Below are positions 1-64,000 of a DNA stretch of 64,000 nucleotides, in pieces. This stretch comes from Arabidopsis thaliana (lineage: Eukaryota > Streptophyta > Magnoliopsida > Brassicales > Brassicaceae), in NCBI RefSeq assembly GCF_000001735.4, contig NC_003070.9, forward strand, positions 7,440,001-7,504,000, written 5' to 3'. How positions within the stretch are numbered: position 1 is the first letter of the stretch; every line of letters begins with the position of its first letter. Under the pieces are notes generated by a model, which saw nothing but the letters and a program-made list of their open reading frames with translations, did not search any database and was not told the DNA's origin. The translations under genes and the position numbers were made by a program.

Positions 1-1892
1 TGCTGCAGAGTCGACGTTTCTGCCCCGTTGGATAGCTATACATTCGAAACTACATCAGGTCGCATCAAGCACATGACTTCTTTTCACGACTTTAGTCCTT
101 GCACCTACGCTTTTCTCGTTGAAGATGATAAGTTCAACTTCAGTTCTACAGAAGATCTTCTGAATCTGCGAAATGTCATGAGGTTCCCTGTGTTACTAGA
201 TTGGTCTGTTGGAAATCAGACATGCGAGCAAGTTGGAAGCACAAGCATATGCGGTGGGAACAGCACTTGTCTCGATTCTACTCCTAGAAACGGGTATATC
301 TGCAGATGCAATGAAGGCTTTGATGGGAATCCATACCTTTCAGCTGGTTGCCAAGGTTCTTCTTTCTTTCATGTTCTGAGTAGTAATATTTTTCCCATTA
401 CATATCTTGTTGAATCTTGCGTTCTTTTTCTTTGTGCCAGACGTCAATGAGTGTACTACTAGTAGTACTATCCATAGACATAACTGTTCGGATCCCAAAA
501 CCTGTAGAAACAAGGTTGGAGGCTTCTATTGTAAGTGTCAATCTGGTTACCGCTTAGATACCACCACTATGAGCTGCAAGCGTAAAGAGTTTGCATGGAC
601 TACAATTCTTCTTGGTAAGTTTCCCTCACTATTTCTCGACTTGATGTTTCCCAGATCAACTTATTATAATCATCTCTCTGAATCTACGATGTGTGTGATC
701 AGTAACCACCATCGGCTTCTTGGTCATTCTGCTTGGCGTTGCCTGTATACAACAGAGAATGAAGCACCTGAAGGACACCAAGCTCCGAGAACAATTCTTC
801 GAGCAAAATGGTGGCGGCATGTTGACACAACGACTCTCAGGAGCAGGGCCGTCAAATGTTGATGTCAAAATCTTTACTGAGGATGGCATGAAGAAAGCAA
901 CAAATGGTTATGCTGAGAGCAGGATCCTGGGTCAGGGTGGCCAAGGAACAGTGTACAAAGGGATATTGCCGGACAACTCCATAGTTGCTATAAAGAAAGC
1001 CCGACTTGGAGACAGTAGCCAAGTAGAGCAGTTCATCAATGAAGTGCTCGTGCTTTCACAAATCAACCATAGGAACGTAGTCAAGCTCTTGGGCTGCTGT
1101 CTAGAGACTGAAGTTCCCTTGTTGGTCTATGAGTTCATCACCAATGGCACCCTTTTCGATCACTTGCATGGTTCCATGATTGATTCTTCGCTTACATGGG
1201 AACACCGTCTGAAGATAGCAATAGAAGTCGCTGGAACTCTTGCATATCTTCACTCCTCTGCTTCTATTCCAATCATCCATCGGGATATCAAAACTGCAAA
1301 TATTCTTCTGGATGTAAACTTAACTGCAAAAGTAGCTGACTTTGGTGCTTCAAGGCTGATACCAATGGATAAAGAAGAGCTCGAAACTATGGTGCAAGGC
1401 ACTCTAGGTTACCTAGACCCAGAATATTACAACACAGGGTTGTTAAACGAAAAGAGCGATGTTTATAGTTTTGGGGTCGTCCTAATGGAACTGCTCTCAG
1501 GTCAAAAGGCATTGTGCTTTAAACGGCCACAGTCCTCAAAACATCTGGTGAGTTACTTTGCGACTGCCACAAAAGAGAATAGGTTGGATGAGATTATTGG
1601 CGGCGAAGTGATGAACGAGGATAATCTGAAGGAGATCCAGGAAGCTGCAAGAATTGCTGCAGAGTGTACAAGGCTAATGGGAGAGGAAAGGCCAAGGATG
1701 AAAGAAGTAGCTGCAAAGCTAGAAGCCTTGAGGGTCGAAAAAACCAAACATAAGTGGTCGGATCAGTACCCTGAGGAGAATGAACACTTGATTGGTGGTC
1801 ACATCTTGTCAGCACAAGGCGAAACCAGTAGCAGCATTGGCTATGACAGCATCAAGAATGTAGCAATATTGGACATTGAAACTGGCCGCTGA
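1..1892 (+). CDS. WAK1: Wall-associated kinase 1, 3' part (N-terminus outside window)
   Basis: Receptor-like Ser/Thr kinase that spans the plasma membrane and binds pectin/oligogalacturonides in the wall. Exons in the window: 1-355 (continuing from before the window), 441-614, 703-1892, all GT-AG. The visible 572 residues contain the end of the extracellular galacturonan-binding region, an EGF-like module (CGGNSTC), a calcium-binding EGF module opened by DVNEC on its own exon, a transmembrane helix (TIGFLVILLGVACI) at the start of the last exon, and a full kinase: glycine loop GQGGQGTV, lysine in VAIKKA, catalytic HRDIKTAN, DFG and LDPEY. The family member is about 735 residues, so roughly 160 N-terminal residues lie upstream. 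The C-terminus ILDIETGR matches WAK1 as I remember it. It is the first intact unit of a WAK-gag-FBA duplication block. Confidence 0.97.
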
Positions 1893-2244
1893 TATTACAA
1901 ATTCACATGTATTTCTTTTGTTTGTAAGAAAAAAAAAACTACCTCTTTGTTGCTTCATCAATAATGCTTTGCTTCATTAATAATGATTTGAAAGAATTTT
2001 TATAAATCATCAATAACCATGTTTGTAATTCCCATTGGTATACTAACCAGTAGCCAATCTGGTTATAGGCAAACTTAGAAACTCTTTTGCAAAATAGCAG
2101 ATTACCAATATCAGTTCATAAATCTTATTCCATATGACATTGATGTTATCAAAAACAACTAGATAAGAAACACTAGAATCTTTACAAAAAGAAATGCATA
2201 ACATATAGAGAAAGTTATGATCATGAACCTGGTTCCTAAATTCT
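1893..2244. other. WAK1 3'UTR and spacer to gag copy 1
   Basis: The 3' flank of WAK1 contains TTTGTTTGTAAG and a CTTCATCAATAATG motif, both also found after WAK2 (7370-7460). The motif repeated before the opposing gag ORF (CTAACCAGTAGCCAATCTGG) recurs at 7492 and 9790. This shows the spacer was copied with the genes. No gene seen. Confidence 0.7.
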
Positions 2245-2952
2245 TCATCTCCTGTATCTCTTCATCGTCAATTCTGCTCCTTTAACCATATTGTAAGCTT
2301 CGTAAAGTGGCGGAGGAGGTTTCTTGAGCATGATTGTTATCCTCACAACCTCAAACTCTTTGTTCAACCCCATCAAAAACTCGTAACGCTGCTCCTTCTC
2401 TCTCGCTTCTTTAGCTAGTTTCGTACTCTCGCAATTGCAACCACCGCACTTACACTCAGGTACAGGAGCATACTCCGACAACTCCATCCAAACTTTACTC
2501 AGTTTCCCAAAATACTCCTCAACAGAATCACCACCTTGCCTCAACGTCGCGAGCCTCCGACGAAGCTGGTAGATCTTCAAATCGACGCAAGGAACGAATC
2601 TAAGTCTGAGATTTTCCCACGCTTGATGAGCAGTCTTCGCGTACATCACAGACTTTACAAGCTCTTCGCTCATCAAATTCATCAGCCAATACTTAACTAT
2701 TGTGTCGCATCGTTTCCATGGATGATAGAGCGGCGAGGAAGGTTCTGGCTGCGGGAGAGTACTGTCAATGAAACCGATTTTGTTCGTGAGTTCGAGAAAA
2801 GAGCGAAATCGAAATTTCCAGATGACGTAGTTGTCTTCGGCTTCGCTGAGTTTTTCGATAGAGAAATCGGAGGGTTGATTAATATCTGGAGGGAGATAAT
2901 ACGGTGAATCGGGGTCGGATAATGGAGATACGCTCTTGATAGTTTCCGCCAT
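2245..2952 (-). mobile_element. Ty1/copia-type gag-only ORF, copy 1 (looks whole)
   Basis: A 235-residue uninterrupted frame from the first ATG (MAETIKS). It has the plant copia gag signature: NYVIWKFRF near residues 43-51, GFIDSTLPQPEP, a central TAHQAWENL, then LKIYQLRRRLATLRQGGDSVEEYFGKL split over two adjacent motifs, and a Cys cluster ECKCGGCNCES. There is no protease, integrase or reverse transcriptase beside it, and no LTRs are visible. It ends in its own stop, with a WAK1-flank spacer downstream. Upstream (3086-3105) a GGGCTTAATGGGCC block is shared with the other copies. It is an old derivative of a Ty1/copia element, duplicated here with the WAK genes and kept as one open frame. Whether it acts as a host gene is inference. 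Confidence 0.85.
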
Positions 2953-3085
2953 TGTCGTCACTGAGCTCTGCTTCTAAAACTCTAGGGCTTGCCCTTTTTT
3001 ATCCCTTTCGATTTTGACTAACATTAAACAAATCATTTTCAAAATGAGAAAGAGAAAAAAAAAAAAAAAAAAAGATAAAGAGTTG

Positions 3086-3105
3086 GGCTTAATGGGCCTT
3101 GAGTT
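3086..3105 (-). promoter_or_regulatory. Site II-type GGCCCA motif upstream of gag copy 1
   Basis: The minus strand reads AAGGCCCATTAAGCCCAAC about 130 nt before the gag ATG. The same block precedes copy 2 (8541-8560) and, in altered form, copies 3 (10810-10828) and 4 (11866-11884). TGGGCC/GGCCCA site II elements are known in Arabidopsis promoters of growth-related housekeeping genes. The role here is inferred from conservation and position. Confidence 0.5.
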
Positions 3106-3142
3106 TCCCTCCGGAGCCCAACAAAGCCCCTAGGGAAGCTAG

Positions 3143-3420
3143 CGTCGATTGCAAGAAACGCATATGCTTCTTTCCAACGTTTTGATTTGTGGATACTAGA
3201 GAGGATGTCAATAAACATGATTGGTCCAAGCAAACAGTTGATCTTCCCTTCCCTTTGGTTGATATGAGTTCCCTGGCACCAACAAGGTTGGTGAAATCAT
3301 TTCCCCCAAAATGTATACCACCCATTCTTCAACTTTCCTTCTTCATAATGGACTCATACACGATATGTGCGTCTCTATCTCACCCGAACCTTGTTTTTCT
3401 TCAAGGACCTTAATGTGTAA
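3143..3420 (+). pseudogene. F-box-associated (FBA) gene fragment, copy 1
   Basis: A degraded 3' fragment of an F-box protein gene of the large Arabidopsis FBA family. Recognisable pieces in shifting frames are FDLWILE (around 3181-3200), a segment like SKQTVDLPFPLVDMSS, APTRLVKSF, and a C-terminal run resembling SYTICASLSHPN. It aligns with the longer copy at 8595-9290 but lacks the 5' two thirds and has an internal deletion between 3340 and 3350 where copy 2 carries about 90 extra bases. No intact frame. Confidence 0.65.
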
Positions 3421-4190
3421 GAGCTTGACAGACTCTGTTTTTTTCTTCTTTGAATCAATATATAAGCGTTGGCTTTTCAACATCAAGCAAACTAGTTTTT
3501 TATCTTACCATTGATGATTTGCATTTTCTGACATGTGTTATTTCTTTTTATTGTTGTTCATATTTTGAGTGTTTTGTTTGTTTTTGCTCAGAAGGTATTA
3601 TATGCACAAGATTTCATTGAACTGTATGCTGCAGATAATCATCGAGAAGCTCGTTTATCTATGAGGATTAAGCCATTGTGGAAGTTTTGGAAAACCTAAT
3701 CTTAACTATCATTTGTCTTAACTACCAATAGGTCTAATTCTAAAAGACAGTGGAAATAAAAAAGCAGGGAAGAGAAGGGTTAGGTGAAGGTGGTCTACAT
3801 AATTTGCCTGGAAATCAAGAAAAGTAAGAGAAGGATATTGGAGCGGACCATAGCACATGAAGATGAAACATTCTAATGGGGCTCCCATTTTAAAAGGGTC
3901 CCACAGAAATTTTATTGTAATTAAATATACATATATATATATATTGATTTTTAATAGGAGAAATAGTTAGTTTTATACATATTAATCTTAAATAATAGTG
4001 TGATCCAAAATATTTATAAATCTAACATACAATTAAATAAATAATTCAGAGTTTTGTTTAAATTGGTTTCTATTTACTCTATAGTTTTAAAGACAAAAGT
4101 ACTTTGTTTTCGTAATTTAAATGGCCCGAATTTCATTGGTCCGGCTCTGTAAAATAATATTTACTATTGCAGATTCCTGCAATTATTGGG
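3421..4190. other. Spacer between FBA fragment and WAK 5' remnant
   Basis: AT-rich DNA with a TATATATATATAT run near 3930. The first bases (CAAGGACCTTAATGT) continue the homology with 9316-9331. No coding signal seen. Confidence 0.55.
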
Positions 4191-4375
4191 AAAATGGGGA
4201 CTAGTCAACGGAAGCAAGTCAAGAGAACATATCAAGAATGGAGTGTGTTTTCTTAGCTTTAAGAAGCAGATGCTACGGAGAGATGAGAGAAAACTCAAAG
4301 AGAAACAAATTTAGTGAGACAAAGAGAGAAGGAGAAGATGAAGTTGCAAGAGGGTCTGATCTTGGTGGCATAATG
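4191..4375 (+). pseudogene. WAK promoter/signal-peptide remnant upstream of WAK2
   Basis: A leader region ending in ATGAAGTTGCAAGAGGGTC (4337 onward), which reads MKLQEGLILVA and then stops. This closely resembles the WAK signal-peptide start MKVQEGLFVVA of WAK2. The preceding 140 bases (AGTCAACGGAAGCAAGTCAAG onward) are repeated at 9345-9480 before the third WAK remnant. So a lost WAK once began here, about 660 bases before the WAK2 ATG. The rest of that gene is absent. Confidence 0.65.
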
Positions 4376-4996
4376 CTTTATGACTCAAAATGTCTAAATG
4401 TGGGGAAAAAAACAAGTCGTAATAAAAGCATCATAAGAAAACAGAGCATGTTGTGATCAGGATTCAGGAGTCTCAATTCCTATATCGTCATTTTAAAAGG
4501 CAATTTTCATATTTTGAGCGTGAAATTAACTGTTAAGAAAAAGAGTAAATTTGCCTTGTAATATCGAGAAAAGAAGAGAGGACCGAGACTGAAGTTGACT
4601 TAAGAGGGTCTTCATAATTGAAGATTCCTTGCAAGTTGCAACTGTCTTAATCTTTGAATAGTAAGAAAATAAGTGTCACTGTTAACAAAATTAAATCGGT
4701 TTCCCCACTAACGAAAAAAATATCAAGAATGACGAGAAGACCAAGACCTATAGTTGTCACTGTTTAAATACTATACAGGAATATGCAGCAAACGTCCTCT
4801 TCACGCCTCATGGGTTACATTGGTTGTGTAGTTGAATTTTCGTCTTCTTGCATTATATGACAAAATGGGAGCGGGCCTGCGAAAATGAGTGAAGAGAACA
4901 TTTCATATACAGTTGTTTCTAATAAGAAAAAGGAGATTAGCGAAAACTCAAAACAGGAACAAAGTTAAAAGAGTGAGAGAGAAAGAAAGAGAGAAG
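4376..4996 (+). promoter_or_regulatory. WAK2 upstream region
   Basis: About 620 bases between the WAK remnant and the WAK2 start. It contains AAATACTATACAGG near 4766-4780 as a weak TATA candidate and a purine-rich leader (GAGAGAGAAAGAAAGAGAGAAG) directly before the ATG. No gene seen. Confidence 0.4.
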
Positions 4997-7345
4997 ATGA
5001 AGGTACAGGAGGGTTTGTTCGTGGTGGCTGTTTTCTACCTTGCTTATACGCAGCTAGTCAAGGGGCAACCTCGCAAGGAGTGCCAAACTAGATGTGGCAA
5101 TGTCGCAGTTGAGTACCCTTTTGGTACTTCTCCAGGTTGTTACTATCCCGGAGATGAAAGTTTCAATCTTACTTGCAACGAGCAAGAGAAGCTCTTCTTT
5201 GGCAACATGCCAGTCATCAACATGTCTCTCAGCGGCCAGCTTCGTGTTCGGCTAGTTAGATCCAGAGTTTGCTACGATAGTCAAGGAAAACAGACTGACT
5301 ACATTGCCCAGCGGACCACCCTGGGTAATTTCACTCTCTCTGAACTTAACAGATTTACTGTAGTAGGTTGTAACAGTTACGCATTTCTCCGCACATCTGG
5401 AGTTGAAAAATACTCAACTGGATGCATATCAATATGTGATTCTGCCACAACGAAAAACGGATCATGTTCTGGTGAAGGTTGCTGCCAGATCCCTGTCCCT
5501 AGAGGATACTCTTTTGTCAGAGTAAAACCACATAGCTTTCACAACCATCCTACTGTGCATCTGTTTAATCCTTGCACCTACGCCTTTCTCGTTGAAGATG
5601 GTATGTTTGACTTCCATGCTTTGGAAGATCTCAACAATCTGCGAAATGTTACTACGTTCCCTGTAGTACTAGATTGGTCTATCGGAGACAAGACTTGCAA
5701 ACAAGTAGAATACAGGGGCGTGTGTGGTGGTAACAGCACATGTTTCGATTCTACTGGTGGAACCGGGTATAACTGCAAATGTTTAGAAGGTTTTGAGGGG
5801 AATCCATACCTTCCAAACGGTTGTCAAGGTACTTTAACTTGTTTTCTGTTTTATCACTTCTTTTAATCGTTTACTTCATACATGCTCTTTTTCCTTGGCC
5901 AGACATCAATGAATGTATTAGTAGTAGACATAACTGTTCGGAGCATAGTACCTGTGAAAACACGAAGGGGAGCTTCAACTGTAACTGCCCATCTGGTTAC
6001 CGCAAAGATTCCCTTAATAGCTGTACTCGTAAAGTCAGGCCTGAATACTTTAGATGGACTCAAATTTTTCTTGGTATGTTCCCCTCACTGGTTTCGGATA
6101 CTTTCCTTTTAAAAAACTAGCTCTAATTACCTAGGTGTGATGTGATCAGGAACCACCATCGGCTTCTCGGTTATCATGCTTGGGATTAGCTGTCTACAAC
6201 AGAAAATTAAGCACCGGAAGAACACAGAGCTCCGACAAAAATTCTTCGAGCAAAATGGTGGAGGCATGTTGATACAGCGAGTCTCGGGAGCAGGGCCATC
6301 AAATGTTGATGTCAAAATCTTCACTGAGAAAGGAATGAAGGAAGCAACTAATGGTTACCATGAGAGCAGAATCCTGGGTCAGGGAGGCCAAGGAACAGTG
6401 TACAAAGGGATATTGCCGGACAACTCCATAGTTGCTATAAAGAAAGCTCGGCTTGGAAACCGTAGCCAAGTAGAGCAGTTCATCAACGAAGTGCTAGTGC
6501 TTTCACAAATCAACCATAGGAACGTGGTCAAGGTCTTGGGGTGTTGTTTAGAGACAGAAGTCCCCTTGTTGGTCTATGAGTTCATTAACAGTGGTACCCT
6601 TTTCGATCACTTGCACGGTTCCTTGTATGATTCTTCACTTACATGGGAGCACCGTCTGAGGATAGCAACAGAAGTAGCAGGAAGTCTTGCATATCTTCAC
6701 TCTTCTGCTTCTATTCCAATCATCCACCGAGATATCAAGACTGCTAATATTCTCCTGGATAAAAACTTAACTGCAAAAGTAGCTGACTTTGGTGCATCAA
6801 GATTGATACCGATGGATAAAGAGCAGCTCACAACAATAGTGCAAGGCACTCTAGGTTACCTAGACCCAGAATATTACAACACAGGGTTGTTAAACGAAAA
6901 GAGCGATGTTTATAGTTTTGGGGTCGTCCTAATGGAACTGCTCTCAGGTCAAAAGGCATTGTGTTTCGAAAGACCACATTGCCCAAAAAATCTTGTGAGT
7001 TGTTTTGCTTCTGCCACAAAGAATAATAGGTTCCATGAAATTATTGATGGGCAAGTGATGAATGAGGATAACCAGAGAGAGATCCAGGAAGCTGCAAGAA
7101 TTGCTGCAGAGTGTACAAGGCTAATGGGAGAGGAAAGGCCAAGGATGAAAGAAGTAGCTGCAGAGTTAGAGGCCTTGAGAGTTAAAACAACTAAATATAA
7201 GTGGTCGGATCAGTATCGTGAGACAGGGGAGATTGAACACTTGCTCGGCGTTCAAATCTTGTCAGCACAAGGCGAAACCAGTAGCAGCATTGGCTATGAC
7301 AGCATCAGAAATGTAACAACATTGGACATTGAAGCTGGCCGTTGA
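4997..7345 (+). CDS. WAK2: Wall-associated kinase 2
   Basis: Complete 732-residue receptor kinase of the plasma membrane that binds wall pectin and signals in cell expansion and pectin-fragment responses. Exons: 4997-5828, 5903-6073, 6150-7345; the phases fit. ATG 4997 (MKVQEGLFVV) starts a signal peptide; the frame is open 36 codons further upstream, but that part is Lys/Arg-rich and not a signal sequence. Order: signal peptide (1-23), cysteine-rich GUB_WAK galacturonan-binding domain, EGF module (CGGNSTC), calcium-binding EGF exon (DINEC), transmembrane helix (TIGFSVIMLGISCL), kinase with GQGGQGTV, VAIKKA, HRDIKTAN, DFG and LDPEY. Exon layout is identical to WAK1. One 125-nt stretch in the kinase is base-identical to WAK1 (6839-6963). 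Confidence 0.97.
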
Positions 7346-7689
7346 TATTAATGCTCTGACAAAATCACATGTATATCTTTTGTTTGTAAAAAAAGAAAGT
7401 CATTTCCTTGTTGCTTCATCAATAATGCTTTGACAGATTTGTTTGTACATCATCAATAATCATGTTCATATTTTCCTTTACTTGGTATACTAACCAGTAA
7501 CCGATCTGGTTATTGGCAAATTTAAAACTCTTGTGTTAAATTTTAGTTCATAAAAATCTAATTCCATATGAGATTGATAATATACAGATATAGCTTCAAA
7601 CACATCTCAATAAGAAACACTAGAATCCCAAAAAAAAACATAGGCAAAGAAGAGAAAAGTTATGATCATAAACCTGCTTCCTAAATTCT
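7346..7689. other. WAK2 3'UTR and spacer to gag copy 2
   Basis: Homologous to the WAK1 flank: GTTGCTTCATCAATAATGC and the CTAACCAGTAACCGATCTGG motif recur. No gene seen. Confidence 0.65.
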
Positions 7690-8403
7690 TCATCTACTGT
7701 ACCACTTCATCATCGATTCTGCATCTTTGACCATAGCGAAAGCTTCGTGAAGTGACGGAGGAGGTTTCTGGAACATGATTTTTGTCGTCACAGCCTCGAA
7801 GCCTTGGTTCAACTTCAACCCCATCAAAAACTCGTAACGCTGCTCCTTCTCTCTCGCCTCTTCAGCTCGTTTAGTACACTCGCAATTGCAACCACCGCAT
7901 TTACACTCCGGTATAGGAGCATACTCCGACAACTCCATCCAAACTTTACTCAATTTCCCAAAATACTCCTCAACAGAGTCACCACCTTGCCTGAGCGTCG
8001 CGAGTCTCCGACGAAGCTGATAAATCTTCAAATCAACACAAGGAACGAATACACGTCTGAGATCTTCCCACATTTTATGAGCAGTCTCCGCGTACATAAC
8101 AGATTCTAGAAGCTTATCGGTCATCGAATTCATCAGCCAATACATAACCATTGCGTTGCATTGTTCCCATGGCTGATAGAGCGGAGAGAAAGGGTCTGGC
8201 TTCGGGAGAGTACCGTCGATAAACCCGAATTTTTTCGTGACTCGGAGGAAAGAGCGAAATCGAATTTTCCAGGCGACGTAGTTGTCTTCGTCTTTGCTGA
8301 GTTTTTGGATAGAGAAATCGGAGGGATGATGAATATCGGGAGGGAGATAATACGGTGAATCGGGGTCTGATGTTGGAGATACGCTCTTGATAGTTTCCGC
8401 CAT
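7690..8403 (-). mobile_element. Ty1/copia-type gag-only ORF, copy 2 (looks whole)
   Basis: A 237-residue uninterrupted frame starting MAETIKS, closely related to copy 1 along its full length. The gag signature is present: NYVAWKIRF, GFIDGTLPKPDP, TAHKMWEDL, a QLRRRLATLRQGGDS core and the CKCGGCNC cluster. No LTRs or pol domains are seen on either side. It occupies the same position relative to WAK2 as copy 1 does to WAK1, so it spread by segmental duplication and not by new retrotransposition. The upstream GGGCTTAATGGGCC block is kept. Confidence 0.85.
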
Positions 8404-8540
8404 TGTCGTCGCTGCTCTGAGAGTCTCTCTCTGCTTCCAAATCCTAGGGCTTGCTTTGTATCCCTTTCGATTTTGACTTTTTTAGTCTCAAATAAAGAAA
8501 TAATTTTCCAAAATAAGAAAAGTCGCAATTTTTTGTAAAC

Positions 8541-8560
8541 AGTTGGGCTTAATGGGCCTT
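8541..8560 (-). promoter_or_regulatory. Site II-type GGCCCA motif upstream of gag copy 2
   Basis: The minus strand reads AAGGCCCATTAAGCCCAACT, the same as before copy 1, at a similar distance (about 140 nt) from the ATG. This position is conserved while the flanking bases differ. Confidence 0.5.
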
Positions 8561-8594
8561 GTATTTCCCCTCCCTAGCCCAAAGTTTCAGGGAT

Positions 8595-9290
8595 TACCTT
8601 ACCCATTAAAGGACCCCGCGCATCATTGGGATATGATCTTGTTGGTCATTAATCAAAGCGTTGAACCTGGTGTCTTCACATGACCTGTATCTTGGTTTTG
8701 GAGGACAAGAAACATCAAAAACACGTAATCAGTTTACCAAAGCTCCTTATTACCGTGTAACCAAGGGACTTTGCATCTATGGTTCCATCTATTATGGTGC
8801 TTGGGCCCCTAGACTAAGAATGGATCCGGTGAATGGTGATTGTGTGTTTTCATGTTAGATATGAGAGGCTAAGTTTTATCAAAGTGCCTAGGGATGTTTT
8901 GGTTCGGGAGTGTGAATCAATATTGATAGAATACAAAGGGAAGTTAGCTTCCATTGCTAGAAACCCTTTAAGCTTCTCTAGTTTTGATTTGTGGATACTA
9001 GAGAATGTCAAGAAACATGTTGGTCCAAGCAAACATTTGAGCTTCCTTTCCCTTTGGTCAATATGACTTCTCCTGGCACCAACAAGGCTGGTGAAATCAT
9101 TTTTGCCCCAAAATCTCTCCCACCCATTCTTCAACCCTTCTTCATTTTCTAGTACAATGTAGGAAAAAAGACATCAGAAGAGTTAGGCTCCATGGAATTG
9201 CAGACGAGAAAGAGTTTTGTCGCCGATGTGGACTCAATGACTCATACACGATATCTGCGTCTCTATCTCACCCGAACATGTTGAAACTAT
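8595..9290 (+). pseudogene. F-box-associated (FBA) pseudogene, copy 2
   Basis: A longer copy of the fragment at 3143-3420. Translated pieces across frames follow the FBA domain order: SHDLYLGFGGQETS, APYYRVTKGLCIYGSIYYG, WAPRLRMDP, RLSFIKVPRDVL, ESILIEYKGKLASI, SSFDLWILENV, and a C-terminal RRCGLND/SLSHPN. The reading frame shifts near 8835-8850 and again after 9060, and there is no F-box start. So this is a non-coding relic of an F-box protein that would have been a substrate adaptor of an SCF ubiquitin ligase. Confidence 0.75.
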
Positions 9291-9330
9291 TGCCTCTTTG
9301 TAATGTGTTTTTCTTTAAGGACCTTAATGT

Positions 9331-9690
9331 AGGAGAAAGTGGGGACAAGTCAACGGAACCAAGTCAAGAGAACATCTCAAGAATGGAGTGTGTTTTCTTA
9401 TATTTAAGAAGCAGATGCTTTGGAGAGATGAGAGAAACCAATTTAGAGAGAAAAAGAGAAGGAGAATATGAAGTTTGCGATTGAGGGTACAGGAAAGGCC
9501 AAGGATGAACGAAGTAGCTGCAGAGTTAGAGACCTTGAAAGTCAAAACAATTAAAACATAATCAGTATCCTGAGACAAGGGAGATTGAACACTTGCTCGG
9601 TGTTCGAATATTATCAACACAGGGAGATACCAGTAGCCGTAGTTATGACAGCATCAAGAATATTGGACATCGGAGCTCTGACAAATTCAC
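9331..9690 (+). pseudogene. Third WAK gene, deletion-fused remnant
   Basis: The first part (9345-9480) matches the WAK leader at 4200-4345, ending in an ATGAAGTTT start. After about 20 bases it joins directly to the 3' end of a WAK kinase: AGGAAAGGCCAAGGATGAACG (9493) matches RPRMKEVAAELEALRV of WAK2, followed by EIEHLLGV and a SAQGETSSS-like tail (9615-9650). The extracellular domain, transmembrane helix and nearly all of the kinase are missing. The 3'UTR motifs still follow (TTTGTTTGTAAAAC). This is one large internal deletion of a former WAK, plus small frame damage near the C-terminus. Confidence 0.8.
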
Positions 9691-9963
9691 ACATGTCTTT
9701 TGTTTGTAAAACATGAATCCTACTTCTTTGTAATTGCCTCATCAAATTATGTATTGAGAGAATATTTTGTGCATCATCTATAGTTGTTATACTAACCAGT
9801 AGTCAAATAACCAAATTTAGAGCTCTTATGCAAAATTTCAGTTGACGAATCTAATTCCATATGACATTGATAATGTACCAATATGGATTCAAAAAACACG
9901 AAAACACTTCAAAAAGAAACACTATAAAAGCATAAAAAGTTAAAATCACGGACCTGCAAATTC

Positions 9964-10695
9964 CTAAATTCTTCCTCCCATTTTCCACTTCATCATCGCT
10001 TCTGAATACACAACCATCTCATAAGCTTGGTAAACAGACGGAGGAATCTTCTTGTGCATGACTTTCATTTTCACATAGTCAAACTCTTTGTTCAAACCCA
10101 TCAGAAACGCGTAACGCTGCTCTTTCTCTCTCGCCTCTGTAGCTCGTTTCTCACTCTCGCAATCGCAACCACCGCACTTACACTCCTGCACAGGATCATA
10201 CGCCTTCAACTCCAGCCAAGCCTTACTCAATTTCCCAAAATACTCCGCCACAGAGTCACCACCTTGCCTCAGCGTCGCGAGTCTCTGACGAAGCTCGTAG
10301 ATCTTAAAATCAATACATGGAACGAATATACGTCTGAGATCTTCCCATGCTTTATGCACAGTCTCTGCTTGCAACACATGGTTTTGAAGCGTATCGGTCA
10401 CGGTATTACTCAGCCAATGCAAAACAATCGCGTTGCATTGTTTCCATGGCTCATAGTATGGAGAGGAAGGGTCTGGTTTTGGGAGAGTACCGTCGATGAA
10501 CCCGGTTTTGTTCGTGAATTGAAGGAGATCGAAAAATCGCAGTTTCCAAATGGCGTAGTTGTCTTTAGCTTCGCTGAGTTTATCGATTGCGGTATTGGTG
10601 TGCATGTTGAATTGGTGAAGATAATCTGGATTGAAATAATAGGGTGATTTGATATCGAGTGTGGGAGATAATAAGCTGATGATAGTTTCCGCCAT
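9964..10695 (-). mobile_element. Ty1/copia-type gag-only ORF, copy 3 (looks whole)
   Basis: A 243-residue uninterrupted frame from ATG 10695 (MAETIIS). More diverged than copies 1 and 2, and slightly longer at the N-terminus (HQFNMHTNTAIDKL). It keeps NYAIWKLRF, GFIDGTLPKPDP, the LRQRLATLRQGGDSV core and CKCGGCDC. It follows the third WAK remnant in the same opposing orientation as the other WAK-gag pairs. No LTR or pol seen. Its frame is intact even though the WAK beside it is destroyed. Confidence 0.83.
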
Positions 10696-10704
10696 CGTCG
10701 TCAC

Positions 10705-11018
10705 TGCTCTGACTAACTCTGAGCTCTGCTTCTCTAATTCTAGGGCTTTGCTTCGTATTTATCCACTTCGATTTTTCACTTTTTTAAGTCTATAATAATT
10801 TTAAATCAGATGGGCTTCAATGGGCCTTAGATTTTCCATTCAAAACCCAAATATTGAGCGTCAAGATTTTTACATTACAAGCATGACGTCACACAAATGA
10901 TTCGTGTATGTTTATTTTTTGTGTGTCTCTTTGCTTACTTTAAATAAATGGCTCATTGCTTAAAATATTAGAATCTAAAGAAAGCATAAAAAGAAAATTT
11001 ATGATCATCAACATGCGC
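10705..11018. other. Spacer between gag copies 3 and 4
   Basis: Contains the copy 3 leader (AATTCTAGGGCTTTGC) and a diverged GGCCCATTGAAGCCC motif at 10810-10828 on the minus strand. No gene seen. Confidence 0.5.
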
Positions 11019-11707
11019 CTAAAGTCTTAGCGAGGTCAACTTCATCTGCCATTCTGCTTCTTCAACCATATTATAGGCTTCGTGAATAGATGAAGGAGGT
11101 TTCTTGAGCTTGATTTTTGATTTCTTAATGAGATCTTTGTTCAAACCCATCAGAAAAGCGTAACTCTCCTCCTTATCTCTCGCCTCTTTTGCTCGTTTAG
11201 TGATCTCGCACACTCTTTAACAGGAGCATACTCCGACAACTCCAGAAAAGCATTGCTCACTTTTTCGAAATACTTCTTTACCGAGTCACCATCTTGACTC
11301 AGCTCCATGATTTTCCGACGAGTCTGGTAGATCTTCAAATCAACGCTTGGGACGAATATACGTCGGATACTTTCCCATATTTTTTGAGCCGTTTCCTCAA
11401 ACGTTACACGTTTACCAAGTTCTTCGGTCATCGAATTCCGCAACCAGCACGTAACCAATGAGTTGCATTGTTCCCATCGATTATAAAGCGGCGAGGAAGC
11501 GTCTGGCTTCTCAAGTTTACCGTCGACGAACGCGAATTTGTTCGTGATTCGAAGTAGATGTTTGAAAGAAAGTTTCCAGATAGCGAAGTTGTCTTCGGCT
11601 TGGCTGAGTATAATAGTGGAGCGTTGTTGGTACAGATGTTTATCTTTCTCGAGATAATAGGGTGAATCGTAATCGAGTGCGTCTGATAGGCTCGTACTTT
11701 CCGCCAT
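11019..11707 (-). mobile_element. Ty1/copia-type gag-only copy 4 (broken)
   Basis: The fourth and most diverged copy, starting MAESTSLSD. The gag signature remains (NFAIWKLSF, TAQKIWESI, LKIYQTRRK), and it lies in tandem behind copy 3 with no WAK between. It looks broken, with about one break, and the Cys cluster is not preserved as in the others. The upstream minus-strand GGCCCATTAAAA block (11866-11884) is still present. It is probably the oldest or the least constrained copy. Confidence 0.75.
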
Positions 11708-13567
11708 TGTCGGCTTGTCGCTGCTCTCAAGTTTTGTTTCTAGGGTTTACCTTATAAGAGAGTAAATTTATAGATAAATTAGTAATATACTATTTACTTT
11801 TTACCTGAGGAAAAAAGGTCACAAGTCACAACGTTGTCGGTTAGTAAAAGGCTCAAACAAAGTTGAGTTTTAATGGGCCTTTGAGTTTCCACTTTTGAGC
11901 CCAACCTTTCAAGGACCATGAGATCATTCATCGTCGATTGTTAGTAGTTTTTTAGGCAGTCACACACACCTCTTATTTTTCACCTGAAGTAGAAGCTATG
12001 CTATATTCTAATAGTAATAGAAGCCATCTCTAATCCCTACCATATGATTTTTGTCTGTAAAAAATAGCAAAGTGATATTAATATTGATACCGTATATATT
12101 AATCTATTTTTAACTTTTTATGATTAGTAACCATCAAAATAATATATATTTTACTGTCGGGATAAGAGGTATATTAAAATGGCACACTAAAAATAAGACT
12201 AAAAAATAAAATAAACCAAACTAAAAATAAGACTTAAAATGGCACATATCAATATCATCACAATGACTATATTAAAAAAAAGAAGAGTAATTTTAATTTC
12301 TATTATTGACTTAATTAATTAAGACTTGAAACTATAGATACATGAACAAAAAGGAAAGAGATGCGAAAACAGTGAAAAGAAAGTAAGACGAAGCTGACAA
12401 AAATTAGGTTATCAAGTGGTCGAGAGTTGAGACTCTAGTAGAGAGAATGAAAAATTATGTCACCTTATTAGAAAATTTCCAAGAAAAATAAAACAAATAG
12501 AAGAAACAAACGGAAGAAAATAACACATTACAGAAGCAAAAGAAGAAAAGTAAAATGGAAAAGTCGAGTTGACTTTTTTTTTTAATTTAAAAATTGGAAT
12601 TTTATACTATTTTGAATTTGTGACAGAAGTTACAAAGAAAACTAGATGCTAAATTGAGTTGACTTGATAGTGATATGCATTAATATAACTCTCATGAAAG
12701 GATAATTTCGTTAAGGTAAGGGTCCATTTCTGTTACTAGTCTAACAACTTAACCTTTCTGATTAGACTAAGAGTATGTGGGATTTAGTTTTGTCTGTAAT
12801 ACTTTTCTTCTAACTTTTTTCCTAAATTATTTTCCTGGACCAATAATCTGACGTTTTTCTAAATATATTCCATTTGGTTAAAAATTAAACTACGCGTTTT
12901 GAAAAAAAAGGACTAATTTTGTTATTTGGTACCCCAGGCCAATCTTTATTTTTTCAAAGGTTAAATTATAGACTAATGTTCCAGTTCAAGTTTGTACTAA
13001 ATTCTTAGACGGGTTAGTGTTGACATGTTCCTCTTCACCGCTGAGATTCACTAAAGTTCCATACACTATCAATACTCTCTAGCTAATATGTACGAGAAAC
13101 ACTGTTTGTTTCATGTAAACTTCAAATAGTGTTTGTCGAAAATATATAGTGGCTGATTTCTTAAAACTGGACCCAGAAGAAGAATTAGTATTGGAGTGCA
13201 TGCTGCATGTATTTTTTTTATTTAAATGGGGCATTCAGAGAATTATTATTGTTAACTTCTTTTTATTAAGAACTCTCCTTTATTAATTGGGACAAAGCAA
13301 ACTTGCACATGAAAAAAATCAGAAAGAAACAAGACGTAATTAAAATTTTACAAACATAGATATATGACTATTGATTGCATGCATGAACCATTGATTGATC
13401 AACACACACAAGTTTCAAATTTATTACAATAAAACGCAAACAATACTTTGAAAATGATGAGAAAGCTTTCTCTGCTTGGATTCTCTCTTTCATCTTTTGT
13501 TTCTCTTATTACAATCACCAGTACTGGTTTCGTCTTGTCTTTGTCTTCTTGTGTACATCGTGTTCTC
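11708..13567. other. AT-rich intergenic region
   Basis: About 1.9 kb of AT-rich DNA. A short direct repeat of TTAAAATGGCACA with AAACTAAAAATAAGACT lies at 12174-12250. The right end (13440-13567) is probably the last exon of the EXT3 3'UTR on the minus strand. No coding signal seen. Confidence 0.55.
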
Positions 13568-13678
13568 CTGCAAGTATATTAAATATACATTATAATTATT
13601 GACATGCATGCATCAACATAGGCTTTTAATTATTGAGTTAACAAGGTGTGTAGATGTAAGTATTGAGAGAGTAATTAC
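13568..13678 (-). other. Probable 3'UTR intron of EXT3
   Basis: On the minus strand, 14 nt after the stop, CG|GTAATTAC forms a good donor, and 111 nt on, ATATACTTGCAG|GAGAAC forms a good acceptor. I recall introns in the 3' untranslated region of other extensin genes. Not proven from sequence alone. Confidence 0.6.
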
Positions 13679-13692
13679 CGTGATAGAGATAT

Positions 13693-14988
13693 CTAATAGT
13701 GGTATGGAGGAGGAGGAGATTTGTAGAGGTAAGGATGGTGTGGTGGAGAGTAGTGGTGTACTGGAGGAGGAGGAGGTGATTTGTACACGTACTTTTCCTT
13801 TGGTGGTGGTGGAGAGTGGTAAACCGGAGGAGGAGAGTAGTGCTTAACCGGAGGAGGAGGGGACTTGTATACGTAATGTTTCTTTGGTGGTGGTGGGGAA
13901 TGGTAGACTGGAGGGGGAGAGTAGTGCTTAACCGGAGGAGGAGGGGACTTGTATACGTAATGTTTCTTTGGTGGTGGTGGGGAATGGTAAACTGGAGGGG
14001 GAGAGTAGTGCTTCACCGGTGGTGGTGGAGATTTGTACACGTAGTGTTTCTTTGGTGGGGGTGGGGAATGGTAAACCGGAGGAGGAGAGTAGTGCTTAAC
14101 TGGAGGAGGAGGAGATTTGTACACGTAGTGTTTCTTTGGTGGTGGTGGGGAATGGTAAACCGGAGGAGGAGAGTAGTGCTTAACCGGAGGAGGAGGAGAT
14201 TTGTACACGTAGTGTTTCTTTGGGGGTGGTGGGGAATGGTAAACCGGAGGAGGTGAGTAGTGCTTCACCGGTGGTGGTGGAGATTTGTAGACGTAATGCT
14301 TTTTAGGTGGGGGTGGGGAATGGTAAACCGGAGGGGGAGAGTAGTGCTTAACCGGAGGAGGAGGAGACTTGTAAACGTAATGTTTTTTTGGTGGTGGTGG
14401 TGAGTGGTAAACCGGAGGGGGAGAGTAGTGCTTAACCGGAGGAGGAGGAGACTTGTATACGTAATGTTTCTTTGGTGGTGGTGGTGAGTGGTAAACCGGT
14501 GGGGGAGAGTAGTGCTTGACTGGAGGAGGGGGAGATTTGTACACGTAGTGCTTCTTGGGTGGTGGTGGAGAGTGGTAAACCGGAGGAGGAGAGTAGTGCT
14601 TAACCGGAGGAGGGGGAGATTTGTAAACGTAGTGCTTCTTTGGTGGTGGTGGGGAGTGATAAACCGGTGGGGGAGAGTAGTGCTTGACCGGAGGAGGAGG
14701 AGATTTGTACACGTAGTGTTTCTTTGGTGGGGGTGGGGAATGGTAAACCGGAGGAGGTGAGTAGTGCTTAACCGGTGGAGGTGGAGATTTGTATTCGTAG
14801 TGCTTCTTAGGTGGTGGTGGGGAGTGGTATACCGGTGGAGGAGAGTAGTGTTTAACCGGAGGAGTGTAATGTTTAACCGGTGGTGGAGGAGAAGAATAGA
14901 AATAGTTAGCGGTTGATTGAGATACAAAGGTGAGAGAGATTGTTAAGACAAGCAAAGTTGCCACTAAAGAGGCCATTGGAGACCCCAT
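13693..14988 (-). CDS. EXT3: Extensin 3 (hydroxyproline-rich cell wall glycoprotein)
   Basis: Structural wall protein whose Ser-Pro4 motifs become hydroxylated and arabinosylated and whose Tyr residues are cross-linked into a scaffold; the known mutant (rsh) has defective cell plate positioning. 431 residues from ATG 14988 ([10 protein letters not shown]); a longer upstream frame exists but would bury the signal peptide. Layout: signal peptide 1-27, a short lead-in, then exactly twelve 28-residue units of the type [16 protein letters not shown] + [12 protein letters not shown] (residues 61-396), then a 35-residue tail ending PPPPYHY. The YVY and HY motifs are the expected cross-link tyrosines. 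The coding part has no intron. The units are invariant in protein but vary at synonymous sites. Confidence 0.97.
13800..14890 (-). repeat. 84-bp coding tandem repeat of EXT3
   Basis: Twelve consecutive 84-bp units encoding one 28-residue motif, flanked by partial units. Third codon positions differ between units (for example CCGGAGGAGG versus CCGGTGGTGG), so the array is old or held together by selection and partial conversion. Confidence 0.9.
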
Positions 14989-15036
14989 TGGTTGTTTTGT
15001 TTTTGGTTTGTGATTTAGTGCCTTCCCTTCACACCC

Positions 15037-15044
15037 TTTAAATA
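15037..15044 (-). promoter_or_regulatory. TATA-like element of EXT3
   Basis: The minus strand reads CTATTTAAAGGG about 50 nt before the ATG, which suggests a very short leader. Confidence 0.5.
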
Positions 15045-18000
15045 GCTTTTTCAGTTTCACTATTTTCACACTCGTTGTAAAATGGTAACTTACGTCATGT
15101 AAAAAGTACATGCAATTATGTACACCAAACATATATAAATATTAGTATATAGAAAGAAGTGATGTTTGTTGGTCTCTCCGACTCTCATTATTAAACTTTT
15201 TTCTTCAGCCATCGATGATTGACATGTTCTCCATGTTCGAACAACGTATCGAATCTCGTGATTTTTCAAAATATAACGTTAGATCTAACGTATGTTTTCT
15301 AAATCTCGCGATTTTTGTTATGTCCCTTTTGATAATACTCACTTTTTTTTGTGTGTGAAAATTCACTTTAGAACAATAATACAATGTCCCAAAAGCTAAG
15401 AAAGTAGTAATTGTAATTGTAGAACGTTGTAAGAGAAAATATGTTGATGGCCTCTTGAGTTTTTCTTTTTCCGGTAAAGAAGATATATATGGCCTCTAAG
15501 TTAAAAGGGGAAACATGAGAAAATCATTTCTGACTACGTTAAATGTAAAACATGACTCTAAACACACAAGATTAATACTTTACTTTTTCTTTCAAATTTA
15601 GAAATAACAAAACCATATCAGAAATTATGTACACAGCCGTATATAGGTTTGTGGTTATAGATTAGATGTTTGTCGATATTTGATCCATTAATATGTGTAA
15701 GTCGAACTATAACCAGCGAATGTAATGTCATAACATGGTCCAAATTATTAATTTGGAATTTATTTATCTTATATTTTACTTAACAAAGTTACTAAATTTT
15801 AGTCCGCTTTTATCTTTCTATTTTTGGTTACATGCATCTTTTCATTTTGTGTTAAAGTACATACATCCTTTTTTCTCCGATGATACTTTCTTCTTGGCTC
15901 CTTATACAAGTCCTTATGAATAATGGGAAACGAATAACATTGCCTTTGACACTTTTAGAAAAAGCATTTGCAATATTCATTTTGAGAACCAAATAAAAGT
16001 TATGTTCAAATTCTTTCTTTCTTTCTTTTTTCCAGTTTTGTAATCTTAAGTTTGAGCATGATCTGCCTAATGCATAAGTGATTCTCGGCAATGTAATGGA
16101 CCAACCACAGATATTTTCATAGATAGAGATGTGAATATATATAGATCAATAATCAGAAACAGCTAAATATAGCTAAACAACTTATTTTCGATATCTCACC
16201 TACTTCCTACGTACTGGTCAAAGATGCTTACCACATCCATTCTTTTACTCGTTCATTACAAATGTAATCAAATCCAATATTCATTACAGAACTTATCAAT
16301 TCAATGTAAAATATTCATCTTTAATCTAAATGCTCTATCCCAACATTATTGCAGTTAATGCATATTAGATACAGCAAATTTATTATCGAGCATAAAACTC
16401 TATAATATAGTTTTGAGTTATTACCTAGAAGATTCAGTTCCGGATAATATTGTTTTTCATCTAGTGAACCTAGATCGACTAATAATAAACCTATATAAAC
16501 CCCAATTAAGTAACATGTTCATCGAAACTTTGCATTTACTTCATTTTTTTTATAGTCGATTATATTTTTCTTCTTCAACAAAAGACACTTATATATGTAA
16601 TTTTTAATTTTCTAGTCAATACATTTTCTCCAAATAAAATAGGGTTTTGTTTACGGAGAATACTTTTTAAAAAAGAAAGAGTATATGAACGCGTTGACTT
16701 ACGGCGGCCGAGTTAGAAGTGGAAGGAACAAAAGAGAGAAGGTGGTCCGTCATACATCCGAATACCGCTCCTAAAGGTGACACTGCCAACGTGACAGTGA
16801 TTGTTCGATCTTCGATTTGGTGTTTTGCCTCACATTTTCTTTGTTTAACCTTAGAACACGTTTCTTGTCCTCTCTATTATTCTTTTTTAATTACATACGC
16901 TGTCAATTATCAAGAGATAAGAAAACGTTAATATGATTTAACTAATTAACAAGGTAGATGAATTATCACGACCGGACTTTTCTGACTGAATATAAGGATG
17001 ATAAATGTTCATTATTTGTTTTTTGTTTTCTTTTTCGGTGCACTGGATTCTTCATTTCAATTATAGACTATTGTACATCTTCATCTTCTATCAAAATAAA
17101 CAAATAAATCAATAAAAGAAGCTTGGTCAAGAGTCAAGATAGATTTTCGATAATTGAATTTTATTCATTTTCATCGAACTGGATAAGTAACCAGCTGGAT
17201 TAAGACTTAGACAAATTAACAACTTCGCATAATTTTTTAACACATTCTTGAAAGCTGACTTTGTTGGTGAGACGTCAACAAATTGCAAGAATAATCACCG
17301 TCATACCGATTTGGTCATTTGTAATAAAGTAACACGACAATAGTTACCTTTGATGATAATAATTACAGAATTATAGATATTTAGATTCCTTTAGTAAAAT
17401 ATAGCTCATATCTGATCCACTTCGAAAGATGATAGCCTTAAAGTAAATATTGGTATACATTTGAGTTTGACTAGATAACAATTCCATAAGACCAATAAAG
17501 ATTTTACGATATTGAATAGATTTTTATGCGCTTATTATTTTAAATATATTAGAAATATACATAATTGGTGTTTGCTTTCATTTAGAATGTTAAATTACAT
17601 GCATGGTTTTAACTTTTATCTTCACGAATATACGGATTAATTACGGTATAGATTAGAACCTCGTGATAATCAAAAAGGAAAAATATATAGAGGGGGTATT
17701 ATTTGACCACTCTTTGACGTGTTAGATACTTTCTAAGAATATATTTTTAAAAAAATTATTTTTCTTAGATCTATCGTTATATATTAATCTCATAGTAACA
17801 ATTCTTCTGCTATATGATTTTTCAAACAGAAAAAAAATATGTCTAAAAAAAGTTATCCTTTGTAGTTTGAATACTAGCATTTCTTAAACACAAATTAACT
17901 TTTCGAGCAGAATTCCAAATAGAACGTTAGTCAAATTCTAAACTAGTTTTCGAGATCTACAAAACTTTCATCTTTTTTGTGTGGTCAATGATTTTTTACA

Positions 18001-21000
18001 TAGAATGATAAAAAAGAGTATATGAATTCATGAAATGATCATCACTAACTTACCATACCTTTGTTTTTTTTGATAAATTGATATATTCAGTCTAATAGAC
18101 TCGATTGACGACAAAAGAAAGACTTGTATATAATAAATATGCGATATTAGATTGTAACTGCATGATAGATCAATGAGTCATAAGCAACATGGCCTCCTTG
18201 TTCGATACATTTTTCTAAACATATTCGATCCCTAAGCTACTAGCTACGTGTAATTTTGCTATATAAAAATATTCAGCATAAAATTAAAAAAATAGCTCAT
18301 CACTTCAGATGATATGAAAAAGAAAGACTACACGTCGATAATCAATCTAGACAATAATAAAGATATTTGTGACTATTTCCTGGAAACACGTACATAAACG
18401 TTATTTGTCGTAAGATACAGTTTTGTCGGGTCGCCGAATGTGTCCCAATATGCAGTCTATAATCAATATGTGTCTATTACAGACGATTAGTTCGACTGTA
18501 ATTTCATATGGATTTACAACTTTTTTTAAGAATATGATTGGTAGCGGAAAAAAATATATATGATTGGTAAAAAAATAAAGTTTATAAAATTTTAATTAAC
18601 AGAATTCCAATATATATTGAAGTGTTAAGATTTTTGCTAAATAAATAATTAGCATCTATACTAATAAGATAAGAAGAATAATAATGAGGTTTATATATTT
18701 ACTTTTTAGGAATTTTGAAAATTTTCAATAATTTATCTTAAAACTTTGTAGATGGAGTTTGAGTTATATACTGTATATTTGAATTACTGGGAGTCTGGGA
18801 CAGAGCTACAGAATTATAATATATATTTTGCTTTAACAGAAATTTTTGAAATTACGGACCTATCATATGTTACCAATAATCGTTAGATTCGAACTTCCAT
18901 GTGGGAATTAAATTGAGACTACCAAACTTGTTTGAACAAAAAGATTTCTTTTAAGAACTAATCTAGAATCCTAGATTTTAAATTAGCCTTTTGTGGACGT
19001 TTTCGCTATAAAAAATAATATGATCAAAATAATTCGCAACTAAAAATAATTCACGACTTATAAGAAGAATCCCATTCAAAAACACTAATCATCTCCTAAT
19101 TTTAATTTGTTGAACTCTTTTATTCTTTTTACAACAAAAACATAAGAAGGAAATCTACTGCTAAAAGCCTAAAACCAAAAAAAAAAAAAAATAAAGAAAA
19201 AAGAAAAACAGAAAAACACTCCCTCTATAACCAATATTGTACGACTTAATTTTTTCACAATTTCTTAAATTCATTATACCGACAAACTATCTCACGGTAA
19301 TATCTGGATTATTATTTTGTCCGTCTTTATGGAAAGCGTTAGGAGAAGTTTGTTGATTTTATTCTTCAACAAAAAAAAACGTTTGTTGATTTTATAGTTG
19401 ATTTATGGGACCAGCAGGCGGCTTGGCTGATATATACGTCTTCGTTTTCTTTTTTTCTAGTTAGATTTTATGTGATGTGAAATTTTTTAATTTGAAAAGA
19501 TATAAATATTTTGACATCAACATACAAAATGATTATTATTTTATAACATAATTAGCTCTTTTCTCTTATTCCATGGAGGATTTAGTGACATATGTACACT
19601 TGGAAAAGTCACTGGTTAATACTGTAGTAATTTAGTAAGAATTCTATAAGAAGTAGAAAATATCTTCGAAATATTCTGCCGACATATCCTTAAATTTAAG
19701 TTTTCACTACTTCTCCTATTACGATAAAAACTTATATATATAGACGTACGTTCAAATATCTCCCATGTGAAATTTCAAGTGTGTTTTTATCCCAAAAAAA
19801 ATCATGTGTACAAGATAAAAATACTATGTATATTCATCCGTACAAAAATAACTTGTTATTATAATTATGTTAATTTGTTTACATTATTTATTTACTCTAT
19901 ATATTTCCAAAAAAAAAATGTTGAAATTCAAACGCCACTATTTTAGAAATGATTAATAAGAATTATCCGAAAACAGATTTATTATGAAAATGGAAAAGAG
20001 GTAGAAATTAATTTTGATCACGATAAAGATATTCATGAAAACCTAGTCAATGAGAAATTTAATATACTAACATCCTTTATATACTAATAAAGTAATAAGT
20101 AATAATACTCATCGATCCGAACTACTGTACTTGTAAAACAAGTCCAACAAAAAAACAAGTAATTCAGGTCATCAAATCTAACAAACTTCCCATAACCGGA
20201 CTAAACCAACATTCTATAGGCTCCCTTGATTCAAGACACGTCTGTTTCCACTAAACCCTCACATACGAGAAATCTTACATCAACAAACATACTTGATACT
20301 TCCCCAGCTAGCTCCAAAACCCACGGCGGCACGTCGGCACCAAGGTCCATCGTCTACTTTTCTTGCAATAATTCACAGTAGGAGCTAAAGAAATGTCACT
20401 GTGTCCACGATTATCACCATTTGACCACAAATTTTGTTCGCTATTCATATGTTTCAATAAAATAAAAATATTACTAGTAGATACTAAAGAAAGAGACAAC
20501 GAAGTATAACAAATATTTACTTTTTATAATTTCAGCTAGATTTGTCTTTTGCTAGTAAAGAAGTCAGGTCCGATACAGTGTGAATGAACTGCATGTGACC
20601 TGTGGGCGTCAGAAAATGCTGGGGTAAAAACATCATTTCGTCAATCGTCGTAGCAGAAAATATCTATAACAGTGGTATAATAGCTACTTATACGTATTTG
20701 ATCAAAAAAAAAAAGACTACTAATACGTATGACCACTCCTATTATTAAATCTATTAAATACTACTATACGTATTTCATAACTGCTTGTTCTTCGTAAATG
20801 ACCACTCTCCTTTAATTATTTATCATAGTGCTATAACAAATTAATTCATAGTATGTAACGGTGAATTGATAAACCAGCTACTACGAATTAATTTAGAAAA
20901 TATGAAATTTCACAATATGACAAATGTAGATGTCATTGTTTCCAGGAGAGTTCTAAAATACAAGAGTGTCCAAACAAACACAGTGAAGAAAGTAGTTAAG

Positions 21001-22833
21001 AGGATATTTTCCAGTGTAAGATCTCTTGGAATCACGCTAATCTGTGATTGATTTTATATCTACAATCGTACTTAAAAAAATATAGTGTTTTTTTTTAATT
21101 AGGTGTAATGTAGAACAGAGACTTTCAGATCCACTTGAATCAATATTGTATAAAATGTACTAATCTAATTGTTGTTTAACAACTTGTCTCTATTTCCTCA
21201 ATCATGATTCATAACCCGATCGGTCTCCTAAACATTAGTCTTGTTTGAGCCAAGAATATCTTCAAAATAATGCTGTATTTAAATAAGTCATTAAATTATT
21301 ATCATTGTAAGGAATCAATTATTTAAAGCCACCTCTCAATTATTTAACATAGTAGTAAATTAATTATTTAAAGCCACCTCTCAATTGATTAACACTATTT
21401 TAGTTTCCAAACCAGTGGCTAAAAAGCAATACCTTGTTGGGGCAAAATGTATTTAACTATTCATTTCATTTTATTTCAATTTTTTGCAGTATATATATGT
21501 AATATGTGTGTATACGAGTCTGATCGAGTACGTCAGCGATTCATGAATACCATTTAATTGACATAGGACAAAAGGTTACTTCTGATTCACCATTTACTAT
21601 TCTCATCATTCTCTTCTTTTTTGGGTTCAAATTCTCATCATCGTCTATTCCTCTTCATCATAACTCTCTCTTGAATGTTATTTCCATCTGTATAAATACA
21701 AACTTACATGAATTAGTAACGTATTATTGTTTTCTATAGCTATTCTAGATAGGGGACGTAAAGAGAAAAAAAGATAGGGGACGTACTTTTTGTTGACGTT
21801 ATAGAGGACGTACTTTTTTTTACCCTGTTGTTTTTGTTTTGTTTTGTTAAAGGCTTCACGGCTTTACCCAATTTCAATAATTCACAAAGACATGTGCAAT
21901 ATGATCAGTTTATTACAAAATTACATCTTGTCTCAAAAGTCGCAATCTACTGCTTCGTAAAAGATGGATAAAACAAAAGAGGAAAAGATTGATTTGTACA
22001 TTGCCTACTAACTTATTTAACGTGGCCAGAAGCATGAAGTTTCTTGAATTATGCATGCACATAAAAGCCAAAACAAAAACAAAAAAATCTAAAGTCGGAC
22101 GCGAAAAAAAGCATCTGCTCTCTTTGGATATCGAATATACTCACCTCTCTTCATCGCCGATCCCATCAGTGTTGACATGTTTGGTCAACCAAATAAATTT
22201 GTAGTGTCACTGATTTCTTATCTTTTTGTAAATTTTCTACATTGATTTGCTTTTTGATATAAAGTTCTAACTTTTTTAAAAGTATCATATTACGAGGAAG
22301 CTAAAGCAACTACAAGCTCTAGAAGATTGTAACTTTTCTTTGAAAGTAAAAGCACTCATGGTTTTTAATTGCTAACAATATACACTTACGATAGGCAAAT
22401 CCTCACACTAGGGATTATATGAGCCACTGTTTTGGATTCTGTCCCAAAAATATAAATGAACAAATACAACTACGTACTGATCCCTGAGTACACTATTGAA
22501 GTCCCATTTCCGTATAATTCCCACATAGAAAATAAAAGATTGTGACAAAAATTTCTGTCTTTGATAGATAACAGTAATAAGATGATGCACTAAATCTATC
22601 CACGAGATGGAAAGAAAAATTAAGTGAAAGAGAAAGACTTTAGGTTCGAATCACTTCATCTCCGTGGTGTCTCTCCATACATCTCTGTTTCTTTGAGTGA
22701 AACTACTCCTAAGGATTTGAGCATATGATCAAGTGTATTTGGGTTCATGTAGAATCTAGTTGCAGGAGGGAACATGGAAGCACGAAACAATAAGTCACCA
22801 TTTGGTCGATGGGCCTCAAATGTCACCTACTGA
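15045..22833. other. Gene-empty AT-rich region
   Basis: About 7.8 kb in which no frame shows family similarity, length or codon pattern of a gene. The first kilobase is the EXT3 promoter side. Somewhat GC-richer patches lie at 16690-16840, 20160-20420 and 20560-20660. A 25-nt direct repeat AATTATTTAAAGCCACCTC occurs at about 21317 and 21359. Short GATAGGGGACGTA repeats lie at 21750-21790. The right end (22640-22833) is the likely 3'UTR of the RRM gene. Confidence 0.6.
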
Positions 22834-25800
22834 TCACCTTCTTCCTCCACGCTGTCCTGGTCTTGGACCTGGGTTTCTGAAAAATTGGAGCCGCAAAATC
22901 TTGGAATCGGGTTCGTCTTCATCCATTCGATAGTCTGTCAAATATAAAGTTGTATCAGTTAAACCAGCGGACGAGTGTTGGCTTGCATCGGACAAAATCA
23001 AACTTTGATACAGTATATGTTCTAGCATAGTGTTTATAACTGAAATGAAGATAGTAATATCAAGAAACCAATGCAAAACAAACTCAATATGTGTTGGAAC
23101 AAATATTAGCAATCCCCAAAGTAGAGAGAATCTCGGTTACCTTGCAAAGCGCTCAGAGCAGTTGCTGCACAGGCAGAGTTTTCAAAATCAACAAAACACA
23201 GAACAGTAGGATCTCCACTCCTCTGCATAAAACCCCTTAGAAAGTCAATATTAATGAAATTATGGGACTGAGTGTTTTCATTTTCAACAATTCTTCAAAT
23301 TGGAACCAGTGAATCTTACGTGTTTTGAATCTTGGGTCACAAGTCTTACTTCTCTATATCCCACAAAAGGCCGAAATATATCTAGACTTCAGTTAAGGAC
23401 AATGAATAGCTCAAACATTCTTAAGTGAGGAAATTAATAATTGTAATGAGTCATTAGGTAGGATACGGGATACTTCCCTTCTTGAGCAATTAGAAGGAAG
23501 TCCTTCAACATACAGAGTGTTGGATACATCTGGAGGTAGAGGATGTGGTTCCCGGCCTGGCCTACCAACTGAATCCAGCTGACCAAAACCCATATCCCGA
23601 CCATTTGGCCTGAAATCTGAAGGCAAACTCCCACCACACCCAGCCATGAGCTCACCCATGGACGGACCAGGCATCATGTTGGAACCTCCTTGTCGTACCA
23701 TGCCAACACCATTAAATGGACCAGCTTCTTCAGATGGCACAAAAAACGTTTGCTACAAAACAGGGAAAAGGTTTCAGTACACTGAAGAAAGAAGAGAAAA
23801 AAAACGAAGAAGAGACCACGTGAATAAGGATTATACCATACTCTGCAGGTAGCGGTCATAAGCTGATCCAATACTTCTAGTATCCTTTACTGAATGGGGG
23901 ATACCTCGATCCTCATCCTGTGATAAATAACTGTGCATATCACCTGAAGGAATCAAATATGGTGTACCTTCTACAAAGAGAAAAATAAGACAATTCAAAA
24001 TCACACATTGATAGGTATGGCAATATATAAACCAGTGGACCTCATGACACACGAAAAAGAAGTACACAAGATACATAATCTGCAACTATAAATCAGTGAT
24101 AATCTGTTCCAGCATTGATGGTCAAACACTCAAACCTCTTTAACGTAGCATCATATTTAGTAAGAGACGAAATGAAGGAGGGACAAATAAGACAATTCAA
24201 ACTCACACACACAACTTTAGATTCATGTGATGAGCACATAGCAGTTAAGGAGGGACAAGATTCATTGAACATAAACTTTAAAGTATATGTGGGAAGCCCA
24301 CCAAACAAGAATACACATATCATCAAATTGCCAAATTGATGTAAACAAATGACGCAATCATCACGAAATGCATAAGTAGAAACCCTCTAACTGCATCGGA
24401 GTGTCTCCAAAAAAATGATGAAAAAACGTAAAACATATCCTCTCTTTTTTCCTAACACTCGTAAATTGGTTCACCTAGATATAATAACTGAATCAAGAAT
24501 CAAAGAAATTGTTGAAAAGGTCCATAGAAGAAGGAGACTGAATCTTCGATGGACTACTCTGAAGGATAGAGTTAAAGTCATTAAAGAACGACGAAAAACC
24601 TTGTGGATCGGTTGGTCCAATAGTGGAAAAGAAGTCCGGTGATACCGACGGCAGAGAATAAGGTCCCGGCGATAAAATCCCAGCATGGTGAAAACTTGGC
24701 CGCTCGAACCCTCGATTTTGATGTGGTTGTTCTTGATGATGATGATGATAATATTGATCCATAGTCCCTTCGCCTCCAACAAATGTCCCTAGTTCGTTTG
24801 AGATATTAGCCTTCTCTGTAACAGCAAACCGAGCCGCCGGAGATATCAACCCATGAGATGTATCAACCATTGTTGACGTGTCTTTTGGTTCCGACGTGGA
24901 TGAAGAGGAGGAGGATGATGTTGTGGAGGTAGAGGTTTGACCTGTGAGACGTTGGACCAATGTCATGAAGTTATTAGGGTGTGTATGGATAATTCTGGGA
25001 GTTACTGTGTATATGTTCACGGGACCAGGTGGGGGCCGAGATTGCGACGGTTCTTGCTGATGGGTTTGTGGTGGTTGTGGTTGCGGGTGTGGCGGCGCTA
25101 GTGGTGGCTTCTTGATAATCTTGTGCGAATCTCCACGGACTTTCAGTGGTGTTGGTTTCGGACCCATGTTTCCTCTTGATCTTGGCGATCTATTATCCAT
25201 AGAATCCACTTTATGAGATGAATAGTATATGTATATGTGTATGTGTGATGATGAATTTAGTGAAGAACAATGATTATGTGATGATTAGGGGAAGTACTTG
25301 TATATATATAATTAGAGAAAAATAAGACAATTCAAACTCACACATCGATAGGTACGGCAATATATAAACCTGTGGACCTCATGACACACAAAAAAGAAGT
25401 ACACAAGATACATAATCTGCAACTACAAAGCATAGATAATCTGTTCCAGCAATGATGGTCAAACACTCAAAACCTCTTTAACATAGCATCATATTTAGAA
25501 AGAGACGAAATGAAGGTTTATTTTCTCATTAACTTAGAATATGAATGTACATGTACATGTTCATATACAAGATAGAATGTAAAAAACTACCCTACACAAG
25601 TAACAAGCTCTCTATACTACTCTAATACATCAATGTGGTGGGATACATACACTTATCTTTACAGAACCGTTCAACCGCAAACATAATTTGAACAAAGTGG
25701 ATCAAGACTCCTATAAACAATAGTACAGAGCAATTTTCAAGACATACATATATACTAAAAGAAGTTCTGAATAAGAGCCATACAAAATGAAACCTAAGAA

Positions 25801-26164
25801 GAGAATCATATGTTAATGGTAGCTCCCATATAGCTCATCTTTTTAAGTAAAATAAGAAAAGGTTTTGTTTTCATGGCAAAGAGGCAAAATTTAGACCTAT
25901 AACAGATGAAAAATCTGTTCATTATTCTATATAACTATCATCACAACAATGCCCACTAACATAAGAGCTACATTGAGAGTTGATTCCAAGTGTAAAGACA
26001 GCTCCTTTCAGGTCTAATAATGAAAATTACACACAGAGCGGAAAAAAAGAAGAAACTTTTAGCTTACGGAAGTCGGAACGGGGACGTTTGGGAGGAAGAA
26101 CGTGAGGGTTCGACGAAATTGGAAGCTGATACTGTCTCTGCTGGTTCCAGTACTCATCCGCCAT
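22834..26164 (-). CDS. RRM-type RNA-binding protein with a VQ gene inside intron 1
   Basis: Hand-built exons on the minus strand: 26068-26164, 23837-23970, 23467-23752, 23320-23381, 23141-23222, 22834-22934. All are GT-AG and phases agree throughout (about 253 residues). N-terminus MADEYWNQQRQYQLP, then KRPRSDF joined to QGTPYLIPSG; middle DEDRGIPHSVKDT and YDRYLQS; then one RNA recognition motif with RNP2 NTLYVEGLP and RNP1-like VLCFVDFENSACA; tail NPGPRPGQRGGRR. It binds RNA, probably in mRNA processing; the precise role is unknown. I recall locus At1g21320. The first intron (2.1 kb) holds a whole VQ gene on the same strand, so correct splicing must skip it. A gene model fusing the two would be easy to make by mistake. 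Confidence 0.8.
23977..24178. repeat. Left direct repeat flanking the VQ insert
   Basis: 202 nt starting AGAGAAAAATAAGACAATTC and ending GACGAAATGAAGG. It matches 25314-25516 in the same orientation with about a dozen differences. It lies in intron 1 of the RRM gene, 6 nt from the splice acceptor of exon 2. A third partial copy (AATAAGACAATTCAAACTCA) follows at 24187. Confidence 0.85.
24493..25200 (-). CDS. VQ2: VQ-motif protein, copy inside the RRM intron
   Basis: 235 residues from ATG 25200 (MDNRSPRSRG), no introns. The core VQ motif is NNFMTLVQRLTGQTS (FxxxVQxLTG), which in this plant family binds WRKY transcription factors and MAP kinase substrates in the nucleus. Other features: a proline/glutamine-rich N-terminal third, a Ser/Thr-rich run after the motif, an HHHHQEQ stretch, and the C-terminal FFNDFNS / SSMDLFNNFFDS. 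A near-identical gene lies at 29002-29721. The whole unit from 24228 to about 25304 is a duplicated segment placed in the RRM intron. I recall the names VQ2/VQ3 for this pair; which symbol goes with which is less certain than the family. Confidence 0.85.
   Translation of the reverse strand: MDNRSPRSRGNMGPKPTPLKVRGDSHKIIKKPPLAPPHPQPQPPQTHQQEPSQSRPPPGPVNIYTVTPRIIHTHPNNFMTLVQRLTGQTSTSTTSSSSSSSTSEPKDTSTMVDTSHGLISPAARFAVTEKANISNELGTFVGGEGTMDQYYHHHHQEQPHQNRGFERPSFHHAGILSPGPYSLPSVSPDFFSTIGPTDPQGFSSFFNDFNSILQSSPSKIQSPSSMDLFNNFFDS
25314..25516. repeat. Right direct repeat flanking the VQ insert
   Basis: Same-orientation partner of 23977-24178. Together they bracket the duplicated VQ segment, as expected when an insert is captured during repair of a break with long staggered ends. 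Confidence 0.85.
25517..26067 (-). other. 5' part of RRM gene intron 1
   Basis: Unique AT-rich intronic sequence between the right direct repeat and exon 1, including an ATGTACATGTACATGTTCAT run near 25543. No gene seen. Confidence 0.5.
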
Positions 26165-26490
26165 TGACGGCGACGGAAACAACAAATCGAGAGATCACAA
26201 TTCGAAAATTAGTAAATAAAAATTCCTAATTTACAGAATAAGGCATTCGATTGCAGTTCTACTTGGTCCCAATCGAACAAAAAAATTCTACCCAGCAACT
26301 TGCTCGTTCCTCTGTTCAGATCAAAATTCTAATTCGCTCAATTTCAATTTCATCGAGTTTTCTGACTCATTCTCTTTCGACAACGGAAGTGAATGATCCG
26401 AATCTGAGTGACCCGACCCGTTTTGTTTATAAACCCGGTATTTCTTCTGGCGCCAATTTAACAAGTAACGACTAAGTGAGGCCATGAATT
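26165..26490 (-). promoter_or_regulatory. Upstream region of the RRM gene
   Basis: Minus-strand leader and promoter of the RRM gene. It is relatively GC-balanced and contains GGGTCGGGTCACTCAG near 26409-26424. No clear TATA box. Confidence 0.35.
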
Positions 26491-26501
26491 TTGTCTGGAC
26501 T

Positions 26502-26660
26502 AATATTTATGTAAACTCAGTAAAAATTTGGTAGAAAATAAGTTTAACTTAAAAACTGGCAGAAAATGAGTTTAACTTACAAAAAAAAAAGACTTTTTAA
26601 GTTTAACTATTTAAGATAACTCATTTTCAACAAATTTGTAGTGAGTTTACATAAATATTT
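26502..26660. mobile_element. Foldback MITE-like element
   Basis: The left arm (26502-26545, AATATTTATGTAAACTCA onward) is the reverse complement of the right arm (26617-26660, TGAGTTTACATAAATATT at its end), with few mismatches. The 70-nt loop also carries a short direct repeat, AGAAAATGAGTTTAACTTA. No coding capacity. The shape fits a small non-autonomous DNA transposon; the family is not recognised and the target duplication is unclear. Confidence 0.6.
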
Positions 26661-26689
26661 GTTGTAAGTAAAAATTTAAGAAAATTTAC

Positions 26690-27400
26690 ATACATGTCAC
26701 CTACTAGTATGTACATAGCTTGGGGTTGGAAAGATATCATTCCCCAATTGCCTGCTCTCATTCATGCTTTTCAAACATCGGAGATGAACACTCCCAAAAT
26801 GAGAAGGTTGTGCAAATTTACAGCACTACCAGAAGTAAGTCTTAAAATCGTTTTTATGTTGTTTATTGTATCTTTTATCCAACACTTATAGACTCTAACA
26901 CACATTGTATTATATAGGCAATGAATAACATAGGCGACAGATCAGATGTTTACAGTTTCAGAATTTTTCTTGGTACTATAATAACGGTTAAGGTTTCATA
27001 TGAGACTTTGGATAGATTAACGGCTAGACACACAAGCCTTAGGTGTTATCGGGGTAAGACTTTTCTCCATCCTTAAAATAACTCTGACTGTGACATAATT
27101 GACTAAATTGTGGTCATGTGTTCATTAGGGACAAAGGCCTGAACTTCCAAGCGAGACGAATCCAAGACTGAAGAAATTAATCGATGAAATGCTTGGATGG
27201 AGATGCTATGTATAGGCCTCACATCTAAGATGTAAGACGTGTTTTGGAGTCGCTTGTCTCAGAATTAAATACGCCTACTACACCAACAACAACGCCTCTC
27301 CTGGTCACTCCTTCAACATCAAACTCAACATCGACACTGGTGTTAAGGGATCAATTTGAGGCATTATCAGGTGATCTTGATTCTTGAGTAAAAACCAGGA
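26690..27400 (+). pseudogene. Protein kinase gene remnant
   Basis: Pieces of a Tyr-kinase-like (TKL) plant kinase in broken frames: GDRSDVYSF (26933-26960, the subdomain IX signature) followed by RIFLGTIIT, then after an apparent intron GQRPELPSETNPRLKKLID (27128-27185, subdomain X-XI) and a tail resembling RPH..RVLESLVSELN at 27210-27270. Stops and altered splice sites interrupt it, and the N-lobe and catalytic loop are not visible. The 5' piece around 26700-26830 may belong to it but is unclear. Confidence 0.5.
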
Positions 27401-28736
27401 AATAATTTCACAAAAAGAAAAACATTATCCCAAACTTTGATTTTTTCTATGCTCACGTAGCTAAGAACGTGTTGATATCTCTGTTCTGGCACATATACAG
27501 TTTTAGTGCCCAAACTTTTTTGTTCTTTACTTCTTTTTCTTCCTGATCAATTGTGAACTTTGAGATTCAGTTGTATATTCTAGAAAGTAAAAGGACCATA
27601 TTCTCTTGATCGTTAACTTTTGGATTAGAAAACGTCAATATATTAAAATACATCAATATCTATTTTGATAAATTATTTAAGAATATAACAGTATAACCAA
27701 AAATCAACGATTAATTTGATAGAAAGAAGTCCGGTTATATCAAATTCATAGAAAGCGATGAGAATTTAACATGAGAAGAATATTTTAGCGAATCTTGTGA
27801 TAATATATGTTATTGGAATATCAGCATAGTGATTAGAATTTTCTTGAAAAGATATTAGTAGAATATATACTAGGATTTGATAAATATATTAGAATCTTTA
27901 TTTCTATAGAAGATTTATTAGTCGATATTAGTGGGATTTTGTGGAGTGATGGGATCATATGTTTCCCTATTTTATCTAGGGGTTTCTATCTATAAAAGGG
28001 GATTGATCAGAGCAGTCTTTCTCCATAATATAGCCGATAATATGAGTAAGACTTATAAACCGTTGAATAAAGAAACCGTGAAGTTACAAGCAATGCTACA
28101 AAGGTACGGGTACTATGAAATGGTTCTCACTTCCCTTGATTCAAAGGTTCATTAGTCTTACTCGTATTGTTAGCTATATTAAGAGGGAAACTCAAAGATG
28201 TCAACAGAACTCCAGAAGATGTCGGCCAAGAAAGTTCAGGAAGTTGTAACATCAGCAACAAAGCAATCTGCTAATTGAATCAAGTGGTGCCAAAGAGGCC
28301 ATAAAATCCTTAAAAAGTGCCGGTAATCGTTTATTATATTGGTAGACAAACTCAAAATAACTTTGCATCTTCTGCTGTTTAAAGCTCAAGGATATAGCAC
28401 ATAAGTTACCTCTCTTGCAATGCGTTATTGGCCTTGATAGTATTTTCCATATTAATCTCACCGTCACTGTTTTGTCCTTAAGCAGTAGTTAAGCTCTTCA
28501 TTTTCTCTCATGAATTGTTTCTTTTTTTGGCGACAAAAGTCAATTACACATGTGAAACTACTTTCATTTAGTCCACTGAATGATTTAATCGATCTATTTT
28601 TGGATTTCAAATCACACGCATAGTAGGTTCAAGAATATTAATATACTAACAAAAACCAATTTACCTACAAACCCAAAAGTTAGAACTTAGAAGATTATAC
28701 AAATAGAATTAATCTAATGCCCACTATTGGATAAGT
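27401..28736. other. Intergenic region, unrecognised sequence
   Basis: AT-rich to 27930. A 74-codon open frame at 27931-28155 (containing MSKTYKPLNKETVKLQ) and a minus-strand stretch at 28200-28470 (KMQSYFEFVYQYNKRLPALF) have somewhat coding-like composition, but I recognise neither. Confidence 0.4.
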
Positions 28737-29845
28737 TGATGAGCACATAGCAGTTAAGGAGGGACAAGATTCATTGAACATAAACTTTAAAGTATATGTG
28801 GGAAGCCCACCAAACAAGAATACACATATCATCAAATTGCCAAATTGATGTAAACAAATGACGCAATCATCACGAAATGCATAAGTAGAAACCCTCTAAC
28901 TGCATCGGAGTGTCTCCAAAAAAATGATGAAAAAACGTAAAACATATCCTCTTTTTTTTCCTAACACTCGTAAATTAGTTCACCTAGATATAATAACTGA
29001 ATCAAGAATCAAAGAAATTGTTGAAAAGGTCCATAGAAGAAGGAGACTGAATCTTCGATGGACTACTCTGAAGGATAGAGTTAAAGTCATTAAAGAACGA
29101 CGAAAAACCTTGTGGATCGGTTGGTCCAATAGTGGAAAAGAAGTCCGGTGATACCGACGGCAGAGAATTAGGTCCCGGCGATAAAATCCCAGCATGGTGG
29201 AAACTTGGCCGCTCGAACCCTTGATTTTGATGTTGTTGTTCTTGATGATGATGATGATGATGATAATGATAATATTGATCCATAGTCCCTTCGCCTCCAA
29301 CAAATGTCCCTAGTTCGTTTGAGATATTAGCCTTCTCTGTAACAGCAAACCGAGCCGCCGGAGATATCAACCCATGAGATGTATCAACCATTGTTGACGC
29401 GTCTTTTGGTGCTGACGTAGATGAAGAATAGGAGGAGGATGTTGTGGAGGTGGAGGTTTTACCTGTGAGACGTTGGACCAATGTCATGAAGTTATTAGGG
29501 TGTGTATGGATAATCCTGGGAGATACTGTGTATATAATCACGGGACCAGGTGGCGGCCGCGATTGTGACGGTTCTTGCTGATGGGTTTGTGGTGGTTGTG
29601 GTTGCGGGTGTGGCGGCGCTAGTGGTGGCTTCTTGATGATCTTGTGCGAATCTCCACGGACTTTCAATGGTATTGGTCTCGGACCCAAGATTCCTCTTGA
29701 TCTTGGCGATCTATTATCCATAGAATCCACTTAATGAGATGAATAGTATATGTGTATGTGTGTGCGTGATGATGAATTTAGTGAAGAACAATGATTATGT
29801 GATGATTAGGGGAAAAGGCAGGGTACATGAGTACTTGTATATATA
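28737..29845. repeat. Segmental duplicate of the VQ unit (partner of 24227-25304)
   Basis: The homology starts at TGATGAGCACATAGCAG and runs through the VQ gene and its promoter. It ends after GATGATTAGGGGAA and TACTTGTATATATATA, where copy 1 has lost the AGGCAGGGTACATGAG found here. This copy has unique flanks and no bracketing repeats, so it is more likely the donor. Confidence 0.8.
29002..29721 (-). CDS. VQ3: VQ-motif protein, stand-alone copy
   Basis: 239 residues from ATG 29721 (MDNRSPRSRG), intronless, near-identical to the copy at 24493-25200. The VQ core is NNFMTLVQRLTGKTS. Differences are mainly a longer HHHHHHH run (from a GAT/ATG-type microsatellite), a few substitutions in the Ser/Thr-rich run (SYSSSTSAPKD) and the N-terminus (GILGPRPIPLK). 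A probable nuclear cofactor of WRKY factors, as known for the family. It has its own full upstream region, unlike the intron-embedded copy. I recall locus At1g21326. Confidence 0.87.
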   Translation of the reverse strand: MDNRSPRSRGILGPRPIPLKVRGDSHKIIKKPPLAPPHPQPQPPQTHQQEPSQSRPPPGPVIIYTVSPRIIHTHPNNFMTLVQRLTGKTSTSTTSSSYSSSTSAPKDASTMVDTSHGLISPAARFAVTEKANISNELGTFVGGEGTMDQYYHYHHHHHHQEQQHQNQGFERPSFHHAGILSPGPNSLPSVSPDFFSTIGPTDPQGFSSFFNDFNSILQSSPSKIQSPSSMDLFNNFFDS

Positions 29846-31946
29846 TGATTTGTGTGTATTAAAGAAGGATAGAGAAAAGTCAAATGAAGGAAGGAGAGTA
29901 AACCTACTTAAAAAGTGGTAAACTTTGGCTACTTGTTTGTTTGTATTGATTATTATATCTTTTTATGTATGTTTCTTCTAGTATGTTTCTTACCAAGATT
30001 TGGTTTGGTTTACCCAAGATTAAAAGTTTTCTAGTCGTGAGAAAAGACTCGCTATTAACTACGACTTCCAACTTTTATTATTTAGTTTTCGTACCTCAAT
30101 TTATTCTCGTTTGTGGTTAATATAATTTGATGAGATAGATACATCTAGGTGGTGCTCACGTTGTTGTATTTTTTTCTTTAATAAAAAAAAATTTAGAGGT
30201 GAAGTTACTGTTTATAAGATAGAGACATAAATTACGAAAAAAAAAAAAAAATCGGATACTTATTTTTGTTTGCATCTTAATGGACTTAAAGGTTGAATAT
30301 TTCCAGTCTAGAGGAAGTCAAAAGCGTAGAAGAGGTCATAAGTGCCACGTCAGATAATTGGTAGCTGACTTGGCATGATTTTGTAGAGAGCTCCAACACG
30401 GTTCTTCTGATCCAGACATGACCCTGTGTCTGTGGACCATAATCAACACAAATTTTGCCTTTGTCAAACAATATTTATTCAATAAAAACACAAAACTAGA
30501 TGTGGTCAGAAGTTTAATAATATGTTTTCAATATTAACTGATATCTATTGGCCTTTTTAAAATCTAAAATGAATTTCGAGTTATTGAAATACTATAAACA
30601 TGTCTGACATTTAGTAGTTTTAGTGGTCAGGAATGTCCACTTTGTAACTGATTTTTTCTGTTCAAGGGTATATATCACGGTTATTAAAAAAATTTAAAAC
30701 TATGTGACGTGAAAATGTCAGAAATATAATTGTGCTACGGCCACGAAAATACGTTATATTGTCATAAATTTCATAATAGTGATAAGGCCCACGTACTCTC
30801 GACCAACTCAATTTTTCATTTATACGAAAAAAGCTCAATATCATGGCTTCTTTGTCCAGAGACCAGAGGTTTTTGTCTCACGACACACACTCAATGCGCC
30901 ATTCTTGCGCGTGGGTTCACGTTTTGTAGTCTCAGAGAAACAGAGCTTTTTTTTACAGTTAGCTGAATCGCTACATAACAAAATTAATCAAAACATCACT
31001 ACAAAGTCTTGAAGCGTTCGATAATAATCTTTTGTGTTTGGGAGATTAACATAGTACAAATTTAAATCATGATAATCTGAAAAAGGGCTTACTTGCGATG
31101 TTGCTGGACGCGGGAACAGTAATACATGAGGGGAGAAAAAGTCTTTTGTGTTTGGTTTTGAGTCTATTTTTTGGTCAAACTCGAATCTCCAAATGACATG
31201 AAATCCATCTATTTTCTTACTTATTGCTCGAAAGTGATTGGTCTTTCAAAGTCTCCCTAGATTCTTCCATTTATGTATATTTTTTTGGTACATTAGCCTA
31301 TAATTATAATTTTTGCTGAACAACGATTAGCGACATTATTTGCTATCAATTAGCTTCGGATGCGAGTGAACGCGTATAACCTTTAAAGGTCTCACGCGGT
31401 AAATTATAAAGAACAATACTATATTACATCGCAAAAGTATAGTTGCGAAGTCTGGTTCTAGATAGTACGAATCAGTCTTAACACTGCCAACTGAAACAAA
31501 AATAAAATATCGTATAAAATCAAAATGGAGTTTTTATTTTTTGGCTAAAATGAATTTTCTTACAAGAAAATATAGATCATTACCTATCTTTTAATTATAT
31601 ACTCAGACAAAACTTATATTAAATTGAAAGCTATATTCGAACCCAACTAAAAACTGAAACTGTGTAATCCAATTTATACAAGATGACGTGATTTATATTA
31701 ATCATTACTAGTATTTTTTTAGTAAACCTAGAAATTCAGACTTCCAAACCGGGATCAAGTCGAGATTTGAGATATATAGTTAAAATGAGCCACTTAAACA
31801 AGAATGGTACTAAACGTAGTAACCAATTATAGGCGGAATCTTTTGGGGAAAATGAACAACAGTTTAGAAGAATCTACAAATTCATTATGAGTGAATGAAT
31901 AAGTGACAAAAAAAAATAAAAAAATATATGAAATTGTGTGTAAAAT
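29846..31946. other. AT-rich intergenic region
   Basis: The first few hundred bases are the VQ promoter side. Around 30290-30450 and 30780-30960 composition is more balanced, but no frame is recognisable. Otherwise nothing seen. Confidence 0.5.
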
Positions 31947-32210
31947 TCAGCGGAAATTAATTGGTGAATTCATCTTACAATAGAGGATAACATCTTTAAT
32001 CTTCTCATCTCTGTCTTCCTCTACCATCGAACTACAACCGGAAGAATTAGCCGGAGAAGATTTTATTGAGTGGATGGAACTGCTCTTCCTTGTCACTTTC
32101 TTAGATCTTCCTCGTTGCTCACCTTCCGCCGCCACGTCAAAGCACATACACAGCCGCATAAATGGTTTCAGGAATCCAAAAGTTCTTCCACTTGTTTTTG
32201 GTTGTGACAT
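31947..32210 (-). CDS. Small hypothetical protein
   Basis: 87 residues, MSQPKTSGRTFGFLKPFMRL to INFR. Basic and Ser-rich (RGRSKKVTRKSSSIHSIKSS), with the acidic/helical end EDRDEKIKDVILYCKMNS. I do not recognise a named family, but an (E/D)xxIxxxxxYCK end occurs in other small plant proteins. Support for a real gene: codon-like composition against a very AT-rich background, and a TTTATATATAG TATA box on the minus strand (32352-32362) about 145 nt before the ATG. Confidence 0.6.
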   Translation of the reverse strand: MSQPKTSGRTFGFLKPFMRLCMCFDVAAEGEQRGRSKKVTRKSSSIHSIKSSPANSSGCSSMVEEDRDEKIKDVILYCKMNSPINFR

Positions 32211-32351
32211 TGTTCAAAGATGAAAACTACAAAGATCGCTCAAGAAATGGAATCTTAAGAATACGAATCCACGACGGTGGTGTCTAGAGTCGAGAGATGT
32301 AAAATGTAGAAGATTTAAGTGTATCTTTTAGTTTCTTACAGATTAGGGATA

Positions 32352-32362
32352 ATGACTATATA
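32352..32362 (-). promoter_or_regulatory. TATA box of the small hypothetical gene
   Basis: The minus strand reads GTTTATATATAGTC, a strong plant TATA match placed as expected for a leader of roughly 110 nt. Confidence 0.5.
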
Positions 32363-34774
32363 TAAACATACAAAAGGTAATTACAATTTTGTGTTTTGAT
32401 TCTTTCGTTATTTTGTTTCTATAACAAAAAGTAGGGCATTTTCTGAAAATTAGAAAGTTTTGGTCTTTCTAGAGATTTTTTGAAGGACCGTGATGTGTGT
32501 TAGTAATAGTAATAGTTATTTCCTTATTTGAATGAGCTTATTAATGTATTTTACTAATTTGTTAAGTTTTGAATTGATGTTACCGGCTAAATTTGAGAAT
32601 TCAATTACTGTTACCACATTTGTGGGATACAAAATCTGCGGTATAATATCGTTATTCAAAAACAAAAAGAATGAACATTTATTGTTGAGAAAAATATTGG
32701 CGAAATCGATGCTATCCTTTGATTGAAGCAATCTTATAGCATTGGTAAGATTTTTGTTTCCAACTACTAGCTTTTGCTAAGAATAACTATCCGACTTTAT
32801 CGCTATCTTTTCGACTTTTTTCGTTTGCAATATATTAGCAAAATAAATCATGCATGTAATAATAATATAACTGAAATAATGATAAATGATGTTATAAGAA
32901 GAAAGAAAGAAAATTACATAAATGCTGCAAGAGTAACTTGTCTGTCCAAAGGTATGAAAATAAAAAAGGTAGCTAGGGCCCAAAAGCCCAAAATACATGC
33001 TGCACCATGTTTCTAGGTCAAAGCAGCAACGCAATCTCGAGTCTCGTTATAGTATTCCACTTTTCATTGCTTCATCACACGATCAGATCTAGATCAAAGG
33101 TTTGGGACATTTACCACAACAATGTGGCTCTTCCTATATCAATCAGCTCAATGACGGTTTTGTGTCTTATTCTAATAATCTATATATAACCGCTTGCCAT
33201 TCCAATGATGAAGAGGGTAGAAATCTCGAAGAGCAACCTTTTCGTAAACTTGTTGCTCTTTAGATTTTGATGAACCGCACCTAAGTTCTTAGCTGTCGAA
33301 TCTAGCGCCTAATTAAGCTTGCCTCTCAAGTCCCAACGTTTTCAACCCTTCGATAGATAGCGATTAGCGAACCAACATGAAGATCAATATTAATTGGTGG
33401 AATAAATTCACAAATATGAGATTTTAATGATTAGTCAATGTAGTTAAAATCATAAACCCAAAACTTTTATGATAACAAAACTTGAGTAACAAGTAATATT
33501 TTTTGTTTGTATCAACTAAATATACGCAAGTACTCCTATCACAATTAAGTCAAAATCACTTTCGAGTCAAACTCGAATTAATAATACAGCTATGATGAAT
33601 AAATGCCATCCGGAAAAAAAGAATTAAGGTTTGACTTCCTATTATTTCACAATTTATAAGTAATTTGTACTCGTATATATATTTTAATCCTAACAGTACT
33701 ACATTATCGTCAACCCAAAATAATATTGGGATCGGAGCTTACCATAGATCTAGTTTTTAAGGCTGCCCAATCAAACTTGTAGGTGGTGATCGACGATGAT
33801 AAAATAACAATTGAGGGTTGTTTTAATAATAATAAAATGCTAAAAAATAATAAATACAGAAGAGAATTCTACTTGGGGGAATAAGAAAGAATGAGGATTC
33901 AACTTCGTAGATTTGAAGGGATTGAGAGAAATAAGAGAAGCATTGGTCGACACGAAGGTAGAAGCACGTGTTCTCCCGTGCGTGTGGCCCTTAATCTTGG
34001 CGTTAATCTATCTTATTAATCTTACTACATTATTATGGTTACAAAATCTATGCTCTTAACGGTTAATAATCTACATTTGTACTTTAACTTGACAGATAAC
34101 ATTTTGGTTAGTAATGAAAATAATACAAGTATTCCCCGCTCTTCCAAGGCGGATCATACTCATTAAATACAATTGTTTTCTCTTTTCTTTTCTTAACTAT
34201 CAGTCAAGATGCTAAATTATTTGTAACAACAATATAGTTGAATTGATCGGACAAATATCTTTTGTTAGAAACTCGAACTTAATTCGTTCTTTATTTGCTA
34301 TCAAAGACTATACGTATTATGCATGTAATAGTAACTTATTGGATTTGACGGTATTAATTAAGTAACTTGGCAAATGGATAACCAAAATGATGTCAATAAA
34401 TCAATAATAATATTGTACCGACGCTTGGAAGTGTTAAAACGATAGAATGTAGAAGAGAGTGCAAGTGATCAAATGTTACGATGCTTTGTTTACTAAATTT
34501 GTGGTGTCTTGCGGTTCACGAGAACAAGATGCTGAGAATGTAAGTGACTAAATCATTTACACACATACTGTATATAATATGATGGCTCCACGATAATATT
34601 TTAAGAGAGTGTAATTGTAGGATATATCTTACAATATCAATAATTCATATTTTTCTTAACGTAAAAGATTAGGTCAATCAAACAAAAAAAAGAATGAAAC
34701 GATTTGCATCATCCAAATTAATAAATATTAAGACATATTTTAAACAATAAGTTTTTGTTTTCCGATAAACTTTG
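32363..34774. other. AT-rich intergenic region
   Basis: No coding signal seen. A more balanced patch at 32950-33350 includes AAGGTAGCTAGGGCCCAAAAG (GGCCCA motif near 32975), which could be a promoter fragment, but no gene follows it. Confidence 0.5.
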
Positions 34775-34851
34775 AAATTATGAAATGCATGTACTCGATA
34801 ATAATACTCTTATGTAAAACAAAAAATTATGAAATGCATGTACTCGATAAT
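34775..34851. repeat. 49-bp tandem repeat
   Basis: AAATTATGAAATGCATGTAC with TCGATAAT occurs at 34775 and again at 34824, with related sequence (ACTCTTACGTAAAA) continuing to about 34895. It lies just before the LINE remnant. Confidence 0.7.
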
Positions 34852-34929
34852 CAAAGTTGAACTAGTGATGGCTCTCAGGAACACTCTTACGTAAAAATGT
34901 GTTGGATAGTTTAGTAACCAAGAGAAAAC

Positions 34930-35697
34930 GTCAAAATGATTGCACAAATTCATAGACTCTAACAGACGATGAAGACATAGTGTGTTGGAAGGGGAAGGGA
35001 GATCGCTTCAAATCAACTTTCAACACGAAAGAAACTTGGACGGCCATAAGAGAATCAAAACCAAGAGCAGAGTGGCACCAAGGAGTTTGGCTCAACCACC
35101 ACAAACCGAAGTTCTCTTTCATGACTTGGCTTGCAGTTAGAAATCGTTTAAGCACGGGAGATAGAATGTTACAATGGAACATGGGGGTGAATTCATGCTG
35201 CGTTTTCTGTCATGCTCCAGTGGAAACACGAAATCACTTGTTCTTCGCTTGTCAATATTCAGCAGATGTATGGACTGGATTATCTAGAAAGCTCTTATCT
35301 CAACGGTTTTCAACAGATTGGGACATGATCATCAAACTCATCACGGATACATCTCTCGGGAAAGGATGTTTGTTCTTGGTGAGATATACTTTTCAGCTCA
35401 CAGTGCACTCGATATGGAAGGAACGGAATGGTCATCGACATGGAGAAGCACCCATTCCCTCCTCCCAATTAACCCGCCGTCTCGATAAGCAAACCCGAAA
35501 CAGAATCTCTTCTATTCGCGAGTTAGGAGATAGAAGATATGAAGACTATGGCGATTTAGTTTGGCTCAAGATAACATAGACATCTCTCATTTTTCTAAAT
35601 TTGTTAATGCTCTCAAATTTTGCTTAAACACAAGCCGCACTTAATGTAAAACAATTTTTTTAGAATAATTTTACATAATATTCAAAAAAAAAAAAAA
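34930..35697 (+). mobile_element. 5'-truncated LINE (non-LTR retrotransposon) 3' end
   Basis: An open stretch of about 199 codons (34980-35579) encodes the zinc-binding C-terminal part of a plant LINE reverse transcriptase (zf-RVT): WLNHHKPKFSFMTWLA, NRLSTGDRM, CCVFCHAPVETRNHLFFACQ, W..LSRKL, and later HSIWKERNGHRHGE. An A-rich tail ends at 35697. The reverse transcriptase core, endonuclease and first ORF are missing, the usual result of incomplete target-primed reverse transcription. The remaining frame is intact, so the insertion is probably not very old. I found no clear target-site duplication by eye. Confidence 0.85.
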
Positions 35698-36079
35698 TGG
35701 TTTGTCAGGAAAAAAGTATTTTTTTAATTCTTATGAAACCCAAATTTCAGGTCGAATAAACTAAAAAATCTTAGAGAAATTCATCCAATTGTTTACCAAA
35801 ACTTAATAGGAATAAATCTAACAAGGACCAAATTCGAAGGTAACTTGACGAAGAAGAAACGGAAAAGAAGACGCACGGCTCGGCAACCGCCCACGTTTAC
35901 TTCGAAACAATTCACACATTTATCGATGCACCTCTGCTTCCACACACACATGCTCTTCCTCACCTCTCCATTCACACATACACACCCGTATATATAGAGT
36001 TACATGAACTCAATTATACACCAAGTGCCCACTTGCTAGATCTCACAATCTTTCACACCCAAAAATCATATAAGAGTAC
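35698..36079 (+). promoter_or_regulatory. DOF1.2 promoter and leader
   Basis: The TATA box GTATATATAGAG lies at 35987-35998. The leader has an ATG at 36003 and another at 36080 before the main start at 36087. Confidence 0.55.
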
Positions 36080-36086
36080 ATGAAAA

Positions 36087-36869
36087 ATGTTGCCGTACAT
36101 TGGACACAACAGCTACCAGCAGCACCAGTTTCCGTTGCCGGAGATGGAAATTCCGGAGAAGTGGAAGCTTTCTTACGAACAAGAGGCTATTACTGCTCCG
36201 GCTTGTCCTCGTTGTGCATCGTCCAACACCAAGTTTTGTTATTACAACAACTACAGCTTGTCTCAGCCTAGATACTTCTGCAAGGGTTGCCGTCGTTACT
36301 GGACGAAAGGCGGTTCTCTCCGCAACATTCCTGTAGGTGGAGGCTGTCGCAAGAGAAGTCGAAGCAGACAGAACAGTCACAAAAGGTTTGGCCGGAACGA
36401 GAATCGGCCAGATGGTCTTATTAACCAAGATGATGGATTCCAGTCCAGCCCTCCTGGTTCTGATATTGATTTGGCTGCGGTTTTCGCACAATATGTGACT
36501 GATCGGAGCCCTTCTAGTACAGATAATACTACTGGATCCGATCAAGATTCACCGATAACAACAACCACTCATGCTTTAGAATCTTTGAGTTGGGATATCT
36601 GCCAAGAAACTGATGTGGATCTTGGATTCTACGGGGAATTCAATAATCTAACTCAGAAGACCAAAGAGGATCAAGAAGTATTTGGTCAGTTTCTCCAAGA
36701 AGATCGAGAGGAGATCTTCGAGTTCCAGGGTTTACTCGATGACAAAGAGATTCAAGAGATCCTGGAATGCTCATTCTCAGAGGAGCCAGACCAGTTAGTT
36801 TCTCAGGGGAGCTTCATGATCAATGGTGATAACTGGAGTTCAACAGATCTTACCAGGTTCGGGATTTGA
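36087..36869 (+). CDS. DOF1.2: DOF zinc finger transcription factor
   Basis: 260 residues, intronless. The Dof DNA-binding domain spans about 38-92: zinc ligands C40, C43, C65 and C68 in CPRC...CKGC, then [18 protein letters not shown] and a basic KRSRSRQ run. Dof proteins bind AAAG cores in the nucleus. The C-terminal part is acidic ([18 protein letters not shown]), a likely activation region. The start at 36087 gives MLPYIGHN; an ATG 7 nt upstream (36080) is in another frame and opens a 63-codon frame overlapping this gene, in a weaker context. I recall locus At1g21340. Confidence 0.95.
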
Positions 36870-37375
36870 CCAGGAAGGAGAAGATGGTGTCTTTCTTTTT
36901 GATCACATATACTTTAATTTATTAAATATAGAAAAGTACTATTTACACTAAAACTGATTCTTATATTGTTCATAAAGTTATATCATACATGAACAATCCC
37001 ACAATATAGGATCCGTGGAGTAGATTTTACTGTATATTAGTCTCGAATAATGGATACAACTTACACTTTCTATGTTCTTCTGCTTTGCATTCTTCTATCC
37101 TTTCAGTTTCGAATTTTGGAACATACCTGTAAAATTCACAAATCCTTACTATATCTATATGTTAAAAAGCAAAATCTTGACAGTTCTACATCTCGTTAAG
37201 AAAGAAAGGAAGTTTAGTTTGCACCTCTATCAGAACAAAAACTATAATTAACACTTTTCATCGATCTTTTGTTAGTTCCGACATACTACGGACCTGAGTC
37301 TATGGAACATAATTGATATAGAACAAGCGACTTGCCTGAAAATAATGCTATTTGTAAGTACAATCATGTCTTAGC
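36870..37375. other. Convergent 3' region between DOF1.2 and the thioredoxin-fold gene
   Basis: The 3'UTRs of two converging genes. AT-rich, no gene seen. Confidence 0.6.
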
Positions 37376-39051
37376 TCATGACTTTGTTTCTGGGTGCCAC
37401 TTTATGCTGCAACCAACACTTAGATACCAAATGCAGGATATCAGTTGGTCATCAAAGGCTATAGAATCGAAGAAAAATGTATCAGATTTCAGTGTACCTT
37501 GGCTTTTGATTTGATGGTATTGGTTGACAGCTAAGGGAAAGATCAATCGCCAGGCTTAGATCCCTACGCACATATATAACAGGTTAGGTTTTACTTTAAG
37601 ACTTCTCTGAAATATGTTAAAAGCAGTAACAACGAACCTCCCGGTTACTGGTGAGTTACTGCTAGGCCGGGAATCATCAAATTGACCATGATAGACCAGC
37701 TCAAATGGTCTACGACCATCCTGCTCCATTTGACAGGCGAGAGCAAGTTGAGATAGAGTTGATAAACAAAACAAGACACAATTTTCATAAGAAGTATTAA
37801 ATGTTTGAGCTTATAAAGGAATTCATGATTTATCTACTCCCAATCCAACAAATGGCTATCTTAAGCATATATCCATAATACTATATTTCAAATACAACTT
37901 TGTGAGTTAATCTTTACATGCTTTAGCAGAACAAAATTCATAGAATACCCAAAAAGTAGACACTGCAACTGACTTATCTGCTGTCAAAATATATGATCAC
38001 AAATTACCTTCTTATACAAGAAAAACTCAGGTGTACAAACAGCTCCAAATTCTCTTGCAACCTCTTGTGACTGAGGCAAGAGAGAAAATGTCACAAGAAG
38101 ATCCGAATATGAGTATAATCAACTAACAACCCTGAAAAAAGCATTGAATAGACAAAAAGATACCTCATCATATAAGTAAGGAAATGGGTATTTGAAAACT
38201 TTTGCATCCTCTGCCATGAACTCAGGCCCATCCTGTGAAAATGAAACGAAACTTAAAGAAACCTCATCTCAACAATTAAATAAGCACTGACACTACAGAG
38301 TCACACACACAAACCTGAGGATGAGTTACCACAGAATTTGAAGATATTGCAACAACAGCAAGACCTTTCTGCAGAACAGAACAATATAGCTAAGATTCAT
38401 ATACCAATGGATATAACAATGGAGAAGCAAGTGTTCGGTACCTTCATATAGAAATTGCATAGCTTTACAATGTCTTTTTTTAAATGAATCACAAACGGGC
38501 AATGATTGCAGATGAACATTACCTAGCAATTGTAACAGTATCATGATGAACACAAGAACAGAGCTTTAAATACAAATTATGGCAAACTGAATCAAACAGA
38601 TTAAAGATACACTCACCAGTAGAGACGGATACAGTTCAAAATCTTCTAATTTCCATAAGTTTCCAGTGAGCGGCTCCGGAAGCTAAATAGTTCACTCATA
38701 AACACACACACAAATCTCTATAATTAGAAACTCCTTGTTTTTTATGTTTTTCCAGCGACGCGCATATCACAGTTTTACCTCAAAATTGGGAGCTCTAGCT
38801 CCCAGTTTTACTCCGGCTGACTCAGTTCTAGCGGCGCGAACCACGAGGCGCCTCGGCGATGGTGCATTGACTCTCCGCCGCAGATTACTGAAGTCCAACC
38901 TCGACGGCGAGAATGAAGAAAACCTCCGGGAAGAGACTGCTAATGCAGTTCGTGAAGGAAGTATAGATGAAGCTCCGTGTGTCACGGTGGTTACGACGGT
39001 GGAGGCAGCCATTGTAGTCTCTGGTGATTTCTTCAATTCTACCGGAGCCAT
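37376..39051 (-). CDS. Thioredoxin-superfamily (AhpC/TSA-like) protein, probably plastid
   Basis: Nine exons on the minus strand: 38779-39051, 38617-38682, 38442-38522, 38315-38368, 38164-38232, 38008-38070, 37638-37720, 37498-37563, 37376-37418. All are GT-AG and in phase, giving 265 residues. The first 75 residues are Ser/Arg-rich without acidic patches after MAASTVV, typical of a chloroplast transit peptide. The mature part has a thioredoxin fold of the redoxin type: FICNHCPFV with C118 and C121 as the redox pair, then VVAISSNSVVTHPQD, TPEFFLYK with the cis-proline, and a QKPSVGCSIKWHPE end. It likely reduces disulfides or peroxides; the substrate is unknown. Met14 is a possible alternative start. 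I recall locus At1g21350. Confidence 0.93.
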
Positions 39052-41364
39052 AAAACACGCGTCAGTATCTTAGACGTTTCTAGATGATGGGCCGAATAGA
39101 GATAAGGCCTAGCCCAATATGTTAGCACAAAGTAAATGAATATTTCGAGAAATTAAATTGTATCTTCTTTTGGTCCAAGCCCATAAACCCAACATTATTT
39201 TATTAAAAAAACAAATTAGTATATCTTTTTTTCTTTTGTTTTACTTTTTAGTTTTTACTTCTTCTCAATCAAACACTTTTTATATCCGAAAACAGAAATT
39301 AAATAGTTATTGATGGCCGACTAAAAAAGAAGACCAAAAAACAAAACTTATAAAGTACTATTAAATTTTAGCATCTAGAAGAGAAAGGAATAAGCCGATA
39401 ACGTAATGTCTTAGGCTCTTAGATTAAGTGATTGATTTATTTTAAAACAAATCTACAAAAGTATTTCAATTCATGATACAAAAAATATTGTGATTAATTA
39501 ACCATGATATGATAATATATTTTGTTTCTAGTGATGTTAGAGGTGACGTATAGGCCTTTTGCTTTCAAAACTTGCAATATATATGCGATTTACTTGTACA
39601 TAACTAAATGTATATAAATCACACACAATAACAAAAGTTTACAAAACATTAGTGAATTGTTAAACTACGAAATTTTTATAAACTTCCACCCACATATTTG
39701 GAACTCGTTGGAACTAAGATAAATTAATCTCTCATAAAGTTTTCTTGTTTCTATAATTGTATTATAAAGAATGTTTATCAATATATATGAATAAGTTCTA
39801 AATTGTGTAATTGTATATATGCGATATGGACTTAATTTTCAAATGATAAGGCACCTTCTTTATAAGTTATAAATTTATAATTAAAGGATATTCTCTAACT
39901 TTTCGTCGTCTATTAAGAATGTAATCACATTAGGGTCATGATCGGGACTTAGGAAGACTTTATACGCTACTGCAAATTCACGTTTTAGTCTGATAGAAAT
40001 TTTAGTTTTATACAATTAAAAGTATAATAGTGTTAGTGGATTAGTTTTTAGTTTTGTCTCTTTTGTTTTTGAAAAGGGTTGTAAGTTTGTCAATGGAGGG
40101 TTTAACTCGAGTACTCATGAACCATATATGATGCGGTGGTACGTCAAGAGTGGAGATATAGGATTAGATATCTCGTAGAAAAACAATTTAAATTTTCTTA
40201 TAATTTACGATCTTAAATACAGTATCGTACTGAGAATAAGTTCTTCTTACCAACATCATAATATGTTTACTTTAGATATAAAAATTGTTGAGAAATATTT
40301 AAAATCGTAAAAAAAAACGAAATCAATTGGTGGTATATTACAAAACCCTTTTTCGTTTTAATATATTACAAAACCTTGTTAGGTTTTAATCGCTTAAGAG
40401 CTTGTTTTTATTTATTGTGATGGTTGAAATGTATTTATATTTTATTGTATGTACTTATACTAAAGGTACTTAAATTTTTATTGATATAAAGTACAGTGTG
40501 AGTAATGTTTGATACAGGAGAAATTGTCGTATTATGTAATGTAATTGTGAAGCAAATTGAGCTTTACATGAATATTCAATATCTCAAAACTAAATTTCAA
40601 TGTAAACCTTTCACATAATTATATACTAAAATATCTATATAACACTTATATAATATGTATAGTGGTGTAAATGATTGGATTCATGAAGAAGAGCTGACAA
40701 TCCAAACAATTAAGAAATTGAGAGAAGATTCCTTTTATTTCATCCTTGCATGCCTTATGATCAGCCAGCACATCTAAACGGAACCCTAAACCCATTAATC
40801 AATATTATTAGTGTTTTCAACAGTTAGTTTAATCGTTGATATCAACCATTCTATTTTATTTAAATAATTGGATCGATTAGAACCATAAAACAAAAAAATT
40901 GAGGTCAAAAAGTGGGTCACCATCATCATAATCTAAGGAATCTAAAGCGATTAGTCGATTACTATTTTCATGCCATACCCATATATTATATGAATATATG
41001 CATAACATATATATGAGTTATACCCTCTTTGCTGTTGGAGTTTACTTGTCTCCGCTTCTAACCCAAAACTATATTATTATTATATATTTTTGGTTTAAGC
41101 CAAAACTATTTTATTACTTTCATCAATCATATTATAACGAGGAACAATTTTAGCATATTAAAGTTGAATGTCTTTTCTTTTTCCTTATATTTAATTCTTC
41201 TCTTTATAATACAAAAGGTAACACCAACTTGATAAAGTCTTTCTTTTTTTTGGGGCAAATACTTGATGATTTAAAGTCAAAGCGATGTTTTACATTAATA
41301 TATATATAACGCTGGTCTTGTAATAAAGTAGAAGATTACAAAGAAGAAACAGAGAGAAGAGATC
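39052..41364. other. Intergenic region between two divergent genes
   Basis: The left end is the promoter of the thioredoxin-fold gene (GGGCCGAATAG and TAGCCCAATATG near 39090-39120 on the plus strand). The rest is AT-rich, with a duplicated ATATTACAAAACC at 40336 and 40369. A TATATATATAA near 41300 may serve GLTP2. No gene seen. Confidence 0.5.
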
Positions 41365-43237
41365 ATGAAGAGAAAGAGATACGAGATGGAGAAGAAGAAG
41401 AAGACAGAGATTCAAACCGCCATTGAAGAGCTCTCTGTTTTCATCGTAACTAAACCTGCAGATAAGACTGAGGCTACACATATACCCTTGAGGCCTATTC
41501 TCTCCTTCTGCAGCTTAATCATCCAAGTTCTTGGTATCTTTATTTCTAGTTTTCGTAGGAAATTATATTATTTTGATTAATTGTTTCATCGATTTTATAT
41601 ATTTTCCTGAGAAACTGAAGTTCAAGGACAACTCAATGATTGTCATTGTCCTGAGCTGCTTGTGTTTTGGTGCTTGCAGATAAGATAGGACCGACAATGG
41701 CTGTTCTTAGACAAGACATTGATCAAAATATTCAGGTAACTAAAGATAATGTAACCTCATGCATGCATATTAAGACAAGACAAAGAGCTTTTATTTATAT
41801 TTTTATTTGTCCTCTTTATTGATTGAAACTCATCACATCATGTGTACGTATGCATGTAATGTATGGTGGCCGGTGGGTCTAAACTAATATCAATAAAATA
41901 GTCTATATAAAAAATCTGTTGAACTTTTTTGCTGATAAGAACGCCCAATAGATATCTTCTCAATGCTTTTGTTTTGGGTAAAGATCTCTTCAAATAATTC
42001 AATGTCAGGCTTGTAATCCCTTATTGAGTCTATTTTTAAAAGACTTTCTAGAAAATCTCTTCTTTCCCTCTTTTTCTCACACTTCAATTATCATTTACTT
42101 ATGTATTTATTATTTGTTGATTTGGGTGGTGTAGAGATTAGAGAAATTTTATGAAACAGATTCCTGTGTTTACTCGAATTTGGCTGAGATTCTGAAGAAA
42201 GAAAAGGAGGAGGGAACATCCAAGATGGTTGCTAGTTGTGGTAGAGCTCTTTTTTGGCTCACTAGGTAGGTATATTCACTTCTTCTTTTTTTTGTTAAAA
42301 ACCCTTCTTCTTTTTTCCCGGCGATATTTACCTTAATTAATGTATAATTCATCACCTAATTACAGAATTCTCATAATTGATATGCATGCACATTAGGATT
42401 GTATTCTAAGTTCTAATTCATAAACTGCACTTTTCGTAATTAGTTTGTCCGATCCATCACGAATATTCTCTCTATTAGCACTCCGTACTACTAGTTACAA
42501 CTTTGGACTTTACCATATATGGAACTAATGATTAGTTAATGTACTATTTAGTGCTTAATTAGGTGTATGACTCTTTCTTACTATATTCTATTACATAGGA
42601 CAATGGATTTTACTGCGGGTTTACTACGATTGTTGTCGAAAGAGATGTCGTCGAAAATGGAAGAACTTGTAGAAGAATGCTACATGACGACTTTAAAACC
42701 GCATCATGGATGGATCGCGTCTGCTGCTTTCAAAGTATACACCGTGATCCCTCTCATTCTAGCTATGTCATACTTACTAACATCATTTTCTTGTTATATC
42801 CCAGCAAACTTATTTTTTATTATTATGAAATAGGTATGAACATATAAATTAAACTTTTCTTGGGAACATATATTACATGTGTTGATATCGTGAGAATATG
42901 TAATAATGAAGGTGTGTTTGAAGCTGGTGCCTGACAACAAGACGTTCATGGAAGCGATCGGTGCAAGAGACGAGAGCTATGATACCTTAAGAGAAGACAT
43001 TGATACCTTGAGCTCATTGTTGACACCTATTCTCAAAGAAATCTACTTTGTTCTGGTAATTACCATTAACTTATAATGTAGTATTTTTGTTTATATATTA
43101 TACAGTTAAAGTCCTTTAATTTATACGTTTTCAATTTTTCGGTTTATATATGTATATCCATCAATTGATTAGCGTGCATGGTGTTTCAATTTCTGTTTCA
43201 GGAACAATACGGGTTGAGCAGATTAAGATCGATGTAG
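41365..43237 (+). CDS. GLTP2: Glycolipid transfer protein 2
   Basis: A soluble protein of the GLTP fold that carries glycosphingolipids between membranes. Six exons: 41365-41533, 41680-41735, 42135-42265, 42599-42734, 42912-43055, 43202-43237, all GT-AG and in phase, giving 223 residues. Hallmarks of the headgroup-binding site are visible: RQDIDQNIQRLEKF (the D...N pair), ALFWLTRTMDF (tryptophan that stacks on the sugar) and PHHGWIASAAF (histidine). The N-terminus is strongly basic (MKRKRYEMEKKKK). Compared with the animal protein, the lysine of the D-N-K triad is arginine here. I recall locus At1g21360. Confidence 0.93.
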
Positions 43238-43990
43238 GTAATGGAATTTAGTGGATATTCTCCCAAATGATAATTTTACTTTTAAGAAAAATGTATATAT
43301 CTATGTATATATGTATATCATTGTTGTAAGATTTATTTATTTAATCATCCGAAAACCAAAATGATTTCTCTTTCTAAAGTTAGAGCTAGATATATGTACA
43401 TCTCTGTATCACGTGTATAAAGATGTGATTTCTTCTGTACATGTCACGGATCATGTCTTAAGCTTTGAAAGGACTATGCAAATATAGAAGTGAAACTGTA
43501 ATGCACATCATCGATCGGGCTCTCATATGTCTCGTAGTATTGATATTGGAGTCTATTGCAATATTAAAAACATGTGACATGATGCCAATGCAAATCGACT
43601 AATCACAACACGATTTTGAGTAAAATCGACTAACACAACAACACGATTTTGAACACATTATTTATTCTTCATTAATCTCGTATAAAATGGTAAAAAAGAT
43701 TATGGAAACTGATGATAATAAACCCATTACATTACTATATAGGCTAATTACATATGGACCATGATGTGGATCTGGGCTTTTAAAACTTCCATGATCTCAT
43801 AACAAAGTCTCTTCCTCGCTCACGTCGAAAACATCTCCCCGAAGTTTCTTATTACTTACCTTGTTCAAATCGTTAATTGTCCTTTAAAACTTCGATCTTT
43901 GTTCAACAAAAATAATCTCAGACTCTCGGTCAACGGAATCGAAGCAAAACTCTGCCTCTAGTTCCGTAGAATTCACCGGAGACTGAACAA
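43238..43990. other. Spacer between GLTP2 and the DUF218-like gene
   Basis: GLTP2 3'UTR, then a two-copy tandem repeat at 43592-43653 (unit about 31 bp: AAATCGACTAA...CACGATTTTGA), then the promoter of the next gene with TGGACCATGATGTGG. No gene seen. Confidence 0.55.
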
Positions 43991-43997
43991 AAATCCC

Positions 43998-44230
43998 GTG
44001 AGTTTTTTAGTTTTCCGTTACATTCTCTGTCTCAATTCTGAAACTTTTCACATGGGTTGTGCTCAAATTTCCTTTTTAATGGTTGTCGAGATTTATCTAT
44101 AAAGTCAATGATCTGGGTTTGATCAAAGTCTCAATCTTTCTCTTAAATTTCGAATATTTGATGATCCCACGAGTTAGTCTCTCTAAATCTGATCTGGCTA
44201 TGCTTAATCCGCCACATTGTTGCTCTCAAG
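43998..44230 (+). other. Possible 5'UTR intron of the DUF218-like gene
   Basis: ATCCC|GTGAGTTT at 43997 and TTGCTCTCAAG|CTCTGG at 44230 are compatible with an intron ending 19 nt before the ATG. Weakly supported. Confidence 0.4.
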
Positions 44231-44249
44231 CTCTGGATTTGATTGTATC

Positions 44250-45451
44250 ATGAAAAGTTATCCAATTGGATCGAGTAAGGCATTTCATGCGTACTCAAGA
44301 AGCGGTGATTTCGATTTAGAATCAGGAGGAACTATCAGAAAATCTAGAAAGCCTAAGACTTCGTTTTCGAAGATGATCAAATCTCTTGGGAATCGTCTTC
44401 ACCACATGTTCAAATTGCACCCGGTTCTCGTTTTCGTCGTTTGTGTCTCGTTTGGTATCACAGTTCTGATACTTGTATCGTCGATTTACGGGAACCGTTT
44501 AGGATCAACGGTTAGTTATTATAAGAAGAATGATTTGGATAGCGATGGTTATCCATTTGCTAATCTGAAGAACCTTGTGATGGTTGCTGGACATTCTGTT
44601 TATACGAGTAGTGATTGTGGTAAAGTTGAGAAGGAGGATTCGTGGTTCTTGGAGTCTTATCAGAAGAATCCAGGTCAAGCTGCAACGTTCTTGAGTCATA
44701 TACAAGAAGGTGTTGAAGCAGCAGCGAAAGATGATGAGTCTTTGCTTCTATTCAGTGGTGGAGAGACTCGTAAGGACGCAGGACCTCGTAGTGAAGCTCA
44801 GAGTTATTGGGCTGTTGCTGAGTCAAAAGGATGGTTTGGTGAGTCTTATTAGTTTCTGCTCTTTATTGACTTGATGGCAAAAATGTGGTTTTGATTGTTT
44901 GGCTTGTGTTAATGAACAGGTAAGAATGAGGTGAGGTCTAGGGCCTTGACGGAAGAGCATGCCAGAGACAGCTTTGAGAATCTTCTCTTTAGCGTTTGTC
45001 GATTCAGAGAGCTCACAGGCTCTTACCCACAGAACATAACAGTAAAGCCTTTTGCTTTCGAATTTTGCGCTCTTTAGTGAGCGAATGGTTTTCCATTCTT
45101 GTGATATTAATGTATCCCTCATGCTTGGATCAGGTAGTGAGTTATGATTTTAAGGAGGAGAGATTTGCGCATTTGCATCGTTCAGCAATGGGATTTCCGG
45201 AATCAAGATTTTTCTACTTAGGAACACCAGCTTCTCTATCATCCAAAGAAGGCGCTCTAAAAGGCGAGGCTTTGGTTAGATCACAATTTCAAGAAGATCC
45301 ATACGGATGTGTTGGTTCGCTTTGGCGTAAGAAGCTGAATCGTGACCCTTTCCATAGGACTATACCTTACCCTATTGGTTGCCCTGAAATTGGAGGATTG
45401 TTCAGGTACTGTGGTTCAGCTCCTTTTCCTGGCTCTCTCCCATGGGGCTAA
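44250..45451 (+). CDS. DUF218-like single-pass membrane protein
   Basis: Three exons: 44250-44838, 44920-45041, 45134-45451, in phase, giving 342 residues. The start MKSYPIGSSKAF at 44250 was chosen because the frame further upstream reads into the leader. A basic cytosolic N-terminus (RKSRKPKTSF) precedes one transmembrane helix at 58-80 (PVLVFVVCVSFGITVLILVS), then a large domain with LVMVAGHSVY, LLLFSGGETR, EEHARDSFENLLFS and VVSYDFKEERF. That order (hydrophobic strand + SGG + A.DS.EN + strand) resembles the YdcF/DUF218 fold. Activity unknown; probably in an endomembrane. I recall locus At1g21370. Confidence 0.88.
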
Positions 45452-45805
45452 TCTGTATAAGATCTATACTTAAAGAGGAATCAATACTTGATCAAAGAGC
45501 TTGTTGGTAGAGAAACTCTTTTTCTTTTTGTTACTGTCCAACATATTTAGATTATACAGAAAACTTCAGAATCTTTGTATTCTGCTTTCATGTGTTGTCG
45601 AAAAACCGAGAATTTTACTTGTATCAAATGCAATTTACGTAAAATAAAATTTTGACATTTCTATCCAATAACAGATCTCTATTCACTATTTTTTTTATTT
45701 GGTAAAAAAATCCATGTTCAGTCAAAGGAAACAAGTACACAAGTGAAAGAAAAAAGAATAGTAAAAGAGTAGTTGTTTACTGAAGTAACAACTGCCAGCT
45801 CTGTC
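45452..45805. other. Convergent 3' region, DUF218-like gene and TOL3
   Basis: Two opposing 3'UTRs. No gene seen. Confidence 0.6.
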
Positions 45806-48032
<2,227 letters not shown>

Positions 48033-48061
48033 CGCAAGATTGCTTTTTCAATCAAATCCTA

Positions 48062-48492
48062 AAGTTCCAAGTTTCCTAATGAACACAGGTTCAAAAACCA
48101 TTAACATAATCTCTTAATTCCAGATATAACATGCAAGTTAAAGATCAAACACTTTATCAATATCACTGTGATCAGACTCTGAAAACAAACAAAGGCTATC
48201 ACAATTCACAAACCAGCTTGTAAATTAGACCAGATCACGAAGCCAGAAGCATTCAATTATACAACAGACTCTTAAAAGAAGGCAATTCAATAGATACACA
48301 GGACAGATTAAGCCATCAAATAACCAAATCCAAATTCAAGGACAAAACATAAATAAGAAAGTATGAATCAAAGTATTGGCAAGAGTTTCAAATTAAACCC
48401 ATAATGTGTCTACATCTGGAAAACAAGGAAGAAGAGAACACAACATAAACAGAAATCATAATTGAACTAAAACAAAGGCAAAGACCTTTACC
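48062..48492 (-). other. Probable 5'UTR intron of TOL3
   Basis: The minus strand shows ATAGTCAG|GTAAAGG at about 48492 and GGAACTTTAG|GATTTG at about 48061, placing a 5'-leader intron about 30 nt before the ATG. Confidence 0.6.
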
Positions 48493-48499
48493 TGACTAT

Positions 48500-49384
48500 A
48501 GACTCTAAACTTGAGAACAGATGATGAAAGACGAAGCGAAAATTTATGCGTGTGAAGATCCAAAAGTTGAAACAATTATAAGGGTTCTCAGAAAAATCTA
48601 AACTTGTAATCGAACACGATCGGAGTTTTGTGTCAGGTCATCATCAGCCTTAGCCGTCCATAAAATCAACTGCGACTTCTTTGTTCTATTATTTTTGCAA
48701 GACAATGCAAAAGTTTTGTGCTTTGGCTTTTGTCTCTCTATATGATAAAGTAACAGTCGGTGACGCAAATTAAAATAAGAATCTTAATTATTCTTTTCGT
48801 TAACATTAGTGGAATATAATAAGTTTAGGTCGTAAGTAATGATCATTAGCCAATAGCAACTGTATACCAAGAAATTTCCCAAATCGCTTTCATTGTTGAC
48901 TTTTCTTATCGCAAACCACGGTAAACGCGTTTCCCAAACGCAGGAAATGAAGACGCGCGTTTGGATGGAACAACAACTCCAAAACAAATATTCTGTCTCA
49001 TAAGTCCACAATGGGACCACTCTCGTACCAATTCTTTCACAGCAGCTTTCTCTTTGAACAAAAACATGACACTCCTTTTAAGGCAAAGATTGTTATTATT
49101 GGTTTTAGGCTTTTGATAACTAAAGGTAAAAAAAAAATCAAGTAGATTCTAAACACTAAACACCACTGTACATTAGAATTCAAAATCCAAGAGTTGTGAG
49201 AGACTAATCAGTGCACAACTGCACATTAATCTCTATTTACATAACTTAAAACCATATCCAAAAGGATACTTAGGCTTTTGCAGAAGCAAAAATTTATCGG
49301 AAAAGTGATCATCTTTGTGTCCGTTCTCTGAGCTGTTCCTCCTGAAGATTAGACTGCAAACACTGACTCGAGTGTATGCGTTTA
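48500..49384. other. TOL3 promoter and EMB2170 3' flank
   Basis: No gene seen. A foldless AT-rich stretch with a CAAACGCAGGAAATGAAGAC patch near 48936; the right part is the likely 3'UTR of EMB2170. Confidence 0.45.
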
Positions 49385-50554
49385 TCAAGCTCTGCTTCTT
49401 AAGCCAATAAATCTTTGTTTCAGATACTGAGGAATTAGTTTCTTGAATGTAAGAAAAGAGAAGCAGCTACTTTTTTCATCCCTGCAAAATACAGCAGACA
49501 GTTTCAAACATCAAACCTCGAGAGTTTCAATAAATGGCAACAAGATTTGCATAATGAGACTAGGAATCATTCAGATAGATATTCTTGAATCAAAACTTCA
49601 CTAAAATTGTAGTCTAGACAGTTTCATTTCTAACGGGGAAGATAAAGAGCTTCACTCACACCATTCACACTCTTTCAAAAGGTCATCAACTAGACAACAA
49701 CATTTTCATACAACCAACAAGATAGTAAAAGACTCACGTGATGAAAAAACACAATGAAAAAGTGGAAACAATCAAAAGTCAGCTTTTTCTTTTCTTGGCA
49801 AACAAAAACTTTCATCAAATCTTATTAGCAAAGCAAATCCAAGTAGTATTGCGTAAGTAAGATATGAAAGATGAAAACTTTGATTCTTCAGTTTGAAAAC
49901 ATACCTTAAGCTGCTTCGGCTCCTAATACTGTTGTTGCTACTGCTACTACCACTCCTCTTTGTGCTCGATTCAGACATTCTATTCCACCATTCTTTATCC
50001 TCTACTTTCACAGTCTCCTCAGAGATCGAAGGTCTCGGTGAAACCTTACAAGCCTCATCCTTTTTCTTCTTCTTCTTCTTCTTAGTCGTATCCTTCATAG
50101 CTCCTAAACTAACCAGAAACATAATTTTGAGAAGAAACCCACTATTATTTCCTCCTCCACTCCTATTCGGATCAACCCGTTTATCACTCTTCGTCTTCCT
50201 CACAACTTTACTCTGCCTATTTGCTCTCTTAGGCAATTCATCGAACACCTTCCGTTCATTCTCTTGATTCACCTTAACTTCAACAAGATCCTTCAATGAA
50301 AGCTCGTAACACGACTCAGGCATCTTACTAACCATTTCCATAAGCTCCCGTTGACCACGAGCAATAGCCTGTGCTTTAGAATCCGGCGAAAGACTCCAGT
50401 AATCTTCCGGCCGGTGAAAAGGAGGAGGACTCTTCGGGGGACTGGTTCTCCACAAAGTAGGCGAACAGACACCGGAATCTGAGTGATCATCATTGGGAAT
50501 ACTCGGAAAACACAAATGGGTATTGAAGGATTTAGCAGAAGAAGGATCTAACAT
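49385..50554 (-). CDS. EMB2170: EMB2170-type protein of unknown function
   Basis: Two exons on the minus strand: 49905-50554 and 49385-49481, 248 residues. No known enzymatic domain. N-terminal conserved-looking block PTLWRTSPPKSPPPF and EDYWSLSPDSKAQAIARGQ, RELMEMVSKMPESCYELSLKDLVE, then a basic middle (KTTKKKKKKKKDEACK) and a C-terminal KKLIPQYLKQRFIGLRSRA. An acidic/helical block followed by a Lys run suggests a nuclear or membrane-edge protein, but this is a guess. The first exon reads on past its donor in an open frame to a stop at 49772; I preferred splicing because the AG|GTATGT donor and TTTTGCAG acceptor are good and the extension has an odd, hydrophobic composition. I recall locus At1g21390, annotated as embryo-defective. 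Confidence 0.8.
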
Positions 50555-52010
50555 CGTCGATGAATTTGCAAGACTGGATTTTTAAAAACTCAAGTTTTAT
50601 TGAGAAACAAGTTTATAACGATTAACAAGGGAAACAAACAAAAAAGATATCTTGCTTGACCCGTTCTATAAGGATTATTGTATTACTAAGAGAAATAAAG
50701 TTTCTTTTTTCTATCTTTGCTATTGGGGCTTTAATTTAAAACGTCACGTTGTTCTCAGAGTGGTTAAATAGTCCCTATTTAATATGAGGACGTTGTTGTT
50801 GTTGCTGTCCAATTTTGGGGTTTAATTTAATTTGCAGATCGTATTCGTACCGGATTTGAGGAAGTGTTTACTTAATGGATTAGAGTTGTTAAAAGTCAAG
50901 TGCTTCTAGATCATCTTCCCATAAAAAGTCATCAACTCTTCTAGAGTAATTGATTAGTGTACTCGTCAATTGTCATTAATTGATGTTCGAGCATGCTCAC
51001 ACTTAAACAGGTTAGAAGAGTATATTTTGTTTCACGATTATGGTAAATTCTTAGTATTACAATTGGATTGACAATAAATAGTTGTACAATTGGTAAACTT
51101 TCAGGAGCGTTGTTGGCCTTTGTAATGTTTTGAGTCTTTTAATGTTTGTGAAAAGCATAATCGACGATTAAGCGTGTTTTAGACTTTTAGTACTAGAAGA
51201 TGCGTGTTTCATTACTTTATTCCGTTGCAGATTTCAAGGGAATCTGATATACTAATCATTCAACGTGCTCCTCGTTTATGGCCGTCTATAGTTGTGAAAG
51301 AAATAGAGAATTGACTTTGGGATGTTGTTCCAAAATAATGTTATGAAATTTAGTAGCGAGAGGCCCAATAAAATCTTAGAAAGGCCCAAAAAAAAATGGG
51401 TTAGATCCACTCGAAAGTGGAGAGCCTTAAGGTCAGGACCCGAAGGTCAACCCCGTCTCTGTCAGAGGAGATGCCAACCATCTCTCCTTTCTATGAACAC
51501 AATCGAATCCACTAGTCTTTCTATATATATACACAAACCAAAAACTACCAAAGTTCCGATGCGGTATTATTTATATGAGTTTGCAAGAAAAATTCCACTA
51601 CTCATGCCACTTTTAAGATTTCTTTTCTGTGTCGTTAATTTTGGACACGTGAATATATTATAGTAGGAAAAAATCATATCATATAAATGAAAATATAATA
51701 GATAATCTAGCATTAAAGTTTTTTAGATATTGATGAATTTTTTATAATTAGTATACCACCACTTTTAATATATTTGTCTAAATATCAATCATTTAGTTAG
51801 TTTAAATATGAAAAAAACTTTCACAAATTAAAATATGGCCAAGAAATGATAGAGTTCCACGCGTCAACTCTTTTCTATTTTTACATTATGCTTTTAAATG
51901 GATGAGCAGTATAAATAATACATGTACATCTTAAATCTTAATCAATCAATAATACAACCTATAGTATTTACTTTTAAAAAATAAAAAATACAAGAAGTAG
52001 AGAAAACAAA
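50555..52010. other. Intergenic region
   Basis: The left part is the EMB2170 promoter. At 51340-51500 a more GC-rich block (AGGCCCAATAAAATC, AGGCCCAAAAAAAAATGGG) carries GGCCCA-type motifs, with no gene recognised. AGTATAAATA at 51907-51916 is a good TATA box for the peptide gene that follows. Confidence 0.5.
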
Positions 52011-52232
52011 ATGAGGATGAAGAAGATCATGAGTGTGGTGTGGATCACGATGCTACTAATGGCGTTATTTACGATGGGAGGCGAAGCAAAGTCGGACAAA
52101 GAGTGCCAAGTGTTGTGCCATAAGCACTGTCTACCCACTTCCTTTGTTGCAGAGTGTCTCAAATGTCTTGGAATATGCGGGAGGACTCCACCGGTTGCAG
52201 TTGGAACCATGAATTCTGGTGAACACAAATAA
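52011..52232 (+). CDS. Small secreted cysteine-rich peptide
   Basis: 73 residues, single exon. MRMKKIMSVVWITMLLMALF followed by TMGGEA is a clear signal peptide cut near residue 26. The mature part has six cysteines, C32, C36, C40, C49, C52 and C56, spaced C-x3-C-x3-C-x8-C-x2-C-x3-C, then GRTPPVAVGTMNSGEHK. The spacing resembles plant thionin-like precursors but not classical defensins; a role as an antimicrobial or signalling peptide is inference. A TATA box lies about 100 nt upstream. I recall locus At1g21395. Confidence 0.75.
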   Translation: MRMKKIMSVVWITMLLMALFTMGGEAKSDKECQVLCHKHCLPTSFVAECLKCLGICGRTPPVAVGTMNSGEHK

Positions 52233-53491
52233 CAAAAATATGATTTTTATCTTATAATATAGGGCGAGACATGTCTAGGCTTCCTTATATTGTTATCTTT
52301 ATCCTAAAATTCTTATAATTCAATATTCCCATTTAACCATTTCAATAAGATATCGACTCCTAAATTTCAAACATTCGTGCGTACTTAAATCGGTGATAAA
52401 ACATTTTTAGATTATATAACTTGAACACTTTGGAACATAATTATTTTAGTTAGCTATGATGTCATTGATTTCGACTCAGATATGAAGTGTTGAACATTAA
52501 GTTAGACTGAAAAAGTGTTTAATACAATGGTACAATTAGATGTAATGGCATGGAACTGGATGGTAAAATAGTTTTGCTACAAATGAGCAAGAATTTGAGG
52601 TAATTGGTTTGTTCAACAAATTGAACAATTGTGTGGTATACTAGTATGTCATTAAATAATGTGGAATTTGCTCAAAGGAGAGCATATCACACACACTAGT
52701 TGATTAAGAGATGCTTCCACAGAATCAACGACAATCTGAAGTCAGTAACTCTGTTCCCACATTTTTAGATACGAAACACACAATCTTTAACAAACCCCCT
52801 ACTAGTGATGATGTTAGTCCAAGCCATACATGATACATACCAGTTTAGGTCCAAGAAAGCTTTACTGTTAGGTTAGATGTTACATACCAATGAATCTTTA
52901 AATACCAATTCCACCATCATCAAATCGTTTATGGTGATTGTTGTGTAACTTTCAACTACACTATAAATGGAAAAATGTTTTCTCGTGGTATCAATAAAAA
53001 AGCTTTTTTTTTTCTTTGTTTTTCACGGACGTCATGGAAAATTCAAAGAAAGATATAAATGACACGCAAGTAGGTGACTTTACAATTTTGCTATCGTTGG
53101 ATAAAGATCAAAATTCAATAAAAAGCACAAGTACAGTTTGGTTTGGTTGTTGAAAAAATCTTTAAATGATTTGCTAATGTAGGTGTTACAACTTCTGTCA
53201 ATATTTCATTTTGATTTTTTTAATTTTTCAATAGTATTTGTCCACTATAATTAGTGTAAAAACTAAAAATCCCAAAAAGAGAGGAAGATAAATAATCATT
53301 TTAAGAAAAGAAAAAGAAGTTGGAGATGGATACGGATGACATGTCAAGTCCGACAAGGAAATACATGCACTTGTCGTCCTTCTAATCCTTTGCCCTTAAA
53401 CATCGTTAAAAACGACAACTTCTCTCTTCTTCTTCTCTACTCTTCTCCATTTTCTTCTCTTCTTCTCTTCTTTGTCCATTTTTTGACAGAT
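52233..53491. other. Intergenic region
   Basis: AT-rich. The last 100 bases (CTTCTCTCTTCTTCTTCTCT at 53418-53437) are the pyrimidine-rich leader of the next gene. No coding signal seen. Confidence 0.5.
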
Positions 53492-56240
53492 ATGGCGATC
53501 TGGTTTGCTAGATCCAAAACCCTTGTTTCTAGCTTGAGACATAATCTAAATTTGTCGACAATTCTCATAAAACGTGATTACTCTCATCGTCCCATCTTCT
53601 ATACAACTTCTCAGTTATCTTCAACGGCGTATTTGAGTCCCTTCGGTAGCCTCCGTCATGAGTCTACGGCCGTGGAGACACAGGCTGATCATTTGGTTCA
53701 GCAGATTGATGAAGTCGATGCCCAGGTATATTTATTAGCCTTTTATTTTTTTTAATAATCCTACTTTACCACGTGATTATAGTTGTTATTTTAAATTGGG
53801 ATTAGTTCATAAAGATAAGCTGTGAATCACGCACGAGTCTTTTAATTGTGTAAAGAAAGAAATAATTAGTTCTTCTGAAAGCAGATGCTTCGGTTTAAAG
53901 GCGTTTCAATCCGGTTAATCATTCCCAATTTTGGATTTCTTGGTTTATAAGCTAAATTTAAACCAAATTTAGGTGAAACTGGTTGCCTAGGATCAAAAAT
54001 TCTTGCAATGAGTCTCAAAAACTCGAACGTAGAAAAGATATTAAAGATTGAAGATTATTCAGTCTTAGAAAGTTAGAATTATTCAAATTTACTTGGTGTG
54101 TTGGTTTTGATCCGGTATGGGATGATCGCATAGTACAACAACAACAACAGTTCACATCCGCACAAGTCATGGTAAAGGTAGGGACCACGTCGCATGAGAA
54201 GTAAAAGTGGGGACCTCAAGTTACACGTATGAATAATACTAAATCAAGTGCTATATGGGTCCCACTTGTGTAGTTGATTTGAGTACGTGTACGTCTCATT
54301 CATTAGTCAATAGTCACTGCAGTCTGAATCTTCCAAAAAACAGACACTAAATTTCACTATGATCCCTGTAATTATTAAACTTTCATATATGCTCCCAATA
54401 TGATTAGTTCTTAACACATTAAACCTAATTGAAAATTTTCCAGGAACTGGATTTCCCAGGAGGCAAAGTCGGTTACACATCGGAGATGAAATTCATACCG
54501 GAATCATCTTCAAGGAGGATTCCATGTTACCGGGTTCTTGACGAAGACGGACGAATCATCCCCGATAGCGATTTTATTCCGGTACAGAAATTTCGAGAAT
54601 GTATATCAAAATTGATATGAGTTTGGTTTAGTTCTAACCGATAATAATTTATGACTGGGAAGGTGAGTGAGAAACTCGCTGTTAGAATGTACGAACAAAT
54701 GGCGACGCTACAAGTAATGGATCACATCTTCTACGAAGCTCAACGTCAAGGAAGAATATCTTTTTATCTTACTTCCGTCGGAGAAGAAGCCATTAACATC
54801 GCTTCAGCAGCTGCTCTCAGTCCTGACGACGTCGTTTTACCTCAGGTAAACCGTTGCGTTCACCTCCACTAATCTCATTTGCTTCTGTTTGATTGAACCG
54901 GGAAGTTCAATGTTTGGTACAGTACCGAGAACCTGGAGTTCTTTTGTGGCGTGGCTTCACGTTGGAGGAGTTTGCTAATCAGTGTTTTGGGAACAAAGCT
55001 GATTATGGCAAAGGCAGACAAATGCCAATTCATTACGGTTCCAATCGTCTTAATTACTTCACTATCTCCTCTCCAATTGCGTAAGAATCTCTGAACATTA
55101 ACCATTTTGATTGTTCTTTTGTTTACATGTTTTTGCTGAATCTGTTTTCTGATGTTGATTCTTCAGCACGCAACTTCCTCAAGCTGCTGGAGTTGGTTAT
55201 TCTTTGAAAATGGACAAGAAGAATGCTTGTACTGTTACATTCATCGGAGATGGTGGCACAAGCGAGGTTTATAATCTTTATTAATTCTCATTTCTTTCCA
55301 TAAGAATCAACATTTCAAGAATTGAAATTTATTTAGTCTTTTGGGGTTTGGTTGTTTGGGACTAGGGAGATTTTCACGCCGGATTGAATTTTGCGGCCGT
55401 AATGGAAGCTCCGGTTGTGTTTATATGTCGGAACAACGGTTGGGCGATTAGTACTCATATCTCAGAACAGTTTAGAAGTATGAAACTAACTTAACTTCCT
55501 CTGTTTTTCATTACAAATTAGACCAAAACAAATCCTCTGTTTTAATGTGAGCTTATGTGGTTTGATTACAGGTGATGGAATAGTTGTGAAAGGTCAAGCT
55601 TACGGTATCCGAAGCATCCGTGTGGACGGTAACGATGCACTTGCGGTTTATAGTGCTGTACGCTCAGCTCGAGAAATGGCTGTAACAGAACAAAGACCTG
55701 TTCTCATTGAGGTAAAAAAATCACACTAGAGATTTATCTCAAAGTTTACAACTCTTGAATTTGGTGAAATAAGATTGTTGTTGCTTTTGTTTTGCGGCAG
55801 ATGATGACATATAGAGTAGGACATCATTCTACATCAGATGATTCAACTAAGTACAGGGCGGCGGATGAAATCCAGTACTGGAAAATGTCGAGAAACCCTG
55901 TGAATAGATTTCGGAAATGGGTCGAAGATAACGGATGGTGGAGTGAGGAAGATGAATCCAAGCTAAGATCTAACGCAAGAAAACAGGTAGAGATTCTGAA
56001 AACCGCTACGTTATATTGATGTTGAGATTGAAATTATTTTAACCGTTTTAATCGGTTGTGTGTGTTTTGTAGCTTCTGCAAGCGATTCAGGCTGCGGAGA
56101 AGTGGGAGAAACAACCATTGACAGAGTTGTTTAACGATGTATATGATGTTAAACCGAAGAACCTAGAAGAGCAAGAACTTGGTTTGAAGGAATTAGTAAA
56201 GAAACAACCTCAAGATTATCCTCCTGGCTTTCATGTTTGA
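53492..56240 (+). CDS. Branched-chain 2-oxoacid dehydrogenase E1 alpha subunit (mitochondrial)
   Basis: TPP-dependent E1 alpha subunit that decarboxylates the 2-oxoacids of Leu, Ile and Val in the mitochondrial matrix. Nine exons: 53492-53725, 54444-54581, 54663-54845, 54923-55080, 55167-55266, 55366-55477, 55572-55711, 55801-55986, 56073-56240, 472 residues. The N-terminus is Arg/Ser-rich with no acidic residue in the first 28 (a mitochondrial presequence). The TPP motif runs from GDG (265-267) to NN (294-295). The phosphorylation loop [12 protein letters not shown] (359-370) is conserved. The E1 beta, E2 and E3 partners are not in the window. An ABC-like dark/sugar-starvation response is known for plant BCKDH genes; I see no decisive element here. 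I recall locus At1g21400. Confidence 0.95.
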
Positions 56241-57234
56241 ATCTAGAGGAACTGTGTGGTTAAAATACCTCATATAGTATCATGTCCATATCGACTTCTC
56301 ATTGCAGACTATTTATATTGTCCACGTATCGAATAGTAATCAAGTATCAATGTAGAGACCAGCATTTGGAGCATCATGAAATGGCCTTGAGAATGTTATT
56401 TTCATGGTCCGGCTGACCCTTAACCGGTTCAAACTGGAGTAAATGAGTGAATGTTAATGCTCGAGAATGGGTGAGGCTCCGTTAATCGTTAAGAAAAAAA
56501 CGTGCCTACCTAGCCAAATGACATCTTCCTCTTTTGTGTTTAGCACAAGTGAATGATCCAAATATCATCTACCTAATATGACCCATAAAATAGTATGTGA
56601 TTGTCTTTGGATGTTATCCCATAACATAACTTAAATTTGGGATGCATGCATATATTATATACTTCATATAAAATGAGTGGACCTCATAAGTTGCGGTTTC
56701 GATTTTTATCAAAAACAACAGTTGTCCACTTTTTGATTTTGACACACCCACATTCAAGCATCTCCTTTCTTCTATATTATTACTCAAAGAATAACACCCC
56801 CTAAGGATAACACCATTACACAAATCAATTCTCAGTTAATCATTTGTTTCAATATATGTTAGTACTTAAGAAATATTCGAATAGTTTTACGTATTCAAAT
56901 TTTATAAATTCAATGAATGTTTAATTACCAAGTCATTTTGGCTTGGAATCTATTCAATTATTCAAAAAAATAAATAAAAAATACTGCATTTTAACGTATC
57001 AGCCAGTCAATATATTACACGTGTCATAAAGCATTACCCACACGTTTCTCCTGCCTCTTTCCCTTTCATTTTTTTTTTTCATTTTTTTTGTTTCTTCTCT
57101 TGTTGTTGTTATCTTCTTCTAGCTAGCTCTGTGAAACACTTCAAATGAACAAATATATCAAATAATAATAGTGTAATTAAGTCGGAGGAAAACAACAAGA
57201 ACCCAGAAAGAGGAACGAAGAAACTAATTCAAAG
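56241..57234. other. Intergenic region before SKP2A
   Basis: 3' flank of the E1 alpha gene, an AT-rich middle, and a T-rich promoter-proximal run (57068-57110). The SKP2A 5' leader begins around 57120. No gene seen. Confidence 0.5.
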
Positions 57235-57440
57235 GTATGATCTTTTATTCTTTGAGAGAATTATGTTTTCTTTGTAGCAAATCCTCTGGTCTTACGTTTA
57301 GTCACTGAATTTGTTCCACTTCTGGAAAAATCTAGACACCAGAGCAATCTATGAACTTTAATTTCCAATCACTACCGTCTTTTGAGGTTGTAAAATCGGT
57401 AAATGGCAGATTTTTCACTCTCATTCCTTTGTGGTGATAG
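57235..57440 (+). other. Probable 5'UTR intron of SKP2A
   Basis: TTCAAAG|GTATGATC at 57235 and GTGGTGATAG|GATCAAG at 57440 frame a 206-nt leader intron ending 38 nt before the ATG. Confidence 0.65.
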
Positions 57441-57478
57441 GATCAAGTTCACCGCTTCATTTTAGTCATTAAACAAAG

Positions 57479-59386
57479 ATGGTGATGGGAGGAGAAGCAT
57501 CCATGGAACTGGACCAGTGTTTTCAGAAGATGAAGATGGAAGGAATCTCGATCAAAGAGTGGAAAGATATCCCTGTGGAGCTTCTGATGAGGATCCTTTC
57601 CCTTGTTGATGATCGTAATGTCATTGTTGCTTCTGGTGTTTGCACTGGCTGGAGAGATGCTATCTCTTTTGGCCTCACTCGTCTCCGTCTATCTTGGTAA
57701 GAATTTCTATCTAACTTATAAACCCTTTTTGTATTTAGGACTCTTCTCTGTGTTGGTGTTTTGGATTTGAAGTAGGAGTTGAGTTTCTAGAGTCTTTATT
57801 GTATCTTGTGCTTAGGGTCATGTTGATTTATTGTCTATTTGTGTAAGATCAGATCTTTTTTTGTTGCTTTTGTTTTGAGGAACATTTTAGCAGTCTATAT
57901 ATGATTGATTTGGCTAGATTGAAGAAAGTGAAAAAGCTGTTTAAATTTTTGATGGAACTCTTTTAAGATGATAGATCAGTTTTCAATAGGAGGTGAAACC
58001 AAGTTCTTTAATCCAGAAGAGTGGTCTGAAGATGACTCTTAAATCTTTGAACCACTAGAAGCTTGTTCTTGTCACTTCCAGTGTATTCAGATTGATCTCT
58101 GTCTACTACACTCTTTGATGTTGTTTCTTATTTTTATACTAGGTGCAACAACAACATGAACAGCTTGTTCTTGTCACTTCCAGTGTATTCAGATTGATCT
58201 CTGTCTACTACACTCTTTGATGTTGTTTCTTATTTTTATACTAGGTGCAACAACAACATGAACAGCTTGGTTCTTTCTCTTGTTCCCAAGTTTGTAAAGC
58301 TGCAGACTTTAAATCTAAGGCAGGACAAACCGCAACTAGAGGACAATGCAGTGGAGGCCATAGCAAATCACTGCCATGAGTTACAAGAACTTGATCTCAG
58401 CAAAAGCTTGAAAATTACAGACCGTTCACTTTATGCACTTGCTCATGGTTGCCCAGACCTCACAAAACTCAACCTTAGTGGCTGCACTTCATTCAGCGAC
58501 ACTGCTATTGCGTATTTGACCAGATTCTGCAGAAAGCTTAAAGTTTTGAATCTTTGCGGATGTGTCAAAGCTGTAACTGACAATGCCTTGGAGGTGAATC
58601 TTTGTTTTTCTTTAATGTTCTCTCCCAAACTTGGTTTTACTCCTTTGGTCATAAGTGTGGCAGAGTTGATAGAATTTGTTCATGTTGTTGTGTGCAGGCT
58701 ATTGGGAATAACTGCAATCAGATGCAGTCACTAAACTTGGGATGGTGTGAGAATATCAGTGATGATGGGGTAATGAGTTTAGCTTATGGCTGTCCAGATC
58801 TCAGGACCCTTGACCTCTGCGGCTGTGTTCTTATTACAGGTACTTCACATAGTTAAGCTTACTCGAAGCTAAGATCATTAGTTTTCCCTCTGCAGAGAAC
58901 TATCATTGGATAAACTGCATTGAAATAAACAAAACTAGTAGGTTGTTATAGATGGACTCCGAAAGCCATTGATCTTGAGACTCAATTCGGTTTGTCTTGT
59001 ACTATTTCGCAGATGAGAGTGTGGTAGCTCTAGCAGACTGGTGTGTCCACTTGAGGTCACTGGGGCTATACTATTGCAGAAACATAACAGACAGAGCAAT
59101 GTACTCGCTAGCTCAAAGCGGGGTAAAGAACAAACCGGGATCGTGGAAATCGGTTAAGAAAGGTAAATACGATGAAGAAGGACTGAGAAGTCTCAACATT
59201 AGCCAATGCACTGCCCTTACACCTTCAGCGGTTCAAGCTGTTTGCGATTCATTTCCCGCACTTCACACATGCTCAGGAAGGCATTCGCTTGTCATGAGCG
59301 GCTGTCTGAACTTAACAACTGTGCACTGTGCTTGTATCCTTCAGGCTCATCGTGCACACAATGCGGTTCCTCATCCTGCTCATTAA
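57479..59386 (+). CDS. SKP2A: F-box/LRR protein SKP2A
   Basis: Substrate adaptor of an SCF ubiquitin ligase that binds auxin and targets cell-cycle factors such as E2FC and DPB. Four exons: 57479-57696, 58245-58593, 58698-58839, 59013-59386, in phase, 360 residues. The F-box lies at about 25-70 (EWKDIPVELLMRILSLVDD, ASGVCTGWRDAIS), followed by leucine-rich repeats of the CC type (LQELDLSKSLKITD, LTKLNLSGCTSFSD, LKVLNLCGCVKAVTD, MQSLNLGWCENISD, LRTLDLCGCVLITD, LRSLGLYYCRNITD). The exon 2 acceptor was chosen as the second of two identical sites created by a 102-bp tandem duplication; use of the first leads to a stop within about 20 codons. Confidence 0.95.
58060..58263 (+). repeat. Exact 102-bp tandem duplication across the SKP2A exon 2 acceptor
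   Basis: 58060-58161 is repeated base for base at 58162-58263. Each unit contains the polypyrimidine tract, the acceptor TTATACTAG|GTGCAAC and the first 17-19 bases of exon 2. Confidence 0.93.
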
Positions 59387-59732
59387 GACAGAGGAATAGT
59401 TATGTTGTATATATAAACATCATGTTGATGGAGATTAGTATTATAAACGAAGTAGCTTTTTTAAGGTTTATGTGAAACCTTAGAAGCTTTTGAGTTGTTC
59501 TTTCTTTGTCTTGAAAGATCTTTTGTATATTTTGGTGCTATGTTCATAACTTCTTTAGTAAGACCTCTCGTTGTTACCACTTTACTATTGAAAGTAGAAT
59601 TCCTCTTACCAAAAAAGTCGTAGCTAAGATTGTTAAAATATCCACAGGTTATATAATCTTTGGCTTCGAATGGAGATGTTTGATGAGGATTGTACAAAAA
59701 TGGGCCTTTTCAAGTATAAAAATTAAAAAGAA
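59387..59732. other. SKP2A 3' flank
   Basis: 3'UTR and spacer before the tRNA gene. The minus-strand T-run TTTCTTTTTAATTTT (59719-59733) is the Pol III terminator of the tRNA. No protein gene seen. Confidence 0.55.
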
Positions 59733-59804
59733 AGGTCCTACCGGGAGTCGAACCCAGGTCGCTGGATTCAAAGTCCAGAGTGCTAACCACTACACCATAG
59801 AACC
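59733..59804 (-). tRNA. tRNA-Gln (anticodon TTG)
   Basis: 72 nt on the minus strand. The acceptor stem GGTTCTA pairs with TAGGACC with one G-T wobble. The D-arm region has TGGTGTAGTGGTTAGCAC (A box), the anticodon arm is CTGGACTTTGAATCCAG with TTG in the loop, and the T arm has GGGTTCGACTCCC (B box). No intron. The CCA end is not encoded, as usual in eukaryotes. A run of T follows at once. Confidence 0.95.
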
Positions 59805-60844
59805 TTTTTGTTCAAGATTTAATATTCAGGCTATATGTACCAATATTATAACATAGTTTTTTCACCCTCAAAGGCAAGATCCGTCTTCCATTTTTAGTCA
59901 AACTTCAGAGTCAGAGAACAAACTTTAAATCAAAACAGATCTTTTTTTTAGGTTAGTTGTCAAAAAATTTATTGATAAGAAGAGGATTTTATTTTATTTT
60001 TAAGACGATTATTTTTACTTTAATAGACCTTCAAAATAGCATGATATTTATTTTTAAGACGGTTATTTTTTTTTTTTTGGGACAAGAAGCTGATGTCTTA
60101 TTGAAATTGATGCTATCTGAGATTCTGAGCAATAACTGTAATTCATAAATGGGGTTTATATTATGGGCCTACATTTTGTCTTGCCCTCAAAATTAAAGTG
60201 TAGTGTGATGAGAAGTGACGTTATGCTGAAAACATCATAAACGGTATTTACGCGGCTCCAATTTGAAGTTTTAGGTCGAAATGAAGGAATAGTTGTTGAG
60301 ATGATTCACCTAATATAGTTTCTTAACACTTCACAGCTTCGTTTGTCAGTCTCAGATTTCTAATTTCGGACACAAACACAAAACGACATTGAAGCAATAT
60401 TATGCCTTGTATTAATCATATCCCTACGACCCTACCATATCTATGTGACTATGTCGTGCTTCATTTTTTCTTCCGTACTCGTATATACTCGTACGTAAGT
60501 ACGGAAAGTGTTATTTCGGAAATTAAATATTATGGAAAAGTTAATTAAGAAGTTTTGAATTAGAGTACTTAAGGAAATCTTATAATGACAACCGTGTGTT
60601 GACTCAATCTAAAGACTACTTTCACACATAGCAGATCACTTGCCAAAATAGCAAAATTGATTACAAATCTTCCAACATATCCTATGATTCACTACTTAGA
60701 GTAATCAACTTAAAATTAAACAATTTAATTACCTAAGATTTTTAGTCATATATATATGTGTTGACACTTGACAGAGTAAGTACAGCTCTGCAATTGAGTT
60801 AATAAATTACACACTACAACACTGACAACAGCAACAACAACAAG
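59805..60844. other. YUC11 upstream region
   Basis: Includes a duplicated TTTATTTTTAAGACG(A/G)TTATTTTT (59990-60013 and 60047-60070), then AT-rich promoter sequence with a CAACAGCAACAACAACAAG leader directly before the YUC11 ATG. No gene seen. Confidence 0.5.
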
Positions 60845-62186
60845 ATGGAGAAAGAAATCAAGATTCTGGTTTTGATTATCGGTGCAGGACCAGCCGGTTT
60901 AGCAACATCAGCTTGTCTTAACCGGTTGAACATACCAAACATAGTAGTGGAAAGAGATGTTTGCAGTGCCTCTCTGTGGAAAAGAAGGTCTTACGATCGT
61001 CTCAAGCTCCACCTCGCAAAGCAATTCTGTCAACTCCCTCACATGCCATTCCCCTCAAACACTCCTACCTTCGTCTCCAAGCTAGGTTTCATCAATTACC
61101 TTGACGAATACGCCACACGTTTCAACGTAAACCCTAGGTACAACCGGAACGTCAAATCCGCGTACTTCAAAGATGGTCAATGGATCGTGAAGGTGGTGAA
61201 CAAAACCACGGCGTTGATAGAAGTTTACTCGGCGAAGTTTATGGTTGCTGCGACGGGAGAGAATGGCGAAGGTGTGATTCCAGAGATTCCGGGGCTTGTA
61301 GAGAGCTTTCAAGGAAAGTATTTGCACTCAAGTGAGTACAAGAACGGAGAGAAGTTCGCTGGAAAAGATGTTTTGGTCGTCGGATGTGGAAATTCTGGCA
61401 TGGAGATTGCTTATGATCTATCTAAGTGCAACGCTAATGTCTCCATCGTTGTTCGTAGCCAGGTGAGTCTACATTACAAATGAACTTGGTTATGAGTTGT
61501 AACAATTAATCCGAATAACAAACATTTTTATCGTGTGTTTAAATATAGGTGCACGTGTTAACGAGATGTATCGTACGGATAGGAATGTCGTTGCTCAGGT
61601 TTTTCCCGGTAAAATTAGTTGACCGTTTGTGTCTATTACTAGCGGAGCTGAGGTTTCGGAATACTTCGAGATATGGGCTTGTAAGACCCAATAATGGCCC
61701 ATTTCTGAACAAGCTAATCACCGGCCGGTCAGCTACCATTGACGTCGGCTGCGTCGGAGAGATAAAGTCCGGCAAGATTCAGGTTGTGACGTCGATTAAG
61801 CGTATAGAAGGGAAGACAGTAGAATTCATCGATGGAAACACCAAAAATGTGGACTCCATTGTCTTCGCAACTGGTTACAAAAGCAGCGTTTCAAAATGGC
61901 TTGAGGTATTTTTGCAACTTCAGACACAAAAACAGAGAAAAGAAACTCTGTTCTTGGTTTTTAATGGCTCTGATGTGATACACAGGTCGATGATGGAGAT
62001 CTGTTCAACGAGAATGGGATGCCGAAACGCGAGTTCCCGGATCACTGGAAGGGGAAGAATGGTTTGTATAGTGCTGGCTTTGGGAAACAAGGCTTGGCTG
62101 GTATTTCAAGAGATGCTCGGAACATTGCTAGAGACATTGATTCTCTGGTTTGTGGGAGAAGCAGCAAGAACAAGCTTTCCAAATAA
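60845..62186 (+). CDS. YUC11: Flavin monooxygenase YUCCA11 (auxin biosynthesis)
   Basis: Converts indole-3-pyruvate to indole-3-acetic acid using FAD, NADPH and O2, the rate-limiting step of auxin synthesis. Three exons: 60845-61462, 61549-61905, 61986-62186, in phase, 391 residues. The FAD Rossmann motif GAGPAG is at 13-18, the NADPH motif GCGNSG at 180-185, and the FATGYKS motif at 312-318 near the end of exon 2. There is no transmembrane anchor at the N-terminus, so it is probably cytosolic. YUC11 is known mainly from seed (endosperm) expression. The short exon 3 tail ends SKNKLSK. The 3' end converges on the next gene with 138 nt between stop codons. I recall locus At1g21430. Confidence 0.96.
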
Positions 62187-62324
62187 ATTAGAACTTTTTT
62201 TGAGTTTTTACATGTCAAAACACACAATTATTGAATATTGATACAAACAAGTGAAAAAAGAAGATAACATTATTGATGATACATTGCAAGAGCTTCGATT
62301 GTGGACAGAGTAATCAGAATCTCA

Positions 62325-64000
62325 TTATTTTGTTTCCCCTAGAGCGTTTCTGAGGTTAGAGTACTTGGTTTCGAGCTCATACCATGAATCCAAGTTCACC
62401 AAACGGTTAAACTCTTCGAAAGTTATCATCTTTTCTAAGTGGTCTTTGGTGGTTCCTTTCTCCTTGAGAATCTTAAGAACATCGACAAGAGCTCGAGTCG
62501 ACGCATAGAGCGAGGTAAGTGGGTGTGCGATCAAGTGAAAACCCATTTCTTTAAGCTCATCAGGCGTATGCAATGGCGTGCGTCCACCTTCAAGCATGTT
62601 ACACAGTCTGTAACCTTTTGTGCGCCTTCCGATTTCCTTAAGCTCGTCATCGTCCCTCGGTGCCTCAACAAAGGAAGCATCAGCTCCTGCCTGCACATTT
62701 TTCCAATCTGTCTCTATTACCCACCATTATGTCTTCTCAAAAGTTAAAGCTTTAATAACACAACATGATTTAGTAGTAACCTCCATATAAAGATTAGCAC
62801 GGTCAATGGCGTCTGAAAGTCCTGTTTTTGCGGAAAGTGCACGAGCATCAGTCCTAGCGATTAGAAAAAAGTCAGCATCTCCAATAGCGTCTCTTGCTGA
62901 TGCTATTTTAGCAGCGTGTTCCTCCGCAGGTATGACCTGTTTCCAAATTAGAAAAATAATAATCATCTGCACTCATGGACTATAAAGTAATAAGTTTCAA
63001 TGTATAGATTTTGGTAGCAAACGATGAGGGAATGGTACCAATACCTCTTTGCCACGCATATGTCCTACACAAATGACAAATTGAGAGAGCAAACGAGTTA
63101 AAACCATTATTGGACATTTTGACAATAGCTTATAGGTTTGCAGAGGATGAAACAGAAAAATAACGTCTCTTACCACACCTCTTTGGCCATGCCTGGTCCT
63201 GCAAGAAACCCGAAATTAGATGAGTACAAGTCAGGATGAAGAAACTGTTTTTGTAGTTACTCTAATGAACACAACAAGTCAACAACTAAGATAGCACAAG
63301 AAAGAAAGATTAACACAACACTATGAGTGATTAAATCTAACACACATGAAAATACATTAAAAAAAGTAGAGACTAGTAGTTTACCTCAAGGAAGCAACCA
63401 GCAGCACCTGCTGCGATTAAGTCCTTGACGGTTCTTTGAACATTGAGAGCATTTCCTCCACCAGTATCTGAACATTAATGTCAAAGAATATATCTTTTGA
63501 ACAGAACAGAACAGAACAAACTTCTGATATTTTCCAAATCACTTCAAGATATTGAAAAATGAAAATTGCAATTATCTCTACGCAAATAGAGATCAAAGTA
63601 ATCAACTATGGTTAAAGTCATTTAGAGCAGCAAGAGAAGAGTGTTTGAGATTGTGTTCTTGCCTGCATCTGCAATGATTGGAATCTTTGGAGCCGCAGCA
63701 CACACTGATCTCGCCGTTGCTGCCATCTCCGGAGGTCTAAAACGACAAAGCAAAACGAATAAAACGACAGAAGATAAAGTTTCTACTAAAGAAGACCAAA
63801 AAAAAAAAAGGCGCACGTTATCAAACCGAAATCTGGTTTTCCCAAAGTTACGGCGGAGAGGGCGTAACCGGAGATTAATGCGGCGGAGAATCCGGTCTGC
63901 TGCACAATAGCCGCAGATAATGCGTCGTAGACTCCGGGAATAAGCACAGCACCTTGCTCTTCAATCAGACGGTGAACACGTGACTGCATTCTCACCGTCG
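62325..64000 (-). CDS. PEP mutase/isocitrate lyase superfamily protein (5' end outside window)
   Basis: Exons on the minus strand: 63817-64000 (continues beyond the window), 63663-63736, 63385-63467, 63174-63198, 63045-63064, 62781-62936, 62325-62690; phases agree. The TIM-barrel family signature is complete: RVHRLIEEQGAVLIPGVYDA, SGYALSAVTLGKPDFG, PIIADADTGGGN (metal-binding aspartates), CFLEDQAWPKRCGHM, and LIARTDAR. These residues fit a carboxyvinyl-carboxyphosphonate phosphorylmutase/oxaloacetate hydrolase-like enzyme acting on a 2-oxoacid; the lysine-cysteine region KRCGH is the catalytic loop of the isocitrate lyase type. The true substrate is unknown. The intron after 63663 has a GC donor (ATGCAG|GCAAGA), and two exons are very short (25 and 20 nt). 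I recall locus At1g21440. Confidence 0.92.

Follow-up and report, generated by a model that had tools for sequence, protein, structure and literature searches.

Gag-derived host genes are known from animals, with Arc and PEG10, both of the Ty3 lineage, as examples. The gag copies described here lie in the WAK cluster of Arabidopsis thaliana and, as gag-derived host genes themselves, would share this kind of descent with Arc and PEG10 while having an independent origin.

In plants, gag domestication is thinly studied. An initial annotation of the locus held that plant copia-gag cases were little described; this does not hold, as co-opted plant gags have already been published and multiple gag domestications in plants are attributed to Wang and Han, as cited in PMC9784723. 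The sunflower HadGAG genes resemble the present copies in being gags kept as host genes without LTRs (PMC9784723). They differ in being fused to host domains and spread over 4–10 exons, whereas each WAK-cluster gag is a standalone gene with a single ORF.

Among the exapted transposable-element genes of A. thaliana, At1g21260 is listed as a novel Ty1/copia case, after Hoen and Bureau 2015, and novel ETEs are described as conserved in Brassicaceae (PMC5715367). Its locus number falls between those of WAK1 (At1g21250) and WAK2 (At1g21270; PMC11684076), from which we infer by gene order that it is the first of the copies treated below, gag1. Arsenic germination of At1g21260 T-DNA lines was 26% and 38%, compared with 64% for the wild type, as the table columns read (PMC5715367). 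However, some phenotype was obtained for 46 of the 50 genes in that exapted-gene screen (Joly-Lopez et al. 2017, PMC5715367), so the specificity of the screen is doubtful. In the portion of PMC5715367 available to us, we found no mention of the other copies (gag0, gag2, gag3 and gag4), nor of the co-duplication with WAKs, the promoter or the capsid-only extent of the protein. Likewise, the literature searched yielded no mention of AT1G21290 or AT1G21220.

Five gag copies in the WAK cluster

The window, that is, the whole stretch of DNA analysed, comprises 64,000 nucleotides of A. thaliana chromosome 1 (chr1:7440001-7504000) and holds the WAK cluster. The three gag-only ORFs proposed by the initial annotation are present at their assigned places, with 235, 237 and 243 codons counted from a common ATG, and the N-terminal MAETI is found in all three. 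The family is nevertheless not one of three copies but of five, since a frameshifted copy follows within the window and a further open copy lies outside it:

chr1 7428247-7428930, outside the window: gag0, fourth open copy, 227 codons, adjoining WAK4 on its downstream side
2245-2952, minus strand: gag1 (copy 1), open frame of 235 codons
7690-8403, minus strand: gag2 (copy 2), presumably AT1G21280, open frame of 237 codons
9964-10695, minus strand: gag3 (copy 3), open frame of 243 codons
11031-11707, minus strand: gag4 (fifth copy), frameshifted, reading open for 185 codons

In gag4, the loss of 19 nt at the cysteine cluster disrupts the reading frame, while the three other gaps relative to gag2 (3, 6 and 3 nt) are all in frame. 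A whole-genome protein search returned 130 matches, the best five of which were gag0 to gag4, all on the same strand and within 25 kb; one further row corresponded to the tail of gag4, and the closest match outside the family was 33% identical. Viral contigs, when searched, yielded no relative. A maximum-likelihood tree was built from 26 rows, namely the five family members and 21 other copia gags (four of the original 25 having been dropped for stops); a branch supported at 100/100, with a stem of 0.76 changes per column, separates the family from the other gags.

The copies were duplicated together with WAK genes, to which gag1, gag2 and gag3 lie tail to tail:

729-1892, plus strand: WAK1 kinase exon, tail to tail with gag1 in one duplicated unit
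4997-7345, plus strand: WAK2, tail to tail with gag2 in one duplicated unit
9400-9664, plus strand: third-WAK relic in two pieces, tail to tail with gag3
about 8833-9063: FBA_3 relic (E 4.9e-16), matched in one of the three pieces scanned

The destroyed neighbours that had been set beside the open frames, a third WAK and FBA relics, are thus real. Because the WAK1-gag1 and WAK2-gag2 units align in one blastn match (3,817 columns, 78%), duplication took place at the DNA level; between these two units, identity is 0.81 in the intergenic part and 0.87 in the gag CDS. The relic-gag3 unit aligns with either of them across the WAK 3′ end. Synonymous divergence (NG86) amounts to 0.19 between gag1 and gag2, 0.35–0.39 between gag3 and these two, and 0.61–0.65 between gag0 and the others. 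Given that the copies were duplicated as DNA along with the WAKs, evolution within the family most likely postdates the loss of mobility.

Protein anatomy and selection on the open frames

The predicted gag core was recovered by Pfam, with PF14244 (Retrotran_gag_3) above cut-off in gag1, gag2 and gag3 and also in gag4, that is, in four of four window copies, and PF14223 (Retrotran_gag_2) in gag1 only. The cysteine cluster proposed as a shared feature does occur in gag1 to gag3, as CKCGGC[ND]CE, but is no special mark of the family: of 21 related gags, all without stops, 16 have it, and the open gag0 does not, indicating that the C-x-C...C-x-C cluster was inherited and is dispensable. A CCHC zinc knuckle lies within the frame read in 15 of the same 21 gags and is absent from all four open copies, which stop where the related gags run on into a linker and, where found, the knuckle. 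A profile built from 18 family and related gags weakly matched the first part of the Drosophila Copia capsid (PDB 8s41 and 8vvw; E 0.0036 and 0.0082). That capsid belongs to a working element, whereas the structure predicted for three window sequences, although all-helical, has a mean pLDDT of 41 and hence no usable confidence.

Purifying selection after the loss of mobility is evident across the four open copies (omega 0.63, LRT 11.3, P=0.0008). This signal leans on gag0, as its terminal branch alone departs from 1 when branches are taken singly (0.45, P=0.001), those of gag1 (0.68), gag2 (0.70) and gag3 (0.92) being not different from 1. The dN/dS comparison that had been suggested for gag1 to gag3 gave a divided answer: the whole-gene omega of 0.74 is not significantly below 1 (P=0.09), but the M1a model, compared with neutrality, places 32% of codons near zero (P=6e-5). 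With all four open copies, M1a assigns 40% of codons to a class at 0.055, with a gain of 49.4 in twice the log-likelihood over M0. This site model requires no preselected residue range. Residues 116-200 have an omega of 0.35 in the four copies (P 5.7e-5) and of 0.29 in gag1 to gag3 (P 2.5e-4), compared with 1.07 in the rest of gag1 to gag3, these P values being optimistic because the range was chosen after the alignment had been seen. Per-codon posteriors from three sequences singled out no individual sites. Gene conversion does not account for the conserved core, since dS between gag1 and gag2 is higher in the core (0.28) than elsewhere (0.15).

Between gag1 and gag2, the 705 coding nt contain a single indel (6 nt) and the 538 nt of flank contain 16 (P=1.5e-5), a per-nucleotide frequency about twenty times lower in the coding part; an apparent A+T-richness of the flanks may, however, make indels more frequent there. 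All seven coding indel events in the four-copy alignment, counted by hand, are multiples of three, as opposed to 7 of 16 in the flanks. Of 4,000 neutral simulations with branches set by hand to 0.10 per site, 0.3% left both gag1 and gag2 stop-free since their split. The open part of gag4 (up to 166 codons) yields pairwise dN/dS values of 0.47–0.65 against the other copies; being no higher than theirs, these values provide no neutral yardstick. The initial proposal that open frames suggest selection for the protein is upheld as regards the escape from stops and the existence of a constrained class, which takes in between a third and two fifths of codons, but the constraint is partial.

Truncated capsids such as Ty1 p22 and Fv1 act as restriction factors and provide a model for a more specific alternative, in which the domesticated gag would poison copia particle assembly. 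As might be expected of such a factor, none of the four open copies reaches the zinc knuckle, and the N-terminal part changes fast, with a dN/dS of 0.77–0.92 that is not different from 1; positive selection, however, is not significant (M2a vs M1a, four copies, P=0.15), and identity to present-day copia gags is only about one third. Built on sequence features, this reading is possible but unlikely.

Similarly unlikely, in our estimation, is that the copies are neutral passengers, relics of a stranded gag that the WAK duplications took with them and that are open by chance. About two thirds of codons do fit the M1a neutral class, gag4 is broken, the whole-gene value for gag1 to gag3 does not fall significantly below 1, and loss of two copies is tolerated (PMC11684076; extent from guide positions). 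Neutrality is hard to reconcile, however, with the existence of a constrained codon class, with coding indels so rare and always in frame, and with a chance of 0.003, at hand-set branch lengths, that gag1 and gag2 would both have stayed stop-free.

The tolerated loss concerns wak-delta-2, a WAK-cluster deletion line (PMC11684076), whose guide sequences map to chr1 7424291-7424313 and to positions 7226-7248 of the window. From these positions, the deletion should take out gag0 and gag1 and leave gag2, gag3 and gag4 in place. On soil, the line grows without an obvious phenotype, and in the part of the report available to us, seedling RNA-seq names only WAK1, WAK2 and miR850 as changed, gag0 and gag1 being absent (PMC11684076). 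This would suggest that gag1 is weakly expressed in seedlings of this type or falls outside the gene set. As far as that report goes, gag0 and gag1 are not essential under the growth conditions used, and gag2 and gag3 may compensate. We counted the tolerated deletion against domestication, along with the RNA-seq result, which is indirect but unfavourable, the whole-gene P=0.09 of gag1 to gag3, the broken gag4 and the doubtful specificity of the screen.

Promoter motifs and absence of element parts

Site II hexamers (TGGGCY or its complement) precede the ATG in all five copies, numbering two to three per copy and starting at −196 to −101. Within the window, they form the following promoter boxes:

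3082-3120, minus strand: gag1 promoter box, three site II hexamers
8542-8581, minus strand: gag2 promoter box, three site II hexamers
10811-10826, minus strand: gag3 promoter box, two site II hexamers
11874-11903, minus strand: gag4 promoter box, two site II hexamers

Downstream of the site II motifs, gag0 and gag4 carry a telo box (AAACCCTA) at −57 and −41, respectively, and gag1 to gag3 a telo-like box, in which the third A is replaced by G. Among random 230-bp windows drawn from the region, 2.2% hold at least two site II hexamers; the enrichment counts once because the five copies are homologous. Judged by its motifs, the arrangement common to the copies (site II plus telo-like box) appears to be of host type. 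When the stretch upstream of gag2 was searched against the genome, it matched only gag2 itself and gag1; the search thus revealed no copia LTR similar to this stretch.

The absence of LTR and pol at gag1 to gag3, as initially annotated, was borne out. Three copia reverse transcriptase (RT) queries gave no match in 40 kb around the family, and comparison of the 1.5-kb flanks revealed no same-strand repeat at four of the five copies; the one at gag2 corresponds, by coordinates, to the WAK 3′ end, which occurs both in WAK2 and in the relic. Neither an LTR-like repeat within 1.5 kb of the copies nor pol, as a mobile element would carry, was thus found in these searches.

Among the best 65 of the 130 gag matches, an RT was listed no more than 8 kb downstream in 36 cases, the other 29 including the five family copies. 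At 12 of the 24 remaining non-family loci that were tested, an RT match was present nearby in six cases and absent in six, and five of the latter six also had no internal stop. Open gags without RT are therefore not rare in this genome (six of the 12 loci tested lacked RT), an observation that we likewise counted against domestication. What sets the family apart is not the absence of RT but that several diverged copies stay open.

A non-autonomous, gag-only mobile element that is still retrotransposing is highly improbable: TR-GAG-like elements of this kind are known from plants (PMC9784723), but the copies here lack terminal repeats within 1.5 kb, are confined to one 25 kb cluster with a next best match of 33% identity, and have flanks and promoter motifs in common.

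A probable host gene family and its candidate function

Taken together, the copies are probably a host-domesticated copia gag family, which we consider the best reading. The single clade, co-duplication with WAKs, promoter motifs, rare in-frame indels and constrained codons all argue for the domestication first proposed for this locus, as does the published arsenic phenotype of At1g21260, whereas the whole-gene dN/dS of gag1 to gag3 does not. We envisage that a Ty1/copia gag was stranded beside an ancestral WAK without pol or LTRs, and that it was then captured by a host promoter with site II motifs and a telo-like box and retained as a host gene. Tandem duplication of the WAK-gag unit as DNA would have given rise to the five copies, four of them still open.

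The product would be a capsid-only protein, a helical core without zinc knuckle or protease, which may self-associate via its constrained middle part (residues about 116-200). On anatomical grounds, such capsid-like self-association is the most likely mechanism. The protein might provide a scaffold in seedlings exposed to stress or, as a capsid fragment, act by interference, although the molecular step is a guess.

With one member, At1g21260, already in print as an exapted gene, the family is not new in kind; it usefully extends what was known and comes as no surprise. Its function is testable at once, because related open copies, one broken copy, and published T-DNA and deletion lines exist. 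For wak-delta-2, this means that the line should miss two gag genes besides the WAKs, to be weighed when interpreting its phenotypes. More speculatively, and with a low probability in our view, a tandem family of capsid-only copia gags with ribosome-gene-like promoters, copied along with receptor kinases, could constitute a self-assembling capsid module or a brake on copia. If true, Arc or Ty1 p22 would have a counterpart in plants.

Intact and broken copies of the gag family

The copia-type gag family has a fourth open copy, gag0, which lies outside the window, adjoins the wall-associated kinase gene WAK4 and is missing the greater part of the cysteine cluster, and a fifth, gag4, which carries one frame-shifting loss.

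chr1 7428247-7428930 (L039:3247-3930): gag0, open gag copy
window 11031-11707, minus strand: gag4, broken gag copy
window 10027-10647, antisense to the open copy gag3: 206-codon open frame

Since all other gaps between gag4 and the open copy gag2 are in frame, the alignment suggests the gag4 frame to have broken late. The 206-codon frame is probably a shadow of the gag3 coding frame. Apart from this family, gag frames without internal stops occur in L043, L050, L051, L052 and L053, pieces of the same genome; a copia reverse transcriptase match was not found within ~7 kb downstream of these frames.

Neighbouring relic and WAK genes

window 8833-9063, between gag2 and the WAK relic: F-box-associated (FBA_3) relic
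chr1 7424653-7447342: WAK genes
chr1 7436839-7437339 (L040), behind WAK3: isolated WAK kinase fragment

Window 3132-3346 resembles 8937-9145 at the DNA level, the latter overlapping the FBA_3 relic. Between WAK1 and WAK2, dS was 0.49 in the first exon and 0.32 in the kinase exon, both exceeding that of the adjoining gag (0.19). With the first-exon value far above those of the kinase exon and gag, these divergences hint at gene conversion or unequal exchange at WAK1/WAK2.
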